64,000 nt of DNA from Bradyrhizobium sp. dw_78. GTDB taxonomy: Bacteria; Pseudomonadota; Alphaproteobacteria; Rhizobiales; Xanthobacteraceae. Positions 1 to 64,000 of this stretch are shown here, piece after piece. Numbering within the stretch: position 1 is the stretch's first letter; each line of letters opens with the position of its first letter. The stretch spans positions 620,001-684,000 of the forward strand of contig NZ_JAAVUS010000001.1 in NCBI RefSeq assembly GCF_018449525.1, written 5' to 3'. The notes beneath the pieces are model-generated. The model was not told the DNA's origin and did not search any database. It saw only the letters and a list, made by a program, of their open reading frames with translations. A program made the translations under genes and the position numbers.

Positions 1-93
1 TGGAGCAATTTTGGTTCTGATTGAATTAGAACCGCGCGCTGAAATTCTATTTTCTTCACGCGAACCTGAATCCTCTTCGCTCGAAAACGCTGG
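1..93 (+). repeat. Dispersed ~100-bp palindromic repeat, copy A
   Basis: A near-palindrome (13-33, core TTCTGATTGAATTAGAA) is followed by TTTTCTTCACGCGAACC and then CGCTCGAAAACGCT. The same three blocks in the same order recur at 51.7 and 54.5 kb, and inverted at 7.5 and 41.5 kb. It lies just upstream of the first small gene and may extend beyond the window start. Confidence 0.75.
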
Positions 94-167
94 AGCAGAT
101 TTTGGAACCTGCGTCATGGCATCTGCGTTGCTCTATGGTATCTACGTTGCTCTGGCGAGGGCTAACG

Positions 168-410
168 ATGTGCGTATCGAAACTGCTGTTGATCATCGTG
201 GCGACTGTCCCGACATGGCCAGCGGCCGCGTGGGCGCAGGGGACCAAAGATCCTTCCTATCTTGGCCCGACCATGGGGTTTCCGATCCGCCCGCGTGACG
301 AGCCCCCCGGATCGACCGCGACCCCGAACACCTCGCATACCCAGCCGCAGCGGACGATGCGCCTGCATCGGATCCATCGCTACCCGGCCTATCGTGCCCG
401 TATCAAGTAG
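168..410 (+). CDS. Small exported protein of unknown function
   Basis: An 80-residue product starts at ATG 168, preceded by a GCGAGGG Shine-Dalgarno-like stretch. The N-terminus is a hydrophobic signal sequence (LLLIIVATVPTWPAAAWA) ending in an AWA-type cleavage site, so the mature part should be periplasmic or secreted. The mature part of about 58 residues is rich in Pro, Thr, His and Arg and contains no domain I recognise. Longer readings upstream run into the dispersed repeat and were not used. Small exported proteins of this kind are common in Bradyrhizobium genomes; the function is unknown. Confidence 0.5.
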   Translation: MCVSKLLLIIVATVPTWPAAAWAQGTKDPSYLGPTMGFPIRPRDEPPGSTATPNTSHTQPQRTMRLHRIHRYPAYRARIK

Positions 411-506
411 CGCGGCCGCTTCGCCCGCGACGCCGATTTGGCTGCGGCGCTGATCGGCCCGCGGCTGCGATGGCCCGCGGCTGCTGATTGGCCTGCGGCG
501 CTTGGA

Positions 507-761
507 TCATTGCTTGGTCGGACGTGCAGGCTCCGGGACATTGCCGTTCTTGGCGAAGCAATCGTTGATATAGGCTTGGCGGTCGCCGCTCATCGGCCCC
601 GATCCCGGACGCTTCCAGGGGTAAACGATATAGGCGTAGTGAACGCAGCGCTTGGCCACCTCGACGCTCGGCGCCGCCAGAACAGGCGAGGGCCATAGTA
701 ACATCGCGAACACCGTAAGGGTTGCAAGCTTCGCGGTTCGCGATGTGATGGAAAAGCTCAT
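507..761 (-). CDS. Small exported protein with two cysteines
   Basis: An 84-residue product has a clear signal peptide (hydrophobic stretch at residues 12-28 ending in VLAAP). The mature domain of about 55 residues has two Cys (CVHYAYIVYPW and NDCFAKNG) that could form one disulfide. A Trp/Tyr-rich segment and a Pro-rich tail follow. No family was recognised. It converges with the small gene at 168-410 and is transcribed towards it. The ATG start directly precedes the Lys/Arg-containing n-region of the signal peptide. Confidence 0.6.
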   Translation of the reverse strand: MSFSITSRTAKLATLTVFAMLLWPSPVLAAPSVEVAKRCVHYAYIVYPWKRPGSGPMSGDRQAYINDCFAKNGNVPEPARPTKQ

Positions 762-847
762 CTCGGCTTGGTTCCGTAACTTTCCGAATCTGATTCGTTC
801 AGTCCTGGGAAGCTGTAGGTCGGCTTGGTTAGAATCCCATTATCGCT

Positions 848-1291
848 CTATCGGTCCGGCAGTTGAATGAAGTCCTCGCTGCTCGGATGTTGGTCGAGCC
901 GTCCGCGGAAAACGAACAGCCCCTTGTCGGTCGCGACGACGTCTCCCGGCTGAAGGCTGTTGTCGTTGAGCGCGCGCTCACTGGCGATGCGCGCCGCATC
1001 TTCGGGCCCGGGCGCATAGCGCTCGGGATGCATCCTTCGTTCGAGGGCGACTTCCCTGGCCCGCCGCCTGGCCTCCTGTATCCGGTCCAGCCATTCCTGC
1101 CGCGAGATTTCCGGCTGAACGTCTTCCGCGGCGGCCGGGGCTTCGGGCGCATCCTGAGCGGCGCAGGGTCTGGCGACCGGCGCGCACAAGAGAATGCCGG
1201 AGACAAGGATGGGATATCCGAAAAGGCCTCTCCGGCCGGTCGGCGTGCCGGTGGAAGACCAATTGAAACGGAGAAATCCAGCCATTCGCAT
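848..1291 (-). CDS. Exported Arg/Glu-rich helical protein, unknown
   Basis: A 147-residue product begins with an unusually long n-region (about 25 residues), then a hydrophobic segment (YPILVSGILLCAPVA) and a probable signal peptidase site near PCAAQDA. The middle (residues 63-100) is a charged, predicted-helical stretch with many Arg and Glu. The C-terminal third (LQPGDVVATDKGLFVFRG) looks like a compact beta unit. Starts at 1291 and 1285 are both possible. It is divergent from msrA across about 200 bp. Function unknown; the long antisense readings over this region were rejected. Confidence 0.6.
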   Translation of the reverse strand: MRMAGFLRFNWSSTGTPTGRRGLFGYPILVSGILLCAPVARPCAAQDAPEAPAAAEDVQPEISRQEWLDRIQEARRRAREVALERRMHPERYAPGPEDAARIASERALNDNSLQPGDVVATDKGLFVFRGRLDQHPSSEDFIQLPDR

Positions 1292-1493
1292 ATTCGCTCT
1301 TGGAAGACCCGCGCGGCGTGTCCACAGCTAGCGCAATTCCTGCAATTTTCCTATGCCCTCGGGGGTCCGATGCCTCCGGCGCGACTTGCGCGGACTCGAT
1401 CCACCCCACATTTATGCTACGCTCCCATTCAACCGGGCCGTGACGGAAAGTCCGGCACGAGGCTTGTTTCGCGGCGAATATGGAGAAACACCG

Positions 1494-2006
1494 ATGACGA
1501 CAAATGCAGAGCGCGCCGTTCTCGCGGGAGGTTGTTTTTGGGGCATGCAGGATCTGATCCGCCGCAGGCCCGGCGTCATCTCGACGCGCGTGGGTTATTC
1601 GGGCGGTGACGTCAAGAATGCCACCTATCGCAACCACGGTACCCATGCCGAGGCGATCGAGATCATTTTCGATCCCCGCGTGCTGAACTTCAGGGATTTG
1701 CTGGAATTTTTCTTCCAGATCCACGATCCGACCACGCGCAATCGCCAGGGTAACGACATCGGCACCAGCTATCGTTCGGCGATCTTCTTTACCAGCCCCG
1801 AGCAGGAGCGGGTCGCGCGCGACACCATTGCCGACGTCGACGCCTCCGGCCTGTGGCCGGGCAAGGTGGCCACCGAGGTCGCTCCGGTCGGCGATTTCTG
1901 GGAGGCCGAGCCTGAACATCAGGATTATCTCGAGCATTATCCGGACGGTTACACCTGCCATTTCGTGCGGCCGGGCTGGAAGCTGCCGCGGCGGATGGCC
2001 GGTTAG
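1494..2006 (+). CDS. msrA: Peptide methionine sulfoxide reductase MsrA
   Basis: MsrA reduces the S-epimer of methionine sulfoxide in proteins and free methionine, normally with thioredoxin as reductant. The 170-residue product carries the catalytic GGCFWG motif with the nucleophilic Cys14. Family landmarks [41 protein letters not shown] and [12 protein letters not shown] follow in order, and the length is normal for a single-domain MsrA. The start at 1494 was chosen because it has GGAG at the right spacing and places GCFWG at the usual depth; the longer reading from 1353 adds unrelated sequence. No signal peptide, so cytoplasmic. It is a single gene followed by a terminator hairpin. Confidence 0.95.
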
Positions 2007-2030
2007 TCTCGTCTCATGGTTTCGTCATCG

Positions 2031-2060
2031 CGCCGCCGGCCGCAAGGCTGGCGGCGTTTT
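2031..2060 (+). terminator. Rho-independent terminator after msrA
   Basis: The 10-bp arms CGCCGCCGGC (2031-2040) and GCTGGCGGCG (2047-2056) pair with one mismatch around a 6-nt loop and are followed by TTTT. Confidence 0.7.
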
Positions 2061-2164
2061 CATTGCCGCAGGAAGCAACTGACATATCGAACAACGGACA
2101 TATCGGCGCTGTTGCGATCTTGCTAACATCGTTCACGGCAGGACGACGTTCGAGGAGTTAAGCG

Positions 2165-3796
2165 ATGACGAAGGCTTCTGATCTTTTGGTCCAGGCGCTC
2201 GAGAGCGAAGGCGTCGAGTACATCTTCGCGATTCCAGGCGAAGAGAATCTCGATGTCCTGAACTCGCTGCGCAATTCGAAGATCAAGCTCGTGATCACCC
2301 GTCACGAACAGGCGGCGGGATTCATGGCGGCGACTTATGGCCGGCTGACCGGCCGCGCCGGGGTGTGCCTGACCACGCTCGGGCCCGGCGCGCTCAATCT
2401 GACGACCAGCGCGGCCTATGCGGATCTGGGCGCGATGCCGATGGTGATGATCACGGGACAAAAGGCGATCCACACCAGCCGTCAGGCCAAATTCCAGATC
2501 GTCGATATCGTCGCCACCATGCGGCCGCTGACCAAGATGGCGACGCAGATCGTTTCGGCGCAGAGCATTCCGACCCTGGTGCGCGATGCCTTCCGGGTGG
2601 CACAGCAGGAACGGCCGGGGCCGGTGCATCTCGAACTGCCGGAGGATGTGGCCTCCGACGAAGCAATCGCTGCGGTCGTGCCTGCGCATCCCGTCGAACT
2701 CCCGGTTGCGCCTCCGGCGGCGATCGACCGTGCGGCGGCGATGATCGCCGCCGCGCAACGGCCGCTGGTCATGCTGGGCGCCGCCGCCAGCCGCCCGCAA
2801 CTCGCCGAGCCGCTGTCGCTGTTCGTGCGCCGTCTCGGGATTCCCTTCTTCAACACGCAAATGGGGAAGGGTGCGGTGAATGCCGGCTCCAACCTCTATA
2901 TGGGAACGGCGGCGCTGTCGGAACGCGACTGGATCCATGAAGCCGTCGATCAGGCCGATCTCATCATCTCCATCGGCCACGATACGGTCGAAAAGCCACC
3001 CTTCATCATGAACGAGAGCGGGCCGCGTGTCGTCCATATCGGGGCGACGCCCGCCACCGTCGAACAGGTGTACTTCCCCGAGGCCGAGATCGTCGGCGAT
3101 GTCGGCGCCAGCCTGGCTGCGCTTGCGGGCCGGCTGGAGGGCAAGCTGCCCAACGCCCGCGCGCTATTGGGGTTGCGCGAGAAAATCCTCGCCAAGCTCG
3201 CGGAACGCTCGACGGAGGATCGCTTTCCGCTGACGCCGCAGCGCATCGTCCATGACGTCCGGGAGGCGATTCCACCGGACGGCATCGTCACGCTCGATAA
3301 TGGCATGTACAAGATCTGGTTCGCGCGTAACTACCGCACCAGCGTCGCCAACACGCTGCTGCTCGACAACGCGCTGGCGACGATGGGCGCAGGGCTCCCT
3401 TCCGCGATCGCCGCCGCACTGATCCATCCCGACAAAAAAGTGCTCGCGGTGTGCGGTGACGGCGGCTTCATGATGAATTCGCAGGAGATGGAGACCGCCG
3501 TGCGGCTCGGCGTCAACATCGCCGTGCTCATTCTCGAGGACCATGCTTACGGCATGATCCGCTGGAAACAGCAGGCGGACCATTTTGCGGATTTCGGCCT
3601 GAAATTCGGCAATCCCGATTTCGTGGCCTACGCAAAATCCTATGGCGCCAAGGGCTCGCGCGTGGAGTCGGCCAAGGATTTCCTGCCGACGCTGAAGTTG
3701 GCGCTGGAGGACAAGGGCGTACATCTCGTCGTCGTTCCCGTCGATTACAGCGAGAACATGCGGGTGCTGGTGGACGAGCTGCCGAAGCAACGTTGA
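2165..3796 (+). CDS. Acetolactate synthase-like ThDP-dependent enzyme (catabolic type)
   Basis: A 543-residue enzyme with the three-part ThDP fold: N-terminal Pyr domain with the activating Glu48 (ITRHEQAAGFMAA), central TPP_M domain (about 185-320), and C-terminal PP domain with GDGGFMMN at 431-438. The family condenses two pyruvates to acetolactate. Sequence style (FAIPGEENLDVL, QMGKGAVN) resembles the AlsS/IlvB group. It stands alone: no ilvN regulatory subunit or ilvC is adjacent, which fits a catabolic or stand-alone enzyme better than branched-chain synthesis. Length is slightly short for AlsS. A related 2-oxoacid decarboxylase cannot be excluded. The ATG is preceded by GAGGAGTTAAGCG. 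Confidence 0.8.
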   Translation: MTKASDLLVQALESEGVEYIFAIPGEENLDVLNSLRNSKIKLVITRHEQAAGFMAATYGRLTGRAGVCLTTLGPGALNLTTSAAYADLGAMPMVMITGQKAIHTSRQAKFQIVDIVATMRPLTKMATQIVSAQSIPTLVRDAFRVAQQERPGPVHLELPEDVASDEAIAAVVPAHPVELPVAPPAAIDRAAAMIAAAQRPLVMLGAAASRPQLAEPLSLFVRRLGIPFFNTQMGKGAVNAGSNLYMGTAALSERDWIHEAVDQADLIISIGHDTVEKPPFIMNESGPRVVHIGATPATVEQVYFPEAEIVGDVGASLAALAGRLEGKLPNARALLGLREKILAKLAERSTEDRFPLTPQRIVHDVREAIPPDGIVTLDNGMYKIWFARNYRTSVANTLLLDNALATMGAGLPSAIAAALIHPDKKVLAVCGDGGFMMNSQEMETAVRLGVNIAVLILEDHAYGMIRWKQQADHFADFGLKFGNPDFVAYAKSYGAKGSRVESAKDFLPTLKLALEDKGVHLVVVPVDYSENMRVLVDELPKQR

Positions 3797-3825
3797 CCCC
3801 GGTTGCTTCGGCTGTTTCGGTTTTG
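3781..3825 (+). terminator. Terminator overlapping the stop codon of the ThDP enzyme gene
   Basis: Perfect 11-bp arms GCCGAAGCAAC (3781-3791) and GTTGCTTCGGC (3802-3812) enclose the stop codon in a 10-nt loop. A U-rich stretch (TGTTTCGGTTTT) follows. The left arm encodes the last residues of the enzyme. Confidence 0.75.
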
Positions 3826-3832
3826 CCTGCCG

Positions 3833-4894
3833 CTATTTCAGCGCCAGCGGCTTTTCCTCGTCGAGGAAACCGATCAACTCGTGGAAGAACTGCATCCGGT
3901 TTTTTTCCATCATTACCGTATGCGTGCCTTCGCTGAGCTCGATCAGCCGCTTGTAGGGCGTGTTCGTGAGCTGCTTGAAATAATTCTGCGCCAGATAGCT
4001 CGGCAGGTCGGCGTCCCATTCGGCGTGCAGGATCAATGTCGGCACGGTGATCTTGCCGGGATCATATTGGGCCTTGCCGGCATTCCAATAATTGACGCTG
4101 TCAGAGAAAACGCCGTTCGGCGCGCGCAGCATCGGCGGCGAATGCTTGGCGGCTTCCGGGTCCGTCGCCCAGGTCGCATCGGCCCAGGCCTCGAACACGC
4201 CCGGCGGGATCAGCGTGGCCTGCTTGTCCTCCGGCACGCCCTTCAGCCAGCGCGCCTTGGCGGAATCCTTCGAGACCAGCCGGTAGGCGCCGAGCGGCGG
4301 AGCGCCGGGATCCACGGGCACGGCCGGCTGCTTGATCCATTGCGGCGCATAGAGCACGAGGCGATCGACTTTCGCATTGTGCTCGCTGGTGTAGAGGCCC
4401 GCAATGGAGGTTCCCCACGACCAACCCATCACGTCGATCTTCGAGACACGGCGCTTCTTGAGGATGTAATCGACGGCAACGCCGAGATCGTGCGCGGCGG
4501 TTTCGGTCGATGTGACCGGCTTGTTCTTTTCGGGCGGCTCGTTCATCTCCGGCGGCCGGGTCGAGCGGCCGTAACCGCGGACATCGACGAGATAAACATC
4601 GAAGCCGCGCCGGGCGAGCAGGTCCATCATCGATACGCCTTCGATCGGCAGGTCGAACGATGTCTCGGCCGGGTAGGTAGCGCCATGCACGAACAGGAGA
4701 ATGCGGTCGGATGGGAATTTCTGCGTGCCGGCCGGATGCTTGTTGCGGACGAACAATTCGATCCCGGGGTCGCCAGAGGGGATCATGGCATCGCTGCTCT
4801 CAAGCTTCGGACCGGCGGCCTGGGCAGGCAGACTCATGAGGAAAGCACTTATGGCGAGACACGCCAAGGTCAGGCGCAACGAAGGGGCGGGCAT
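3833..4894 (-). CDS. Exported alpha/beta hydrolase
   Basis: A 353-residue protein with a signal peptide (residues 1-27, LACLAISAFLMSLPAQA) and an alpha/beta-hydrolase fold. The oxyanion segment is ILLFVHGATYPAE. The nucleophile elbow GWSWG has Ser159, the acid is probably in HAEWDADLP, and the catalytic His is in SEGTHTVMME near the C-terminus. It should act in the periplasm; the substrate is unknown. The start at 4894 was chosen over 5155 because it has AGGGAG at good spacing and gives a proper signal peptide. The upstream reading would overlap the divergent aldolase gene. It converges with the ThDP enzyme gene. Confidence 0.85.
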   Translation of the reverse strand: MPAPSLRLTLACLAISAFLMSLPAQAAGPKLESSDAMIPSGDPGIELFVRNKHPAGTQKFPSDRILLFVHGATYPAETSFDLPIEGVSMMDLLARRGFDVYLVDVRGYGRSTRPPEMNEPPEKNKPVTSTETAAHDLGVAVDYILKKRRVSKIDVMGWSWGTSIAGLYTSEHNAKVDRLVLYAPQWIKQPAVPVDPGAPPLGAYRLVSKDSAKARWLKGVPEDKQATLIPPGVFEAWADATWATDPEAAKHSPPMLRAPNGVFSDSVNYWNAGKAQYDPGKITVPTLILHAEWDADLPSYLAQNYFKQLTNTPYKRLIELSEGTHTVMMEKNRMQFFHELIGFLDEEKPLALK

Positions 4895-5132
4895 ACTCGA
4901 AACTCCCTGAAATTTTCTTGTAACCGCCTGATGACGGCGACGGCCGTTATGGCTGCCGGCGAAAAAGCTAGCCGATGCGGACCGGTTTATCGAGCGCAAA
5001 TGTTCCCGCGGATCCGCTCCGCCTGGACGTTGCCCGGCTTGAGCGGGCGGGCGGCATTGCATATCCTGCGTGCAACGGATTGGCCCCTGAACCGTTCTTG
5101 ATTTCAGCACAATCACAGTCTGGGAGACAGCG

Positions 5133-6161
5133 ATGAACCTTTCCGAGCTCAACAAGGTGGCTCAGGCTGTGGTTACGCCGGGCAAGGGCCTTCTGGCCGC
5201 CGACGAATCCACCGGCACCATCAAGAAACGGTTCGACGCGATCAAGGTGGAATCCACCGAGGAGAGCCGGCGCGATTATCGCGAAATGCTGTTCCGTTCC
5301 GGGGATGCGATGTCGAAATGCATCTCGGGCGTCATCCTCTATGACGAGACCATCTGGCAGAAGGCCAAGGACGGCGCGCCGCTGGTCAAGCTGATCGAGC
5401 AGGCGGGCTCGATCCCCGGCATCAAGGTCGACGAAGGCACCCAGCCGCTGCCCGGCTGCCCCGGCGAACTCGTCACCGTTGGCCTCGACAAGCTCGCTTC
5501 GCGCTTGGCGGACTATTACAAGCAGGGCGCGCGGTTCGCGAAATGGCGCGCGGTGATCGATATCGGCAAGGACATTCCGAGCATGACCGCGATCCACGTC
5601 AACGCCCATGCGCTGGCGCGCTATGCGGCGCTGTGCCAGGACGCCCAGATCGTGCCGATCGTCGAGCCGGAAGTGCTGATGGACGGCGATCACGATATCG
5701 ACCGCTGCTACGATGTCACCCGGCGCGTGCTCAACAAGGTGTTTCAGGAATTGCGGATCCAGCGGGTCGCGCTCGAAGGCATGATCCTGAAGCCCAATAT
5801 GGTGATTTCGGGCAGGAAATGCCCGAAGCAGGCGCCGGTTCAGGAAGTCGCCGAGAAGACCATCCGGCTGCTGAAGGAATGTGTGCCGGCGGCGGTGCCG
5901 GGTATCGCGTTTCTGTCAGGGGGCCAGGACGACGAGGAAGCCACTGCCCATCTCGACGCCATGAACCGGATCGGCGGCCTGCCATGGAAACTGACCTTTT
6001 CCTACGGCCGCGCGCTGCAGGCGGCGCCGCAAAAGGCATGGGCGGGCAAGCCGGAGAACGTGCCCGCCGGGCAGCAGGCCTTCAGCCACCGCGCGCTGAT
6101 GAATTCGCTCGCCAGCAGAGGCGAGTGGAAGGCCGAACTCGAGACCAAGAAGGCGGCGTAG
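5133..6161 (+). CDS. Fructose-bisphosphate aldolase, class I
   Basis: Interconverts fructose 1,6-bisphosphate with glyceraldehyde 3-phosphate and dihydroxyacetone phosphate through a Schiff base. The 342-residue product has the class I hallmarks: GKGLLAADESTGTI near the N-terminus, FAKWR (Lys137), IVEPEV (Glu178 and Glu180) and the Schiff-base Lys220 in EGMILKPNMV. The conserved GGQ segment (AFLSGGQDDEEA) and FSYGRALQ follow. This is the animal/plant-like class I type rather than the metal-dependent class II enzyme. GGGAGA precedes the ATG. It is divergent from the hydrolase and converges with the amidase, 7 bp apart. No other glycolytic genes are adjacent. Confidence 0.93.
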   Translation: MNLSELNKVAQAVVTPGKGLLAADESTGTIKKRFDAIKVESTEESRRDYREMLFRSGDAMSKCISGVILYDETIWQKAKDGAPLVKLIEQAGSIPGIKVDEGTQPLPGCPGELVTVGLDKLASRLADYYKQGARFAKWRAVIDIGKDIPSMTAIHVNAHALARYAALCQDAQIVPIVEPEVLMDGDHDIDRCYDVTRRVLNKVFQELRIQRVALEGMILKPNMVISGRKCPKQAPVQEVAEKTIRLLKECVPAAVPGIAFLSGGQDDEEATAHLDAMNRIGGLPWKLTFSYGRALQAAPQKAWAGKPENVPAGQQAFSHRALMNSLASRGEWKAELETKKAA

Positions 6162-6168
6162 CGGTCGC

Positions 6169-7509
6169 TTATTGCACCGGCGCGAGGCCAGGATTGAACG
6201 CCAGCGCGCCTTCGATCCATTTGGCGGCGCACAGCGTTCGCAGGTCTTCGCGATAGGGGCCGACCACCTGGACGCCCAACGGGAGGCCGTTCCTGCCGAA
6301 GCCCGCGGGCAGCGACAGCGCGGGCACGCCGAGCAGGGTCCAGGGCGCGCAATATTCGGCGTCGCCGGTATAGTCCAGCCCGAGCGGCGCCTCGCCGAAC
6401 GCCGGCAGCGTCAGCACGGCGTCATAGCCGGATATGTCCGTGGCGAAGGCCTGACGCCATTTCTCCTGCCACGCTTTGGCGGCCAGGTAATCGGTCGCCG
6501 ACCTGGCGTTGCCGCTCTCGACCAGCGACTTCAGATGATCGCTGGTGCGGTCGGGATAGCGCGCCACAAGACCGGCGAAGATTGCGGCGCCTTCGGCGGC
6601 GAGAATGGTGTTCACGGTGTCCCAATTGGCGCGGTCGATCTCGGCGAGTTCGAGCTCCTCGACGATGGCGCCGGATCCGCGCAGCGTCGCGATAGCGGTG
6701 TCGAATAGCTTCTGCTGCTCTGTTTCGGCCTTCGACCATTTGGCGAAGCGGACGACGGCAAGCCGCGGCCGCTCCAGCGCTGCCAAGCCCTGATCGATAT
6801 CGACGGTAAAGCCTGGAAGCGGCCGGCCGTGCGGGTCGCGGTCGCTGGTGCCGGCGAGCAGCGACAGCGCCAATGCCACGTCGTCGACGCGGCGGGCAAA
6901 GAAGCCGACATGATCGAGCGATGGGCTCAAATGATGCACGCCGATGCGCGGGATCGCGCCGAAGCTCGGCTTAAAGCCGACCACGCCATTGAATGCGGCC
7001 GGGCGGATCACCGAGCCCAGCGTCTGCGTGCCGAGCGCCAGCGGGACCAATCCGGCGGCGACCGACGCCGCCGATCCCGACGACGATCCGCCCGGCGTAT
7101 GCCGGCTGTTCCACGGATTGACCGTCGGTCCCGGATGCCGCCAGGCGAATTCGGTCGACACCGTCTTGCCGAAGATCGTGGCGCCGAGATTGCGCAGCCG
7201 CTCGACCACCCAGGCGTCCGCCGCAGGGACATGATCCCGGTAGACCGGCGAGCCGTTGGTGGTCGGCATGTCCGAGGTCGCGATGATGTCCTTGATCGCG
7301 ACCGGAATGCCGGACAGCGGGCCCGGCCGCCGCGTGACATCCCTGGGAAGATATTCGAACGCCTTCAGCGCGGGCTCGACGGCCTTTGCCTTTTCCAGGC
7401 AGGCGGCGGCATATTGGTCCGCGGCTGCCTGATCGTTCCTGAACAGGCGGAGAAGTTCGAGGACTCCCGCGCCGGATGGAAGGGCGGAGCGTGTGGTCGG
7501 ATCGATCAT
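6169..7509 (-). CDS. Amidase-signature family enzyme
   Basis: Amidase-signature hydrolase of 446 residues with the Ser-cisSer-Lys triad in place: Lys73 in GIPVAIKD, the cis-Ser in the GGSSSGSAA loop (142-144) and nucleophile Ser166 in GTQTLGSVIRP. The usual GG before that Ser is LG here. Substrate is unknown; the family includes GatA-like, urea-amide and aryl amidases. No GatB or GatC lies nearby. A longer reading from 7620 adds 37 residues translated from the dispersed repeat (7541-7634), so ATG 7509 is taken as the start. Cytoplasmic, with no signal peptide. Confidence 0.85.
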   Translation of the reverse strand: MIDPTTRSALPSGAGVLELLRLFRNDQAAADQYAAACLEKAKAVEPALKAFEYLPRDVTRRPGPLSGIPVAIKDIIATSDMPTTNGSPVYRDHVPAADAWVVERLRNLGATIFGKTVSTEFAWRHPGPTVNPWNSRHTPGGSSSGSAASVAAGLVPLALGTQTLGSVIRPAAFNGVVGFKPSFGAIPRIGVHHLSPSLDHVGFFARRVDDVALALSLLAGTSDRDPHGRPLPGFTVDIDQGLAALERPRLAVVRFAKWSKAETEQQKLFDTAIATLRGSGAIVEELELAEIDRANWDTVNTILAAEGAAIFAGLVARYPDRTSDHLKSLVESGNARSATDYLAAKAWQEKWRQAFATDISGYDAVLTLPAFGEAPLGLDYTGDAEYCAPWTLLGVPALSLPAGFGRNGLPLGVQVVGPYREDLRTLCAAKWIEGALAFNPGLAPVQ

Positions 7510-7540
7510 GTCGGCGATTCCCGAAGCAGAACTCTTAAAC

Positions 7541-7634
7541 CGTTTTCGAGCGAACGGGACACCGGTTCGCGTAACGAAAAAAGCGTCAAAACAAAATATT
7601 AGAGCCCGATCCTCATTCAACCAGAACCGGGCGC
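7541..7634 (-). repeat. Dispersed palindromic repeat, copy B (inverted)
   Basis: CGTTTTCGAGCGAA, then CCGGTTCGCGTAACGAAAA, then GCGTCAAAAC, and a degenerate palindrome (CATTCAACCAGAACC) follow in the reverse order of copy A. The copy lies between the amidase and the ABC importer and extends the open reading of the amidase at its 5' end. Confidence 0.75.
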
Positions 7635-7705
7635 TAAATCAATGGATCAGGGACAGGGCGCGCGCAGACCGGCGGTCTGCATGTCGGCTTGTTGCCGGCC
7701 TTCCG

Positions 7706-8674
7706 CTATTTCATCGCCACTGCCGGATCGATGAAGGTCTTGACCACGAAGGCCTTGTAGTCCGGCTGGGCGGAGAGATTGCTGAGCGCGATCTGGGTAT
7801 CCATCGCCACCTTCAGCGCGTCCGCCGATATGTCCACGCTCGGCGGATAGACGCCCTCGGCGAGCATGCGCTTGACGGCGGATTCCACCACGGCCGGGTC
7901 CAGCGTCGGGAATTCCTTCTTGGCGATCTCGACGGTCTTGTCCTGGTTCTTGGCCATGAAGCGCACCGCCATCTCCATGCCGTTGACGACCCGCTGAGCG
8001 ATATCGGGATCGACATCTTTGCGTGCGGTCACGGCCGAGAAGGCGTAGGCGCCGTACAGTTTCGGAAATCCGAGCACGACCTTCATGCCCTTGGCTGCGA
8101 CCTGGTCCAGCCCGGGCTCATACATCACGGCGATATCAGCCTGCTTGGCCATGAATGGGCCGGGCTCGGAGCCGAGCGCGACCTGGATCATATCGACGTC
8201 GGTCTTGGGGTCCATGCCGTTTTCCTTCAAGAGCTTCATGAACAGCGAGGTGCTGGTGGTCGGCATCAGGCCGGTGACGACCTTCTGGCCCTTGATGTCC
8301 TTGATGCTGTCGAACTTGAAGTCCGGCGAGGTCGCGATCCATACCGCGGCGCCGTTGACGACATTGGCGATGATATCGACCGGCGCGCCCTTCGACGCCG
8401 CGATCGCGGTCCATTCCGGCCCGTGAATCGAGAATTGCGCGCTTCCGGAGATCACGGCGGACAGCGCCACCGTCGGGGCGCCGGCGGTCTCCTTGGTGAG
8501 GTCGAGGCCCTGCTGGGTGAAGAAGCCCTCGTCGATCGCGACATAGAGCGGCAGATACAGCATCGACTGGAATGCCTGCGACAGCACCGCCTTCTTGTTC
8601 TCGGCGAGGGCCGGGGTGGCGAGCAGGATCGAAACAAGGGCTGCGGCGCGGGCAATGCGCGTGAGCAACGGCAT
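7706..8674 (-). CDS. ABC importer periplasmic binding protein (NMT1/SsuA-like)
   Basis: A 322-residue protein with a signal peptide (residues 1-24, ending TPALAENK) and the NMT1/THI5-like fold typical of nitrate, taurine, sulfonate or pyrimidine-precursor binding proteins. Typical landmarks are LYLPLYVAIDEGFFTQQGLDL, the SGSAQFS segment and ADIAVMYEPG. It should bind a small organic ligand and deliver it to the permease encoded just upstream in the same direction (26 bp gap). GGAGACGTCAG precedes ATG 8674. The ligand cannot be read from the sequence. Confidence 0.85.
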   Translation of the reverse strand: MPLLTRIARAAALVSILLATPALAENKKAVLSQAFQSMLYLPLYVAIDEGFFTQQGLDLTKETAGAPTVALSAVISGSAQFSIHGPEWTAIAASKGAPVDIIANVVNGAAVWIATSPDFKFDSIKDIKGQKVVTGLMPTTSTSLFMKLLKENGMDPKTDVDMIQVALGSEPGPFMAKQADIAVMYEPGLDQVAAKGMKVVLGFPKLYGAYAFSAVTARKDVDPDIAQRVVNGMEMAVRFMAKNQDKTVEIAKKEFPTLDPAVVESAVKRMLAEGVYPPSVDISADALKVAMDTQIALSNLSAQPDYKAFVVKTFIDPAVAMK

Positions 8675-8700
8675 CTGACGTCTCCGTATGTACATATGAA

Positions 8701-9543
8701 TTAAACCTGAACCTGATGGGTGGCGCTGGCCTGCTTCCAGGGAAGGCTGGTGCGCTCGATGGTATCGATGACGTAATAGAGGACGAAGCCCATGATCATC
8801 AGCGTGAACAGGCCGACCCATACGGTGTTGAGATCGTAGAGGCTGGACGCGGTGTAGATCAGGTGGCCGAGCCCGCGCTGCGAGGAGATGAATTCGCCGA
8901 CCACGGCGCCGACCAGGCCGAAGCCGATATTGATCCGGAAGGTTGCGATGATCGACGGCAGGGTCGAAGGCACCACCGCCTTGAAGAATACCTGGTGCTT
9001 GTCCGCGCCCATCGAGATCAACAGCGATTGCAGGTCGATGTCGGCGTCCTTGGCCGCCTGATAGGCCGCGATCAGCGCGACGATCGCGGTCAGCGACACC
9101 GACAGCGCCACTTTCGACACCAGGCCGGTGCCGAACCACAGCACCACGATCGGCGCCAGCGCGATCTTCGGCACGCTGTTGATGGCGACGATGAACGGCT
9201 CCACCAGCCGTGCCACGAATACCGAGTACCAGAGCGCCAGCCCCAGCAGCGACCCGACGATGGTGCCGATGACGAAACCGAGGATGGCCTCGAACAGCGT
9301 GTACCAGGTGTCGGACAACAGATCGCCGCTGGTGATCATCCTGAAGCCGTCGGCAAAGATCCCGGCCGGCGAGCCGACCAGGAAGGCGGAAATCCATCCC
9401 ATCCGCACGCCGATCTCCCACAGCGCGAAGAAGGCGATCACGGCCAGCGCTTGCAGCGCGGTACGGCCGAGCGCGGTGTCGAAATTGGCGCGGCGGCGCG
9501 TCGCGCGCGGCCGCCGTTTCGGCAGGGGAGTTGCGCCGGGCAT
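8701..9543 (-). CDS. ABC importer permease (SsuC/TauC-like)
   Basis: A 280-residue inner-membrane permease with about six membrane segments and the EAA-loop region (LISMGADKHQVFFKAVVPSTLPSIIATF) that contacts the ATPase. The segments FALWEIGV near the N-terminus and SVPKIALAPIVVLWFG are typical of the SsuC/TauC/NrtB branch. The gene follows the ATPase. An alternative GTG start at 9555 would overlap the ATPase stop as GTGA, which suggests translational coupling; ATG 9543 is the first Met in frame. Confidence 0.88.
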   Translation of the reverse strand: MPGATPLPKRRPRATRRRANFDTALGRTALQALAVIAFFALWEIGVRMGWISAFLVGSPAGIFADGFRMITSGDLLSDTWYTLFEAILGFVIGTIVGSLLGLALWYSVFVARLVEPFIVAINSVPKIALAPIVVLWFGTGLVSKVALSVSLTAIVALIAAYQAAKDADIDLQSLLISMGADKHQVFFKAVVPSTLPSIIATFRINIGFGLVGAVVGEFISSQRGLGHLIYTASSLYDLNTVWVGLFTLMIMGFVLYYVIDTIERTSLPWKQASATHQVQV

Positions 9544-9551
9544 GGTCAGGG

Positions 9552-10334
9552 TCACGCGGTTTTCTCGGTCTGGATGTCGAGTTCGGCGCAGAGCGCGTGG
9601 AAATAGCCCGAGAAGCGGTTGTCGCTGCGCGCCGCGATCGGGGAGGAGGCGGTGATATCGATGTCGTGGACGACCTTGACCCGCGCGGGCCGGCCGCTGA
9701 GTACGACGACGCGTTTCGACAGCGCCACCGCCTCGTCGATATCGTGCGTCACCAGGATCACGGTCTTGTGGTAGGTCTCGACCGCGTCCTTGAGTATGCC
9801 TTCGAGATAAAGCCGGGTCTGGTAGTCCAGTGCCGAGAACGGCTCGTCGAGCAGCAGGATATCCGGGTCCATGATCAGGGTGCGGATCAGTGCCACACGC
9901 TGCCGCATCCCGCCGGAGAGCGTCTTCGGATAGGCGTTCTCGAAGCCGGCCAGACCGAACTGCTTGAGATATTCCCGCGCCTTGCCTTCCGCCTCGGTGC
10001 GGTCGACGCCGCGGGTCTCGAGCCCCAGCAGCACGTTGCCGAGCACGGTGCGCCAGGGAAACAGCAGGTCCTTCTGCATCATGTAGCCGACGCGGCCGCG
10101 CAGGCTGTCGATCTCCTCGCCGAGATAGTGCATGGCGCCGGAATCGGGCTCGATCAGGCCGGCGATGATGTTGAAGATCGTGGTCTTGCCACAGCCGCTC
10201 GGCCCGATGATGCTGACGAAATCGCGGGCGTGGATGTCGAAGGACAGGTCGTCGAGCACGGGGACCTCGCCGGCCTTGCCGTGGAAGGACTTCCGCACGT
10301 TTCGAACGCTCAACTGGACCGGGCTTGTCTGCAT
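9552..10334 (-). CDS. ABC importer ATPase (SsuB/TauB-like)
   Basis: A 260-residue ATPase with Walker A GPSGCGKTT (44-52), Q-loop Gln87, signature LSGGMRQ (139-145), Walker B ILLLDEP (159-165), the D-loop SALD and the switch His in VTHDIDEA. It energises the importer made with the following two genes. The start is uncertain: ATG 10334 gives the normal family length, while upstream Met codons (10358, 10451) add poorly conserved residues. No strong Shine-Dalgarno is seen at 10334. First gene of the minus-strand importer operon. Confidence 0.88.
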   Translation of the reverse strand: MQTSPVQLSVRNVRKSFHGKAGEVPVLDDLSFDIHARDFVSIIGPSGCGKTTIFNIIAGLIEPDSGAMHYLGEEIDSLRGRVGYMMQKDLLFPWRTVLGNVLLGLETRGVDRTEAEGKAREYLKQFGLAGFENAYPKTLSGGMRQRVALIRTLIMDPDILLLDEPFSALDYQTRLYLEGILKDAVETYHKTVILVTHDIDEAVALSKRVVVLSGRPARVKVVHDIDITASSPIAARSDNRFSGYFHALCAELDIQTEKTA

Positions 10335-10695
10335 CGTTACGGCCAACGCAACTTGCATGCCACACGCCAGCGGGCGAAAAGCCATGCCGCCGCCGCCCCA
10401 AAGGCGGTCTGCGCCGGGCGAAAAAGCGCGTAGCGCCAAGGCCATGCGCAAAAACTATCCAGCGCGCCCCGAATTTATGCACGACAGAAAGATGATAACG
10501 GCGCCGTGAACGAACGCGCCGTCGCGCTCCGTTTGGGCAGCAGAGCCGGCCGGGTCCAAGCTGCATTGGCCTGCGCAAGCTGCATTTTCCCCGCCCATCA
10601 GATCACAGCCTCGCGCCGGGCCGGGACGGGACGCCGGCGGCCTCTTGCGATGGTGAAATCTGGCCACCATTTGATGGCGCCAGAGGACTTTCACC
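10335..10695. other. Intergenic region between ABC importer and protease gene
   Basis: About 360 bp between two divergent genes. Apart from a possible 5' extension of the ATPase gene, no convincing gene, repeat or strong promoter was found. Confidence 0.4.
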
Positions 10696-11745
10696 ATGTT
10701 GGATTTTACCCGAGACACCATCGACGACTTCTCATCATCAAGCCCGCCGGAACCCGTTTCCGGGGCGACCGCTTTCAATGCCGCGCCGGCCAACGACCAG
10801 GCGCTGTTGGACGCCTATTCCAACGCCGTCATCGACGTCACCGATCGCATCGGGCCTGCCGTCGTGCGCGTCGAGACCGGGCCGAAAACGCCGCAGGCGC
10901 GCGAGCGCGGCGGGCTTGGTTCCGGCATCGTCATCTCGCCGGATGGGCTGGTGCTGACCAACAGCCACGTCGTCGGCGGTTCCAAGCAGATCAGGCTGCG
11001 CGACCATGAGGGCGTCGTCACCGATGCCCGCGTGCTCGGCGTCGATCCCGATACTGATCTGGCGCTGCTGCGCGCCGACGGCGCGCGCGACCTGCATTAT
11101 GCCTCGCTCGGCAATTCCAAGAGCCTGCGGCGCGGCCAGCTCGTGGTCGCGATCGGCAATCCTTTGGGCTTTGAATCGACCGTCACCGCCGGCGTGATCT
11201 CGGCGCTCGGCCGCTCGATCCGCTCGGCCAACGGCCGCACCATCGAGGATGTGATCCAGACCGACGCCGCGCTCAACCCCGGCAATTCCGGCGGCCCGCT
11301 GGTGTCGTCGGCAGCCGAGGTGATCGGCATCAACACCGCGATCATCAGCGGTGCGCAGGGCATCTGCTTTGCGGTTGCGAGCAACACCGCGCAATTCGTG
11401 CTGTCGGAGATCATCCGCCACGGCTATGTGCGGCGCGCCTATATCGGCGTATCCGGCCAGAGCGCGCCGATCCCGCGGCGGCATGCGTTGCTTGCCGGCG
11501 TCGAAAACAAGATGGGCGCGCTCTTGATGCAGATCGAGCCCGACGGTCCCGCGGCGCAGGCCGGCCTGTTGCCGGGCGACGTCGTGATCCGTCTCGACGA
11601 TGTCGAGATCAACGGCGTCGACGATCTGATCCGCACGCTCGATCGCGACCGCATCGATCGCAAGCTCAAGATGGATGTGCTGCGGCTCGGTCGTCTGCGC
11701 GAGATCGACATTCATCCGATCGAACGCAAGCCGGCGGCGCGTTAG
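10696..11745 (+). CDS. HtrA/DegP-like serine protease with one PDZ domain
   Basis: A 349-residue trypsin-like protease with the triad His91 (LTNSHVVGG), Asp121 (DPDTDLALL) and Ser198 (NPGNSGGP). One C-terminal PDZ domain (about 255-340) includes the GLLPGDVVIRLDD segment. HtrA proteins cut misfolded proteins in the cell envelope. Unusually, no signal peptide or membrane segment is visible. The first 45 residues are polar and Ser/Pro-rich, so the protein may be cytoplasmic or exported in an unusual way. AGAGGACTTTCACC precedes the ATG. A strong terminator follows the gene. Confidence 0.88.
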   Translation: MLDFTRDTIDDFSSSSPPEPVSGATAFNAAPANDQALLDAYSNAVIDVTDRIGPAVVRVETGPKTPQARERGGLGSGIVISPDGLVLTNSHVVGGSKQIRLRDHEGVVTDARVLGVDPDTDLALLRADGARDLHYASLGNSKSLRRGQLVVAIGNPLGFESTVTAGVISALGRSIRSANGRTIEDVIQTDAALNPGNSGGPLVSSAAEVIGINTAIISGAQGICFAVASNTAQFVLSEIIRHGYVRRAYIGVSGQSAPIPRRHALLAGVENKMGALLMQIEPDGPAAQAGLLPGDVVIRLDDVEINGVDDLIRTLDRDRIDRKLKMDVLRLGRLREIDIHPIERKPAAR

Positions 11746-11780
11746 GTTCGGTGTAATCGCCGCACTTTGATCCACGCACA

Positions 11781-11812
11781 AAAAGGCGGCCCGATCGGCC
11801 GCCTTTTCTTTT
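11781..11812 (+). terminator. Rho-independent terminator after the HtrA-like gene
   Basis: Arms AAAAGGCGGCC (11781-11791) and GGCCGCCTTTT (11797-11807) pair perfectly over 11 bp around CGATC and run into TTCTTTTG. The A- and T-flanked arms would work in both directions. Confidence 0.9.
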
Positions 11813-11830
11813 GTGTTTTGCTGAAGCTGC

Positions 11831-11877
11831 GATTCTGAATCAGAACCGAACCTCGATCCGCTTCGCTCGAAAACGCC
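11831..11877 (+). repeat. Dispersed palindromic repeat, copy C (internally deleted)
   Basis: Contains half of the palindrome (ATTCTGAATCAGAACC) followed directly by CTTCGCTCGAAAACGCC. The middle TTTTCTTCACGCGAA block present in other copies is missing. Confidence 0.6.
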
Positions 11878-11887
11878 ATCAAGCCGA

Positions 11888-12271
11888 TTATTGGCAAAGA
11901 TGCCGGCGGCCGTCTTCGCCGCGGAACCAGGTGCCGGGCTGACAGACAAAGTCGCCATTGCCGTAATAGGGCGCGGGCGCATAACTGTCGTCGTAATCGT
12001 AGGCGTAGGAATCGCCATAGTCGGGATAATAACCGCCGTAATAGCCAAGGCCGCCGATCGCTGCGCCCGCCGCTAGGCCAGCCGCGATACCGGCGCCACG
12101 ACGGAATCCGCCGCCATGAAAGCCGCCACCATGGAATCCGCCGCCGGCGAAATGCGCGCCGCCGCCCATGTGTCCACCGCCGCCGTGCCCACCACCACGG
12201 GCCATTGCAGGTGAAGCCGCTGCAAGCGCAACAACGAGTGCGGCAGCGCTGATTATCCTGAATCTCGTCAT
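11888..12271 (-). CDS. Gly/His-rich exported protein
   Basis: A 127-residue product with a signal peptide (residues 1-24, ending ASPAMA), then a Gly/His-rich region (about 26-60) with repeated HGGGF units. A short Gly/Ala hydrophobic stretch (AGIAAGLAAGAAIGG), a Tyr/Asp-rich part, and a Cys-containing end (CQPGTWFRGEDGRRHLCQ) follow. The two C-terminal Cys could form a disulfide. The His/Gly repeats could bind metal, but that is inference. The start at 12271 was chosen over 12286 because GGGAGAAACAG lies directly upstream of it. Confidence 0.75.
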   Translation of the reverse strand: MTRFRIISAAALVVALAAASPAMARGGGHGGGGHMGGGAHFAGGGFHGGGFHGGGFRRGAGIAAGLAAGAAIGGLGYYGGYYPDYGDSYAYDYDDSYAPAPYYGNGDFVCQPGTWFRGEDGRRHLCQ

Positions 12272-12638
12272 GACTGTTTCTCCCAATTTCTATGAGGAGG
12301 AAACGAACCGTGAGTGCCGATGTTCCTGACGTGAACGCGTTGTAATGCGGCGGTCGGTGCGGCATGGCTATGCCGGCCGGCGCGAATTGCCGGCTTCGGA
12401 TAGCCCTGCCGGGGGGCGGTCATTTTCACCGCTGCACGGGCGATTTTGGGCTTAAAACTAGCTAAATTCGCGCAACCCCTATAAATAAAGGGGGCGGCGG
12501 CGCTGCGAATCGTTTACCGGTTCGGCCGGCGAGGGTGGCTATGCCACCAACAAAGCTGTGAAGATCGCCGGATATGCGGTTTTTACAGGGTTTTTCCAAA
12601 TAGTGTCGCATAATGCGAATCAACCTACAGGAGACAAA
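12272..12638. other. Divergent intergenic region upstream of the HU-like gene
   Basis: About 370 bp with no gene. It holds a short AT-rich stretch near 12480 (CTATAAATAAAG) and a small palindrome TCGCATAATGCGA (12606-12618) about 20 bp before the HU-like start codon, which may be a regulatory site. Promoters for both flanking genes must lie here. Confidence 0.4.
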
Positions 12639-12941
12639 ATGGCTGCCGTGCAGATGACCAAATCGCAGTTGATCGAAAAGATCTCTGTGGAGACCGAAGT
12701 AGCGAAGAAGGACGTCAAGGGCGTGCTGGAGACGCTGGCGACCGTTGGCTACAAGGAGCTCAAGAAGAACGGCATCTTCCTGGTTCCGGGATTTGCCAAG
12801 TTCGTCGTCATCAAGAAGCCCGCCACCAAGGCGCGGCAGGGCACCAATCCCTTCACCGGAGAGCCGATGACCTTCAAGGCCAAGCCGGCCCGCAAGATCG
12901 TCCGGGCTCGCCCGGTCAAGGCCGCGAAGGACTCGGTCTAA
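12639..12941 (+). CDS. HU/IHF-family DNA-binding protein
   Basis: A 100-residue nucleoid-type protein. The N-terminal helices (MTKSQLIEKISVETEVAKK) match the HU/IHF dimerisation region. The conserved FLVPGFAKFVV segment and the Gly/Pro turn of the DNA-binding arm (ARQGTNPFTGEPMTFKAK) follow, ending in a Lys/Arg/Ala-rich basic tail that extra-bends or binds DNA. It is more divergent than housekeeping HupB, so it is probably a paralogue. AGGAGACAAA precedes ATG 12639. The gene is monocistronic with its own terminator, which suggests strong independent expression. Confidence 0.9.
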   Translation: MAAVQMTKSQLIEKISVETEVAKKDVKGVLETLATVGYKELKKNGIFLVPGFAKFVVIKKPATKARQGTNPFTGEPMTFKAKPARKIVRARPVKAAKDSV

Positions 12942-12945
12942 ATGT

Positions 12946-12969
12946 AAAAGGCCCCTCGCGGGGCCTTTT
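12946..12969 (+). terminator. Rho-independent terminator after the HU-like gene
   Basis: Perfect 10-bp arms AAAAGGCCCC (12946-12955) and GGGGCCTTTT (12960-12969) around a TCGC loop, four bases after the stop codon. Confidence 0.92.
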
Positions 12970-13020
12970 GCTTGTTGGGGCGAATGCCGGGGTCTACGGC
13001 CGGAGTGCTTTTCGTGGCGG

Positions 13021-14235
13021 TCAGGCTTTCCGGCCGTAATTCAATAATCCGCCTTTGCCCTTCGGTGGATGGGCGCGCAGCCCTTCCTCATTGGGCTCGG
13101 TGCCCCAGCCGGGCCGGTCGGGCATGATCAGATAGCCGTCTATGATCTCGGGCAGATGGGTGAACAGCTCATGATCCCAGGCCAGACGGTCGATATCCGT
13201 TTCCATGATCCGCAGATTCGGCACCGCCGCGCTGAAATGCGCGTTCATCATGGTGCAGAGGTGGCCGTAGAAATTATGTGGGGCGACGTTGACCTCGCAG
13301 GCTTCCGCGGCTGCGGCAATCTTCATGGATTGCCACACCCCATTCCACGGCGTGTCGATGATCGCGACGTCCGTCGCCTGTTCGCGGAAGTAGGGCAGGA
13401 ATTCGCGCAAACCCGTCAAGGTTTCGCAGGACGAGATCGGGTGCGGGCTTTGCCGCCTGATATAGCCGAGCGCCAGGGGATCGAAGGTGTCGATCTCGAT
13501 CCAGAACATGTCGAGGTCGGCGATCTCGCGCAGGATTTTCAGATAGCCTTCGGTCTTGGCATTGAAATTGAGGTCGAGCAGGATGTCGATATCGGGCCCG
13601 GCGCCGTCGCGGATCGCCTCGAGATGCATGCGTAGGTCGCGCAACACCTTGCGGTCGACATTGATCTCGGGTTCGAACGGCGAGCCGAATCCCGGCCGCC
13701 AGCCCTGCGGCTTGCCGTCGTCATAGGTGAAGATGTTGGTCTTGAGCGCCGTGAACTTCTTTTCTCGGACCTCGTTTCCGATCGCCTTGACGCCGTAGAG
13801 ATCGGTGATCGCGGGCTTGTACCAGTTCGGATGATTGATGCGCCAGGTGGCGCAATGCGACCAGTAGACCCGGATGCGGTCGCGAATCTTGCCGCCGAGC
13901 AATTCATAGCAGGGGACGCCGAGCATCTTGCCCTTGATGTCGAGCAGCGCGTTTTCGATCGCCCCCAGCGCCTGTGCGATGACGCCGCCGGCGCTGGGAC
14001 GGGTCGCGGCGAACAGCTCTGCATAAATCCGCTCATGCTGGAGTGCGTTCTGTCCGACCACGCGGGCCGAAAGCCGCTCGATCGCCGAACTCAGGCCGGG
14101 AGAGCCGAAGCCTTCATCGAATTCGCTCCAGCCGATCACACCGTCTTCGGTGGTGATCTTCACAAAATGATAGTTGCGCCAGCCAGCGTCGCACGCGAGC
14201 GTCTCCACGCTCCGCACCTTCGATATCCCAGGCAT
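13021..14235 (-). CDS. Mandelate racemase/muconate lactonizing (enolase superfamily) enzyme
   Basis: A 404-residue enolase-superfamily protein with an N-terminal capping domain (about 1-125) and a C-terminal barrel. Likely metal ligands appear in order: Asp in DILLDLNFNAK, Glu in MFWIEIDTFD and Glu in ISSCETLTG. A late AWDHELFTHLPEI segment is in the usual position for acid-sugar dehydratases. It probably dehydrates a sugar acid or related hydroxy acid; the substrate cannot be told. No sugar transporter or aldolase is adjacent. GGGGAAAC precedes the ATG. It ends close to the HU-like gene and is transcribed towards it. Confidence 0.85.
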   Translation of the reverse strand: MPGISKVRSVETLACDAGWRNYHFVKITTEDGVIGWSEFDEGFGSPGLSSAIERLSARVVGQNALQHERIYAELFAATRPSAGGVIAQALGAIENALLDIKGKMLGVPCYELLGGKIRDRIRVYWSHCATWRINHPNWYKPAITDLYGVKAIGNEVREKKFTALKTNIFTYDDGKPQGWRPGFGSPFEPEINVDRKVLRDLRMHLEAIRDGAGPDIDILLDLNFNAKTEGYLKILREIADLDMFWIEIDTFDPLALGYIRRQSPHPISSCETLTGLREFLPYFREQATDVAIIDTPWNGVWQSMKIAAAAEACEVNVAPHNFYGHLCTMMNAHFSAAVPNLRIMETDIDRLAWDHELFTHLPEIIDGYLIMPDRPGWGTEPNEEGLRAHPPKGKGGLLNYGRKA

Positions 14236-14267
14236 GATGTTTCCCCTGCGATTTTATTGTTTTGTCG

Positions 14268-17200
14268 TTACTCGGCAGCTTCAGCGCGATGCTCGTCGAG
14301 CGGCACAACCTCCGCCGAAGCCAGATTCCGCTTCCCATGCACCATGCTGAACACAACGGGGACAAACATCAAGGTCGCAATCGTCGAAAACATCAGGCCG
14401 CCAATGACGGCGCGGCCGAGCGGGGCATTCTGTTCACCGCCTTCGCCCAGGCCCAGCGCCATCGGCAGCATGCCGATGATCATGGCGAGCGCCGTCATCA
14501 TGACGGGGCGGATGCGGACGAAACCGGCTTCCAGCGCGGCGGCGATGGGATCGCCCAGTTCCGCATAGCGCTCTCGGGCAAAGCTGATCACCAGCACGCT
14601 GTTGGCTGTGGCGACGCCCATGCACATGATCGCCCCGGTCAGGGCCGGCACCGACAGCGTGGTCTGGGTCGTGAACAGCATCCAGACGATGCCGGCGAGC
14701 GCCGCCGGCAGCGCCGTGATGATCACGAAGGGGTCGGACCACGACTGGAAGTTCACCACGATCAGGAGATAGATCAGCACCACCGCGCCGAGCAGTCCGA
14801 ACAGCAGGCCGGAGAACGAACTCTCCATGGTCTGGACCTGGCCGACCAGCGCCACCGAACTGCCCTTCGGCAATTCGTTGGCGGTTTCGGCGACCACCTT
14901 GCGGAGGTCCGCCGCCACCGAACCGAGGTCGCGTCCCTGCGGGGTGGCGTAGACCTGCACCATGGACTGGATGTCGTATTGCGACACGACGGCGTTCGAA
15001 GTCGTCCGGGTGATGTCCGCGATGCCACCGAGGATCACCGGCGTCTCCGTCCCCGCGGCGGTCATCGGCAAGGTCTCAAGCGCGCTCAGCGTGTCCAGCT
15101 GATATTGCGGCGTCTGCATCACGATCGAATAGGACACGCCGTTGGTGGGATCGAGATAATAGGTCGGCGCGACCTGGGAACTGCCGGCCAGATTGACCAC
15201 CATGCTGTTGGCGACATCGCGCTCGGTCAGGCCGACATATTGGGCGCGGGTGCGGTCGACGTCGACATTGAAGCTTGGACTTCGCGCCGATTGCTGGATG
15301 CGGGCGTCGGCGACGCCGGGAATATGGCGGATCCTGGTGAGCAACTTGCCGGCATAGGCGTAATTGCCGTTGAGATTGAAGCCGCGGATTTCGAGATCGA
15401 TCGGCGCCGGGGCGCCGAAATTGAGAATCTGGTTGACGATATCGGCCGGCAGGAAGGCGAAGACGACACCGGGAAATCGCGCCGGCAGCGCTTGCCGCAG
15501 CGCCTTGACGTAACCTTCGGTCGGCGCATGGCCTTCTTTCAGCTTGATCTGGATATCGCCGTCCTGCGGCCCGATCACGCCGGTGTTGTTATAGGTCATG
15601 TTGATGCCGCTGATCGGCATGCCGATATTGTCGGCCATGGTCTCGATCTCGTCGGACGGGATCACCGTGCGAATGGCTTTCTGGATATCGGCGAACTGAT
15701 TTGCAGCGTCTTCGACGCGGGTGCCGACCTGGGTTCGCACATGCATCAGGATCTGGCCGGCATCGACCGAGGGGAAGAAGTTGCGGCCGAGATACGGCAC
15801 CAGCAGGAACGACAGCGCGATAAAGCAGACGAAGCCGATCACGAAGGTCGGCCGATGCTTCAGCGCCAGCGCCAGCAGGTCGTGATAGCTGGCGCGGAGC
15901 CGTTCGAAACCGGCTTCGAAACCGCGCTGGAGCCGCACCAGCGGGTTGCGCGAGCGCGGCGGTCCGTCGTGGCCATGATCCTCATGCGGGTGCAGCAGAT
16001 ATTTCGCCATCGTCGGCACCAGCGTGCGCGACAGGATGAACGACCAGACCATCGCGAACATGACGGCTTCCGCCATCGGCACGAACAAAAAGCGTGCGAT
16101 GCCGGAGAGGAAGAACATCGGTATGAACACGATGCAGATGCAGAGCAGCGAGACGAAGGCCGGCACCACGATCTGGTTGGCGCCGTCCAGGATCGCCTGC
16201 TCGACCTGCTTGCCCTGTTCGAGATGGTAATTGATATTCTCGATCGTCACGGTCGCTTCGTCGACGAGAATGCCGACCGCAAGCGCGAGCCCGCCGAGCG
16301 TCATGATGTTGAGCGTCTCGCCGATCATCGACAGCATGATGATGGAGCCGAGCACGGCGAGCGGGATCGAGGTGGCGATGATGATGGTCGAGCGCCAGCT
16401 GCCAAGGAACAGCAGGATCATGACGCTGGTCAGCAACGCGGCGATGATGCCTTCGCGGGCGACGCCGGTGATCGCGCCGCGCACGAATACCGACTGATCG
16501 CCGATGAAGCTGATCTTGAGCGCGTCCGGCAGCGACGATTTGAATTGCGCGACCTTCTGCTTGATGCCGGCGATGATATCCAGCGTCGAGACCGAACCCG
16601 CTTTCAGCACCATCATCAGAACCGAGCGGTTGCCGTCGACGTGTACGATATTGGTCTGCGGCGGATAGCCGTCGCGGATGGTGGCGACGTCGCGTACATA
16701 GACCATGGCGCCGTTGACGGTCTTGATCGGCAGATCGCCGAGTTCCTGGATCTTCAGCGGCGAGTTGTTGAGCTGGACAGTGTATTCGAACAGGCCGATC
16801 TTCTCGGTGCCGACCGGCGTGATCAGGTTCTGCGCGGCCAGCGTGTTGGCGACGTCCTGGCCTGATAGTCCCAGCGCCTGCAGAGCGGTCGGGTTGAGAT
16901 CGATCTGGATCTGCCGCTGCTTGCCTCCGTAGGGGTAGGGGATTGCGGCGCCGGGAACCGTGACGAGCGGCGTGCGCAGCTGGTTGACGCCGATGTCGGC
17001 GAGGTTCTGTTCGGTGAGGCCTTCGCCGGACAGCGCGAGCTGCACGATCGGCACCGTGGAGGCGTTGTAGTTCAGGATCAGCGGCGGGGTCGCGCCCGGC
17101 GGCAATTGCTTGAGCAGCGTCTGCGAGATCGCCGTGACCTGGGCGTTGGCGGTCCGGATATCGACATTGGGCTGGAAGAAGATCTTGACGATGCCGATGC

Positions 17201-17465
17201 CGTTATAGGAATTCGCGACGATATGCTCGATGTCGTTGACCGTGGTGGTCAAGGTGCGCTCGAACGGCGTGGTGATGCGTCCCGACATCTGGTCCGGCGG
17301 CAAGCCGGTATATTGCCAGACCACGCCGATCACGGGAATCCGGATTTCCGGGAAGATGTCGGTCGGCGTGCGCAGCGCGGCCAGCGGCCCGATCATCAGA
17401 ATGAGCAGTGCAAGCACGACAAACGTGTACGGTCGGCTCAGGGCAATTCTGACAATGCCATTCAT
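14268..17465 (-). CDS. RND efflux pump inner-membrane subunit (HAE1-like, with DE in TM4)
   Basis: A 1065-residue RND transporter with the normal two-fold architecture: a membrane segment near the N-terminus, a large periplasmic domain, six membrane segments, then a repeat of this plan. The TM4 relay motif is GILVDEATVTIEN (Asp402-Glu403) where AcrB-type pumps have Asp-Asp. The proton-relay acidity is kept but the second residue is Glu. There is no adapter (MFP) or outer-membrane gene directly attached. It lies 168 bp downstream of the mdtABC-like block, same strand, and could either borrow those partners or be the last gene of that transcript. Confidence 0.9.
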   Translation of the reverse strand: MNGIVRIALSRPYTFVVLALLILMIGPLAALRTPTDIFPEIRIPVIGVVWQYTGLPPDQMSGRITTPFERTLTTTVNDIEHIVANSYNGIGIVKIFFQPNVDIRTANAQVTAISQTLLKQLPPGATPPLILNYNASTVPIVQLALSGEGLTEQNLADIGVNQLRTPLVTVPGAAIPYPYGGKQRQIQIDLNPTALQALGLSGQDVANTLAAQNLITPVGTEKIGLFEYTVQLNNSPLKIQELGDLPIKTVNGAMVYVRDVATIRDGYPPQTNIVHVDGNRSVLMMVLKAGSVSTLDIIAGIKQKVAQFKSSLPDALKISFIGDQSVFVRGAITGVAREGIIAALLTSVMILLFLGSWRSTIIIATSIPLAVLGSIIMLSMIGETLNIMTLGGLALAVGILVDEATVTIENINYHLEQGKQVEQAILDGANQIVVPAFVSLLCICIVFIPMFFLSGIARFLFVPMAEAVMFAMVWSFILSRTLVPTMAKYLLHPHEDHGHDGPPRSRNPLVRLQRGFEAGFERLRASYHDLLALALKHRPTFVIGFVCFIALSFLLVPYLGRNFFPSVDAGQILMHVRTQVGTRVEDAANQFADIQKAIRTVIPSDEIETMADNIGMPISGINMTYNNTGVIGPQDGDIQIKLKEGHAPTEGYVKALRQALPARFPGVVFAFLPADIVNQILNFGAPAPIDLEIRGFNLNGNYAYAGKLLTRIRHIPGVADARIQQSARSPSFNVDVDRTRAQYVGLTERDVANSMVVNLAGSSQVAPTYYLDPTNGVSYSIVMQTPQYQLDTLSALETLPMTAAGTETPVILGGIADITRTTSNAVVSQYDIQSMVQVYATPQGRDLGSVAADLRKVVAETANELPKGSSVALVGQVQTMESSFSGLLFGLLGAVVLIYLLIVVNFQSWSDPFVIITALPAALAGIVWMLFTTQTTLSVPALTGAIMCMGVATANSVLVISFARERYAELGDPIAAALEAGFVRIRPVMMTALAMIIGMLPMALGLGEGGEQNAPLGRAVIGGLMFSTIATLMFVPVVFSMVHGKRNLASAEVVPLDEHRAEAAE

Positions 17466-17633
17466 TCGTGCGCTTCTCGGTCAATCGCGAAACAGCGGTT
17501 GCGCTGCAAAACTCACGCCGGGAGTTTCTGACATCGCCCGAGAAGGTTTTCCAATCACTAAGTTCTCATTCAATCCGTGAACGGCATTACTTTTTTGTAA
17601 TATTGATCCGTCAAAAAGCGAATTTGCCGAATC

Positions 17634-18032
17634 TTATTCTCTGCAGCGATACCAGACGCCGTCATCGCCCTGGAAATAGCCGGGCCTGGGATTGTGTGAA
17701 CGATAATATCGCTGGGTGCAATAGATCGGGCCGAAATGCGACCCGCCCGACGGCGTGAACCCGATGATTCCAGCCGCCCCGAGCCAGGCGAGGCCGGGAT
17801 GGGCGGCGAAATCGCCGGGAAAAACGCCATTGGCCTGAAAGTCCCTGACGTCGTCGCGGTTGTCATAATACCAGGCGGTCGGAGGCGTATCCCGCCGCAG
17901 GAAGGGTTCGTGCGCGCGCTGCGCCCACGCCGGCGCCGCGCCGGCGGACGCGAGAATGGTCAGGGCTGCCGTTAAAATCGTCAGCCTGAAAATCGTCAGT
18001 CTGCCGATGCTGATGCGGTTGGGCCGTGTCAT
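17634..18032 (-). CDS. Small exported protein, last of the efflux operon
   Basis: A 132-residue product. The N-terminus is basic and then strongly hydrophobic (LTILTAALTILASAGAAPAWA), giving a signal peptide. The mature part is aromatic and Gly-rich, with IIGFTPSGGSHFGPIYC and a final GVWYRCRE, so it has two Cys. No family recognised. ATG 18032 overlaps the TGA of the preceding gene by one base (TGATG), a strong sign of translational coupling. The longer reading from 18062 was not used. Confidence 0.65.
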   Translation of the reverse strand: MTRPNRISIGRLTIFRLTILTAALTILASAGAAPAWAQRAHEPFLRRDTPPTAWYYDNRDDVRDFQANGVFPGDFAAHPGLAWLGAAGIIGFTPSGGSHFGPIYCTQRYYRSHNPRPGYFQGDDGVWYRCRE

Positions 18033-18361
18033 CAGTTGCAACATGGCCGGTTCGCTCCCCAATCGCCTTTCCAGCCGTCGAGCTTGCCGCGCCGGAACTG
18101 AAGATAAAGTCCGTCCCGCCGGTCCGATAGAGCGCTGCCCTTCACGTTGGGCAAAGCGAGGTACATTTCATCGCCGGGACGGCCGCGGACATAGATCAGT
18201 TGCGTGCCCAGCGCTTGCGAAGCCTGATCCGCGGTCATGCCGAAGCTCAGCGGCGTGCTGTTGGCGAGCTGCGCCTGCGCAGGCGAAAGCGCCGCGCCTG
18301 TCATCGTGGCCGTCAAGACCACAGCGCCCAAAATCGCTGCGCCAAAGATTGTCGTCCGCAT
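18032..18361 (-). CDS. Small exported protein, possibly BamE/SmpA-like
   Basis: A 109-residue product with a signal peptide (residues 1-30, ending SPAQAQ) and a mature domain with the pattern PLSFGMTADQASQALGT followed by beta-rich LYLQFRRGKLDGWKGDWG. A GMT...A..ALG start followed by strands recalls the BamE/SmpA fold of small envelope proteins; this is inference from pattern only. It ends NRPCCN with paired Cys. The gene starts 11 bp after the outer-membrane efflux gene and is coupled to the next small gene, so it belongs to the efflux operon. Confidence 0.7.
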   Translation of the reverse strand: MRTTIFGAAILGAVVLTATMTGAALSPAQAQLANSTPLSFGMTADQASQALGTQLIYVRGRPGDEMYLALPNVKGSALSDRRDGLYLQFRRGKLDGWKGDWGANRPCCN

Positions 18362-18372
18362 GACGAAGCCCC

Positions 18373-19920
18373 TTATGGTTTCGGTTGCGTTTCCGGTTGC
18401 AGCGAGGCCAGCTTGCCGTCCGGCGTCCATCCGCCACCGAGCGCCTGGAACAGGCTGCTGGCGGCGAGCAGCTTGGTCAAGCGCACCTGAGCCAGCGTAT
18501 TCTCGGCGGTGAGCAGGGTCTGTTGGGTCTGCAGCACCGTGATGAGGTTGACGGTGCCGGCGCGCAATTGCGTTTCCGAGACGTCGAAAGCCTGCTGCGA
18601 GTTTCTCACGGCTTCGATCTGCAGCCGCTCCTGCCGCGTGGTTTGCGCGAGCGCGACCAGTGCTTTCTCGACATCGGCGAAGGCCGACAGCACCGCCTTG
18701 CGATAGGCTTGCAGGTTCTGCAACTGTACGCCCTTGGCCTGCTTCAATTCGCTCTCGAGCAGGAAGCCGTCGAAGATCGGCTGAGTCAGCCCCGCGGACA
18801 GCGTATAGAACCAGGCACCCGGACCGAACAGCGAGGCCAGCGCCGCGCTTTGCACGCCGGTCGTCGTGGTCAACTGGATCTGCGGAAAGAAGGCGGCGCG
18901 CGCCGATTCGACGCTGAAATTGGAAGCCGCGAGTTGCGCCTCGGCCTGCCGCACATCCGGCCGCTGATAGAGCAGCTCGGAGGGCAGGCCGGGCGTCACG
19001 CGCGGAACGACGATCGAGGTCAGCGCTCCGCCCTTGACGTTGAAATTCGCCGGAGCGCGCGCCACCAAAAGCGCCAGCGCGAAGATATTCTGCCTCAAGG
19101 TGACTTCGAGCGGCGGGATCGCCGCGCGCTCGGTCGAGACCAGCGCCTCCTGCTGCGAGACGTCGAGCTGCGAGGCGGTGCCGCCGTTGAACTGCTGCCT
19201 GATCAGCGTCATGATGCGTTCGGCGGCGGCGAGGTTGCGGCGCGCGACGTTCAACTGGTCCTGTGCCGCCAGAACCTGGAAGTAGGTGTTGGCGACGGTC
19301 ACGATCGTCGTCAGCGTCACGACCTCGCGGTTATAGCGGGCCACCGTCGCGCTTTCTTCCGCAGAGTAAAGCGTCGCGCGGTTCTTGCCCCAGAAGTCGA
19401 TGATGTAGCTCGCGGTGAGGCCGGTATTGAACTGCGAGAAGGTGGAGGCGCCGTTGCCGCTGCTGATTCCGCTTCCGAAACCGCTGTTGTTGCTGCCGCC
19501 AGTCTGCGATCCGAAATGTTCGCGCTCGGCCGTCGCGGTGCCCGACACCGATGGCAACAGCGGCGCGCCCGAGACGCCGACCGCCGCGTCGGCCTGGATC
19601 ACCTGGGCGACGGCCGCCGCGATGTCGAGGTTGAAGATCTGAGCCTCTTCCATCAGCGAGGTCAGCTCGGCGGATCGGAAGCCGCGCCACCAATCCAGCG
19701 CCGGGACGGCGGCGTCCGGGGCGTGCGACGAGGCTTCGCGATAGGCGGCGGGGACCTCGAGATTAAGCTCGGGCCGCTCGCTGCCGAGGATGCATCCGGA
19801 CAAGCCCGGCGCGAGCAGGAGCATGGCAAGGGCCGAGGCGGCACGCGCCTTGCCGCGCAGCCGCGAGCCGGGCGCCGGTCCTGCCGGCAGGGCGCGTGAC
19901 TTCGGCATAACGTTAGTCAT
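18373..19920 (-). CDS. RND efflux outer-membrane lipoprotein, NodT/OprM family
   Basis: A 515-residue TolC-like channel with a lipoprotein signal (hydrophobic stretch, then the lipobox LSGC). Two outer_efflux repeats follow, with typical coiled helices such as ARYNREVVTLTTIVTVANTYFQVLAAQDQL and QAYRKAVLSAFADVEKALVAL. These proteins form the outer-membrane exit duct of tripartite pumps. A Gly/Ser/Asn-rich loop (TGGSNNSGFGSGISSG) lies in the first repeat. ATG 19920 is used, with GGTGG upstream; 19935 is also possible. It follows the mdtC-like gene by about 160 bp on the same strand. Confidence 0.88.
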   Translation of the reverse strand: MTNVMPKSRALPAGPAPGSRLRGKARAASALAMLLLAPGLSGCILGSERPELNLEVPAAYREASSHAPDAAVPALDWWRGFRSAELTSLMEEAQIFNLDIAAAVAQVIQADAAVGVSGAPLLPSVSGTATAEREHFGSQTGGSNNSGFGSGISSGNGASTFSQFNTGLTASYIIDFWGKNRATLYSAEESATVARYNREVVTLTTIVTVANTYFQVLAAQDQLNVARRNLAAAERIMTLIRQQFNGGTASQLDVSQQEALVSTERAAIPPLEVTLRQNIFALALLVARAPANFNVKGGALTSIVVPRVTPGLPSELLYQRPDVRQAEAQLAASNFSVESARAAFFPQIQLTTTTGVQSAALASLFGPGAWFYTLSAGLTQPIFDGFLLESELKQAKGVQLQNLQAYRKAVLSAFADVEKALVALAQTTRQERLQIEAVRNSQQAFDVSETQLRAGTVNLITVLQTQQTLLTAENTLAQVRLTKLLAASSLFQALGGGWTPDGKLASLQPETQPKP

Positions 19921-20077
19921 AGTCCACCGGCTCAAGCTGCGACTTCAATGGCGTTCCGCGCGTCCTGCGTCCAACTGCACTGCGTCCGTGCCTCCGCCAC
20001 AATGAAAAGGCCCCGGTTCCGACATCGCACAGGGGTCGCTCAAGCGCTAGGTCCGTCATGGAAGCTGCTGTTGACAT

Positions 20078-23000
20078 CTATTCGCCTGGTTGCAATCCGG
20101 TCACAGGCGCCGGGCCGCCGCCGGTAAGCCGTTGGGCCCAGAACCGGAAGCGGTCCATGTACAGATAGACGACCGGCGTCGAATACAGCGTCAGGACTTG
20201 GCTCAGGATCAGGCCGCCGACGATCGCGATGCCGAGCGGTTGCCGCAATTCGCCGCCTTCGCCCATGCCGATGGCAAGCGGCAGCGCGCCGAGCAGGGCC
20301 GCCATCGTCGTCATCATGATCGGCCTGAAGCGCAGCACGCAGGCTTCGTAGATCGCATCGAAGGAACTAAGCCCGCGATGGCGTTCGGCCTCGAGCGCGA
20401 AATCGATCATCATGATCGCGTTTTTCTTGACGATGCCGATCAGCAGGATGACGCCGATCAGGGCCATGATGCTGAATTCGGTCCGGAAGGCCATCAAGGC
20501 CAGCAGGGCGCCGACGCCGGCGGACGGCAAGGTGGAGAGAATCGTCAGCGGATGCACGTAGCTCTCATAGAGCACGCCGAGCACGATGTAGATGGTGACC
20601 AGCGCCGCCAGGACCAGGTACGGCTGATTGGAAAGCGAATCCTGGAAGGTCTTCGCCGTGCCCTGGAAGGTTCCGCGGATGGTGGCGGGCACGCCGATCC
20701 GGTTCGTGGCGGCTTCGATGGTGGAGACTGCGTCGCTGAGCGACACGCCTGGCGCCAGATTGAATGAAATGGTGTTGGCGACCAGAAGGCCCTGGTGATT
20801 GACCGCGAGTGGGGTCGAGCCCTGGGTAAATTTCGCCACCGCTTCAAGCGGAATCATGGTCTCCTGGTTGGTGGAGACCGCCGCTCCGGTGGAGGCCACG
20901 CCTTTGCCGGTGGCGCCGATCGAGTTGGTGGCGAGGTTGCGCGCGGCCTGCGCATTGGCGGAATTGGCCGACACGCCGGGGGCGACGATGGTTCCTGCGA
21001 CCGCGTTGGAGGCTTGCGAGCCGCCGACCGAGCCGCCGGAGGTAGAGACATAGACGTCCTTCAGCGTCTCCGGATTTTGCCAGAACCGCGGCGCGACCTC
21101 CATGATCACGTGATACTGGTTGCGGGCGACATAAATGGTCGAAACCTGGCGCTGCCCGAAGGCGTCATAGAGCGTGTTGTCGATCTGGCTGACGGTGATC
21201 CCCAGCCTTGCGGCCTGGTCGCGGTCGATCACCAGATCGGTTTCAAGGCCCCTGTTTTGCTGGTCGCTGTTGACGTCGGTCAGCTTCGGCTCGCGTTGCA
21301 ACGCGGCCATGATCTTCGGCGACCACTCGTTCAGTTCCTCCAGGGTGGTGCCTTGCAGGGTGTATTGATATTGCGCATTGCTGGCGCGGCCACCGATGCG
21401 GATGTCCTGCACCGCCTGCAGGAACAGCGTTGCGCCCGGAATAACCGCCATCTTGCGCCGCAGCCGGTTGATGACGCCGTCTGCCGAAATCCCACGTTCC
21501 GAGAGCGGAAGCAGCGAGACGAAGACAAAGCCGGAATTGGTCTGGCCGCCGCCGGTGAATCCGACCGCGGTTTCGACGGCGGGATCCTGTTTGATGATCG
21601 AAACGAACTGCGCGAGCTTCTGCTGCATCAGTTGAAACGAGATGCTTTGATCGGCCTGAATCGCGCCGGTCAACCGTCCGGTATCCTGCTGCGGGAATAA
21701 GCCCTTGGGGATGACGATGTAGAGATAGGCCGTGAGCCCGATGACGACGGCGAGTGTCATTATCATCGTCGCCGGGTGCCTGAGCGTCGAGGTCAGCGAG
21801 CGGCGATAGACGTTCAGCATCCCCTCGAAGAAGCGTTCGCTGGCGTGATACAGCCGTCCGTGCTCCTGTTCGCTCTCGCTGCGCAGCAGCACGGCGCACA
21901 TCATCGGCGTGGTTGCGAGCGAAATCGCCAGCGAAATCAGAATCGCGATCGAGATCGTGATGGCGAATTCGCGGAACAGGCGGCCGACGATGCCGCCCAT
22001 CAGCAGGATCGGGATGAAGACGGCGATCAGCGAAATGCTCATCGACAGCACGGTGAAGCCGACTTCACTGGCGCCCTTCAGTGCGGCTTCCAGCGGCGAC
22101 AGCCCATTCTCGATATAGCGGGTAATATTTTCCAGCACGACGATGGCGTCGTCGACGACGAAGCCGGTCGCCACCGTCAGCGCCATCAGCGACAGATTGT
22201 CGAGGCTGTAGCCTATCAGATACATCGCCGCGAAGGTCGCGACCAGCGAAACCGACACCGCTACGACCGGGATGAAGGTCGCACGCAGGTTCCGCAGGAA
22301 TGCGAACACCACGACGATCACCAGCAGCACCGCGATCACCAACGTGCGTTCGACGTCATGCAGCGAGGTGCGGATGGTGGTTGAACGGTCGACGGCCAGT
22401 CCCACTTCGATCGCGGGCGAAATCGAAGCCTGCAATTGCGGCATCAGCGCCTTGACCCGGTCCACGGTGCTGATGATGTTGGCGTTGGGCTGGCGGTAGA
22501 GGATGATCAGGACCGCCGGCTTGCCGTTGGCGAGGCCGGAATTGCGCAGGTTTTCGACGCCGTCGGTGACGTCGCCGACATCGGAAAGATGCACCGCCGA
22601 GCCGTTGCGGTAGGCGACGATCAGCGATTGGTAGTCGGCGGCCTTGTTGGCCTGGTCGTTGGAGTAAACTTGGTAGCGCTGATCGCCGACGTCGATGCCG
22701 CCCTTCGGGCTGTGGGCATTGGCGCTCGAAAGCGCCGCCCGCACGTCCTCGAGCCCGATGCCGTATTTGTACAGCGCCTGCGGGATGAGATCGACGCGCA
22801 CGGCGGGCAGCGAACTGCCGCTGACCCCGACCTCGCCGATGCCCTCGACCTGCGACAGCTTCTGCGCCAGCACGGTCGAGGCGGCGTCGTAGAGATCGCC
22901 GCGCGTCATCGTGTCCGACGTCAGGGTCAGGATCAGGATCGGGGCGTCGGCCGGATTGACCTTGCGGTAGGTCGGGTTGGACCGCAGGCTGGTCGGCAGG

Positions 23001-23353
23001 TCGGCGCGGGCGGCGTTGATCGCGGCCTGCACATCGCGCGCGGCGCCGTCGATGTCGCGGTTCAGCCCGAATTGCAGGGTGATGCGCACCGATCCCACCG
23101 CCGAGGAGGAGGTCATTTCGGTGACGTCGGCGATCTGCCCGAGATGGCGCTCAAGCGGGCTGGCGACGGTGGTCGCGACATCCTGCGGACTCGCGCCGGG
23201 CAGGGTCGCCTGCACCGAGATGGTCGGGAAATCGACCTGCGGCAGCGGCGAGACCGGCAGCTTGAAGAACGCGACCACACCCGCCGCCGCAAGTCCGAAG
23301 GTCAGCAGCGTGGTTGCGACCGGCCGGCGAATGAAGGGGGTTGACGGGCCCAT
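20078..23353 (-). CDS. RND efflux pump subunit, MdtC-like
   Basis: A 1091-residue RND pump with TM4 motif [19 protein letters not shown], the paired-Asp proton relay, and the MdtC-style segments IPKGLFPQQDTGRLTGAIQ and [22 protein letters not shown]. In MdtABC, MdtB and MdtC form a mixed trimer; here both genes lie together, 8 bp apart. It is about 60 residues longer than usual. The excess is a Ser/Ala/Asn/Gly-rich insert (about residues 770-830) between the porter-domain segments LKDVYVST and MIPLEAVAKF. Substrates are probably bile-salt-like, novobiocin-like or phenolic compounds by analogy. Confidence 0.9.
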   Translation of the reverse strand: MGPSTPFIRRPVATTLLTFGLAAAGVVAFFKLPVSPLPQVDFPTISVQATLPGASPQDVATTVASPLERHLGQIADVTEMTSSSAVGSVRITLQFGLNRDIDGAARDVQAAINAARADLPTSLRSNPTYRKVNPADAPILILTLTSDTMTRGDLYDAASTVLAQKLSQVEGIGEVGVSGSSLPAVRVDLIPQALYKYGIGLEDVRAALSSANAHSPKGGIDVGDQRYQVYSNDQANKAADYQSLIVAYRNGSAVHLSDVGDVTDGVENLRNSGLANGKPAVLIILYRQPNANIISTVDRVKALMPQLQASISPAIEVGLAVDRSTTIRTSLHDVERTLVIAVLLVIVVVFAFLRNLRATFIPVVAVSVSLVATFAAMYLIGYSLDNLSLMALTVATGFVVDDAIVVLENITRYIENGLSPLEAALKGASEVGFTVLSMSISLIAVFIPILLMGGIVGRLFREFAITISIAILISLAISLATTPMMCAVLLRSESEQEHGRLYHASERFFEGMLNVYRRSLTSTLRHPATMIMTLAVVIGLTAYLYIVIPKGLFPQQDTGRLTGAIQADQSISFQLMQQKLAQFVSIIKQDPAVETAVGFTGGGQTNSGFVFVSLLPLSERGISADGVINRLRRKMAVIPGATLFLQAVQDIRIGGRASNAQYQYTLQGTTLEELNEWSPKIMAALQREPKLTDVNSDQQNRGLETDLVIDRDQAARLGITVSQIDNTLYDAFGQRQVSTIYVARNQYHVIMEVAPRFWQNPETLKDVYVSTSGGSVGGSQASNAVAGTIVAPGVSANSANAQAARNLATNSIGATGKGVASTGAAVSTNQETMIPLEAVAKFTQGSTPLAVNHQGLLVANTISFNLAPGVSLSDAVSTIEAATNRIGVPATIRGTFQGTAKTFQDSLSNQPYLVLAALVTIYIVLGVLYESYVHPLTILSTLPSAGVGALLALMAFRTEFSIMALIGVILLIGIVKKNAIMMIDFALEAERHRGLSSFDAIYEACVLRFRPIMMTTMAALLGALPLAIGMGEGGELRQPLGIAIVGGLILSQVLTLYSTPVVYLYMDRFRFWAQRLTGGGPAPVTGLQPGE

Positions 23354-23361
23354 GGTTCGGT

Positions 23362-26300
23362 TCAGCTCGTTGCCGGGCGAGTGTCACCCGCGCGGCCGGA
23401 GAAGCGCACCGCCAGGCGGTCGAACCAGAGATAGATCACGGGCGTCGTGAACAGCGTCAGCATCTGGCTGACCAGGAGGCCGCCGACGATGGAGATGCCG
23501 AGCGGGTGCCGCAGTTCCGAGCCCGCGCCGGTACCCAGCATCAGCGGCAAGGCGCCGAGCACGGCCGCCATGGTGGTCATCAGGATCGGCCGGAAGCGCA
23601 GCAGGCAGGCCTGGTAGATCGCCTCGCGCGGCGGCTTGCCTTCGTTGCGTTCGGCGTCCAGCGCGAAGTCGATCATCATGATCGCGTTCTTCTTGACGAT
23701 GCCAATCAGCAGGATGATGCCGATGATCGCCACGATGGTGAGATCGCTGCCGGCGGCCATCAGCGCCAGCAGCGCGCCAATGCCGGCGGACGGTAGCGTC
23801 GACAGGATGGTGACCGGATGGATGAAGCTCTCATAGAGCACGCCCAGCACGATATAGACGGTGACGACCGCGGCCAGGATCAGGAAAAGCTGGTTGGACA
23901 GCGACGCCTGGAACGCCAGCGCCGCGCCCTGGAAGGCGGTGATGACGCTCGGCGGCTGGCCGATATCGATCTGCGCCTGCTTAATCGCCGTCACCGCGTC
24001 GCCGAGGGAAGCGCCCGGCGCCAGGTTGAACGAGACGGTCGCGGCCGGAAATTGTCCGAGATGCGCGACCTGAAGCGGCGCGGTTTCGGTCCGTATGCTG
24101 GCCATGACCGACAGCGGAACCGGCGTGCTGCCGACCGAAGAGGGCAGATAGATCGACGACAGCGAATCCAGCGAGGTTTGCAGGCTCGGATCGGCTTCGA
24201 GGATGACGCGGTACTGGTTTGAATTGGTGAAAATCGTGGAGACGATGCGCTGGCCGAAGGAATCGTAGAGCGCGTTGTCGATCGTGGCGGGCGTGATGCC
24301 GAAACGGGCAGCCTGGTTGCGGTCGATCTCGACAAAGACCGATAGCCCATACGCGGAGATATCGCTGGCGACGTCGGAGAATTGCGGCAACTGGTTCAGT
24401 CTGTCGACCAGCTTGGGCGCCCACTCGTTGAGTTGCGCGGGATCGGCGTCCTCGAGAATGAACTGGTACTGCGTGCGGCTGACAGTACCTTCGATCGTGA
24501 GATCCTGAACCGGCTGCATGTAGAGGGTGATGCCGGTCAGCGAGGCCGTGGCGTCCTTGATCCGCTGCATGACCGTCGTGATACCGGACTTGCGCTGGTC
24601 GTAGGGTTTGAGGTTGATCAGGATCCGCCCGCTGTTGAGCGTGGTGTTGGTGCCGTCGACGCCGATGAACGACGACAGGCTTTCGACCTCGGGATCCCGG
24701 AGGATGACGCTGGCGAGCTGCTGCTGCCGCTCCGCCATCGCCGCATAGGAAACCGATTGCGGCGCTTCGGAGATCGCCTGGATGACGCCGGTATCCTGCA
24801 GCGGGAAGAAGCCCTTGGGGATGACGACGTAGAGATAGGCCGTGAGCGCGAAGGTGCCGAGCGCGATCAACAGCACGAAGGTCTGGCGATCGAGCACCCA
24901 GTTGAGCGCGTGGCCATAGAGCCTGACGAGCCTGTCGAACCCTTCGCGGCTGTAGCGCTGGAACGCGTTCTCATGCGCCTCGGATTCGGGCTTGAGCAGC
25001 TTGGCGCAGGCCATCGGTACCAGCGTCAGCGACACCACGGCGGAGATCAGGATCGTGACCGACAGCGTGATGGCGAATTCCCGGAACAGCCGGCCGACCA
25101 CGTCGCCCATGAACAACAGCGGGATCAGCACCGCGATCAGCGACACCGTCAGCGAAATGATCGTGAAGCCGATCTGCTCGGAACCGCGAAGCGCGGCCTG
25201 CAACGGCTGCTCGCCTTCTTCGATGTAGCGGGAGATGTTTTCGATCACGACGATGGCGTCGTCGACCACGAAGCCGGTGGCGATCGTCAGCGCCATCAGC
25301 GAAAGGTTGTTGAGGCTGAAGCCGAACAGATACATCGCTCCCAGCGTGCCGACCAGCGATAGCGGCACCGAAAGGCTAGGGATCAGGGTGGCGCGCGTGT
25401 TGCGCAGGAACACGAAGATCACCAGCACCACCAGCAGGATCGAGAGCGACAATTCGAACTCGACGTCATCCACCGAGGCGCGGATGGTCACGGTGCGGTC
25501 GGTCAGGACGTTGAGGTCGATCGCCGAGGGCAGCGAGGCCTGCAACTGCGGCAGCAGCGCCTGGATGCTCTCGACCACCGCAATGACGTTGGCGCCGGGC
25601 TGGCGCTGGATGTTCAGGATGATCGCCGGCGTCTCGTTCATCCAGGCGCCGAGCTTGTCGTTTTCGGCGCCGTCGATGACGTCGCCGACATCGGTGAGCC
25701 GCACCGGCGAGCCGTTCTTGTAGGCGACGATCAGCGATTTATAGTCGATGGCGTTTCGGATCTGGTCGTTGGCGTTGATCGTATAGGCGCGCATCGCGCC
25801 GTCGAAATTGCCTTTGGGCGTATTGACGTTGGCGTTGCCGAGCGTGGTCCGGAGGTCGTCGATGTTCAGCCCGTAGGCGGCGAGCTTGCGGATGTCGGCC
25901 TGGATCCGCACCGCGGGCCGCTGGCCGCCCGAGATGCTGACGAGACCGACGCCTGGAAGCTGGGAGATTTTCTGTGCCAGCCGCGTATTGACGAAGTCCT
26001 CGACCTGCGTGAGCGGCATGGTTTTCGACGTCAATCCCAGCGTCAGGATCGGCGCGTCGGCCGGATTGACCTTGGCGTAGATCGGCGGCGCGGGCAGGTC
26101 GGAGGGCAAAAGGTTGCCCGCGGCGTTGATCGCGGCCTGCACCTCCTGCTCGGCGACGTCGAGCGAAATGCTCAAGCCGAACTGCAAGGTGATGACGGAG
26201 GCGCCGGCCGAACTTACCGAACTCATCTGGTTGAGGTTCGGCATCTGGCCGAACTGCACCTCAAGCGGTGCCGTCACCGACGAGGTCATCACGTCCGGAC

Positions 26301-26463
26301 TGGCGCCGGGATAGAAGGTTTGCACCTGGATCGTCGGATAATCCACTTCCGGCAGCGCGGCGACCGGGAGGAACTTGAACGCCAGCATGCCGGACAACAT
26401 GATGGCGATCATCAGCAGGGTTGTCGCCACCGGCCGCAGAATAAACGGCTGGGACGGACTCAT
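23362..26463 (-). CDS. RND efflux pump subunit, MdtB-like
   Basis: A 1033-residue RND pump of normal length with TM4 motif [36 protein letters not shown] and [22 protein letters not shown]. It closely parallels the following mdtC-like gene, as in the MdtB/MdtC pair that arose by duplication. ATG 26463 overlaps the TGA of the adapter gene (ATGA), so the two are translationally coupled. It should form an inner-membrane heterotrimer with the MdtC-like product. Confidence 0.92.
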
Positions 26464-27803
26464 TGCTGTTGCCCGTTATCTTGTTTCTGTCCGTTTCCGT
26501 TCTGTGAACGCCGCCTTTTGCCGCCTTTTGCCGGATCGGATCCGGAAGGCGAGGTCGCGCCGGGGCCTGTGGACGGCGCGTTGCTATCGGCCTCCGAGCG
26601 GACGTTGATCTTCGCGCCGTCGCGCAACTTGTCGGCGCCGTCGACCACGATGCGGTCGCCGGGTTGCAAGCCCGAGACAACCTCGATTCGGTCGCCATCG
26701 GTGATGCCGAGTTCGACCTTGCGGACCGAAACGGTGCTGTCGGCATTGACGAGATAGACGAAGGTGCCGGGCACGCCGCGCTGAACACCGGCCGTCGACA
26801 TCGTGGTGACGCCCTTGTGGGTGTCGAGCAGCAGGCGGATGTTGACGAACTGATTTGGATAGAGCGTCTCGGTCTCGTTGGGAAACTGCGCGCGCAGCTT
26901 GATCGTTCCGGTGGTCGGGTCGATCTGGCTGTCGAAGGTCTGCAACGTGCCGTCGGCGATCTTGCTGGTGCTGCTGCGGTCGAGTGCCGCGGCCGGCAGC
27001 ACGGCGCCCTCCTGCAGGCGCTTCGAAATCGCCGGCAAATTGTCTTCCGGCACGGTGAAGAGGACGCTGATCGGCTTCAACTGCGTGATGACCACGAGGC
27101 CGCTGGCATCGCCCGGCGTGACATAATTGCCCTGGTCGACCTGGCGCAGGCCGACGCGGCCGTCCAGGGGCGACAGGATGCGGCAATAATTCAGATTGAC
27201 CTGCGCGGCGTTGACCGCGGCGCGGTCAGCCTGGACCGTGCCCTCGTCCTGCGCGACCAGCGCGACCTGGGTGTCCAGTGTCTGGCGCGGCACCGCGTTT
27301 TGCGCGGCGAGACCCTGATAACGCGCCAGATCGACCTGCGCGCCTTTCAGCAAGGCCTCATCGCGCGCGAGATTTCCCTGCGCTTGCGCGAGCGCCGCTT
27401 CATAAGGTCGCGAATCGATTTCGGCGAGCAGGTCGCCTTTTTTGATCTCATCGCCTTCTTTGAAGACGATCTTCATCAAATAGCCGCTGATTTGGGTTCG
27501 CACCGTCACCGTGGCGAGCGACGTGACCGTACCAAGGGCGTTGAGATTGATCCCGATGTCGCCCTTGCCGACGACTTCCGGCACGATCGACATCGGCGCG
27601 CCGTTGCGGCCGCCGCGCGCCTGCTCCGGCTCGCTTTGATTCCTGGCCCACCAGACGATACCCGCCACGATCAGCAGCAACACAAGGCCTGTCACGACAA
27701 AGCGCCATGCCGACCGCGGCTTGTGCGCGGAAGGAGCGTCCGCCGGAACCGAGGCTTCACGCTGGGGCGTCGCTTCCTGGGGAGGTTTGATGGGTTGGTT
27801 CAT
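26460..27803 (-). CDS. RND efflux membrane-fusion (adapter) protein, MdtA-like
   Basis: A 447-residue periplasmic adapter. It has a short polar N-terminus, one membrane segment (about 32-52, [18 protein letters not shown]) and a lipoyl/barrel-sandwich half ([30 protein letters not shown]). A coiled-coil hairpin (about 135-190), the second lipoyl half and a beta-barrel follow, and the tail is Gly/Ser/Lys/Gln-rich. It joins the inner-membrane pump to the outer channel. First gene of the minus-strand efflux operon: adapter, MdtB-like, MdtC-like, NodT-type channel, two small exported proteins. Confidence 0.92.
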
Positions 27804-28182
27804 GAACGTTCTATCGCCGAACTATCGTTCATTTGCAGGCCTCTCGTTGCGTGACCTGTCGAAGGTATGAAGTCGTTCAAACCAAGCATGACCGGCCAAT
27901 CATTCTAGGCGTTTTGAATGATCTTTCGCAACCGCTTCCGCGGCAAAGAACTACACTTCCAACAGGGACTTACTGCATTAATAATCGGAAAGAATCCTGA
28001 GCCTATCCGACACATTCGGCCGATCAATCGGCGTTTGGCGCGGAGATCGGCAGCTTCGCGCGACCTAAAAACCACAGTCTCTGAAAAACCACACTCCGTG
28101 GCCTTATTCATCTGCTTTCACGATCCGTTTGACCGCGCGTGAGCGCGAGTCGCTCGGATTCGATTCAACTGTTTGTCTGTTA
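27802..28182. promoter_or_regulatory. Upstream region of the efflux operon with two inverted repeats
   Basis: About 380 bp with no convincing gene. Two inverted repeats look like repressor sites: ATGAACG (27802-27808) with CGTTCAT (27826-27832), overlapping the adapter start codon, and ATCATTC (27899-27905) with GAATGAT (27916-27922). A further TCGTTCA lies near 27873. The repeat at the start codon would block transcription or translation of the pump when bound. No regulator gene for it is adjacent. Confidence 0.45.
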
Positions 28183-29727
28183 TTATCGTGGTTGTTGCGG
28201 CGGCCGGCCCGCGAATGGAACCAGCATCAATCCGAGCAGCGCCGCGCAGGCGAGCAGGGCCCAGGCCTCGTTGACGCTGAGCGCAAACGCCGCCCTCTCG
28301 ACCATCGGACGGACATAGGCTTCGACCGTGGCGGCGGATATGCCGGCGGGCGGGTGGGTGAACAGCTGCACATCCAGACCGATCGCCTGCGCCGCGGTGA
28401 CGTCGCCTGCGATCAGCCGCTCGCGCAACGTTTCAGCATGTTCCGCCGTGCGCCCATAGAGGCTGGTATCGATCAGCGCGATGCCGATCGCGCCGCCGAG
28501 GTTTCGCATCAGATTGAACAGACCGCTGGCGTCCGGCACCCGGGCCGCCGTCAATGCGCCGAGCGCCAGTCTTGTCGGCGGCAGCAGGCAGAACATGATG
28601 GCGACGCCGCGCAGGATTTGCGGCCAGAACATTTCGCTGAAATCCGCGGTGCGGCTCTGGAATGCGCTATAGCCAAGGCCGAGCGCGAACAGGCCGAAGC
28701 CCATCGCCGACAGCCAGCGTGGATCGCACCGGCTTTCCAGCGCGCCGGCGATCGGCGCTGTCACCAGTTGCGCGACGCCTGTGACCAGCATGATGGTGCC
28801 GATCTCGAATGCGTCATGACGGCGCACATAGGCGAGAAACACCGGCATCAGGTAAGTCGAGCCGAACAGGCCGACGCCGAGGCAGAAGCTCAAGCCGCAG
28901 CCGATGGCAAAGGAGCGCGTGTCCAGCGTCGACAATTCGACGACGGGGTGTACAGCCCTCAGCGTTCTCGTGGCGAAGACAATCGTGGCCGCTGCGCTCA
29001 GTGCGAACAGGATCGCGCTGAAGGGAGACAGCCAGCCATGCTGCGGCGCCTGCTTCAAGGCGATCTCGAGACTCGCCAGCGCCAAAGCCATCAGCGCCAG
29101 TGAAGCCAGATCGAGGCTTGCAAGCTCGGCGAGGTCGGGCTTTTCGCGCGGCAGCAGCAGGGGCGTCGCAGCGGCTGCGATCACGCCGGGCACGACGTTG
29201 ATCAAAAACAGCCAGTGCCAGGAGAACGTCTCGGTGATCCAGCCGCCGACCACCGGGCCGATGGTCGGCGCCAGCACCGCCGTGATGCCGGCCATCGTGG
29301 TGGCGATCGGATGCAGGCGGGTCGGAAACAGCAGGAACACCGCGGAGAACACCGCCGGGATCAGTGTGCCACCCGCAAAACCCTGCAGCAGGCGAAAGCC
29401 GATCAGCGCCGCGAAGCCGTGGCTGAACGCACAGCCGACGGAAGCGAGGGTGAAAAGGCTAATCGCCGACACGAACAGCCAGCGCAGCGTCAGCACCCGC
29501 GTCAGCCATCCCGTCAGCGGGATCGCGATGATCTCGGCGATCAGATAGGCGGTCTGGATCCAGCTCATCGTATCCGGCGAGATCGCCAGCGCATGCTGGA
29601 TCGCCGGCAGCGAGGTCGCGACCACCTGGATGTCGAGGATCGCCATGAACATGCCGAGGCACATCAGGATGAAGCCGAGCCAGATCGCGGCGCGCGGCTT
29701 TTGCGTCTCGGCGGGCCGCTCGATCAT
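28183..29727 (-). CDS. MFS exporter, DHA2 (EmrB/QacA) family
   Basis: A 514-residue drug:H+ antiporter-type transporter with about 14 membrane segments. The motif LDIQVVATSLPAIQ in TM1 and GPVVGGWITETFSWHWLFLINVVPG near TM5 are typical of DHA2/EmrB proteins. ATG 29727 overlaps the TGA of the methyltransferase gene (ATGA), so it is the third gene of the type III PKS operon. It is a likely exporter for the PKS product, though no EmrA-like adapter gene is present. Confidence 0.9.
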   Translation of the reverse strand: MIERPAETQKPRAAIWLGFILMCLGMFMAILDIQVVATSLPAIQHALAISPDTMSWIQTAYLIAEIIAIPLTGWLTRVLTLRWLFVSAISLFTLASVGCAFSHGFAALIGFRLLQGFAGGTLIPAVFSAVFLLFPTRLHPIATTMAGITAVLAPTIGPVVGGWITETFSWHWLFLINVVPGVIAAAATPLLLPREKPDLAELASLDLASLALMALALASLEIALKQAPQHGWLSPFSAILFALSAAATIVFATRTLRAVHPVVELSTLDTRSFAIGCGLSFCLGVGLFGSTYLMPVFLAYVRRHDAFEIGTIMLVTGVAQLVTAPIAGALESRCDPRWLSAMGFGLFALGLGYSAFQSRTADFSEMFWPQILRGVAIMFCLLPPTRLALGALTAARVPDASGLFNLMRNLGGAIGIALIDTSLYGRTAEHAETLRERLIAGDVTAAQAIGLDVQLFTHPPAGISAATVEAYVRPMVERAAFALSVNEAWALLACAALLGLMLVPFAGRPPQQPR

Positions 29728-30230
29728 GAGGCGATGCTGTGGTGCGGCGTTTGCAGCGCGCGGCTTTCGGCGCGGATGCGGATCGCGAGCACGGCTGCAT
29801 TGAGGATCGTGAAGATCAGCGCAACAAGCAGAAGATGCAGCGCGAGCGGCAGCATCGCGACTTCGCCAACGACAATGGCGTAATTGGGATGCGACAGGAA
29901 ACGATAGGGGCCGGATGTGACGAGAGGCGCTCCCGGCAGCACGATGATCCGTGTGGTCCAGCGCGGGCCCAGCGTATACAGCACCCAGCCGCGCAAAACC
30001 TGCAGCACGAGATAAATCGCAAAGGCGAAAACATTCACCGGCCGGTCATGCCCGAACACCCACAATACCACCAGCCAGGCCGCGTGTACCGCGACAATGA
30101 GCGGATAGTGACCGGGCGCAAGCTCGACCGCGCCATGCGCGAGCAGCTTGCGCGTGTTGTGACGGGCGAGCACGAGTTCGCCCGTCCGCTGCAGCGTCAC
30201 CAGCGCGAGGATGATCTCGGCGAGGCTCAA
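29724..30230 (-). CDS. ICMT-like membrane methyltransferase (TTG start)
   Basis: A 168-residue integral-membrane methyltransferase with several hydrophobic segments and the family signature GPYRFLSHPNYAIVVGE near the C-terminus. Such SrsB/BpsB-type enzymes sit next to bacterial type III PKS genes and O-methylate alkylresorcinol or alkylpyrone products. No ATG is available at the right place. TTG 30230 overlaps the PKS stop codon (TTGA), which mirrors the ATGA overlap at the other end, and it gives the normal family length. The longer open reading to 30365 lies inside the PKS gene. Confidence 0.82.
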   Translation of the reverse strand: MSLAEIILALVTLQRTGELVLARHNTRKLLAHGAVELAPGHYPLIVAVHAAWLVVLWVFGHDRPVNVFAFAIYLVLQVLRGWVLYTLGPRWTTRIIVLPGAPLVTSGPYRFLSHPNYAIVVGEVAMLPLALHLLLVALIFTILNAAVLAIRIRAESRALQTPHHSIAS

Positions 30231-31294
30231 GCGCCGTGCCGCAATGCAACGCAGCTCGCGGTGAAGCCCGGTCCGAGCGCCGTCAGCAAGGAACGCGGTG
30301 GCAGGCCGTGTTGGCGCGCGCGTTCCAGCACGAACAGCACGGTCGGCGCCGACATATTGCCGCAATCGGCGATGACCTGCCGTTCGTGATCGAGTGCGCC
30401 TTGATGAAGTTCAAGCGCGGTCTCCAGCGCGTGGATCACCCGCGCCCCGCCGGGATGACAGACGAAGCGATCGATATCGGCCATCGAGAGCTGCATGCCG
30501 GCAAGAATCTTCGCGATCGCCGGGTTGAGATGCTCCGTGACAAAATTCGGGATCGTGCGCTGGAAGATGACGCCAAAACCTTCGGGATCGACGTTCCAGC
30601 CCATGATGCCGAGCGTATCGGGCCAGAGATGTTCGCCGGAGTTTTCGATTTCGGTGGCGCCGCCATCGCCGGTGCGCAGGATCGCTGCCGCGGCGCCATC
30701 GCCGAACAGGCTGGTGGCGACGATGTTGGCCTTGGTCAGTTCGTCGAGACGGATCGCCAGCGAACACAGTTCGACCGCGACCACCAGCACGTTGCTTCCC
30801 GGCCGCGCCTGGGCCAGCCGCGCGGCGATGGAGAGGCCCGAGACCCCGCCGGCGCAGCCGAGGCCGAACACGGGCACGCGCGAGACATCGGAGCGGAATC
30901 CCATGCGGGTCGCGACGCGGGCCTCCAGGCTTGGCGTGGCGATGCCGGTGGAGCAGACGGTGACGATCGTGTCGATGTCGCTGGCAGCGAGATGTGCGTT
31001 CGCCAGCGCCTTGCCGGCAACGTCGACGAACAGCGCCTCGGCGCCCTCGAGAAAGGCCTTGGTGCGCTCCGGCCAGCCGCGCGGTTCGAGATACCAGCCG
31101 AAGGGTCTGACGCCGTGGCGCTTGACGATGCCGGTATTGGTGAAAATGCTCGACAGCGTCTCGAACTGGGGAAGGCGCGGCCCGAACACCTCCCAGGCGG
31201 CGGCAAGAACATCCTTCTGCAAAAACACGTTGGGAGGGACGGATGTTGCCAATGAGACCAGGGCGGCCTTTGGCACCGGGGAAATGTTGGGCAT
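30227..31294 (-). CDS. Type III polyketide synthase
   Basis: A chalcone-synthase-fold enzyme of 355 residues with the Cys-His-Asn triad in place: Cys147 in FGLGCAGG, His280 in FVCHPGG and Asn313 in DCGNMSAPT. The C-terminal GPGFTASCV is the usual GPG loop. Bacterial enzymes of this kind extend a fatty-acyl starter with malonyl-CoA to alkylresorcinols or alkylpyrones. The linked methyltransferase and exporter support that product class; starter length and ring type are not readable. First gene of a three-gene overlapping operon. Cytoplasmic or membrane-associated. Confidence 0.93.
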   Translation of the reverse strand: MPNISPVPKAALVSLATSVPPNVFLQKDVLAAAWEVFGPRLPQFETLSSIFTNTGIVKRHGVRPFGWYLEPRGWPERTKAFLEGAEALFVDVAGKALANAHLAASDIDTIVTVCSTGIATPSLEARVATRMGFRSDVSRVPVFGLGCAGGVSGLSIAARLAQARPGSNVLVVAVELCSLAIRLDELTKANIVATSLFGDGAAAAILRTGDGGATEIENSGEHLWPDTLGIMGWNVDPEGFGVIFQRTIPNFVTEHLNPAIAKILAGMQLSMADIDRFVCHPGGARVIHALETALELHQGALDHERQVIADCGNMSAPTVLFVLERARQHGLPPRSLLTALGPGFTASCVALRHGA

Positions 31295-31571
31295 CGCGCA
31301 TCTTTCTCAAACAGGTGCCACCGCGATGACAAACATTCGTGCGACGAAATTATTTCGATGGCCGACGAAAAAGTCCGGCCATGACGGTCACACTAAGTTG
31401 AGGCTTGATCATCTTTGGCATCGCATATCGCCTTTTTGCAGCCGTGATCTCGCGCACCGGCCCTAGCCGGACCGCGCTTTGCCGTGCTTTGATGCGCGTA
31501 TAAAATCTGGAGCGAAGCCTGAGCGGCAACGCGAGGCCTTCAATCTGCCATCAGAGGTGAGGAAAAACGCC

Positions 31572-32546
31572 ATGACGCATGCGATCCGTTTTCACAAAAC
31601 CGGAGGACCGGAGGTTCTGGTCTGGGAAGAAGTCAAGCTCGGCAAGCCAGGTCCGGGTGAGGCGCGCATCCGCCACACCGCGGTCGGGCTGAACTTCGTC
31701 GACATCTACAACCGCTCGGGCGTTTATGCCGTGCCATTGCCGAGCGGGCTCGGCAGCGAGGGCGCCGGCGTGGTCGAGGAAGTCGGTCCCGGTGTTACCG
31801 ATATCAAGCCAGGCGACCGCGTCGCCTATGGAAGTTCGCCACTCGGCGCCTATGCCGAGGAGCGGCTGATCCCGGCCGACCGCCTGATCAAGCTGCCCGA
31901 TGGCATCGATGACAAGACGGCGGCGGCGATGATGCTGAAGGGCCTGACGACGCAATATCTCATCCGCCAGACCTATCGCATCAAGGCCGGCGAGACGATC
32001 CTACTGCATGCCGCCGCCGGCGGCGTCGGCCTGATCCTGTCGCAATGGGCCAAGCATCTCGGCGTCACCGTGATCGGCACCGTCGGCAGCGACGAGAAGG
32101 CCAAGCTGGCGCAGGCGCATGGCTGCGCGCACACCATCGTCTACAGCCGTGAGGATATCGTCAAACGCGTCGACGAGATCACCGGCGGCAAGAAGGTGCC
32201 GGTGGTGTACGACTCGGTCGGCAAGGACACGTTCATGAAGTCGCTCGATTGCCTGGCGCCGCTCGGCTTCTTGGTGCTGTTCGGCGCATCCTCCGGCGCG
32301 GTCGAGCCGTTGAATCTCGGCCTGCTGGCGCAGAAGGGTTCGCTCTACGTCACCCGCCCCACGCTCAACACCTATGGCGCCACGCGCGGGCAGCTCGTGG
32401 CGATGGCGAAGGAGTTGTTCGAGGTGGTGCGGTCCGGCGCGGTCAAGATCGAGGTCAACCAGACCTATCCGCTGAAGGATGCGGCGAAGGCGCATGCCGA
32501 TCTCGCCGCGCGCAGGACCACGGGTTCGACGGTTCTGTTGGTGTAA
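31572..32546 (+). CDS. NADPH:quinone oxidoreductase (QorA-like, MDR family)
   Basis: A 324-residue medium-chain dehydrogenase/reductase without the zinc ligands of alcohol dehydrogenases. Features include NFVDIYNRSGVY near the N-terminus, GSEGAGVVEEVG, and the nucleotide-binding HAAAGGVGLILSQWAK segment with GTVGSDEKAKLA at the second strand. It reduces quinones with NADPH. ATG 31572 is preceded by GAGGTGAGGAAAAACG and matches family length; the upstream reading to 31479 is not conserved-looking. It is divergent from the type III PKS operon. Confidence 0.92.
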   Translation: MTHAIRFHKTGGPEVLVWEEVKLGKPGPGEARIRHTAVGLNFVDIYNRSGVYAVPLPSGLGSEGAGVVEEVGPGVTDIKPGDRVAYGSSPLGAYAEERLIPADRLIKLPDGIDDKTAAAMMLKGLTTQYLIRQTYRIKAGETILLHAAAGGVGLILSQWAKHLGVTVIGTVGSDEKAKLAQAHGCAHTIVYSREDIVKRVDEITGGKKVPVVYDSVGKDTFMKSLDCLAPLGFLVLFGASSGAVEPLNLGLLAQKGSLYVTRPTLNTYGATRGQLVAMAKELFEVVRSGAVKIEVNQTYPLKDAAKAHADLAARRTTGSTVLLV

Positions 32547-32559
32547 TAAGGTCGCCGTC

Positions 32560-32593
32560 ATTCCGGGGCGATGCGAAGCATCGAACCCGGAAT
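32560..32593. repeat. Intergenic hairpin element (ATTCCGGG type)
   Basis: Nested inverted repeat: ATTCCGGG (32560-32567) with CCCGGAAT (32586-32593), and inside it GATGC-GAA-GCATC. This resembles a short intergenic element common in Bradyrhizobium-type genomes, from memory only. Lying between convergent genes it could serve as a bidirectional terminator or mRNA end. Confidence 0.6.
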
Positions 32594-32697
32594 CTCTGCT
32601 GGATATTGTTTCGACACTTCGGGGCCGCGCTTTCACGCGCGTCCCCGGAGTTCCCGCTTTCGCGGTGGACGACGGCGATGGGGTCCAGACTGTCTAC

Positions 32698-32988
32698 CTA
32701 CACCGTCTCATGCTTGCGCAGGTCGCGGGCATGATCGAAGCGGGCGGCTTGCAGGTCGGCGGTGGCCGCCGGAATTTCATCGAGCGCGATTTCGGGCAGC
32801 GCCGCCTCGGCCAGGATCTCGGCGGTGATATCGTCGACGGTGGCATCGGCGATTTCGTGTATGAAACTGATATTCCTGTATTCGCCGGAGGCGATGCGCG
32901 CGATCACGTCGCGGCGGGTGATTTCGGGATCGACAATGGCTTCGCGGCCGCGACGGCCGTAATCGATCATCACGACGAAATATTGCAA
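32698..32988 (-). CDS. Uncharacterised 96-aa protein under the S24-repressor promoter
   Basis: Product of 96 residues, no signal peptide, no family recognised. It begins QYFVVMIDYGRRGREAIVDPE, followed by a helix-rich acidic middle (ADATVDDITAEILAEAALPEIALDE) and a basic end. The start is TTG 32988 if the conserved-looking QYFVV segment is included; ATG 32970 is the alternative. Its promoter (33037-33065) carries two of the five palindromic sites of the adjacent repressor, so it is probably tightly repressed. It is the clearest regulated target outside the repressor itself. Confidence 0.7.
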   Translation of the reverse strand: MQYFVVMIDYGRRGREAIVDPEITRRDVIARIASGEYRNISFIHEIADATVDDITAEILAEAALPEIALDEIPAATADLQAARFDHARDLRKHETV

Positions 32989-33036
32989 TGAAAAGGCTCT
33001 TTCGCAGATCGGGACGAATGCTGAAATCAGGCTGGC

Positions 33037-33065
33037 ATTATTTCTGAAAAACAGAAATTTGTCAA
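33037..33065 (-). promoter_or_regulatory. Sigma70-type promoter with embedded operator
   Basis: On the minus strand TTGACA (33065-33060) and AATAAT (33042-33037) are separated by exactly 17 bp. Operator O1 fills most of that spacer, so repressor binding would exclude RNA polymerase. It drives the 96-aa gene with a leader of about 40 nt. Confidence 0.8.
33042..33056. promoter_or_regulatory. Operator O1
   Basis: The 15-bp palindrome TTCTGAAAAACAGAA lies between the -35 and -10 boxes of the 96-aa gene promoter. It shares the TTCTGA...CAGAA plan with O2-O5. Confidence 0.75.
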
Positions 33066-33072
33066 GCGTAAT

Positions 33073-33087
33073 TTCTGATAATCAGAA
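33073..33087. promoter_or_regulatory. Operator O2
   Basis: TTCTGATAATCAGAA is a perfect palindrome around one central base, just upstream of the -35 box. It is 31 bp from O1 centre to centre, about three helical turns, which suits cooperative dimers. Confidence 0.78.
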
Positions 33088-33143
33088 GTAATTCTGGGCG
33101 GGCTTCCGCTCCTGCGAGGAGGGGCCCGAATCGCCGTCCGCGA

Positions 33144-33767
33144 TTATTTGGTCCCGTCCTTGGCCGCCTTGCGTGTCCTGGCTGCGGCCCTGGCCCGCAA
33201 CCGCTCGATCTGGCCCCTCGGCAGGGTGACGCAGATTTCGCCGATCCATTCCAGTTTCACGCCCGTGATCGGCTTGGCGTTGAAGCTGGTGAGGTTGACG
33301 ACGGAAGCTGACTTGCCGCGTTCGATCGTCTTCAGATAGCGCTCGCCGGTCTTCAGCCGCACCGCAGCCTCTTCGCCATAGAAGCTGGAGAGCGGGTGGC
33401 GCTGCTCGCGATAGACCACGATGATGTCGCCATTTTCGTACTTCGGCAGCATGGAATCGCCGGAAACCTCGAAGGCGATGGTTTCCTCCGCGATCGGGAA
33501 CGGCAGTTCCACCTCGCCGAGCCCTTCCGGCGGCACCTGCTCGTGCTCCGGCTCGATCGAGGCGCCGGCGCCGACGCGGCCCATGATCGGCACCGAATTC
33601 AGTTCGAGATAGTCGATGATATCGGTGATTTCGGCGGCCTTGATCAGGCGGATGCCCGAGAGGATTTCGGAGACGGCACCGGGGCGCACACCCATGGCGG
33701 CGGCCAGCCCGCCCTTGGTCTTGCCCGGCTTCGCCAGCCCGCGTTCGATCAACCTGATGTCCAGCAT
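33144..33767 (-). CDS. LexA/CI-like S24 transcriptional repressor
   Basis: A 207-residue regulator with an N-terminal Cro/CI-type HTH (about 12-50, GGLAAAMGVRPGAVSEILSG) and a C-terminal S24 peptidase-like domain. Ser105 lies in VSGDSMLPKYENGD and Lys139 in VRLKTG, the serine-lysine pair of LexA and CI. A68-type Ala-Gly site occurs at VGAGAS (Ala67-Gly68), where self-cleavage would separate the domains. A basic tail (about 185-207) is extra. Such repressors are inactivated by RecA filaments after DNA damage; this is inferred here. Three operators lie upstream of its own promoter, so it should repress itself. Confidence 0.88.
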   Translation of the reverse strand: MLDIRLIERGLAKPGKTKGGLAAAMGVRPGAVSEILSGIRLIKAAEITDIIDYLELNSVPIMGRVGAGASIEPEHEQVPPEGLGEVELPFPIAEETIAFEVSGDSMLPKYENGDIIVVYREQRHPLSSFYGEEAAVRLKTGERYLKTIERGKSASVVNLTSFNAKPITGVKLEWIGEICVTLPRGQIERLRARAAARTRKAAKDGTK

Positions 33768-33777
33768 ATGCCACGCT

Positions 33778-33792
33778 TTCCGAATTTCAGAA
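33778..33792. promoter_or_regulatory. Operator O3
   Basis: TTCCGAATTTCAGAA sits 11 bp upstream of the repressor start codon, just after its -10 box; imperfect palindrome of the same class as O1, O2, O4 and O5. Confidence 0.7.
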
Positions 33793-33822
33793 ATGATAGC
33801 AATTCCGATTATCAGAAATCAA
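33793..33822 (-). promoter_or_regulatory. Promoter of the repressor gene
   Basis: On the minus strand TTGATT (33822-33817) and TATCAT (33798-33793) are spaced by 18 bp, with operator O4 between them. This arrangement predicts autorepression. Confidence 0.6.
33803..33817. promoter_or_regulatory. Operator O4
   Basis: TTCCGATTATCAGAA, in the spacer of the repressor promoter, 25 bp from O3 centre to centre. Confidence 0.75.
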
Positions 33823-33835
33823 GCTTGACTTTGAT

Positions 33836-33850
33836 TTCGGAATATCAGAA
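33836..33850. promoter_or_regulatory. Operator O5
   Basis: TTCGGAATATCAGAA lies on the side of the GcrA-like gene. A TTGACT at 33825-33830 precedes it as a possible -35 box for the plus strand, though the matching -10 box is weak. Binding here would repress the rightward gene set. Confidence 0.7.
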
Positions 33851-33893
33851 ATTACTGACGGCGCCGGGCGGCGACAAAAGAGCAGGGAAAATA

Positions 33894-34424
33894 ATGGAAC
33901 CGACCAACTGGGCGCCCGAGCATTCGGACGCGCTGCGGGACTATCTTGCCCTCGGCATGTCCTATGCGGAGATCGCGCGCGCGATCAACGCCAAATTCAA
34001 CACCAGCTATTCCCGCAACGCCACGATCGGCCGCGCCAGGCGGATGGGGCTTGCCGGCGACGACCGTCCGAAGGATTGGGCGCAACTGGCGCCGAAATCC
34101 CGGCAGGCAGGTCTCCACCGATTGAGCGAGCGCTACGACGCCATGTCAAAATGGTTCGTGCCGGCCTTCGAGCCTGTCCCGCTGCCAAAGCTGCGCTGCG
34201 TCGCGATCGAGCCGCGCCATCTGTCGCTGCTCGAACTCGAGCCCGGCGATTGCCGCTACCCCTATGGCGGCGACGAAGAAGGTGAGCCCATCACCTTCTG
34301 CGGCCATAAGCAGCGCGAGGAGTCGAGCTATTGCATGGCGCATTTTCATTTGACTTGCGGCGTCGATGCGGAGCCGGAACGCTGCGTTGGCACGGCGCTG
34401 CTCGGGATCGTGGAGGCAGCATGA
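33894..34424 (+). CDS. GcrA-family regulator-like protein
   Basis: Product of 176 residues. The N-terminus has the GcrA-type HTH (NWAPEHSDALRDYLALGMSYAEIARAINAKF, with SRNATIGRARRMGL after it). The C-terminus has the GcrA ending with paired Cys/His (GDCRYPYG, ITFCGHK, SSYCMAHF). GcrA binds sigma70 and methylated promoters to control the cell cycle in Alphaproteobacteria. This copy sits in an accessory cassette and is probably a phage- or cassette-borne relative, not the housekeeping protein. AGGGAAA precedes ATG 33894. It is divergent from the S24 repressor and shares its operator region. Confidence 0.85.
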   Translation: MEPTNWAPEHSDALRDYLALGMSYAEIARAINAKFNTSYSRNATIGRARRMGLAGDDRPKDWAQLAPKSRQAGLHRLSERYDAMSKWFVPAFEPVPLPKLRCVAIEPRHLSLLELEPGDCRYPYGGDEEGEPITFCGHKQREESSYCMAHFHLTCGVDAEPERCVGTALLGIVEAA

Positions 34425-34618
34425 GATGTCAGGTGAACTGGACGCCGATTGAAGTCATGGCGCAACGGATGAAGCCGCTGCCACGCCGGCATCGCATCGC
34501 GCATTTGCGCGCGCTGATTGGGCGAGAGCCGCCCGACTCCACGCGATCGCGCGAACTCGCTGCATGGCTGCGCGACGAAATGACGGCGCTAGCCGGCGAG
34601 GGGGGCCGTCTTCCATGA
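34421..34618 (+). CDS. Uncharacterised 65-aa basic protein
   Basis: ATG 34421 overlaps the GcrA-like stop codon (ATGA), and its own TGA overlaps the next ATG in the same way, so it is translationally coupled on both sides. The 65 residues include WTPIEVMAQRMKPLPRRHRIAHLRALIGRE and are basic, with no membrane segment. No family recognised. Its strict placement between the GcrA-like and DUF1376 genes suggests a role tied to them. Confidence 0.7.
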   Translation: MRCQVNWTPIEVMAQRMKPLPRRHRIAHLRALIGREPPDSTRSRELAAWLRDEMTALAGEGGRLP

Positions 34619-35166
34619 ACCGTCCCTGGATGCCGCTTTATGTCGGCGACTATCTCGGCGACACCGGCCACCTCACCACCGCGCAGCATGGGGCGTATCT
34701 GCTGCTGATGATGCACTACTGGCGCAAAGGCGAGTTGCCCGACGACAACCGGCAGCTTGCCAAGATTACAAAACTGCCGCTTCGCACCTGGTGCGAATAC
34801 CGCGCCACTCTGCAGGACTTCTTTTATGAGGGATGGAAGCACAAGCGCATCGACGCCGAACTGGAAAAGATGATGCGTGTTTCCGCCAAGCGCGCGATCG
34901 CTGGGCAAAAGGGCGGTATCGGTTCAGCGCTGGCTCGCATGAAACTGGAAAACCGGGCGCAGGGGCGATCTGCGCCCGCGCGAGCAATTGCCGCGCAAAC
35001 GTTCGGCGAGGCTGCACCAGACGCCGACCACTCACACCCACACAAGAATCCTTGTTCGGATGAATCGGTGTCGGCCGAGCGGTCGGGACCGCAAGCGCGG
35101 GCGGAAAAGCCGGCGATCGCCGTCAGCGCGGAACTGGCGGCCTATGTCGCCAGGCGGACGACATGA
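34615..35166 (+). CDS. DUF1376 domain protein
   Basis: A 183-residue product starting at ATG 34615 (overlap with the preceding stop). The first 80 residues match the DUF1376 pattern: RPWMPLYVGDYLGDTGHLTTAQHGAYLLLMMHYWRKGELPDDNRQLAKI. This domain is typical of phage and prophage replication-region proteins and has a winged-helix-like character. The rest is basic, then a low-complexity tail. An NR/KR-rich stretch (SAKRAIAGQKGG) resembles the usual connector of these proteins. It supports a phage-derived origin for the cassette. Confidence 0.82.
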   Translation: MNRPWMPLYVGDYLGDTGHLTTAQHGAYLLLMMHYWRKGELPDDNRQLAKITKLPLRTWCEYRATLQDFFYEGWKHKRIDAELEKMMRVSAKRAIAGQKGGIGSALARMKLENRAQGRSAPARAIAAQTFGEAAPDADHSHPHKNPCSDESVSAERSGPQARAEKPAIAVSAELAAYVARRTT

Positions 35167-35236
35167 CGCGAACGCCCTGACGCAAACGGGGATATCGGAA
35201 TTTTCTAACGCATTTCCTTCAGGGGAGTTTTCAGAC

Positions 35237-35806
35237 ATGCCACGCGCCAAACGCTACAAACCCTATAATCCGGCCAAGGCCCATGACCGGCGATCGCGCG
35301 ATCTGCCGCGCAATGCGGAGGTCGCCTCTGTCGAGGTCGACGATCCCTTGGGCCTGGAGCCCGGTGACAAGATCGTCGCGCTGCGTTCGCTTCGCAACGA
35401 TCCCCTGGGGAAATTGCACGCGCGCCGTCAGATCGACGAGGCGCAGTATCAGGGCGGGCGTTCGTTTCAGAACGATTGGGAGAGGGCCGAGCGCGGCCCG
35501 CAGGCCGTCGATCCGTCTCGCGAATATGTCGATGGCGGGCAGTTTCGCGAGCCGATCACCGAAGGCCAGCGCAAGGCGGTGCTACGGTTGAACCGGACCG
35601 AGCGCGAACTCGGCGCCGATGGATCGGCGCTGGTGCATGAAGTGCTGATTCTGGGGCTGACGATGGAGCAGATCAGCCGCCAGCGCGGGCTGAGTGGCCA
35701 GCGCTGGCTGGATTATTTCGCGCGGCGATTCCGCGAATGCCTCGACCGGCTGGCGCTGATCTACGGGTTTGCGACCGAAAAGCCGCGTTCGCCGCCGGTG
35801 GGATGA
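35237..35806 (+). CDS. Uncharacterised 189-aa protein with HTH-like C-terminus
   Basis: Starts at ATG 35237 with AGGGGAGTTTTCAGAC upstream. The N-terminal half is polar, basic and probably disordered. The C-terminal part (about 112-180) is helical: LNRTERELGADGSALVHEVLILGLTMEQISRQRGLSGQRWLDYFARRFRECLDRL reads like a helix-turn-helix region as in sigma-like or DUF6456-type proteins; this is a loose impression. It follows the DUF1376 gene by 70 bp on the same strand and closes the cassette. Confidence 0.7.
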   Translation: MPRAKRYKPYNPAKAHDRRSRDLPRNAEVASVEVDDPLGLEPGDKIVALRSLRNDPLGKLHARRQIDEAQYQGGRSFQNDWERAERGPQAVDPSREYVDGGQFREPITEGQRKAVLRLNRTERELGADGSALVHEVLILGLTMEQISRQRGLSGQRWLDYFARRFRECLDRLALIYGFATEKPRSPPVG

Positions 35807-35892
35807 GGCGGCAGGATGAGGCGCGCACGCACATGGTGGCGGCGCACCCTCCCGGCAAGCTATATTGTGCTTGGCAAGGAACGGAGATCGGC

Positions 35893-36033
35893 ATGAAGCT
35901 GCGGCTGGGATTTAGTGTTGCGCTGGTCGTGGTGCTGTCCGGTCTTTGGCTGGCCTTCGCAAAGCCAAACTGTCTCAGCGGCTATTCTCCCTCGCTCGGC
36001 AGGGATTTGCGCTGGAGCTGCGTTCAGGATTAG
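35893..36033 (+). CDS. 46-aa secreted or membrane peptide
   Basis: A small open frame with GGAGATCGGC before ATG 35893. Residues 5-23 are hydrophobic (LGFSVALVVVLSGLWLAFA), followed by KPNCLSGYSPSLGRDLRWSC, so two Cys are in the short mature part. It could be a signal-peptide-bearing secreted peptide or a single-span membrane peptide. Length and pattern are plausible, but no family was recognised. Confidence 0.5.
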   Translation: MKLRLGFSVALVVVLSGLWLAFAKPNCLSGYSPSLGRDLRWSCVQD

Positions 36034-36085
36034 GCGCTGTAGGGCTGGTGACCCGGAGGCTTCATCTGCAGCGGATCCGGTGAAA

Positions 36086-36128
36086 GCTGCCCGTGACCCC
36101 TCAAGTGTATTTGCAGGCCACGGGCAGC
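36086..36128. terminator. Inverted repeat between convergent genes
   Basis: Perfect 10-bp arms GCTGCCCGTG (36086-36095) and CACGGGCAGC (36119-36128) with a 23-nt loop, between the ends of a plus- and a minus-strand gene. No T-run follows, so it may stabilise or end both transcripts rather than be a classical terminator. Confidence 0.5.
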
Positions 36129-36151
36129 GCCGATTTGTCGTCAGGGACCGA

Positions 36152-36448
36152 TCAATTTTCGATCGGCTTCCGGTTATGGTGCAGCCTGGCCCTGGGCTGA
36201 TAGGCCAGCGCATTGTTCGGATTGCCGGCCTCGGGCAGATACGGGTCGCGGAAACAATCGCCGCCGCGGCCGGATGACATCGCCTTGCATTGGTCTAGCG
36301 TCGCAAAGCTGCAGGACACGATCGCCGAGGTCACGTCCTTGCGGCAATATTCATTCGAACTCGCGGAAGCGGGCGAGCTCATGGCAACAAAGGCCAATGC
36401 CATCAGCGCCGGGGCGGATGCAGCGGCAAGTCTCAAAACCTGTTTCAT
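36152..36448 (-). CDS. Exported Cys-rich DUF3551-like protein
   Basis: A 98-residue product with a signal peptide (residues 1-30, ending SPASASS). The mature part shows the DUF3551 pattern: EYCRKDVTSAIVSCSFATLDQCKAMSSGRGGDCFRDPYLP with four spaced Cys, giving two likely disulfides. Function of the family is unknown; paralogues are numerous in Bradyrhizobium. ATG 36448 was chosen because it starts the signal peptide; the reading from 36529 adds a non-signal extension. Confidence 0.8.
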   Translation of the reverse strand: MKQVLRLAAASAPALMALAFVAMSSPASASSNEYCRKDVTSAIVSCSFATLDQCKAMSSGRGGDCFRDPYLPEAGNPNNALAYQPRARLHHNRKPIEN

Positions 36449-36789
36449 CTTCGTCTCTCTGGTTGAACCCCCAGCAGATCGAGGTGGGACGATAGGAGAC
36501 GCAGCGCCATCGGCGTTGAAAAATAGCAATGTAATTCTCTTCTGCCGCCGGGAAGCATCGAAAATTCGATGCCGTGGCCATTTTGAAGGATGATCATCAT
36601 CTTATGGCGGCGGCGTTGCGTTTCTGCTCATGGAATCGATGAGAAAATATCGTGATCGGCTGCGCTATAAGGCGGCTTGCGTAAGGCTGGCTGTTCACGG
36701 GATCGCAATTTGCCAAAATAAAATATGAGGGACCGGCCCTGATCCAGTCAGAACCGACGAGCCCTGGCGTCAGCTGATTGCGCTGGACC
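36449..36789. other. Intergenic region
   Basis: About 340 bp without a credible gene. Near 36732-36756 the sequence CCTGATCCAGTCAGAACC is a decayed relative of the dispersed palindrome found elsewhere. Confidence 0.4.
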
Positions 36790-37992
36790 TCATGCCATCG
36801 CTCGCGGCGGGTTCGCGACCAGATATACGGCAATGAGCGTCGAGAGCGCGACCGTTACCGAAGCCGCGAGATAGACGGTGCTGACGCCGGACGCGTTTGC
36901 GATCGCGCCAGCGGTCGGTCCGGTGATCCCCAAGGAAATATCGAGGAATGCCATGAAGGCACCCAGCGCGGCGCCGCGGCTCTGTGGCGGCGCGCGCCGC
37001 ACTGCTTCGACGCCAAAGCCGGGGAAGGCGAGAGAATAGCCGAATCCGGTCAGAGCCGCGCCGGCATAGGCCATCAGGACGTGACCGGCCTGCCATATCA
37101 GCAATTGTCCGGCGGTTTCGATCAGCACGCACACCAAGGCGACTTTGCCGCCGCCGATCTTGTCCGGAAGATGCGCGAACAACAGCCGCGCGACGATGAA
37201 CGCGATGCCGAAGGCGGTGAAGGCGAGCGAAGCGCTGCCCCAGTTCTTGGCCGCGAACAGCAGCGCAACGAAGGTGGTGATGACACCGAATCCGGTGCTG
37301 CACAGGAGCAGTCCGAGTCCCGGTACCCACACCGTTCCCAGCACCTTGTAGAACGGCGCACGGGGCGCCGTGGATACTGCGACCGCAGGCGCTCCGGCGA
37401 TGACCGTCAATGCCAGCAGCGGAACCACGATGGTCGCGATGGAGATGCCGAAAAATCCGTAAGGGCCATAGATCAAGGTGCCGGCCGGCGCGCCGGTCGC
37501 ATAGGCGGCGTACATCGCGATGCCGACCCATGCCATGACCTTGCCGGCTCTGTGCGGCCCCACCATGCCGATGCCCCAGCTCAACGCGCCCGTGATGATC
37601 AGGCTCTCGCCGCAGCCGAGCAGAAGGCGGCCGATCAATAGCACGCCGAGCGAGGCCGCGGGCGTTGCGAGGAACGCCAGAGAAGCGAGATAGGCCACGC
37701 CCGAAATGGCCGCGATCACCAGGCCCATGATCATGGCGCGTTTCGGGCCGCGCGTGTCCGCGAGCGATCCGGTCCAGGCCCGCGACAGCAGCGCGGCGCC
37801 GAACTGGCTGCCGATCGCCACGCCGACGAGGATATTGTTCATGCCGAGCGTGTAGTGCAGATGCAGCGGCAATACCGGCAGCGGCAATCCGAGGGTGAAG
37901 AATCCGATGAACACCGCCAGCGTGATCGGCAGCATTTTCAGAAAGACGTTGTGCTCCGCTGAAGAAGACGCGGAGGAAGAGGAGTTGGTCAT
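36790..37992 (-). CDS. MFS transporter (YhhS/UPF0226-like)
   Basis: A 400-residue transporter with 12 predicted membrane segments. The motif RAWTGSLADTRGPKRAMIMG between TM2 and TM3 is the MFS signature loop. LGCGESLIITGALSWGIG and the later LPDKIGGGK are seen in the YhhS/YfcJ type of putative exporters. The N-terminus is Ser-rich. It lies 94 bp downstream of the YqjI-type regulator gene on the same strand and is probably controlled by it. Substrate unknown. Confidence 0.85.
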   Translation of the reverse strand: MTNSSSSASSSAEHNVFLKMLPITLAVFIGFFTLGLPLPVLPLHLHYTLGMNNILVGVAIGSQFGAALLSRAWTGSLADTRGPKRAMIMGLVIAAISGVAYLASLAFLATPAASLGVLLIGRLLLGCGESLIITGALSWGIGMVGPHRAGKVMAWVGIAMYAAYATGAPAGTLIYGPYGFFGISIATIVVPLLALTVIAGAPAVAVSTAPRAPFYKVLGTVWVPGLGLLLCSTGFGVITTFVALLFAAKNWGSASLAFTAFGIAFIVARLLFAHLPDKIGGGKVALVCVLIETAGQLLIWQAGHVLMAYAGAALTGFGYSLAFPGFGVEAVRRAPPQSRGAALGAFMAFLDISLGITGPTAGAIANASGVSTVYLAASVTVALSTLIAVYLVANPPRAMA

Positions 37993-38086
37993 GTGGTTTC
38001 TTGTTGTCTTGAGATATTGATCGCGCGCACGGTCGGCGAGCCGCCGGTGTTATAGCGGCTCGCTCGATCGGTTGCCTGCATAAATT

Positions 38087-38695
38087 TCAGCTGCGCTCGA
38101 CCGCGGTCGCGGCGGCATCCAGCGCCGCGGCGATATCGCGGATCTGCTGCTCGGTGAGCGGCCCGCGTGCCTCGCGCAGCCGCAGCGCGAGCTTAAGGTT
38201 CTCCCTGGCGCGCATGATCTCCGGCGCGCGGCCGCCATTATGCGCTGAATTGACCGACTGCATGCGCTGGAGCGCATGGTCGACGGCGGCCTTGTTGGCG
38301 TCGAGCCAGGCGGTGCCGGCGGCGGTGATGGCGTAGAGCTTCTTGCCCTCGCTTTCGGTCACGGTCGCATGTCCGAGTTCCTCGAGCATGGTCAGTGTCG
38401 GATAGATCACGCCGGGGCTCGGGGCATAGGTGCCGGCGACGCGATCCTCGATCTCCTTGATGATCTCGTAGCCGTGCCGGGGGCGCTCGGAGATCAAGGC
38501 GAGCACCACCAGGCGCAGTTCGCCGTGATCGAACAAGCGTTCCGGTCGGTGGCCATGCCGATGACGGCCGCGCTCGTCCGGACCGCGCTGGCGATGTTCG
38601 CGGCCGCGATGCTCGTGCCGGAAATCGCCGTCCTCGAAGGATCCCCGGTGAAAGCGGGCGTGGAGGGGTTGAAGGTTTGAATGTCTGTGGCGCAT
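38087..38695 (-). CDS. PadR-family regulator with His-rich N-terminus (YqjI-like)
   Basis: A 202-residue winged-helix regulator. Residues 1-60 are His/Arg/Asp-rich (about 14 His). The PadR domain starts at LFDHGELRLVVLALI and contains RHGYEIIKEIED and YAPSPGVIYPTLTMLEELGH, and a C-terminal dimerisation helix pair follows. E. coli YqjI, which senses nickel and controls iron reductase yqjH, has the same layout: His/Cys-rich N-terminus then FxHGELRLVIL. Here the N-terminus has His but almost no Cys. ATG 38695 is used. The operator at 38720-38744 lies directly upstream, so it likely represses itself and the following MFS gene. Confidence 0.85.
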   Translation of the reverse strand: MRHRHSNLQPLHARFHRGSFEDGDFRHEHRGREHRQRGPDERGRHRHGHRPERLFDHGELRLVVLALISERPRHGYEIIKEIEDRVAGTYAPSPGVIYPTLTMLEELGHATVTESEGKKLYAITAAGTAWLDANKAAVDHALQRMQSVNSAHNGGRAPEIMRARENLKLALRLREARGPLTEQQIRDIAAALDAAATAVERS

Positions 38696-38719
38696 GATTT
38701 GTCCATTTGATACGATTTC

Positions 38720-38744
38720 GATATATCTCATATTTAGATATATC
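38720..38744. promoter_or_regulatory. PadR-type operator
   Basis: Inverted repeat GATATATCT (38720-38728), 7-bp spacer, AGATATATC (38736-38744). Perfect 9-bp arms directly upstream of the PadR-like gene fit PadR-family operators built on an ATAT core. Confidence 0.75.
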
Positions 38745-38843
38745 TAGATTAGATCGAATTGGATTTCAAGCCGGAGCGCGGCGGGTTGTTGGGATTTCTG
38801 AATGGGGCTCTTAAATATCTGTTTGATTTATGAATTTTTACGG

Positions 38844-38872
38844 TGCGGAGAATATCGGCCGTAATCTCCGCA
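38844..38872. promoter_or_regulatory. Inverted repeat 1 upstream of the Fic gene
   Basis: TGCGGAGA (38844-38851) and TCTCCGCA (38865-38872), 29 bp in total. It has the same geometry as inverted repeat 2, whose start is 55 bp further on. Confidence 0.7.
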
Positions 38873-38898
38873 TCTTACGCTGGGATTAGCCTTGTGCC

Positions 38899-38927
38899 TG
38901 CGGAGAATACAGATCATAAATTCCGCA
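38899..38927. promoter_or_regulatory. Inverted repeat 2 upstream of the Fic gene
   Basis: TGCGGAGAAT (38899-38908) and AATTCCGCA (38919-38927), again spanning 29 bp. A further CCGCA-AATTA-TGCGG palindrome (38923-38937) overlaps its right end, and the Fic start codon is 17 bp downstream. Confidence 0.7.
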
Positions 38928-38944
38928 AATTATGCGGTGATTAG

Positions 38945-40060
38945 ATGGCTGACTACATCCACCAACTGCCGGCCTGGCCCAACTTCATTTGGGATGAGCG
39001 CCGTCTTGCCGGACAACTCGCCGCCGTCCGGCACCGGCAGGGGCGATTGATCGGTCGCATGCAGGCGCTTGGATTTGCGCTACGCGAGGAGGCTGTCCTG
39101 CAAACGCTCACCCAAGACGTGCTCAAGTCCAGCGAGATCGAGGGCGATGTTCTGGACAAGGAGGAAGTTCGTTCCTCGATCGCGCGGCGCCTCGGCATGG
39201 AATCCGCGGGCCTGCCGCCTGCCGACCGCCATGTCGAAGGCGTGGTGGAGATGATGCTCGACGCCACCCAGAGGTTCAACGATCCTCTTACCGAGGAGCG
39301 CCTGCTGAGCTGGCATGCGTCGCTGTTTCCGACCGGGCGCAGCGGCATGCGCAGGATCATCGTCGGCGCATGGCGCGACGATCGATCGGGCCCGATGCAG
39401 GTGGTCTCCGGCGCCGAGGGGCGCGAGCGCGTTCACTATGAAGCGCCCGCCGCCGCGCGGCTCGATACGGAAATGAAGTCCTTTCTCGCCTGGTTCAACG
39501 GCGAGGACGATATCGATCCGGTGCTGAAGGCGGCGCTGGCCCATCTGCAGTTCGTGACCATCCATCCGTTCGACGACGGCAATGGCCGCATCGCTCGCGC
39601 CATCGCGGACATGTTGCTGGCCCGCTCGGAAGACAGTCCGCAACGCTTCTACAGCATGTCGGCGCAGATCAGGCTTGAGCGAAAGGCCTATTACGACATG
39701 CTGGAGTCGACGCAGAAGCGCGGTCTCGACATTACGGCGTGGATGGAATGGTTTCTCGGATGTCTCGATCGCGCTTTCGACGGCGCGGAGAAGACCCTCG
39801 CCATCGTTTTCCGAAAAGCGGAATTCTGGAACAAGCATTCGGCCGCGCCGCTCAATGAACGTCAGCGCGATATTCTCAACCGTCTGCTGGATGGTTTTGA
39901 GGGCAATCTCACCTCATCAAAATGGGCCACGATCGAGAAATGCTCGCCGGATACGGCGCTGCGCGATATCGGAGATCTGGTCCGGCGCGGATTGCTCGCA
40001 AAGAATGAAGGCGGTGGCCGCAGTACGAGCTATTCGCTGACCGGCGATCTCGCGGAATAA
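38945..40060 (+). CDS. Fic-domain AMP transferase with N-terminal DUF4172 and C-terminal winged helix
   Basis: A 371-residue Fic protein. The catalytic motif HPFDDGNGR is intact at 207-215, so it should transfer AMP to a target hydroxyl. An inhibitory motif SSEIEG (62-67, pattern S/TxxxEG) lies N-terminally in the same chain, as in class II Fic proteins whose activity is held back by Glu66. The first 90 residues match the DUF4172 type (PAWPNFIWDERRLAGQL). The end (about 300-360) is a winged-helix-like region (ERQRDILNRLLDGF...SPDTALRDIGDLVRRG) that could bind the two inverted repeats upstream. The target is unknown. Confidence 0.9.
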   Translation: MADYIHQLPAWPNFIWDERRLAGQLAAVRHRQGRLIGRMQALGFALREEAVLQTLTQDVLKSSEIEGDVLDKEEVRSSIARRLGMESAGLPPADRHVEGVVEMMLDATQRFNDPLTEERLLSWHASLFPTGRSGMRRIIVGAWRDDRSGPMQVVSGAEGRERVHYEAPAAARLDTEMKSFLAWFNGEDDIDPVLKAALAHLQFVTIHPFDDGNGRIARAIADMLLARSEDSPQRFYSMSAQIRLERKAYYDMLESTQKRGLDITAWMEWFLGCLDRAFDGAEKTLAIVFRKAEFWNKHSAAPLNERQRDILNRLLDGFEGNLTSSKWATIEKCSPDTALRDIGDLVRRGLLAKNEGGGRSTSYSLTGDLAE

Positions 40061-40172
40061 ACGCCGCACAAGCGGTACTTGTGGACTTCAGCGGATAGAC
40101 CGTAAAGTCGATCGGCGCGGCGCTCGACCGCCGGCATCGGCCAAAATAATCACAAGAAAAGGACGGGAGATC

Positions 40173-41423
40173 ATGACGGCCAGACCGCTTTTGCCGGAGT
40201 ACACGCCACGCGAACAAGACGCTCCGACCGCTCTCGACGGCCTGCTGGTCGTGGACTTCACCCGCGTTGTCGCCGGTCCCGCCTGCACGCAGACGCTGGC
40301 GGATTTCGGCGCCGAAGTCATCAAGATCGAAAACCCGGATGGCGGCGACGACACCCGCCATTACGAGCACGCGGAAATCGGCGGCGAGAGCGCCGCCTTT
40401 CTCAGCCTCAACCGCAACAAGCGCGGTATCGTGCTCGATCTCGCCAGGCCCGAGGGGCGCGAGGTCGCGAAAGCGCTGATCGGGAAAGCCGACGTGGTGG
40501 TGGAGAATTTCTCCGGCGGCGTGATGAAGAAGTTCGGCCTCGATTATGAATCGGTGGCGGCAAGCAATCCGCGTCTGGTCTATTGCTCGATCTCGGCCTA
40601 TGGCCGCAAGGGGCCGTGGGCGCTGCGCCCGGGTTTCGATCCGATCACGCAGGCCGAAAGCGGCTTCATGTCGCTGAACGGCTTTCCCGACGGTCCGCCG
40701 GTGCGGACCGGATATCCCGTCATCGACATGGCGACGGGGATGTCGGCCTGCAACGCGATCCTGATGGCGCTGATCGCCCGCGACCGGATCGGCCGCGGCC
40801 AGCATGTCGAGGTCGCGCTGTTCGATATCGCGGTCGCGATGACTGGCTTCTTCGGCATGACCTATCTGATAACGGGACAAAATCAGGGCCGGTTCGGCAA
40901 CTCGCCGAACGGCTCGCCAACGGTTGGCGTCTATGAGGCGATGGACGGGCCGTTTTACATGGCGTGCGCCAACGACCGGCTGGTTCGCCGCCTGATGACT
41001 GAAGTGCTGGAACGGCCCGACCTTGTCACCGATCCGGAATTCGCCACCCGGAAAGCCCGGACCGCCAACAGGGAGAAGCTGCGGGCGGTTCTGGCGGAGA
41101 TCTTTGCGCGCGACCTGCGTGACAACTGGATCGGGAAGATGAAGCGGGTCAACGTCCCGGTCGGCTATCTTCGCACCATCGAGGAGGCGTTCAACGCGCC
41201 GGAACTGCGCGAGCGCCATCGTCTCAGCCAGATCCCGCACCCGACCGCGGGCACCGTTCCCAACATCGAAGCGCCGATCGGTCTTGGTATGACGCCGGTC
41301 GTCGATCCCGTCGCCGCTCCGCTGCTCGGCCAGCACACGAGGGATGTGTTGCGCAAGACCCTCGGTTACGATGAAGGCCGGATCGCGGAGTTGACCGGAG
41401 CGGGGGTGTTCGGGGCGGCGTAA
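40173..41423 (+). CDS. CaiB/BaiF (family III) CoA-transferase
   Basis: A 416-residue family III CoA-transferase with the catalytic Asp185 in YPVIDMATGM. Family segments LLVVDFTRVVAGPACTQTLADFGAEVIKIE, SLNRNKRGIVLDL and NGSPTVGVYEAMDG are present. These enzymes move CoA between two acyl groups via an aspartyl-CoA thioester. Donor and acceptor are not known and no acyl-CoA dehydrogenase or hydratase is adjacent. GGGAGATC precedes the ATG. Single gene on the plus strand. Confidence 0.92.
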   Translation: MTARPLLPEYTPREQDAPTALDGLLVVDFTRVVAGPACTQTLADFGAEVIKIENPDGGDDTRHYEHAEIGGESAAFLSLNRNKRGIVLDLARPEGREVAKALIGKADVVVENFSGGVMKKFGLDYESVAASNPRLVYCSISAYGRKGPWALRPGFDPITQAESGFMSLNGFPDGPPVRTGYPVIDMATGMSACNAILMALIARDRIGRGQHVEVALFDIAVAMTGFFGMTYLITGQNQGRFGNSPNGSPTVGVYEAMDGPFYMACANDRLVRRLMTEVLERPDLVTDPEFATRKARTANREKLRAVLAEIFARDLRDNWIGKMKRVNVPVGYLRTIEEAFNAPELRERHRLSQIPHPTAGTVPNIEAPIGLGMTPVVDPVAAPLLGQHTRDVLRKTLGYDEGRIAELTGAGVFGAA

Positions 41424-41472
41424 TGCCGGCCGCCATGCGCCATCTCACATTTCCATGAGGGTTCGCTTGCTA

Positions 41473-41576
41473 AAGCGCTTTCGAGCGAAGTGGATACCGA
41501 TTCGCGTGAAGAAAACGCGTCAAAACTGGAATTTTGAGCTTCGGTTCTGATTCAATCAGAACCAATCATGCTCTAG
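41473..41576 (-). repeat. Dispersed palindromic repeat, copy D (inverted, complete)
   Basis: The blocks CGCTTTCGAGCGAAGTGGATACC, TTCGCGTGAAGAAAACGCGTCAAAAC and a perfect palindrome (41543-41563, core TTCTGATTCAATCAGAA) run in the reverse order of copy A, ending GCTCTAGA. It lies between the CoA-transferase and slipin genes and is one of the best-preserved copies. Confidence 0.85.
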
Positions 41577-41633
41577 ATTGACGCGGATGGAATGTCACAA
41601 ACAACGGCGTCAGGATGCCGTCACGAGGATATC

Positions 41634-42398
41634 ATGGGCCTGATCTCTATTCTTGTCTTCGCGGCCATCATCTATGTCTTGGCGTCGCTGCGGGTGTTGA
41701 AGCAATATGAGCGCGGCGTGGTATTCCTGCTCGGCAGGTTCGAGGGCGTGCGCGGACCCGGCCTGACGCTGATCTTCATGCCGTTCCAGCAGATGACGCG
41801 GGTGTCGTTGCGCACGGTGACGATGCAGATTCCCTCGCAGAAGATCATCACCAAGGACAACGTCTCGATCGATATCGCGGCGGTCGCCTATTATCACGTG
41901 ACCGATCCCGAAAAGGCGGTGATCGCGATCGAGAACGTCTATAACGCGATCAACCAGATCAGCCAGACCACGGTGCGCAACGTGGTCGGCCGCTTCAGCC
42001 TCGATCAGCTGCTGTCGGACACCGCCGGGATCAACGATCAGATCAAGAACGTCATCGACCAGCACACCGAGCCCTGGGGCACGCAGGTCACCGCGGTCGA
42101 GATCAAGGACATCACGCTGCCTGAAAACATGCAGCGCGCGATGGCCAAGGAAGCCGAGGCCGAGCGCGAGCGCCGCGCCAAGATCGTTGCGGCCGAAGGC
42201 GAATACCAGGCTGCGGTCAAACTCGGCGAGGCCGCCGACCTCATCACGCAGCATCCGGTCGCGTTGCAGCTTCGCACCCTGCAGACGATGGCGGAAATCT
42301 CGGTGGAGAAGAATTCCACCATCATCTTCCCGGCGCAGTTCATGTCGACCGTGCAGGAAGCCTTGGCGATGCTTGCCAGGGATGCCGCGCCGAAATAG
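41634..42398 (+). CDS. Slipin (stomatin/SPFH family)
   Basis: A 254-residue membrane-associated SPFH protein. Residues 2-20 form an N-terminal membrane anchor. The SPFH core has LKQYERGVVFLLGRFEGVRGPGL, IPSQKIITKDNVSIDIAAVAYY and VIAIENVYNAINQISQTTVRN. The C-terminus is an Ala/Glu/Arg coiled coil (AMAKEAEAERERRAKIVAAEGEYQAA). Slipins form oligomeric membrane scaffolds and often pair with an NfeD protease; no nfeD is adjacent here. ATG 41634 with GAGGATATC is used. The start at 41592 would add residues without a membrane role. Confidence 0.9.
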   Translation: MGLISILVFAAIIYVLASLRVLKQYERGVVFLLGRFEGVRGPGLTLIFMPFQQMTRVSLRTVTMQIPSQKIITKDNVSIDIAAVAYYHVTDPEKAVIAIENVYNAINQISQTTVRNVVGRFSLDQLLSDTAGINDQIKNVIDQHTEPWGTQVTAVEIKDITLPENMQRAMAKEAEAERERRAKIVAAEGEYQAAVKLGEAADLITQHPVALQLRTLQTMAEISVEKNSTIIFPAQFMSTVQEALAMLARDAAPK

Positions 42399-42477
42399 GC
42401 GATCGCAGAAGCTGGCGCCAATCGTCTTCCGCTGCCGACGGTACACGGAACAGCGGGAACGATCGGTTCGCTATAGG

Positions 42478-42512
42478 TTGACAAATTAAGCCAGTGTGTA
42501 TAAATACACACT
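42478..42512 (+). promoter_or_regulatory. hicAB promoter and operator
   Basis: TTGACA (42478-42483) is followed by a TATAAATA-type -10 region (42499-42506). The operator is a perfect palindrome: AGTGTGTAT (42493-42501), AA, ATACACACT (42504-42512). It covers the -10 box and ends on the base before the hicA ATG. The predicted start of transcription is within about 2 nt of that ATG, so the mRNA should be nearly leaderless. HicB is the expected repressor. Confidence 0.8.
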
Positions 42513-42701
42513 ATGAAAAGCCGGGAAATTATCTTGGCCCTTCAAAGGGATGGGTGGGTGCTGGTGGCTCAGAAGGGGAGCCATGTGCAGTTCAAACATC
42601 CCGATAAAAAGGGCCGGGTAACTGTTCCGCATCCCGAGCGGGATATCCCGATCGGGACACTGAAGAGCATTGAAAGACAGTCAGGTCTAAAGTTGAGGTA
42701 G
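42513..42701 (+). CDS. hicA: HicA toxin, mRNA interferase
   Basis: A 62-residue HicA with the double-stranded-RNA-binding-like fold: MKSREIILALQRDGWVLVAQKGSHVQFKHP with the catalytic His24 in GSH. VPHPERDIPIGTLKSIERQSGL follows. HicA cuts translated mRNAs and is neutralised by HicB. The gene begins directly at the operator border and has no Shine-Dalgarno sequence, which fits leaderless translation. Its base composition is less GC-rich than the neighbours, a sign of transfer. The antitoxin follows 5 bp later. Confidence 0.93.
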   Translation: MKSREIILALQRDGWVLVAQKGSHVQFKHPDKKGRVTVPHPERDIPIGTLKSIERQSGLKLR

Positions 42702-42706
42702 GAACC

Positions 42707-43108
42707 ATGCGTCATTATATTGGTCTTATCCATAAGGATGCCGACAGCGACTTTGGCGTTTCCTTTCCAGATTTTCCCGGTGTTGTTACCGCAGGAACCA
42801 ACCTGGATGACGCCAGAGCCATGGCTGAGGAAGCCCTGACCCTTCACATCGAAGGGTTGGCAGAGGATGGAGAGGCTATTCCCGAGCCCTCTACCCTAGA
42901 ACAAGTGATGTCTGATCCAGACAACCGATCCGGAGTGGCCATCCTCGTTTCTGTGAAAAACGCACCGCCAAAAATTGTGCGCGTCAATGTCACTTTGTCC
43001 GGAGACATTCTGGAGCGAATTGACAAATTTGCAGAAGCGCACGGCTATACGAGGTCCGGTTTCCTAACTCATGCGGCCAAAAAACTTATGGAATTAGAGG
43101 CTGCATAA
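42707..43108 (+). CDS. hicB: HicB antitoxin with ribbon-helix-helix C-terminus
   Basis: A 133-residue antitoxin. The N-terminal part is a partly degraded RNase H-like HicB domain (YIGLIHKDADSDFGVSFPDFPGVVTAGTNLDDARAMAEEAL). The C-terminal part is a ribbon-helix-helix DNA-binding region (VRVNVTLSGDILERIDKFAEAHGYTRSGFLTHAAKK). It should bind the operator at 42493-42512 and block hicA expression. AGGTAGGAACC precedes its ATG, unlike hicA. Together with hicA this forms a complete module in lower-GC DNA, ended by a terminator. Confidence 0.92.
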   Translation: MRHYIGLIHKDADSDFGVSFPDFPGVVTAGTNLDDARAMAEEALTLHIEGLAEDGEAIPEPSTLEQVMSDPDNRSGVAILVSVKNAPPKIVRVNVTLSGDILERIDKFAEAHGYTRSGFLTHAAKKLMELEAA

Positions 43109-43118
43109 AGCAAAGCGG

Positions 43119-43146
43119 AAAAGTCCGGATTGCTTTCCGGGCTTTT
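43119..43146 (+). terminator. Terminator after hicAB
   Basis: Arms AAAAGTCCGG (43119-43128) and CCGGGCTTTT (43137-43146) pair with a single T/G wobble around an 8-nt loop. Confidence 0.75.
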
Positions 43147-43204
43147 GGCGACCGTGGAATTGTGAGGGTGAGGCACGTCTCGCTTGGCGCGGTGGCGACT
43201 GTCT

Positions 43205-44860
43205 TCAGTCACCTATTCCGGCCAGCTTTGTCAGCATCGCATCGAAGGCCGATTTGATGCGGCGGACGGCCGGGTCCTTGTAAGGGAATTGCGCGTTGTC
43301 GTCATGCACCAGCATCGAGGCATTGACCTCGAACACGAGCAGGTCTCCGTTGGTGTCCACACCGCAATCGATGCCGAAATAGTCCAGCTCCATGCGCTGC
43401 TGAATCTCGCGCAGCGCCTGGTAGTGCTCAGGATTGAAGACGCAGGCGGGATCGTCCAGAAAGGCGGCTTCTTCCCGCTGCATCCATTCCTGGTTGGCCA
43501 TGTCGGTATTGACGTGATGCACCTTCCAGTCGTTTCCGATCGCGAGATGGTAGGGGAGAATTTGCCCGTCGACGAAGATGAAGCGATATTTCCGGAAATG
43601 ACCGTCCGCCGAACGATAGTCGGCATATTCGATGAAGTAGCGATCGGTGTCGGCGGGACGCGCCAGATAGGCTGCGAGATCAGCAACGCGGTCGATCTTC
43701 TCGAAATCATCGCCGCCGTGAGTCCCGACCGGCCGCACCAGGATGGGAGACAGTGATGGGAACGCGGCCTGTAGGTCGTCGATTCCAAGCTGGCTGCCGG
43801 CCTGATGGCGCAGGATTTTCGGAATCCGGCAATTTTCAATTCCCGTCAGCAATTCCGCGACCGCATCGCGCGTGGTGCGCAGGATCTTGCGGGGATCGTT
43901 GGCGGTGGGCTTGCCGAGCCGCTCGACGAGATCGGCGGCAAGCGGAAGCACCGCGGCGGCCTGGTCGACGTCGGAAATCAGGTTCACGACGACCTGGACG
44001 CCCTGTTTGAACAGGTCGGCGTCGTAGTGATTGGACTCGAACAGTGCCAGCGTATCGGTCTCGTAGGCGGCATGTTTGAAGAGATATTCGGTCGGGGTGT
44101 TGCCGCCGAACGGCGCGTAGAGCGCCAGCACGCGAAAATCCGCCGGCGATTTGATCGCCGGCCGTCGGATCAGCGGCTGGATCGCGGCCGCCTTCGCATA
44201 GGCGACCTGCGCGGCCGCGTCATCGCCGAGCCGCTGCTTGATGCCGCCGATCCAGTAAAGGCTGTCGGCGTCGCGCGGATTGAGGGCCAGCGCCCGCTCG
44301 AAGGATTCGATCGCCGATAGCACTTCCCCCAGCTCGAACAGCGCCTTGCCGAGCTGATGGTGGATCGCGGCGTCCTGCGGCCGTTCCGCGGCCAGCTCCA
44401 GCAGCAGCGTCCTGGCGACCGCAAATTGCTTGGTCGCTATCAGCGCCTGAACCAGATTGGTGCGCGAGGCCCAATGCGCAGGATTTATTTTCAGCGCCTG
44501 CAGATAATAGGCGATCGCCTCCTGCGCCTTGTCGGTCTTGATGTGGATGTTGCCGAGGTTGCACCAGCACGACGTCAGTTCGGGCGCCAGCCGCAGCGCC
44601 GCCTTGTAGTTCGCGGCGGCGGTTTCGAGATCGCCCTGGAGCAGGCAGGCGTTGCCGAGTTTTGCGTGCAGGTCCGAAACGGTTGCCGCCGGTACGCTGC
44701 CGGGCGGTTCGGCGGCGATGGCGGCGAGGCCGCATTGATAGGCATCGATGGCGGCGTCGTTCCGGCCGGCCCCATAATGTTCGTCGCCGATACGCAGCCA
44801 GTTCGTGCCGGTCGGGAGCGCCCGCTCGGTATCGGCAGTGGCCGGCGTGGGTGCGGTCAT
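43205..44860 (-). CDS. TPR protein with C-terminal ATP-grasp-like domain (paralogue 1)
   Basis: A 551-residue cytoplasmic protein. Residues about 20-245 are at least five TPR units (typical cores such as WCNLGNIHIKTDKAQEAIAYYLQALKINP). A linker domain follows, then a C-terminal ATP-grasp-like region (about 385-540): ILVRPVGTHGGDDF, DRYFIEYADYRSADGHFRKYRFIFVDGQILPYHLAI and LDYFGIDCGVDTNGDLLVFEVNASM. The last resembles the metal/ATP-binding strand of RimK/glutathione-synthetase-type ligases. The substrate is unknown. GAGGCGCCAACC precedes ATG 44860. It is divergent from a clear paralogue across about 240 bp, so both may be co-regulated. Confidence 0.8.
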   Translation of the reverse strand: MTAPTPATADTERALPTGTNWLRIGDEHYGAGRNDAAIDAYQCGLAAIAAEPPGSVPAATVSDLHAKLGNACLLQGDLETAAANYKAALRLAPELTSCWCNLGNIHIKTDKAQEAIAYYLQALKINPAHWASRTNLVQALIATKQFAVARTLLLELAAERPQDAAIHHQLGKALFELGEVLSAIESFERALALNPRDADSLYWIGGIKQRLGDDAAAQVAYAKAAAIQPLIRRPAIKSPADFRVLALYAPFGGNTPTEYLFKHAAYETDTLALFESNHYDADLFKQGVQVVVNLISDVDQAAAVLPLAADLVERLGKPTANDPRKILRTTRDAVAELLTGIENCRIPKILRHQAGSQLGIDDLQAAFPSLSPILVRPVGTHGGDDFEKIDRVADLAAYLARPADTDRYFIEYADYRSADGHFRKYRFIFVDGQILPYHLAIGNDWKVHHVNTDMANQEWMQREEAAFLDDPACVFNPEHYQALREIQQRMELDYFGIDCGVDTNGDLLVFEVNASMLVHDDNAQFPYKDPAVRRIKSAFDAMLTKLAGIGD

Positions 44861-45103
44861 GGTTGGCGCCTCGTTGAGGAAAGGTAACCAGACCATGAAG
44901 ATTCTTGGTAAACAAAGTGTTGTCGTTGCCGCCTTCGCCATTGCCGGGGACAGGCGGAATGCGGCCGCGCCGGAATCGGAAACGGCAATATTGCATTCGG
45001 TAATATTGGCGGCGAGCCAGCCGATATTTTGCCGATACGCCGGGGCGGCGAATCAGCCGATAGTCCCGGATCGAGATGACCTGCGCCCGAAGCTGCTGAG
45101 ATC

Positions 45104-46636
45104 GTGAGCCCCTTGAAACAGAAACCGGCAGTTTTGGCCGATACCGGCGGCCCGAAGAGCTGGGCGCCCCGGCTGGCGCAGGAAGCGCGGCTGCGGCAAC
45201 TCGACGGCCTGCTGGCGCGCGCGGGGGGCGGGGATGATGCCATCGCGACCGAGGTCGAGCGTGCGGTGCTTCTGGGGGCATTGGACCGCCGCAGCGAGGC
45301 CCAGTCCGCCTTCATCGATATTCTGCGCCGGGCGCCGCAGCACTTCAGCGCGCTCAACGAATTCGGCATGCTGCTGACCCAGACCGGCGCGATCGACGCC
45401 GCCTGCCGCGTCTATGCGGAAGCGATCCTGCACCATCCCGGTAACCCGATGCCGCGGGTCAACCTCGCCAATCTGCTGCTGCGCGCCAACCGTCATGCGG
45501 AAGCGCGCGAGCATTACGAGGCGGCGCTGCGGATCGATCCGGACCGCGCAGAGGCGCATCAGGGACTGGGCGCCGTGTTGTCCGATCTCGGCGATCGCGC
45601 CGCCGCCCGAGAGCATTTTGCGATCGGCTTTCGCCATCACGCGGTTTCGACACAGCCTTATCGCGGCACCACGCCGCCGGTAGCGTTGCTGCAACTGGTA
45701 TCGTCGGGGGGCGGCAACATCCCGACCGCCGCATTCCTCGACGATTGCACTTTCCTGACATCGGTGATCGTCGCCGATTATCTCGATCCGCAGACAGCCT
45801 TGCCGCCGCACCAATTGATCTTCAACGCCATCGGCGATACCGATCTCTGCCAGCCCGCCCTGGAGGCGGCGACCCGCCTGATCGCGCGGAGCATGGCGCC
45901 CGTGATCAACGATCCGGGTGCGGTGATGAAAACCGGACGCATCGACAACGCCGTCCGGCTTGGTGCCGTGCCCCATGTGGTGACGCCGCGAACGATTTCG
46001 CTCTCGCGTGAGCTGCTTGCCGGACCCGGCGGCGCCGCGGCGCTGGCGGAGCGCGGTTTCACGTTTCCATTGTTGCTGCGCTCACCCGGCTATCACACCG
46101 GGCGCAACTTTATCTTTGTCGAGAAGGCGGATGAGCTATCCGCTATGGCCGCGGATCTTCCCGGCGAAGATCTGCTCGTCATCGAATATCTCGATGCCCG
46201 CGGCGGCGATGGCAATGCGCGCAAATATCGCGTGATGATGATCGCGGGCGAAATCTATCCGCTGCATCTGGCGATCTCGCGGAACTGGAAAGTGCATTAT
46301 TTCACTTCCGACATGGCCGAGAAGCCGGACCATCGCGCCGAGGAAGCGCTGTTTCTCGCCGACATGCGAGCGGCGCTGGGCGACAAGGCGATGCGGGCAC
46401 TGCATGGAATTCGCGACACGCTCGGTCTCGACTATGCCGGCATCGATTTTGGGCTCTCGCCGGATGGCGACCTCCTGCTGTTCGAAGCCAACGCCACCAT
46501 GGTCATCGCAGTGCCGGACGCCGACGAACGCTGGGCCTATCGGCGCGCGGCGATCAGCCGGATCATCGATGCGGTCGTCGCGATGATCATGCAGAAGGCG
46601 GCGGCTTCGGCTTCGACGCGTAAGGCGCGCGTCTGA
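45104..46636 (+). CDS. TPR protein with C-terminal ATP-grasp-like domain (paralogue 2, GTG start)
   Basis: A 510-residue protein with the same plan as paralogue 1. A shorter helical/TPR part (about 25-170, including ALNEFGMLLTQTGAIDAACRVYAEAILHHP) leads into a linker with GDTDLCQPALEAATRLIARSMAPVINDPGAVMKTGR. The ATP-grasp-like end has LLLRSPGYHTGRNF, LLVIEYLDARGGDGNARKYRVMMIAGEIYPLHLAISRNWKVHYFTSD and LDYAGIDFGLSPDGDLLLFEANATM. The segments line up one-to-one with paralogue 1 but with fewer TPRs. It begins at GTG 45104, and a terminator follows it. Probable ligase or peptide-modifying enzyme; substrate unknown. Confidence 0.8.
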   Translation: MSPLKQKPAVLADTGGPKSWAPRLAQEARLRQLDGLLARAGGGDDAIATEVERAVLLGALDRRSEAQSAFIDILRRAPQHFSALNEFGMLLTQTGAIDAACRVYAEAILHHPGNPMPRVNLANLLLRANRHAEAREHYEAALRIDPDRAEAHQGLGAVLSDLGDRAAAREHFAIGFRHHAVSTQPYRGTTPPVALLQLVSSGGGNIPTAAFLDDCTFLTSVIVADYLDPQTALPPHQLIFNAIGDTDLCQPALEAATRLIARSMAPVINDPGAVMKTGRIDNAVRLGAVPHVVTPRTISLSRELLAGPGGAAALAERGFTFPLLLRSPGYHTGRNFIFVEKADELSAMAADLPGEDLLVIEYLDARGGDGNARKYRVMMIAGEIYPLHLAISRNWKVHYFTSDMAEKPDHRAEEALFLADMRAALGDKAMRALHGIRDTLGLDYAGIDFGLSPDGDLLLFEANATMVIAVPDADERWAYRRAAISRIIDAVVAMIMQKAAASASTRKARV

Positions 46637-46660
46637 GGTCGGTGCGGCTTGAAATGAAGA

Positions 46661-46695
46661 GGGCTCCGGCAAGACCGGAGCCCGTTTCGTTTTTG
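46661..46695 (+). terminator. Rho-independent terminator after paralogue 2
   Basis: Perfect 9-bp arms GGGCTCCGG (46661-46669) and CCGGAGCCC (46675-46683) with a CAAGA loop, followed by GTTTCGTTTTTG. Confidence 0.88.
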
Positions 46696-46737
46696 TCGGA
46701 AGGTGCTTGCGAATTTTTGTCGTTACAGCGAAGGCAG

Positions 46738-47022
46738 CTACCTGTTGCCGGGGCTGGAGCCATTGGTGCTGCCGGTACCCGGACCGACATTGCCCTCGCT
46801 GGAGGGATTGCGCGACGTACCCTTGCTCATGCCGGTGGTGGTGCCCGATTTCATCTTGCTGGACTTCATATGGCCGCTGCTGCTGGTCGCGCCAGGACCG
46901 ACATTGCCTTCGCTCGATGCGCCGGGAGCGGGTTGCATCTGCGAGGATTGCGCGGATGCAATGGTCGTTGCGCCCGCCAGCGAGGCGGCCACGAGAGCGG
47001 AGAGTAGAATTTTGGATCGCAT
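46738..47022 (-). CDS. Small exported protein with two SSEGNVGPG repeats
   Basis: A 94-residue product. The signal peptide (residues 1-25) ends TIASAQS. The mature part is low-complexity, rich in Ser, Gly, Pro and Met, with two exact copies of SSEGNVGPG (about residues 35-43 and 73-81) separated by a Lys/Met/Ser stretch (SSKMKSGTTTGMSKGTS). No Cys. A very strong AGGAGG lies before ATG 47022, suggesting high expression. No family recognised. It converges with TPR/ATP-grasp paralogue 2, separated by the terminator. Confidence 0.75.
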   Translation of the reverse strand: MRSKILLSALVAASLAGATTIASAQSSQMQPAPGASSEGNVGPGATSSSGHMKSSKMKSGTTTGMSKGTSRNPSSEGNVGPGTGSTNGSSPGNR

Positions 47023-47379
47023 GAAAGATATCCTCCTGGGATGCATGACGCGAAGACAGAACCAGGGGGAGGAGACGGAGTTCCGAACATAATCAAGGCG
47101 TTCTCGCGCTCATTACATGGCAGCGGAAACATGGCAGCGGAACGCGAGTTCCGGATGCTCGGTTCCGATGTCTGCGCTTCCTCGCCACTTAATTCGTCAT
47201 GGCCGGGAACAGTACATCGATCCAGTCTTTATCGATCCGGTGTCTTTATTGAGCCACAGTTCCGGCTCCCGGATCCTCCCGCAACTGCACCTCGCTCTGC
47301 GTCGGATTTCGCAAGGCGAGGTGGCTTTGTCTCTCGATCACCGCAACCGGACGATTGGTTGCCATCGAGACCCTGGTCT
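47023..47379. other. Intergenic region
   Basis: About 360 bp with no convincing gene. TCGATCCAGTCTTTATCGATCC (split by a few bases) is a short direct repeat of TCGATCC near 47220; no promoter or terminator stands out. Confidence 0.4.
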
Positions 47380-49101
47380 TTAAGATGTGGTCTCGCCGCC
47401 GCACACTTTGATGGCTTCTTCCACGCTTTGAAATAGCTGGCCCTTGGCGAGCAGCGGCAGGATGCCGAACCGTTCGACCGCCCGCTGCGCCCGTTCCGAT
47501 TCAAGCCTTGCGATGGCAAAGCCGGCGCCCGAGGCGCGGCAGGCGCTGATCGTGTCGCTCAGGAGCTGCGCGGCGGTGAAGTCGATCTCCACGATGCCGG
47601 TTGATTCCAGAACGATGAGGCGAGGCGGATGTGTGGAAGCCTGCGCCAGCGCCGCCATGTCATTGCGAAAATGATAGGCGTTGAGAAACGACAATGGCGC
47701 CTGGAATCCGGCGACCACGACGCCGGGCTGGGTCTCGCCGGGAATGTGCGGATTGCAAGGCCACCAGATCGAGGTGCCCGGCACCCGCTCGTAAAGCGTG
47801 ACGCGGGCGCGCGTGGTGCTCCAGATGCCGTGCAGCAGCGACAGCGTGATTCCGATCGCGACACCCTGCTCGATGGGCAGGACAATGATGGCCACTGCGG
47901 TCGCCAGGACCAGCAGCAATTCGCCGCGTGATTGCCGGTAGATCGCCACGATCTGACCGGCGCGGATGATGCGCATGGCGACGAACAGCAGCACGCCGCC
48001 GAGCGCGGCCTGCGGCACGTGGCGCAGCAGATTGCCGCCGAAGGCGAGCAGCGCCAGAACGATCGCCGCCGCAACGAGGATGGCGAGCTGTGATTTGCCG
48101 CCGGTCTCCGAGACGATCGCGGTGCGCGGCGGGCTGGAATTGACCGGAAATCCGCCGACCATGCCGGCGATCAGGCTGCCGGCGCCGACGCCGATGAAAT
48201 CGCGATCGACGTCCGGCGGCTGGTTCGGATCGGGGGAGAACGATCGCGTCGTGGCGGCGGTTTGCACCATGACGATGATCGACACGATCAAGGCGAGCGG
48301 CACCAGTTGCAGCCATCGGCTCACCGCGATGTCGGGAATGGCGAGCGACGGCAGCGCCACCGGGATTTCGCCCAGCACGGCGACGCCACGGCTTTCGAGG
48401 CCGAGGAATACAGTCGCGGCGGCCGCGGCGACCAGCCCGATCAGCGCGCCGGGAATGCGCGCATCGGTCCGCTCGGAAAGGGCGATCAGCGCCAGAACGC
48501 CAAGGCCGATGCCGAGCGAAAACAGGTTCGCCTGTGGCAGTTGCGCGACCAGCGTGGCAAGCCGCTCCAGCATCGCGCCGCCTGGTTCCCGCAGCCCGAG
48601 AATGGCGGGCATTTGCGAAATCAGGATGTGAATTGAGATCCCCGCCAGAAAACCTACCGTCACCGGAATCGAAAGCAAATCGGCAACCCAGCCAAGGCGG
48701 AAAATGCCGCCCAGGACCAGCACAACGCCGACCATCAGCGCGAGCGCGCCGGCGAGCGCGGCATAATCGGGTGAGCCGGATATCGCGAGCAACGCAAGGC
48801 CGCCGGCGAAGATCGGTGTGATGGTCGAGTCGGCACCGCTGGAGAGAAAGCGATTGCTTCCGAACAAAGCGAACGCCAGCGAGCCCGCGAGAAAAGCGAA
48901 GAAGCCGATCTGCGGTGAAAATCCGCCGAGTCGCGAGGTCGCCAGTTGCTCGGGGATTGCGATCGCGACCAGGGTGAAACCCGCGACCAGATCATGGGTC
49001 AGGAACGAGGGCCGATAGCCTTGCAGCGAACGCAGCAGCGGCCAGCCGTGATGCGCGGTCGCATGGCGGGAAGCTCCGGAAGAGGATGTATCGATCATCA
49101 T
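47380..49101 (-). CDS. SulP-family anion transporter with STAS domain
   Basis: A 573-residue SulP/SLC26-type transporter: a multi-span membrane domain (about 30-430) that includes FTLVAIAIPEQLATSRLGGFSPQ, then a C-terminal cytoplasmic STAS domain (about 455-565) with PRLIVLESTGIVEIDFTAAQLL. The family carries sulfate, bicarbonate and other anions; the substrate is not readable. No carbonic anhydrase or sulfur gene is adjacent. Two consecutive Met codons (49101, 49098) are both possible starts. Confidence 0.92.
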   Translation of the reverse strand: MMIDTSSSGASRHATAHHGWPLLRSLQGYRPSFLTHDLVAGFTLVAIAIPEQLATSRLGGFSPQIGFFAFLAGSLAFALFGSNRFLSSGADSTITPIFAGGLALLAISGSPDYAALAGALALMVGVVLVLGGIFRLGWVADLLSIPVTVGFLAGISIHILISQMPAILGLREPGGAMLERLATLVAQLPQANLFSLGIGLGVLALIALSERTDARIPGALIGLVAAAAATVFLGLESRGVAVLGEIPVALPSLAIPDIAVSRWLQLVPLALIVSIIVMVQTAATTRSFSPDPNQPPDVDRDFIGVGAGSLIAGMVGGFPVNSSPPRTAIVSETGGKSQLAILVAAAIVLALLAFGGNLLRHVPQAALGGVLLFVAMRIIRAGQIVAIYRQSRGELLLVLATAVAIIVLPIEQGVAIGITLSLLHGIWSTTRARVTLYERVPGTSIWWPCNPHIPGETQPGVVVAGFQAPLSFLNAYHFRNDMAALAQASTHPPRLIVLESTGIVEIDFTAAQLLSDTISACRASGAGFAIARLESERAQRAVERFGILPLLAKGQLFQSVEEAIKVCGGETTS

Positions 49102-49142
49102 GCGCCGTTTCGTCGAAAACCGTCTGAGCCGGCGACCTTACA

Positions 49143-49200
49143 GCGTTTTCGAGCGAAATGGGTACCGGTTGGCATGAAGAAAATGCGCCAAAAGCAACGA
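49143..49200 (-). repeat. Dispersed palindromic repeat, copy E (lacks the palindrome)
   Basis: GCGTTTTCGAGCGAAATGGGTACCGG (broken by a few changes) and TGAAGAAAATGCGCCAAAAG match the outer blocks of copy D. The palindromic end is absent or decayed. Confidence 0.6.
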
Positions 49201-49262
49201 GCTAAATCCAGATTTTGATGCCGCCTGAATCGAGCAGGTTTTGGCGGCAATCCTCCGCTAAA

Positions 49263-50681
49263 TTATTGCCTGCTTCGCAGTCGCGGGGGATCGAAGGTTA
49301 CGTTGCCGAACGCCGCGTAGCGGTCCGCGGCCGAGCGGCGAAATTGCTCGAGCGCCAGGTTGAAGGCGGCCAGGTCGCCTTCCTCGATCGCGCCGTCGTC
49401 AAACGCATTCAAGGTCTCGCGGACGATGTTGTCGACCTCGCCTTGCATGCTGCGCAGCTCGTCGGGCGAATTGGCGTCGCGCGCCTGGGTGGACAGCGTC
49501 AGCACGCGATCACGCAGCGCGATGCTCTGGGCCTTTTCGTCCCGCTTCAGATAAGAGCGGAACCAGGCTCCGGCCGAGCCGAGGCCCGAGAGCAGCAGCA
49601 AGGCACCCCAGATATAATCGCTGTATTTTTCCAGAAAGGTCCGTTCGGTCCCGTCGATATAGGCCGCGGCCCCACGATGCGCCGGCAGTGCCGCATCCTT
49701 GCTGGTGTCGGGCGTCGCGATATTGGCGGCACCTGGCAATTCTCTTTCCAGCGCCTGCCGGGCGCCGAATAATTGCCGCGTGAAGGTGCCGACCGATGTC
49801 TCGGATAGTTCGCGCCGCGCGACGATCAGATGGTTGACGCTCACGGTCTCGACCTTGTCGTCGGGCCGCGCCGGTGACGAGCTGAAGGTGCTGCCGGGAA
49901 TTTCCTCGGACTCATAGAGCGGATGCTTCTCCGCGATCGCTTCGGATACGTCGATCGGCAGGAATTTCGGCTCGCCGCGTTCGCGCGCCGTGGTCGCGAT
50001 CGCCTCGGCGGTGATCTTGCTGTCCAGCGGCCCCACCGCCATGAAGGCGTCGATGCTCTTGTCGTGTGCCATCTCGCCGAGCTGATTGACGGCGAACTGC
50101 ACCACGGCGACTTTCTCCGGAGCGATGCCCGACTCGCTCAGGATGACGCGGAGCAATGTGACGTTGGCTTGCGTCGTTCCGATCACACCAAGGCGCCGGC
50201 CGGCGAGATCTTCCAGGCTCTTGACCTTGGACGCCGGTATCTTCCTGGAGCCGTTGCCGGATAGGCCGGAGGGCGCCCATAACACGACCATATTTTTGCG
50301 CAGGATCGCAACCGATTGGGCGTCGGGCGGCATGGTGAGGTCGCCGCGGGCCACGGCAAGGTCGGCTTTGCCGGCCCCCAGCAGCGCCAGGCTCGCGGTC
50401 GCGCTGTCGGTCGGAAGCACCGACAATCTGACCGGGCTCTTCTCCCGGGAGAAGGTCTGCGCCAGGGCCTGTATCAGTTTCTGGTCGTCGCTGCCGGAAG
50501 GCCCGACGGCAATGCGCAGGATCTCCGGCCGCAAGGCATAATAGAGCACGCCAGCGGCGACGGCGAAAACAAACAGTCCGGCAAACAGGATGAAAAACGA
50601 AAAGCGTCGTCGCTTCTGGCGGAGCAGAGGCGCGCCGCTCAACGGCTCGTTCGATTCCTGGGTTTTGTCGATTGTAACCAT
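49263..50681 (-). CDS. Membrane-anchored TAXI-family solute-binding-like protein
   Basis: A 472-residue protein with an N-terminal membrane anchor (about 27-49), a TAXI-type binding domain (about 55-330; LRIAVGPSGSDDQKLIQALAQTF, ADLAVARGDLTMP, GVIGTTQANVTLLRVIL) and a second membrane span (about 352-372). The end is a cytoplasmic helical tail. TAXI proteins normally deliver ligands to TRAP transporters, but no TRAP permease is near. The double anchor suggests a fixed sensor or an accessory protein. Divergent from the phasin gene. Confidence 0.8.
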   Translation of the reverse strand: MVTIDKTQESNEPLSGAPLLRQKRRRFSFFILFAGLFVFAVAAGVLYYALRPEILRIAVGPSGSDDQKLIQALAQTFSREKSPVRLSVLPTDSATASLALLGAGKADLAVARGDLTMPPDAQSVAILRKNMVVLWAPSGLSGNGSRKIPASKVKSLEDLAGRRLGVIGTTQANVTLLRVILSESGIAPEKVAVVQFAVNQLGEMAHDKSIDAFMAVGPLDSKITAEAIATTARERGEPKFLPIDVSEAIAEKHPLYESEEIPGSTFSSSPARPDDKVETVSVNHLIVARRELSETSVGTFTRQLFGARQALERELPGAANIATPDTSKDAALPAHRGAAAYIDGTERTFLEKYSDYIWGALLLLSGLGSAGAWFRSYLKRDEKAQSIALRDRVLTLSTQARDANSPDELRSMQGEVDNIVRETLNAFDDGAIEEGDLAAFNLALEQFRRSAADRYAAFGNVTFDPPRLRSRQ

Positions 50682-50978
50682 GAATCCTTTTGGCGACCAT
50701 ATAACGGATATTTCAATGAATTCCTTCGATCGCCGGCGCGGTGGTTTCCGCAGTCGTAGCTGCCTGCCGGCTTATTGTCATCTGCCGTCCGGCCTTCGAC
50801 ACCGAATCTTTTCGCCACGGTAAAATAGTCGAAAACGGTCTTTAGAATGATCCTGGCCGGAATGCCGGTAAAGTTCTTGTCATCATCCACCGTTCCACGG
50901 ATGGATGAGGGGAAAATATGGCAGGGACGCAGTTACGAAACCATGCTAGCTGCTAATTTTTAGATCGGGGAAGATGGG

Positions 50979-51332
50979 ATGACAGAAACTAAACTGCACG
51001 TGCCGGCCGAATTGCGTGACCTTGTCGAAAAAACCATCGACCACACGGAAAGAGCATTCGGCATGTTTTTCGGTGCCGCCAGCAAATCGGCGGCGGCGAT
51101 TCCGGGGCCGGGAACCGAGATTTCCAAACAGGTGCTTAGCTTCACCGAGCAGAATGTGATGTCAGCATTCGAGCAGGCGCGGAAGTTGGTGCAGGCGACC
51201 GATCTTCAGCAGGCCCTGCAAATTCAAACGGAATTTCTGCAAAGCCAATTTGCCAGCGCTGGCGAACAGATGCGGCAGATCGCCGCCAACCTTGCGTCCG
51301 CCGCAAAGGATGTATCGAAGCGCGAGCCTTGA
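50979..51332 (+). CDS. Phasin-family protein
   Basis: A 117-residue, all-helical, Cys-free product with GGGGAAGATGGG before ATG 50979. It contains the phasin-type amphipathic helices (ELRDLVEKTIDHTERAFGMFFGAASKSAA, VLSFTEQNVMSAFEQARKLVQATDLQQALQIQTEFLQSQF). Phasins coat polyhydroxyalkanoate granules. No pha synthesis genes are nearby, so it is a stand-alone copy. A granule-unrelated chaperone-like role is also possible for this family. Confidence 0.85.
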   Translation: MTETKLHVPAELRDLVEKTIDHTERAFGMFFGAASKSAAAIPGPGTEISKQVLSFTEQNVMSAFEQARKLVQATDLQQALQIQTEFLQSQFASAGEQMRQIAANLASAAKDVSKREP

Positions 51333-51438
51333 CACCGCGCTCACGACGCGCGTGTAAAATTAACATGCCGCAATTTTCGTTTCATTGCCTTATCGTCTCG
51401 TTGTGCTACAAGCGCGCGTCTTAAGTAGAGGAGCCGAC

Positions 51439-51648
51439 ATGGCCAAGAAGAAAAAATCAGTAACGAAAAAACCGGTGAAGAAAAAGTCAGTTAGGCGGGC
51501 TTGGACAGCGGCGGATGTGCGTGAATTGAAATCGCTTGCCAAAAAGAAGGTCGGGGTCGCCAGGATTTCGAAGGCGTTGAAGCGAACCGTGGGTGCAACC
51601 GCCGTCAAGGCGCATCAGTTGGGGGTATCGCTGGATACCCGCGGATAG
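51439..51648 (+). CDS. Lys-rich small protein with SANT/HTH-like motif
   Basis: A 69-residue strongly basic product, with AGAGGAGCCGAC before ATG 51439. Residues 1-20 are nearly all Lys/Val/Ser. Residues 21-65 (AWTAADVRELKSLAKKKVGVARISKALKRTVGATAVKAHQLGV) read like a SANT/Myb or GcrA-type HTH, suggesting DNA binding. The frame from 51385 adds residues without support. It lies in the same direction 106 bp after the phasin gene. Confidence 0.75.
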   Translation: MAKKKKSVTKKPVKKKSVRRAWTAADVRELKSLAKKKVGVARISKALKRTVGATAVKAHQLGVSLDTRG

Positions 51649-51664
51649 ACGGCTGCGAGAGCAT

Positions 51665-51781
51665 GTTCGGTTCTGATTGAATCAGAACCGAAGCTCTAGA
51701 TTATTGTTTTGACGTGTTTTCTTCACGCGAACCGGTATACCCGTTATCCAAGTCCAGAGCCGGCTTTCACTCGAAAACGCT
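51665..51781 (+). repeat. Dispersed palindromic repeat, copy F (complete, expanded)
   Basis: A perfect palindrome (51669-51689, core TTCTGATTGAATCAGAA), then GCTCTAGA, TTTTGACGTGTTTTCTTCACGCGAACCGG, and TCACTCGAAAACGCT, with about 15 extra bases before the last block. Same order as copy A. Confidence 0.85.
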
Positions 51782-51783
51782 CT

Positions 51784-51813
51784 CGGTCCCGTTCTGATTC
51801 AACCGGAGCCGGC
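51784..51813 (+). repeat. Fragment of the dispersed palindrome
   Basis: CGTTCTGATTCAACCGGAGCC is a decayed palindrome (written here with its flanks split) directly after copy F, making a partial tandem. Confidence 0.5.
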
Positions 51814-51819
51814 TTTTGA

Positions 51820-51919
51820 GCATGATCCGGACCCGGAGGGCTGCGTTAGCGCAAAGCGGAAACCGGTTTTCCCTCGCGACAAACGCGGAACGCGTTTGTG
51901 CAGGAAGGTCATGTTCAAA
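51820..51919 (+). repeat. Second intergenic repeat type (CATGATCCGG ... GGTCATGTTC)
   Basis: Bounded by GAGCATGATCCGG and GGTCATGTTC and containing AAAGCGGAAACCGGTTTTCC. An 8-bp hairpin CAAACGCG-GAA-CGCGTTTG lies at 51880-51898. A different element from the TTCTGATT repeat but inserted next to it; similar units are, from memory, common in Bradyrhizobium. Confidence 0.65.
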
Positions 51920-51980
51920 CAAAAGATAGAGCTGGCAAAAAGATAGGGCTGGATGACTTTTCGAAGAAAAGTCGTCCGGC

Positions 51981-52970
51981 TTAGAGCTCTCTCTTTTGTC
52001 CGGACATTTCCACCACCTTGCGCCAGCGGTCGGTTTCAACCGCGAGCATGGCGGCGAACTGCTTGGCGTTGCCGGCGATCGGAATAGCGCCAAGTTCGGT
52101 GATCCGCGGCTTGATGGTCGGATCGGCGAGCGCGGCGTTGATTTCCTTGTTCAGGAGATCGACGATTTCCGCCGACGTGTCGTGCGGGGCGCCGACGCCG
52201 TAGAACGAACTGGTCTCATATCCCGGCAGCGTTTCGGTGATCGACGGCACGTTCGGCAGGATATCCGACCGTTCCTTGGTGGTGACGCCAAGCGCGCGCA
52301 GCTTGCCGCTTTTGACGAATTCGAACGACGACGAGACATTGTCGAACATGCCCTGGATATGGCCCGACATGACGTCGGTCAGGCCCGGCGCTGATCCGCG
52401 GTAGGGGACGTGGGTGAATTTGATCCCGGCCATCGCCTTGAACAATTCGCCGGAAAGATGGAGCGATGTCCCGACGCCCGACGAGGCGATGCTGAGTTCG
52501 CCTGGATGCGCCTTGGCATAGGCGATGAACTCGGCGACGTTGTGAATCGGCAGATCGTTGTTGACCACGAGCATCAGCGGAATGCGGGCGACGCCCGCAA
52601 CCGGCACGATGTCTTTCGCGAAATCATAGGTCAGCGTCGGATCGAACGAGGCGTTGATGGCGTTGGCGGTGCTGGTCAGCAGCAGCGTATAGCCGTCTGC
52701 CGGCGAGTTGATCACATACTGGGTGCCGATATTGCTGCCGGCGCCGGGCTTGTTCTCGACCACAAAGGGCTGGCCCAGCCGGTCGGACAGGTATTGGCAG
52801 ACCAGCCGCGACAGCACGTCGGTCGCGCCGCCGGCGGTGTAAGGCACCACCCAGCGCACCGGTTGCACCGGATAGGCGGGCGCGGCCTGCGCCGATGTCA
52901 TCGATTTCGGCAGCAGCAGCCCGGTTGCGGCACCCGCTGCCGAATGGAATAAAGCGCGCCTGGAGATCAT
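51981..52970 (-). CDS. Bug/TctC-family tripartite tricarboxylate binding protein
   Basis: A 329-residue periplasmic binding protein with a Tat-like signal (SRRALFHSAAGAATGLLLP, cleavage near AQAAPA). The Bug fold has VRWVVPYTAGGATDVLSRL, the NKPGAGSNIGTQYV loop and ADGYTLLLTSTANAI. Bug proteins bind carboxylic acids for TctAB permeases. No tctA or tctB is present, so it is an orphan binding protein, which is common in this family. It is divergent from the MHS transporter gene. Confidence 0.88.
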   Translation of the reverse strand: MISRRALFHSAAGAATGLLLPKSMTSAQAAPAYPVQPVRWVVPYTAGGATDVLSRLVCQYLSDRLGQPFVVENKPGAGSNIGTQYVINSPADGYTLLLTSTANAINASFDPTLTYDFAKDIVPVAGVARIPLMLVVNNDLPIHNVAEFIAYAKAHPGELSIASSGVGTSLHLSGELFKAMAGIKFTHVPYRGSAPGLTDVMSGHIQGMFDNVSSSFEFVKSGKLRALGVTTKERSDILPNVPSITETLPGYETSSFYGVGAPHDTSAEIVDLLNKEINAALADPTIKPRITELGAIPIAGNAKQFAAMLAVETDRWRKVVEMSGQKREL

Positions 52971-53200
52971 TGCGGCCTCTCGTCAGTGGATCGGGCAATC
53001 ATCAACTCGGACAATCATCGCAGAAACCAGACCGCGCTACACGATGTAGTATCCATCATGGTAAAGGTTGGGTGCGCAAATATGACCGTCTGGCTGCCGA
53101 TATTCTCGCCGGCGCCGTTCGTCCCGCGATCGGCTCCGGGGATTGACGGGAGCTTTCACCGGCGGAAGATGGCCCGTGGCGCAGCCGGTAACTTTGATGG

Positions 53201-54508
53201 ATGGGACGGATGGCAAATCGATCTTCGCAGGCTGCCGCGGCTGAACCGGATCGGCCGGCTTTCTTCGCCCGCACGACGCTGGCCGTCACCATCGGCAACA
53301 TGCTCGAGTTCTACGATTTCATTACCTATAGTTTTTTCGCGATCCAGATTGGACATACCTTTTTTCCCTCGCATGGTCAGTTCGGCAGCCTGATGCTGTC
53401 GCTGGCGACCTTCGGTGCAGGCTTTATTACGCGTCCGATCGGCGGCATCGTGATCGGATCCTATTCCGACCGGGCCGGCCGGCGGCCGGCGATGATCCTG
53501 AGCTTTGCCATGATGGGATGCGCCATCATCGTGCTGGCGCTGACCCCGTCTTACGAGCAGATCGGCATCGCCGCGCCCATCATCGCCATCATCGCGCGCA
53601 TGGTGCAGGGTTTTTCGCTGGGCGGCGAGGTCGGGCCGACCACGGCCTATCTGATGGAATCCGCCGCGCCCGGCAGGCGAGGGCTTGCGGTTTCCTGGCA
53701 GCCGGCGAGCCAGGAAATCGCGGCGACCGCGGGCGCGCTGGTCGGCGTCGTGCTGTCGAAACTGATGAACGAGGCCGACCTCACGGCCTATGGCTGGCGC
53801 ATCGCGTTTCTGATCGGCGCGGTCAGTCTGCCGTTCGGGTTGTATTTGCGTGCCGCGCTACCGGAAACGGTGGATCTGAGTGAGGCCGCGAAACGCCCTG
53901 CCGGCAAACGGCTCGGTATCATGCGCGACCACGCCCGCGTCATCGTACTCGGCCTGCTCATACTGGCGAGCGGCACCATCGCCACTTACGTCACGCAATA
54001 CATGACGACCTATGCCGAGAACACGCTGCATGTGGCGACCGATCTCGCCTTCGCCACTTCTGTCGTCAGCAACGGCCTCGCCATCGCCGGCGCGCTTTAC
54101 GGCGGCTGGCTCGCCGACCACGCCGGGCGATGGCGGGTCATGGTGTGGCCGCAGCTTGCCACGTTGCTGCTGACGTATCCGGTCTTCCTGTGGATCGTGG
54201 AGACGAAGAGCGCGATGTCGCTGCTGGGCGGATTCGGCTTGCTGTCGCTGATCGGCAGCATTCCCTACAGCGCGTTCTATGTCGCGTTCACGGAATCTCT
54301 GCCGCAGAACATCCGCGGCGGCGCCCTTGCCACGATCTACGCGGTGGCGATCGCGAGTTTCGGTGGAACCGCGCAACTGGTCGTCACCTGGCTGCTTCAT
54401 GTCACCGGCAATGCGCTGGCGCCGGCCTGGTACATGCTGTTTGCCAGCGCGGTCGGGCTTGCGGCGATGGCGATGATGCGTGAAACCGCGCCCGCAAGCC
54501 GATTTTAA
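53201..54508 (+). CDS. MFS transporter, metabolite:H+ symporter (MHS) family
   Basis: A 435-residue transporter with 12 membrane segments. NMLEFYDFITYSFFAIQIG in TM1, FITRPIGGIVIGSYSDRAGRRPAM in the TM2-TM3 region and RMVQGFSLGGEVGPTTAYLME in TM4-TM5 are hallmarks of the citrate/proline-betaine MHS group. It imports an organic acid or compatible solute with protons. It is divergent from the Bug-type binding protein, hinting at related carboxylate substrates. ATG 53201 is used; ATG 53210 is equally possible. Confidence 0.9.
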   Translation: MGRMANRSSQAAAAEPDRPAFFARTTLAVTIGNMLEFYDFITYSFFAIQIGHTFFPSHGQFGSLMLSLATFGAGFITRPIGGIVIGSYSDRAGRRPAMILSFAMMGCAIIVLALTPSYEQIGIAAPIIAIIARMVQGFSLGGEVGPTTAYLMESAAPGRRGLAVSWQPASQEIAATAGALVGVVLSKLMNEADLTAYGWRIAFLIGAVSLPFGLYLRAALPETVDLSEAAKRPAGKRLGIMRDHARVIVLGLLILASGTIATYVTQYMTTYAENTLHVATDLAFATSVVSNGLAIAGALYGGWLADHAGRWRVMVWPQLATLLLTYPVFLWIVETKSAMSLLGGFGLLSLIGSIPYSAFYVAFTESLPQNIRGGALATIYAVAIASFGGTAQLVVTWLLHVTGNALAPAWYMLFASAVGLAAMAMMRETAPASRF

Positions 54509-54520
54509 CTCTGTCCGGTG

Positions 54521-54622
54521 AGAGCCTTATCGGTTCTGATTGAATCAGAATCGGGCTCTAACATTTTGTTTCGACGCGTTTTCTTGACGCGAACCGGAAT
54601 CCGTTTCACTTGAAAACGCTAT
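54521..54622 (+). repeat. Dispersed palindromic repeat, copy G (complete)
   Basis: Palindrome 54532-54552 (core TTCTGATTGAATCAGAA), then GGGCTCTAAC, TTTTGTTTCGACGCGTTTTCTTGACGCGAACCGG (broken up by short changes), and TTGAAAACGCTAT. Just downstream of the MHS transporter stop codon, in the orientation of copy A. Confidence 0.85.
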
Positions 54623-54709
54623 AAGGGCCCGGATTTAACGAATCCGATTAACCCCTGACCGGGCGCGCGCGGCTATAGATGGCCCGAATCGATCCGCGAG
54701 CCTTCGGCC

Positions 54710-56542
54710 ATGAACGCAGAACCTATCGAGCGATCGACAGATGGACGGCCGCGGCAGGGCAGGCCGTCGGCAGCCAAGATCTGGCTGAAGGCGATCGAGC
54801 GCACCTCACGTATCGAAGCCGAGCCGCATTGTTTGTTCGCCGACATCGTTGACGGCCATGCGGCGCGGCAGCCGGAGCATCCTGCGCTGCTGTCGGAAAC
54901 AGAGACGTTCAGCTACGAATATCTCGCCGACCGCATCAACCGCTATGCGCGCTGGGCGCTGCAAGCGGGTATCAAGACCGGCGATACGGTCTGCCTGTTC
55001 ATGCCAGCGCGGCCGGATTATCTCGCGGCCTGGCTCGGCATCACCAGGGTTGGCGGCGTCGTCGCACTGATCAACACCAAGCTTGTCGGCTTGTCGCTGT
55101 CGCATTGCATCAACGTCGCGGAAGCCGATCACGTCATCCTGGCCGCCGATCTTGCCGCAACTTTCGAGACTGCGGCGCCCTATTTGAACCGCGTGCCGAA
55201 GGTCTGGCTTCATGGCGGCGATCAGGTCGAAACGGGCGAGGTCGGCGAAGCGCTGGATGCAATTCTGGACCGGACGAGTGGCAGCGCGCTGACGCCGGAC
55301 GAGCGGCGCGGCATTACCATCAATGATCGCGCGCTGCTGATCTACACTTCGGGCACCACAGGCCTGCCGAAAGCGGCCAGCATCAGCCACCGCCGCATCC
55401 TGAACTGGGGCGGCTGGTTCGCCGGACTGACCGACGCTTCACCCGACGATCGGCTGTATGATTGCCTGCCGCTGTTTCATAGCGTCGGCGGCATCGTCGC
55501 GCCGTGCAGCATGCTCAGCGCGGGCGGTTCCGTGGTACTGCCGGACAAATTCTCGGCCGGCCAGTTCTGGCGCGAGATCGTGCGCTGGGATTGCACGCTG
55601 TTCCAATATATCGGCGAACTTTGCCGGTACCTGCTGAAAGCGCCTGCATCCGAATTCGAACGGCAGCATCGGTTGCGGCTGGCCTGCGGCAACGGGCTGC
55701 GCGGCGATATCTGGGAAGCTTTCCAGGTGCGCTTCGCGATTCCCCGGATCCTCGAATTCTATGCGGCGACCGAGGGCAATTTCTCGCTCTACAATGTCGA
55801 GGGCAAGCCCGGCGCGATCGGCCGGATTCCGCCACTGCTGGCGCATCGTTTCCCGGCGGCGATCATCCGGGTCGATCCCGAGCTTGGCACGCCCGTCCGC
55901 GACGCCGACGGACTTTGCATCGCCTGCGCGCGCGGCGAGGCCGGCGAAGCCGTGGGACGGATCGGAATCGCGGACGAGGGCGGCGGCCGTTTCGAGGGTT
56001 ACACCGATGCCGCGCAGACCGAAAAGAAGATCCTGCGCCACGTGCGGGCCAGGGGCGATGCCTGGTTTCGCACCGGCGACCTGATGCGGCTCGACGAGCA
56101 GGGCTATTTTCATTTCGTCGACCGGATCGGCGATACCTTCCGCTGGAAAGGCGAGAACGTCGCGACCTCGGAAGTGAACGCGGCCGTGGCGGATTGCCCC
56201 GGTGTCATCGAAGCGGCGACCTATGGCGTCGAAATTCCCGGCGCCGACGGCCGCGCCGGCATGGCCGCGATCGTGGTCGATTCAAGTTTCGATCTCGGCG
56301 AATTCGCCAGTCACCTGTCGCGCCGGTTACCGGCCTATGCCTGTCCGGTGATGATCCGCATCTGCACGGCGCTCGATAGCACCGAGACCTTCAAGCAGAA
56401 GAAACACGGTCTGATGCGCGAGGGTTTCGATCCGCATCGCGTCACCGATCCGCTGTTCTTCCGCGAGCCGAAATGCGGCACGTATCGCCCGGTCGACGAT
56501 GGCGCCTATGCGCGCATTCTCGATGGTTCGATCAGATTATGA
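54710..56542 (+). CDS. FATP-type long-chain acyl-CoA synthetase
   Basis: A 610-residue adenylate-forming enzyme with the AMP-binding P-loop IYTSGTTGLPKAAS, EFYAATEGNFSLYNVEGKPGAIGR, and the FRTGDLMRLDEQGYFHFVDRIGDTFRWKGENVAT hinge. This arrangement, with VDRIGDTFRWKGENV, matches the FATP / very-long-chain acyl-CoA synthetase branch. It activates long-chain fatty acids to acyl-CoA. The first 40 residues form a basic N-terminal extension. It precedes a nickel permease on the opposite strand and an ACP/AMP-ligase operon 1.3 kb away. Confidence 0.9.
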   Translation: MNAEPIERSTDGRPRQGRPSAAKIWLKAIERTSRIEAEPHCLFADIVDGHAARQPEHPALLSETETFSYEYLADRINRYARWALQAGIKTGDTVCLFMPARPDYLAAWLGITRVGGVVALINTKLVGLSLSHCINVAEADHVILAADLAATFETAAPYLNRVPKVWLHGGDQVETGEVGEALDAILDRTSGSALTPDERRGITINDRALLIYTSGTTGLPKAASISHRRILNWGGWFAGLTDASPDDRLYDCLPLFHSVGGIVAPCSMLSAGGSVVLPDKFSAGQFWREIVRWDCTLFQYIGELCRYLLKAPASEFERQHRLRLACGNGLRGDIWEAFQVRFAIPRILEFYAATEGNFSLYNVEGKPGAIGRIPPLLAHRFPAAIIRVDPELGTPVRDADGLCIACARGEAGEAVGRIGIADEGGGRFEGYTDAAQTEKKILRHVRARGDAWFRTGDLMRLDEQGYFHFVDRIGDTFRWKGENVATSEVNAAVADCPGVIEAATYGVEIPGADGRAGMAAIVVDSSFDLGEFASHLSRRLPAYACPVMIRICTALDSTETFKQKKHGLMREGFDPHRVTDPLFFREPKCGTYRPVDDGAYARILDGSIRL

Positions 56543-56610
56543 ATTAGCTTCCGTCGGCTTGGGCGGCGGTGACAAGGGCGATTGACCCCAATCCGACAGG
56601 CGGCATCCGA

Positions 56611-57660
56611 TCAGAACGGCTGCGCGACTTGCGGATGGTCGAAGCCCTTTGCCCGGTATACCGCCGCGGAAACGATCCAGCTTGCGATGAAGATGCCGAC
56701 AACCGCCAGGCCGAAATTCGTCAAATTGTTATTCAAATTGCCGATCAGGCCCCAGAATCCGCCTTCGAGTCCGAGTTTTTCTCCAATCAATCCGAGCGCC
56801 TCCACGCCTCCGATGAAGAGAGCCACCACAACCGACGCGGCTGTGATCGTGAGATTGTACCAGAGCTTCCGGACCGGATTCACGAAGGCCCAGCCATAGG
56901 CGCCGGTCATCACTACGCTGTCGGTCGTATCCATCAGCGACATGCCGGCGGTGAACAGGGCGGGAAAAACCAGAATGGTCGAGAATGCCGTGCCCTGTTC
57001 CATTTGGGCGGCCGAGATGCCGAGCAGGCCGATCTCCGTGGCGGTATCGAAGCCAAGGCCAAAGAGAAAGCCGATCGGATACATTTGCCAGGATCGCGAT
57101 ACGACGCGGAACACGGAACGGAACATTCGCGCCAGGAGACCTCGACCCGCCAGCAGCGTATCAAGGTCTTCCTCGATGATCTTCTCGCCGCGGCGGGCGC
57201 GGCCGAACGCCGACCATATGCTTTTCAGGATGAGGAGATTGGCGAGGCCGACGATCAGCAAAAACAGCGCGGATACGCTGGTCCCGATCACGCCACCGAT
57301 GTTGTGAAACGTTTCGAGCTTGTTCTGCATGGCAGCCGCCGTGGCAACGGCAACCGAAGCCAGAATAACGATGGTGGAATGCCCGAGTGAGAAGTAGAAG
57401 CCCGCCGAGAATGGCGATTTATCCTCCTGCATCAGCTTGCGAACGACATTGTCGATGGCGGCGATATGATCGGCATCGAAAGCGTGCCGAAGGCCGAACA
57501 TGTAGGCGAGGGCGGCCGTGCCGAGCAAAGCCGGCTTGCCGGTAAACGCCATCAATGCCCAGATCCAGGCCGCGATATTCGCCGCAACAAGCAGGATGTA
57601 GATCATCGCGATTTTGGCTTTGATCCGTACCGGCCGGTCGTCAAACGGATTGGGGAACAC
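56611..57660 (-). CDS. Nickel/cobalt permease, NiCoT (HoxN/NixA) family
   Basis: A 349-residue permease with about eight membrane segments. The family signature GLRHAFDADHIAAIDN has His59, Asp64 and His65 (HX4DH), the metal site of NiCoT transporters. The second signature LGFDTATEIGLL follows in mid-protein. It imports Ni2+ or Co2+. It starts at GTG 57660 with GGAAGGATCAAGC upstream; no earlier ATG is suitable. An inverted repeat at 57711-57740 may be its operator. No nickel enzyme genes are in the window. Confidence 0.92.
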   Translation of the reverse strand: MFPNPFDDRPVRIKAKIAMIYILLVAANIAAWIWALMAFTGKPALLGTAALAYMFGLRHAFDADHIAAIDNVVRKLMQEDKSPFSAGFYFSLGHSTIVILASVAVATAAAMQNKLETFHNIGGVIGTSVSALFLLIVGLANLLILKSIWSAFGRARRGEKIIEEDLDTLLAGRGLLARMFRSVFRVVSRSWQMYPIGFLFGLGFDTATEIGLLGISAAQMEQGTAFSTILVFPALFTAGMSLMDTTDSVVMTGAYGWAFVNPVRKLWYNLTITAASVVVALFIGGVEALGLIGEKLGLEGGFWGLIGNLNNNLTNFGLAVVGIFIASWIVSAAVYRAKGFDHPQVAQPF

Positions 57661-57710
57661 GCTTGATCCTTCCGGTTACGGCGCCAGTCTGAGTTGCCAT
57701 TGGATCTTCT

Positions 57711-57740
57711 GTATGTGATGTTTTATTAACTTTAGCATAC
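57711..57740. promoter_or_regulatory. Inverted repeat upstream of the nickel permease
   Basis: GTATG (57711-57715) and CATAC (57736-57740) around an AT-rich 20-bp spacer. NikR sites have GTATGA-N16-TCATAC, so the half-sites fit but the spacing is 2 bp too long. It is only a candidate. Confidence 0.35.
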
Positions 57741-57878
57741 TGTTGTCCCCGTCCCAAATGGAGGCGGAGCGGCGAGTTTCGGTTTACCAACGCGCGCAAA
57801 AGACCGCGGCCGGGCCGGGATATTTCACATTTGCGCCCTATGATGCCGTTTCGGGGCTCAGAACAAGGCGGAACATCC

Positions 57879-58124
57879 ATGTCGGTAAGGTTAAAGATTC
57901 TCGCGGCGATACGGCAGGTTGCCGTGGAGCAGAAGGTGACGTTGCCGCCGCTCGACGACGCGTTGTCGCTGCACGAAACCGGATTCGATTCGCTGGCCTT
58001 TGCAATCCTGGTGGCGCGTCTGGAAGACGATCTCGGCATCGACCCGTTCACGATGTCGGAGGACGCCACCTTTCCTCTCACCATAGGCGACTTCATCCGG
58101 GCCTATGAAAATGTCCCCGCGTGA
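57879..58124 (+). CDS. Acyl carrier protein
   Basis: An 81-residue ACP with the phosphopantetheine attachment Ser38 in ETGFDSLAFAILVARLEDDLGI. The N-terminal helix (VRLKILAAIRQVAVEQKV) and the PFTMSEDATFPLTIGDFIRAY end match the four-helix ACP plan. It should carry an acyl or amino-acyl group for the two enzymes encoded next. It overlaps the AMP-ligase gene by about 14 bp. It is not the housekeeping acpP, which is usually more acidic. Confidence 0.9.
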   Translation: MSVRLKILAAIRQVAVEQKVTLPPLDDALSLHETGFDSLAFAILVARLEDDLGIDPFTMSEDATFPLTIGDFIRAYENVPA

Positions 58125-59493
58125 GATTTTCGCGCTGCGCGACTATCTCGGCCCGGAGCTGAAGGGCCGCACGATTTCCGACGCGCAGCGGATCGTCTCG
58201 CTGACGGATATCCTCGAACATAGCTGCCTCGCCGGTCGCCTTGAGGAATTGTCAGGGCGCTCGGTGCTGCTGGCTGTCGCCGATCAACTGATCTCCGGCC
58301 TGGTGATGACGGAGCTCGACGGCGTGGCGCGACGCATGCTGCTCTGTCCGCCCGACCTCAAGGCCGATCATCTGCAAAGTCTGATGCAGGACGCCGAGAT
58401 CGACGCCGTGGTCACCGACCATCCGGCGCAATGGGAGGGCGCGAACAGCAAGCTCGTGGTGTACGCGCAACCGCCGGCAAAGGCCGCCATAAAAGCCAGG
58501 ACCGAACGCGCGACCGAATGGCTGATGCTGACATCGGGCACATCGGGCGCGCCGAAGATCGTCGGGCACACGCTGGAAGGTTTGACCGGCGCGATCGTCG
58601 CCGACGGCCCAGCGCGCGGCGGCGCCGCTGTCTGGGCCACCTTCTATGACATCCGCCGCTATGGCGGGCTTCAGATTTTCCTGCGCGCGATCATCGGCGG
58701 CGGTTCGATGGTGTTGTCGAATCCGGGTGAGGCGCTGGCCGATCATGTCGCGCGGTTGCAAGCGCGGGGCGTGACGCATATTTCCGGCACGCCGTCGCAT
58801 TGGCGCAAATTGTTGATGAGCGGCGCCGCCAAAGGCTTCGCCCCGCGCTACGTCCGCCTGTCGGGCGAGATCGCCGACCAGGCCGTGCTCGACGGCTTGC
58901 GCGCGGCGTTTCGCGATGCGTCTGTGGGCCATGCCTATGCCTCGACCGAGGCCGGCGTCGGTTTCGCGGTCAATGATGGCCGTGAAGGTTTTCCCGCCGC
59001 TCTGCTTGGAATTCACGACGGCGTCGAAATGAAGGTCGAGGAAGGCTCGCTGCGAATCCGCTCGACGCGCACGGCCCATGCCTATATCGGCCGGCAGGCC
59101 GCAGCTCTCACGGACGTTGAAGGTTTCGTCGACACCGGCGACATGGTGGAGTTGCGTGGCGGCCGTTACCATTTCGTCGGCCGGCGCGGCGGCATCATCA
59201 ATATCGGCGGCCTCAAGGTCCATCCCGAGGAGATCGAAGCGGTGATCAACCGTCAGCCGGAAGTCCGGATGTCGCGTGCCAAGTCGCGGCGCAGCCCGAT
59301 CACCGGCGCCGTCGTGGTCGCCGACGTCATTCTTGCCGACGGTGATGACGCCGGCCGTGGCGACGAAATCCGCGCCCGGATCCTGGCTGGTTGCAAGGCC
59401 TCGCTCGCGCCCCACAAGGTGCCGGCCGTGATCAAATTCGTGCCATCGCTGGAGATCACGGCGGCCGGAAAGCTGGCTCGGCACGATGCATAA
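58111..59493 (+). CDS. AMP-dependent acyl-ACP/CoA ligase-like enzyme
   Basis: A 460-residue adenylate-forming protein, short for the family. The P-loop is LMLTSGTSGAPKIVGH. YASTEAGVGF, GDMVELRGGRYHFVGRRGGIINIGGLKVHPEEIE and a C-terminal Lys (AAGKLARHDA) follow. The N-terminal domain is reduced compared with acyl-CoA synthetases. It probably loads a carboxylic acid onto the adjacent ACP. ATG 58111 is used (58105 also possible), within the ACP gene end. It overlaps the following SDR gene. Confidence 0.85.
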   Translation: MSPREIFALRDYLGPELKGRTISDAQRIVSLTDILEHSCLAGRLEELSGRSVLLAVADQLISGLVMTELDGVARRMLLCPPDLKADHLQSLMQDAEIDAVVTDHPAQWEGANSKLVVYAQPPAKAAIKARTERATEWLMLTSGTSGAPKIVGHTLEGLTGAIVADGPARGGAAVWATFYDIRRYGGLQIFLRAIIGGGSMVLSNPGEALADHVARLQARGVTHISGTPSHWRKLLMSGAAKGFAPRYVRLSGEIADQAVLDGLRAAFRDASVGHAYASTEAGVGFAVNDGREGFPAALLGIHDGVEMKVEEGSLRIRSTRTAHAYIGRQAAALTDVEGFVDTGDMVELRGGRYHFVGRRGGIINIGGLKVHPEEIEAVINRQPEVRMSRAKSRRSPITGAVVVADVILADGDDAGRGDEIRARILAGCKASLAPHKVPAVIKFVPSLEITAAGKLARHDA

Positions 59494-60220
59494 TGTCCTG
59501 GTCACCGGCGGCAGTCGCGGTATCGGGCTCGCCATCGCGCGCCGGCTAGCCGGCGCCGGCTATCATGTCATCGCGGTGGCGCGGCACGAGAACGACGAAC
59601 TGAACGACGCGATCCAGGATGCGATCCGGCAGGGCCGGGGCGCGCTCCGCTTTAAGCCGTTCGATCTCAGCGATGTCGAGGCCATCCCAGGCTTCGTGAA
59701 GCAACTGCGTGACGAATTCGGCGCGATCCACGGCCTCGTCAACAATGCGGGAATCGGTACCGAAGGGCTGCTCGCCACGATGCACAACAGCGATATCGAG
59801 GCGCTGCTTCGTCTCAACATCCTCTCGCCGGTCGTGCTCACCAAATATGTGGTGCGGCACATGATGGCTGACGGCGCCGGCCGCATCATCAACATGTCTT
59901 CGATCATCGCCAGCACCGGTTATAACGGCCTGTCGGTCTATGGTGCGACCAAGGCGGCGGCGACCGGCTTTACCCGGTCGCTCGCGCGCGAAGTCGGCAA
60001 GCTCGGCATCACCGTGAACGCGATCGCGCCCGGCTTCGTCGATACCGAACTGACGCAGAGCCTGTCGGACGATCAGCGCCAGCGCATCGCCGGCCGCAGC
60101 GCGCTGCGGCGGCTGCCTGAAGTCGAGGATGTCGCGCGCATGGTGGAATTCCTGCTCGGCGACGGCGGCCGTAATATTACGGGGTCGGTGCTGACGATCG
60201 ACGCCGGTAACACGGCTTGA
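59486..60220 (+). CDS. FabG-like short-chain reductase
   Basis: A 244-residue SDR with TGGSRGIG (7-14), NNAG (86-89), and the catalytic Ser/Tyr/Lys set (Ser139, Tyr152, Lys156 in MSS...YGATK). It ends GSVLTIDAGNTA like ketoacyl-ACP reductases. It should reduce a keto group with NADPH, likely on an ACP-bound substrate given the operon. ATG 59486 overlaps the ligase stop by 8 bp. It is the third and last gene of an ACP / ligase / reductase operon with no ketosynthase. Confidence 0.9.
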   Translation: MHNVLVTGGSRGIGLAIARRLAGAGYHVIAVARHENDELNDAIQDAIRQGRGALRFKPFDLSDVEAIPGFVKQLRDEFGAIHGLVNNAGIGTEGLLATMHNSDIEALLRLNILSPVVLTKYVVRHMMADGAGRIINMSSIIASTGYNGLSVYGATKAAATGFTRSLAREVGKLGITVNAIAPGFVDTELTQSLSDDQRQRIAGRSALRRLPEVEDVARMVEFLLGDGGRNITGSVLTIDAGNTA

Positions 60221-60295
60221 GCCTTGATATCCTGACGCATTTCGTTGCACGGCTCTTGCGGTGCAGCGATGATCGCTGTCTCGATCTCCTCGAAA

Positions 60296-60457
60296 ATGCG
60301 CCAGGCTTTGACGTTTTTGGCCACAATCGCCAACGACAATCTCCGGATGCAGACATTGGCGGTGATTTCCATTCTGGCGCTGCTCGCGATTGGGGGGGCG
60401 GCGTATACGGATCGGCTCCTCACCAGCGAGCAGACCGTGCAGCAGCGCGCCGATTGA
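60296..60457 (+). CDS. Possible 53-aa single-span membrane protein
   Basis: Short frame with ATG 60296 and a single hydrophobic span (LAVISILALLAIGGAAY), then TDRLLTSEQTVQQRAD. The hydrophobic pattern with polar ends looks protein-like, but there is no good Shine-Dalgarno and the length is short. Other in-frame starts are 60269 and 60350. It lies between the SDR gene and a repeat fragment. Treat as tentative. Confidence 0.4.
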   Translation: MRQALTFLATIANDNLRMQTLAVISILALLAIGGAAYTDRLLTSEQTVQQRAD

Positions 60458-60468
60458 GATCGGCGCCT

Positions 60469-60492
60469 CGCTTCTGATTCAAGCAGACTCTA
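60469..60492 (-). repeat. Fragment of the dispersed palindromic repeat
   Basis: TCTGATTCAAGCAGACTCTA matches the palindrome and GCTCTAA end of copies B and D. It supplies the TAG stop codon of the following minus-strand hydrolase gene. Confidence 0.5.
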
Positions 60493-61428
60493 AGAGCCTT
60501 GCGCGCCCGGTTTTGGCGCGTTTGGCGTTGGAGTGACCGGGGCCGTCGCGCCGGAGTTTTGCGCCGTCGGCTTCTTGGATTTCTGATCTGGCGGCGCGGC
60601 CGGCACCGGCGGATTGGCGATCAGCGGCCTGTCGGTGCTCGTCGCCGACAATTCGCTGGTGGAGTGGTCACCCAGGAAATGATCGAGATCCGCCTGGATC
60701 TTCTGCTTCACGGCGTCGGGGCCACGATCGCTCATGTCGGTGTGCTGGAATTTGGTCCTGACGATGTCGACGCCGTCCCTGATCGTCTGGGCTGCGGAAG
60801 GCAGCACGCCGGGATCGGCCTTGAAATTCGGATCGTCGGAGCGAAACGACAATATCTTCATCCTGTCGCTGACCACGAACGGCACGCGCAGATTGTCGAG
60901 CGTGACCACCTGCGCGACCAGTTCGGGATGCTGCTTGGCGAAGTACATCGAGATGTCGCCGCCGTTGGAATGCCCGACCAGCGTCAGGTGACGATAGTCC
61001 GCGTCAGGCTGCCGGCCCTTCAACTCGTCGAGCACGAACAGGATATTGGACTCGCCTTTTTTATAGACCGCGGTTCGGCCGACATAGGGCTCGCCCGGAA
61101 CCGTCATCAACGGTGGGTCGCCCGGATTGTCCTGCTGAATGCTGGCAACCAGATATCCACGTGTCGCGAGCACGTTGGCCAGGAACGAATATTCGGTGTT
61201 CTTGACGGTGTTGCCATTGCTGATGATCGCGACCGGGAGCTTCCAGAAGCCTTCGTCCGCTTTCAGCCGGAAATCGCGCCGCACGGCGAGATCGACGGTC
61301 ACCGGCCGCTGCCGCGAGGCGTCGAACAGATCCAGCGTTTCGTGGCTGATGCCCCACTTGCTGATGGCGAAATAGACGCCAGCCGTAAGCAGACAGACGC
61401 ACGCCAGAACTGTGATTCCCCTCTTCAT
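60490..61428 (-). CDS. Exported alpha/beta hydrolase with Pro-rich tail
   Basis: A 312-residue protein with a signal peptide or N-terminal anchor (residues 4-22, ITVLACVCLLTAGVYFAI). The esterase-like fold has the nucleophile elbow GHSNGG (VGHSNGGDISMYF) after a dienelactone-hydrolase-like start (VAIISNGNTVKNTEYSFLANVLATRGYLVASI). The C-terminal 45 residues are a Pro/Ala/Thr-rich, probably disordered tail. Its stop codon comes from a repeat fragment, so this tail may be an addition made by repeat insertion. GAGGAAACC precedes the ATG. Substrate unknown. Confidence 0.82.
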   Translation of the reverse strand: MKRGITVLACVCLLTAGVYFAISKWGISHETLDLFDASRQRPVTVDLAVRRDFRLKADEGFWKLPVAIISNGNTVKNTEYSFLANVLATRGYLVASIQQDNPGDPPLMTVPGEPYVGRTAVYKKGESNILFVLDELKGRQPDADYRHLTLVGHSNGGDISMYFAKQHPELVAQVVTLDNLRVPFVVSDRMKILSFRSDDPNFKADPGVLPSAAQTIRDGVDIVRTKFQHTDMSDRGPDAVKQKIQADLDHFLGDHSTSELSATSTDRPLIANPPVPAAPPDQKSKKPTAQNSGATAPVTPTPNAPKPGAQGS

Positions 61429-62215
61429 GGTTTCCTCGGATCACTTTGATTCAACACATGGTGTAAAACGTTTATCGGTCGAGTAGGGAAGCATCGAAAC
61501 CAGAATTAATTTTGGGTAATTTTGCTGCTTTGCAGCAAATTATGCTGTTGGATTGTTGATTTCATGCGTGTTGGTACGAAAATAGGCGGCTTTCTACACT
61601 AATTATCTACCTGCGGTCGCCACCCTTAATCTAACAGCCGCAATTCTTTCGAAACGCGCGCCCTAATTCCCCCACACTTCGCCATCGTCGTTTTGGGCAG
61701 GCAGGCCGGAACGACGGCATGGTCTTCTCATGCCATTATTAATCAGGAGTGCTGCATTGGAATCTGCGCGATGCGAGCGGCCTGCCTCGCTCCCCTTTGC
61801 TTTCGCCGTTGAGTTGATTGTCTCGGGTGCAAGCCGCCCCGCGCGATGCCGCAAGCCCGCGCAGCCGCCGGGATCAGCCATCATTGTCCAGCGCGATGGC
61901 CGATGATCGATACGATGTTCAGTTAAATGCGGCGGCTATGCCCCATTCCGGACAATACAATTGATCTTCTCAAGAAGCTTGAGAAATCACGCGAGGCGTT
62001 TCGCAAACCGGATCTGCGTCGCCGGTGCAGATCTCGGGAACGAAATATCGTGGCGAGAATTTTGTTCCCGATCACCGATAAATTTTAGACGCAGCCTTCC
62101 GTCATCCACATGCCATTCGAAACGAGCCGGCGTTGAGCGAAGCGGGGGAATATGACCATATGGCTTCGGCCCCGTAAGGGCTCGGAAGCCGTCACCACCG
62201 GGAGCGGAGGAAGAA
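61429..62215. other. Large intergenic region upstream of soxC
   Basis: About 790 bp without a convincing gene, the largest gap in the window. The first 230 bp are distinctly AT-rich. It contains two perfect 8-bp hairpins: TTTGCTGC-TTT-GCAGCAAA (61521-61539) and TTCTCAAG-AAG-CTTGAGAA (61967-61985). The second lies about 230 bp before soxC and has no T-run, so it is more likely regulatory than a terminator. The promoter of soxCD should lie here. Confidence 0.5.
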
Positions 62216-63514
62216 GTGGCAAGCAAAACAACTGCCGCCAGTGCCGATAAGGCGAGGCGGTCCCTGTCGCGCAGGCGATTGCTGGGCGAAGGTGGCGCGC
62301 TGCTCGGCAGCGCGGTCATGGGCAGTATCGGCGGACAAGCGCTGGCCGAACAGCCCGCGCCAGGCTCGGAAAATCTGCCGCCCAATATTCCCGATTGGAT
62401 GAAGGCGCCGGGCGCGGACATGGGCAGTCAACCCTATGGCACGCCGTCGCCGTTCGAGAAGAACGTCGTCAAGAACATCCAGGCGAATCTGCCGCAATAT
62501 ATCTCGGCCTCGGGGCGGACGCCGATCGGCGATCTCGACGGCATCATCACGCCCAATGGATTGTTCTATGAGCGCCATCATGGCGGCGTTCCCGCCATCG
62601 ATCCGGAGCAGCATCGGCTGATGCTGCATGGGCTGGTCGAGCGTCCGACGATCTTCACGATGGAGGACATCCGCCGCTTCCCGTCGCAATCGCGGATCCA
62701 CTTCCTCGAATGCTCCGGCAATCCGGTCTACACCAAGCCTTACGGCAAGACCGCGTCCGACCTGGTGGGATTGCTAAGCTGCGCCGAATGGACCGGCGTC
62801 AGTCTTAAACTGGTACTTGAAGAGGCCGGATTGCGACCTGAAGCCAAATGGCTGGTGGCCGAAGGCGCCGACGCGGCGGCGCTGACGCGCTCGATCCCGA
62901 TCGAGAAATGCCTCGACGATGCCATGCTGGTCTACAGCCAGAATGGCGAGCGGCTGCGCCCGCAGCAGGGCTATCCGCTGCGGCTGCTGCTGCCCGGCTT
63001 CGAAGGCAATATGAACGTGAAATGGTTGCGCCGCCTGAAGGCCGTGACCGAGCCGGCCTATTCGCGCGAGGAGACTTCGAAATACACCGACCTGATGCCG
63101 GATGGCACCGCGCGCGAGTTCACCTTCTATATGGAAGCGAAATCCATCATCACCCGGCCCTCCGGCGGGCAGCAGCTCAGGCAAAAAGGCTTTCACGAGA
63201 TCACCGGCATCGCCTGGACCGGGCATGGCAAGATCAAGCGCGTCGATATCTCGGTCGATGACGGCAAGAGCTGGCAGGAAGCGGAATTGCAGGAGCCGGT
63301 GCTGACCCGCGCGCTGACGCGGTTTCGGCTGCCGTGGCACTGGGATGGCGAACCGGCAGTGATCCAGAGCCGCGCCATCGACGAGACCGGCTATGTGCAG
63401 CCGACCTTCGCCGAACTCACATCCGTTCGCGGTGTGAATTCATATTACCACAACAACGCGATCCAACCGTGGCGCATCGACGCGCAGGGGCAGGTGACCA
63501 ATGCCAATGCGTAA
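62216..63514 (+). CDS. soxC: Sulfane dehydrogenase molybdenum subunit SoxC
   Basis: A 432-residue molybdopterin enzyme of the sulfite-oxidase fold. The Tat signal has SRRRLLGEGGALLG (residues 18-31). The Mo-ligating Cys166 is in HFLECSGNPVY. The C-terminal dimerisation domain (about 320-420) includes KGFHEITGIAWTGHGKIKRVDISVDDGKSW. SoxCD oxidises sulfane sulfur during thiosulfate oxidation in the periplasm. It starts at GTG 62216 with GGAGCGGAGGAAGAA upstream. It overlaps soxD by 14 bp. No soxXYZAB genes are seen in this window; they could follow it. Confidence 0.92.
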   Translation: MASKTTAASADKARRSLSRRRLLGEGGALLGSAVMGSIGGQALAEQPAPGSENLPPNIPDWMKAPGADMGSQPYGTPSPFEKNVVKNIQANLPQYISASGRTPIGDLDGIITPNGLFYERHHGGVPAIDPEQHRLMLHGLVERPTIFTMEDIRRFPSQSRIHFLECSGNPVYTKPYGKTASDLVGLLSCAEWTGVSLKLVLEEAGLRPEAKWLVAEGADAAALTRSIPIEKCLDDAMLVYSQNGERLRPQQGYPLRLLLPGFEGNMNVKWLRRLKAVTEPAYSREETSKYTDLMPDGTAREFTFYMEAKSIITRPSGGQQLRQKGFHEITGIAWTGHGKIKRVDISVDDGKSWQEAELQEPVLTRALTRFRLPWHWDGEPAVIQSRAIDETGYVQPTFAELTSVRGVNSYYHNNAIQPWRIDAQGQVTNANA

Positions 63515-64000
63515 ATCCGTGCTGGCGCTCGTGGCGCTGACGTCGTTGGCGTTCTCCGTGCGTGCCGAGACGCAGGGCCACTACGGCATCGGCCGCCCCG
63601 CGACGGATAAGGAAATCGCCGGCTGGAATATCGATATCGGCCGCGACGGCTCCAACCTTCCGGCCGGAAGCGGCACCGTCGCCCACGGCCGCGAGGTGTT
63701 CGAGCAGCAATGCTCGGCTTGTCATGGCGAGAAGGGCGAGGGCGGTGTCGGCGATCGCCTGGTCGGCGGCCAAGGCACGATCGCGACGCCAAAGCCGATC
63801 AAGACAGTCGGCAGTTACTGGCCCTACGCGCCGACGCTGTTCGACTATATCCGCCGTGCGATGCCGCAGAACGCGCCGCAGTCGCTCAGCAATGAAGATG
63901 TTTATGCGGTCTCAGCCTATATCCTCAACATGAACGGCCTGTTGCCCGCCGACGCGACGCTCGACGCCAGGACGCTGAGCGCGATCGAGATGCCGAACCG
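63501..64000 (+). CDS. soxD: Cytochrome c subunit SoxD (cut by window end)
   Basis: First 166 codons of a c-type cytochrome with a signal peptide (residues 3-22, ending VRAE). The family start GHYGIGRPATDKEIAGWNIDI is present, and one haem motif CSACH (Cys71, Cys74, His75) in a first cytochrome domain. RRAMPQNAPQ supplies the likely axial Met. SoxD passes electrons from SoxC to the respiratory chain. ATG 63501 overlaps the end of soxC (63507 also possible). The gene has no stop in the window; the full protein is expected to have a second domain. Confidence 0.93.
   Translation, partial: MPMRKSVLALVALTSLAFSVRAETQGHYGIGRPATDKEIAGWNIDIGRDGSNLPAGSGTVAHGREVFEQQCSACHGEKGEGGVGDRLVGGQGTIATPKPIKTVGSYWPYAPTLFDYIRRAMPQNAPQSLSNEDVYAVSAYILNMNGLLPADATLDARTLSAIEMPN

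What the first reader, a model, noticed from the sequence alone, without database searches (positions are those of the whole stretch)
32698..35806. Compact S24-repressor cassette with five shared operators and an unstudied target set
Seen: five 15-bp sites on the plan TTCYGA...TCAGAA (33042, 33073, 33778, 33803, 33836) fall in three promoters: that of a 96-aa unknown gene, the repressor's own, and the divergent GcrA-like gene set (GcrA-like, 65-aa, DUF1376, 189-aa). Known: S24 repressors with the Ser-Lys pair and an Ala-Gly site are cleaved in the SOS response. Inferred: a small domesticated phage-like switch that, on DNA damage, turns on a GcrA-like sigma70 partner and a DUF1376 protein. No integrase, capsid or lysis genes are present, so it is either a remnant or a functional non-phage module.
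Basis: partly seen in the sequence, partly recalled or inferred. Interest (0 to 1): 0.8.

Follow-up and report, generated by a model that had tools for sequence, protein, structure and literature searches.

The report
Domesticated phage switch in Bradyrhizobium
This is a small block of genes kept across the root-nodule bacterium genus Bradyrhizobium, likely the leftover control region of a virus, in which a repressor is predicted to hold two likely gene activators off until DNA is damaged; a similar switch controls gene-swapping virus-like particles in a related bacterium, but here the genes it would turn on are unknown.

Summary
All hits to the reported plan with at most one mismatch in the 64-kb window fall on the five reported sites. 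Across 99 distinct Bradyrhizobium-type loci at least one site is kept at the o96 promoter in 91 and at the repressor/GcrA promoter in 98, and the genes are under purifying selection (dN/dS 0.13-0.18; GcrA-like 0.39). So it is a maintained module, not a decaying remnant. The conserved core is o96, S24 repressor, GcrA-like and the 189-aa gene; DUF1376 is found in only 7 of 99. The key addition is the 189-aa protein: it belongs, narrowly, to DUF6456, the family of the gene-transfer-agent activators GafA/GafZ, and in phages its relatives sit just before terminase. A Bradyrhizobium phage has o96, o65, DUF1376 and DUF6456 homologues in the same order, with a DnaA-type (GafY-like) gene where the module has GcrA-like; a sister module in another genus has that too. 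Best reading: a domesticated phage switch wired like Caulobacter RogA-gafYZ, but with a GcrA-like partner and an apparently intact S24 cleavage apparatus. No GTA marker, HK97 capsid or portal gene was found in the own genome, so the target is unknown. SOS cleavage is predicted, not shown.

The parts
32698..32988 (-). o96: conserved 91-96-aa protein of unknown function, behind its own operator-bearing promoter (TTG start in the window; ATG in 89 of the 99 loci)
   Evidence: phage homologue 53% identical in ppBeUSDA76-2; no Pfam/PHROG/PADLOC match
33037..33065 (-). o96 promoter-like TTGACA-17-AATAAT
   Evidence: 11 of 12 consensus positions
33042..33056 (.). operator 1, over the o96 promoter spacer
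33073..33087 (.). operator 2, 7 bp upstream of the o96 -35 box
33144..33767 (-). S24/LexA-type repressor (HTH + Peptidase_S24; A67-G68, S105, K146)
33778..33792 (.). operator 3, directly downstream of the repressor -10
33793..33822 (-). repressor promoter-like TTGATT-18-TATCAT with TG before the -10
   Evidence: 9 of 12 consensus positions
33803..33817 (.). operator 4, over the repressor promoter spacer
33825..33830 (+). GcrA-side -35-like TTGACT (weak -10)
   Evidence: TTGAC then operator within 10 nt in 74 of 95 loci
33836..33850 (.). operator 5, 5 bp downstream of the GcrA-side -35
33894..34424 (+). GcrA-like protein: both ends of GcrA kept, linker variable
   Evidence: PF07750, 1.1e-32; profile match to C. 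crescentus GcrA structures; 95 of 99 loci
34421..34618 (+). o65, accessory small protein (phage homologue 47% identical)
   Evidence: detected in 22 of 99
34615..35166 (+). DUF1376 / phage primosomal-type protein, accessory
   Evidence: 7 of 99; 68% identical over 102 residues to the phage copy
35237..35806 (+). o189: DUF6456 (GafA/GafZ-type) late-activator-like protein
   Evidence: searches (6.2e-06, 26.8 bits against cut-off 26.3; phrog_21451), profile-profile with canonical GafZ, 94 of 99 loci

Best explanation
This is a cassette conserved across Bradyrhizobium, likely the domesticated control region of a temperate phage, in which an S24 repressor with an intact cleavage motif is predicted to repress itself, o96 and a divergent operon encoding a GcrA-like and a DUF6456 (GafZ-type) protein, and would release them when RecA triggers its self-cleavage. 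Shown here: gene order, operators, their conservation, purifying selection, the DUF6456 and GcrA family matches, and colinear phage relatives. Inferred: that the repressor binds these operators; that it is cleaved on DNA damage; that GcrA-like (contacting sigma70) and o189 (initiation or anti-termination, by analogy with GafZ) act as a pair, with GcrA-like in the position that a GafY-like DnaA-type protein holds in phages and in a sister module. Not known: what the pair switches on; no RcGTA-type marker, HK97 capsid or portal gene was found in the own genome.
For: Close repressor orthologue in 34 of 36 same-genus genomes and 0 of 24 others of the order. Core order o96-REP-GcrA-(..)-o189 and operators kept over 99 distinct loci: o96 99, REP 99, GcrA 95, o189 94; operator sites 91 and 98 of 99. 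dN/dS medians REP 0.134, o96 0.178, o189 0.179, GcrA 0.387. A67-G68, S105, K146 invariant in 99 of 99. DUF6456 occurs in two papers of the library, both on gene transfer agents and both for GafA; o189 vs canonical GafZ profiles: 118 columns, E 3.4e-05, probability 72%; among the five best viral structure matches the two with a family name are DUF6456. Phage ppBeUSDA76-2: o96, DnaA_C (GafY-like), o65, DUF1376, DUF6456, TerL in that order. A Pseudochrobactrum plasmid prophage: S24 peptidase, DUF1376, a DNA-replication-type HTH gene, o189 relative (31%), terminase. Of 22 o189-bearing viral contigs, 8 also show the GafY-like gene upstream of o189. Sister module in genus g116 (L315): S24 repressor 55% identical, DnaA_C protein, o189 relative 47% identical. 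GcrA profile hits both short structures of C. crescentus GcrA, N- and C-terminal. Literature: RogA represses gafYZ (passages of PMC9632790, PMC11150451).
Against: No expression, binding or cleavage data. The DUF6456 match is weak (6.2e-06; hhalign probability only 72%), and the sister module's o189 is below cut-off; PDB fold matches to sigma region 4 and Q21 all have E above 0.5 and the model is mediocre (pLDDT 65.7). No downstream target: GTA_TIM in 3 of 40 genus genomes and not in the own one, HK97 capsid and portal not in the own one; other capsid types were not searched. In 4 of 98 untruncated loci o189 is missing (in 3 of these GcrA too), 2 with a large recombinase-like ORF there; 6 of 99 o96 and 2 of 95 GcrA-like readings are short. 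The repressor itself has no close relative in a phage with this layout: nearest phage repressors are 42% identical (Microcystis phages). GcrA-like evolves fast. RogA is reported to lack the catalytic residues that are complete here (PMC9632790).
Confidence: 0.7

Rival explanations
1. The cassette is a co-opted DNA-damage regulator acting on host functions, like FddR in Francisella: o96 and GcrA-like are the outputs and o189 has been reused; no phage-like late genes are involved.
For: Same layout as FddR (co-opted phage S24 repressor, genus-wide, self plus divergent genes; abstract of PMC13148647). No RcGTA marker, HK97 capsid or portal in the own genome. o96 found in 99 of 99 loci, also where GcrA-like or o189 is missing.
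Against: o189 is as constrained as o96 (dN/dS 0.179 vs 0.178) and its family's known members act on GTA genes.
Confidence: 0.3
2. Superinfection immunity: the repressor is kept because it silences incoming phages that share its operators.
For: Phages with o96, o189 and DUF1376 homologues exist, one from B. elkanii.
Against: In the 26.5 kb of ppBeUSDA76-2 examined there are no such operators above chance (6 hits, all 2 mismatches, 3.9 expected); the only viral-collection contig with a close repressor relative is 4.5 kb and ends in an ORF that looks, by eye, like a bacterial ABC transporter; no PADLOC match for 5 proteins; does not explain conservation of GcrA-like and o189.
Confidence: 0.12
3. 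A decaying prophage remnant whose conservation only reflects common descent.
For: No recognised integration or virion genes nearby; 4 of 98 untruncated loci have lost o189, 3 of them GcrA-like too.
Against: Purifying selection on four genes and operators conserved far above flanks.
Confidence: 0.05
4. A still-mobile satellite that uses a helper phage.
For: The same quinone-oxidoreductase gene lies in the fetched stretch in only 27 of 99 loci (some contigs are short), so the module has moved or been moved.
Against: No integrase recognised; on phage records the best relatives are 49% (o189) and 42% (repressor), on plasmid records 31% (o189; the repressor was not searched there); repressor distances track those of the neighbouring gene (Spearman 0.82 over 27). 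Ends such as direct repeats were not looked for.
Confidence: 0.04

Closest known systems
RogA-gafYZ circuit of Caulobacter crescentus (GTA control)
   Same: LexA-like S24-domain repressor controlling a sigma70-contacting activator plus GafZ (passages of PMC9632790, PMC11150451); GafZ corresponds to the GafA C-terminal part, whose relatives are annotated DUF6456 (PMC9638019)
   Different: Here repressor and targets are adjacent and divergent, the partner is GcrA-like instead of DnaA-type GafY, the S24 catalytic and cleavage residues are complete, an extra operator-bearing gene (o96) is present, and no RcGTA cluster marker is in the own genome
Control region of Bradyrhizobium phage ppBeUSDA76-2 (OP596614.1)
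   Same: o96, o65, DUF1376 and DUF6456 homologues in the same order
   Different: Phage has a DnaA_C gene in the GcrA position, no repressor relative found by tblastn, none of these operators above chance in the stretch read, and terminase and tail-fibre genes beyond
FddR of Francisella
   Same: Genus-wide co-opted phage S24 repressor acting on itself and divergent genes (abstract of PMC13148647)
   Different: Different operator (GTG-N11-CAC) and no GcrA/DUF6456 pair mentioned in the abstract
GcrA cell-cycle regulator
   Same: Both ends recognisable
   Different: Not the cell-cycle orthologue: NCBIfam score 39 against cut-off 280; two other GcrA genes in the genome score higher (200 and 154 bits against 114)

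Membership tests
RogA-gafYZ type GTA control circuit | S24/LexA-like repressor with N-terminal HTH | tested here: met
   (S24 over cut-off; HTH_3 just under its cut-off)
RogA-gafYZ type GTA control circuit | repressor controls a DUF6456 (GafZ-type) gene | tested here: inconclusive
   gene and upstream operators present; binding and repression not testable
RogA-gafYZ type GTA control circuit | DnaA-type GafY partner | tested here: not met
   own genome has only one Bac_DnaA_C match, in a 528-aa frame, presumably dnaA; GcrA-like in that position; met in phages and in sister module L315
RogA-gafYZ type GTA control circuit | RcGTA-like head-tail cluster in the genome | tested here: not met
   GTA_TIM, HK97 capsid and portal families: 0 matches in own genome
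SOS-cleaved S24 repressors (LexA/CI/UmuD type) | Ala-Gly site, catalytic Ser and Lys | tested here: met
   A67-G68, S105, K146 in 99 of 99; which residues are catalytic is from recall of LexA/CI
SOS-cleaved S24 repressors (LexA/CI/UmuD type) | RecA-dependent self-cleavage | not testable with these tools
   needs an experiment
GcrA cell-cycle regulator | GcrA family (Pfam) | tested here: met
   114 bits against cut-off 26.9
GcrA cell-cycle regulator | NCBIfam equivalog level | tested here: not met
   39.1 bits against 280
DUF6456 (GafA C-terminal/GafZ family) | Pfam PF20057 over cut-off | tested here: met
   26.8 against 26.3; most of the 120 listed relatives carry PF20057; margin is narrow, and in 21 of 40 genus genomes no match reaches the cut-off
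Intact prophage | integrase, terminase, capsid nearby | tested here: not met

The most novel reading that the evidence does not exclude
Bradyrhizobium, which appears to have lost the ancestral GTA and its canonical GafZ, keeps an independent DNA-damage-inducible GTA-style master switch in which a GcrA-like protein replaced GafY as the sigma70 partner of a GafZ-type anti-terminator, and this GcrA-GafZ pair drives an unrecognised dispersed particle or lysis programme, perhaps the host-DNA-packaging particles reported from B. japonicum S06B.
Probability: 0.15. Interest if true: 0.85.

Novelty: new variant of a known kind. Interest (0 to 1): 0.6.

Why it matters
Co-opted phage repressors and GTA master switches are each known, but a genus-wide free-standing switch that pairs a GcrA-like sigma70 partner with a GafZ-type protein under a potentially self-cleaving repressor did not appear in the listings of the paper searches made. 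It gives a direct test of what remains of GTA control after the GTA is lost, and of whether DNA damage can trigger such a switch, in a genus of nitrogen-fixing symbionts of crops.

Tried and rejected
Repressor regulon elsewhere in the own genome: with one mismatch allowed the pattern gives 23 forward and 25 reverse hits against 10 and 6 for the reversed-pattern control; the only other site pair noticed (C12:649582/649694) is a longer GTTC...GAAC palindrome near metabolic genes and was read, unproven, as another regulator's operator.

Canonical GTA activator elsewhere in the own genome: no second DUF6456 match. Anti-phage system: no PADLOC match for five proteins. PDB relatives of the repressor by sequence: none at E 0.01. 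o96 fold: no match below E 0.001. LexA boxes GTTCN7GTTC (motif recalled): none in the window. Rejected as core: DUF1376 and o65. A suspected very large insertion between GcrA-like and o189 in G010 was wrong: the distant DUF6456 gene there belongs to prophage genes identical to ppBeUSDA76-2, and the module's o189 is replaced by a recombinase gene.

Not done: species tree from housekeeping genes; search for other capsid types; search for o189 or GcrA-like binding sites; search for the ends of the module.
Full report
What is there. They lie in two intergenic stretches that serve three transcription units: o96 (32698-32988, -), the S24 repressor (33144-33767, -) and the divergent GcrA-like operon (33894-35806, +). 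Operators 1 and 4 cover the spacers of the o96 promoter (TTGACA-17-AATAAT) and the repressor promoter (TTGATT-18-TATCAT, TG before the -10), each reaching one base into a hexamer; a GcrA-side TTGACT stands 5 bp before operator 5, with a weak -10 that the scan did not report.

Conservation. A close repressor orthologue was found in 34 of 36 genomes of the genus, own included, and in none of 24 others of the order (the two misses, G016 and G033, are assemblies in about 720 and 1000 contigs). In a family-wide sample 13 of 148 genomes had a match at E <= 1e-30, 11 in this genus and 2 in one other genus, g116 (unlisted rows hide how many of the 148 were of this genus). A scan of GTDB contigs gave 77 loci, mostly titled Bradyrhizobium, the rest MAGs with other titles. 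That the genus is Bradyrhizobium follows from nine G-handle loci being identical, over an 800-base stretch around the repressor, to loci of that scan, 7 of the 9 titled Bradyrhizobium. I used 99 distinct loci: the window, 33 G-handle loci and 65 of the 77 (3 dropped because the best match did not begin within the first 20 residues, 9 duplicates; one distant S24 locus, L087, was also left out). At least one operator (<= 1 mismatch to TTCYGANNNTCRGAA) is present in the o96 promoter region in 91 of 99 and in the repressor/GcrA region in 98 of 99, with 8 other sites in 1.53 Mb. Identity to the window inside operators is 0.88 against 0.62 outside (66 rows of suitable length) and 0.80 against 0.32 (95 rows). 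Promoter geometry is less uniform: a TTGAC followed by an operator in 53 of 99 for o96 and in 74 of 95 for GcrA-like, TTGA plus operator in 40 of 95 for the repressor.

Selection and composition. Median dN/dS over sampled pairs with dS between 0.05 and 1 is 0.134 (repressor, 1284 of 1500 pairs), 0.178 (o96, 646 of 1500), 0.179 (o189, 713 of 1500) and 0.387 (GcrA-like, 380 of 1500). o96 is found in 99, the repressor in 99, GcrA-like in 95 and o189 in 94 of 99; o65 is detected in 22 and DUF1376 in 7. Six o96 readings are shorter than 88 aa and two GcrA-like readings shorter than 160 aa; I did not resolve whether these are frameshifts. One of the gaps, L204, is a contig end. In L067 and L195 a large recombinase-like ORF stands there (L067: PF07508 and PF00239; in L067 it replaces o189), and L174 and L191 have other ORFs.

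The 189-aa protein. It matches Pfam DUF6456 just above cut-off and PHROG 21451; in 21 of 40 genus genomes no DUF6456 match reaches the cut-off. In the library searched, DUF6456 is named in two papers only, both on gene transfer agents (passages read): GafA homologues are annotated DUF6456, and in Hyphomicrobiales the C-terminal part is usually a separate gene behind a small DnaA-like gene. Caulobacter GafY and GafZ correspond to the two parts; GafY contacts RpoD and GafZ is an anti-terminator, and RogA, a LexA-like repressor, represses gafYZ (passages of PMC9632790 and PMC11150451). In the order, 101 of 120 genomes have a DUF6456 match, most of them far stronger (E 1e-25 or better), but the window's genome has only o189, and in 40 genus genomes the best match is 2.3e-13. 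Profile against profile, o189 (14 rows) and the canonical family (22 rows) align over 118 columns at E 3.4e-05 and probability 72%. An AlphaFold model is mediocre (pLDDT 65.7); among its five best viral matches the two with a family name are DUF6456, and weak PDB matches include sigma region 4 domains and, far down, Q21.

Phage origin. Bradyrhizobium phage ppBeUSDA76-2 is the only one of 50,697 phage records with an o189 relative at E 0.01. It carries homologues of o96 (53%), o65 (47%), DUF1376 (68% over 102 residues) and o189 (49%) in the same order, then terminase. Where the module has GcrA-like, the phage has a DnaA_C protein (PF08299, 6.2e-28), that is, a GafY-like gene overlapping o65 by four bases just as GcrA-like does. 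No repressor relative was found there by tblastn, and none of these operators above chance in the 26.5 kb read. The nearest phage repressors are 42% identical, in two Microcystis phages, without the rest of the layout, though one has a DUF1376 gene. A prophage-like stretch on a Pseudochrobactrum plasmid has S24 peptidase, DnaB, DUF1376, a replication-type HTH gene, an o189 relative (31%) and terminase. Of 22 viral contigs with o189 relatives, 8 show the GafY-like gene by BLAST and none GcrA-like; of 16 with o96 relatives, 7 show GcrA-like. A genome of another genus in the family (G242, L315) has a sister cassette: repressor 55% identical, a small ORF that looks Cro-like by eye, a DnaA_C protein (5.1e-27), a further ORF without Pfam match, and an o189 relative (47%; DUF6456 below cut-off), with flanking ORFs that look chromosomal by eye.

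Mechanism proposed. Shown: the parts, their order and their conservation. Inferred: the repressor sits on the operators and shuts all three promoters, including its own; RecA-stimulated cleavage between A67 and G68 by S105/K146, all invariant in 99 of 99, frees them; GcrA-like and o189 then work as a pair, GcrA-like bringing sigma70 polymerase and o189 acting like GafZ. GcrA-like matches the full-length, the N-terminal and the C-terminal structures of C. crescentus GcrA (that these are the DNA-binding and sigma-interacting domains is from recall), is not the cell-cycle orthologue, and its linker is variable. What they switch on is unknown. The GTA marker GTA_TIM is in 3 of 40 genus genomes, one of them an 80%-complete assembly and two weak, and not in the own one; HK97 capsid and portal families are each in 12 of 40 and not in the own one. 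For 49 neighbouring window ORFs (of 55 picked by a composition script, module and overlapping frames left out) no family named integrase, capsid, terminase or tail was listed (25 of 27 families shown, many without a named function).

Mobility. The same oxidoreductase gene (QOR) lies in the fetched stretch in 27 of 99 loci, including the window, its nearest relative and the most distant clade; repressor distances follow those of that gene (Spearman 0.82), of o189 (0.78) and of GcrA-like (0.74), less so o96 (0.51). This fits mostly vertical descent with relocation in part of the genus; no species tree was made.

Comparison with the known. It works like RogA-gafYZ but differs in three features here: GafY partner, RcGTA cluster, and the reported lack of catalytic residues in RogA. 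It resembles FddR, a co-opted phage S24 repressor kept across Francisella that acts on itself and divergent genes (abstract only, PMC13148647). It is therefore filed as a new variant of a known kind. A Bradyrhizobium japonicum strain, S06B, is reported to release particles whose DNA maps evenly over the genome, which its authors compare with GTAs (passages of PMC10127595); any link to this module is speculation.

Noticed in passing
G020, G175, G062, G172, G025, G063, G179, G032; L253-L276: In 8 of 60 genus genomes the exact operator TTCYGAWWWTCRGAA occurs 12 to 50 times. Where looked at (G172, G175, G025) it lies in dispersed repeats: in G172 11 of 12 fetched copies (of 17) have TTGACA just before it, and in 400 kb of G175 3 of 4 repeat anchors carry a perfect site. 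Some resemble the o96 promoter (operator, 7 bp, TTGAC). They could widen the repressor's reach in those species or be look-alikes.
   Followed up: partly
L067:9353-10975 and the GcrA/o189 place of L195: A large recombinase gene (resolvase + recombinase domains in L067) has replaced o189 in one relative and a similar-looking ORF stands in the same place in another: the module is hit by integrative elements.
   Followed up: partly
L315:9282-12196: Sister module in another genus of the family with a DnaA-type (GafY-like) gene in the GcrA position and a small ORF that looks Cro-like next to the repressor.
   Followed up: yes
L212:1789-2037: An ORF that looks Cro-like (no Pfam match) lies between repressor and GcrA-like in a 4.5-kb contig filed as viral, whose end looks like a bacterial ABC-transporter ORF.
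   Followed up: partly
G000:C12:649582-649708 (L053): Two operator-like palindromes extended to GTTC...GAAC near metabolic genes; probably another regulator.
   Followed up: partly
L317 and L318: Two module-bearing genomes also carry separate prophage genes of this family: G010 holds the DnaA_C gene and TerL of ppBeUSDA76-2 at 100% identity; G020 has an o189 relative 57% identical near TerL.
   Followed up: partly
G035:C186:1649-2557: A full-strength GTA_TIM gene in one 80%-complete same-genus assembly, while no other of the 40 has a strong match: contamination or a genuine exception.
   Followed up: no
window 38945-40060: A 371-aa protein that looks like a Fic-domain protein (named by eye, no family reported for it in my calls).
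   Followed up: no
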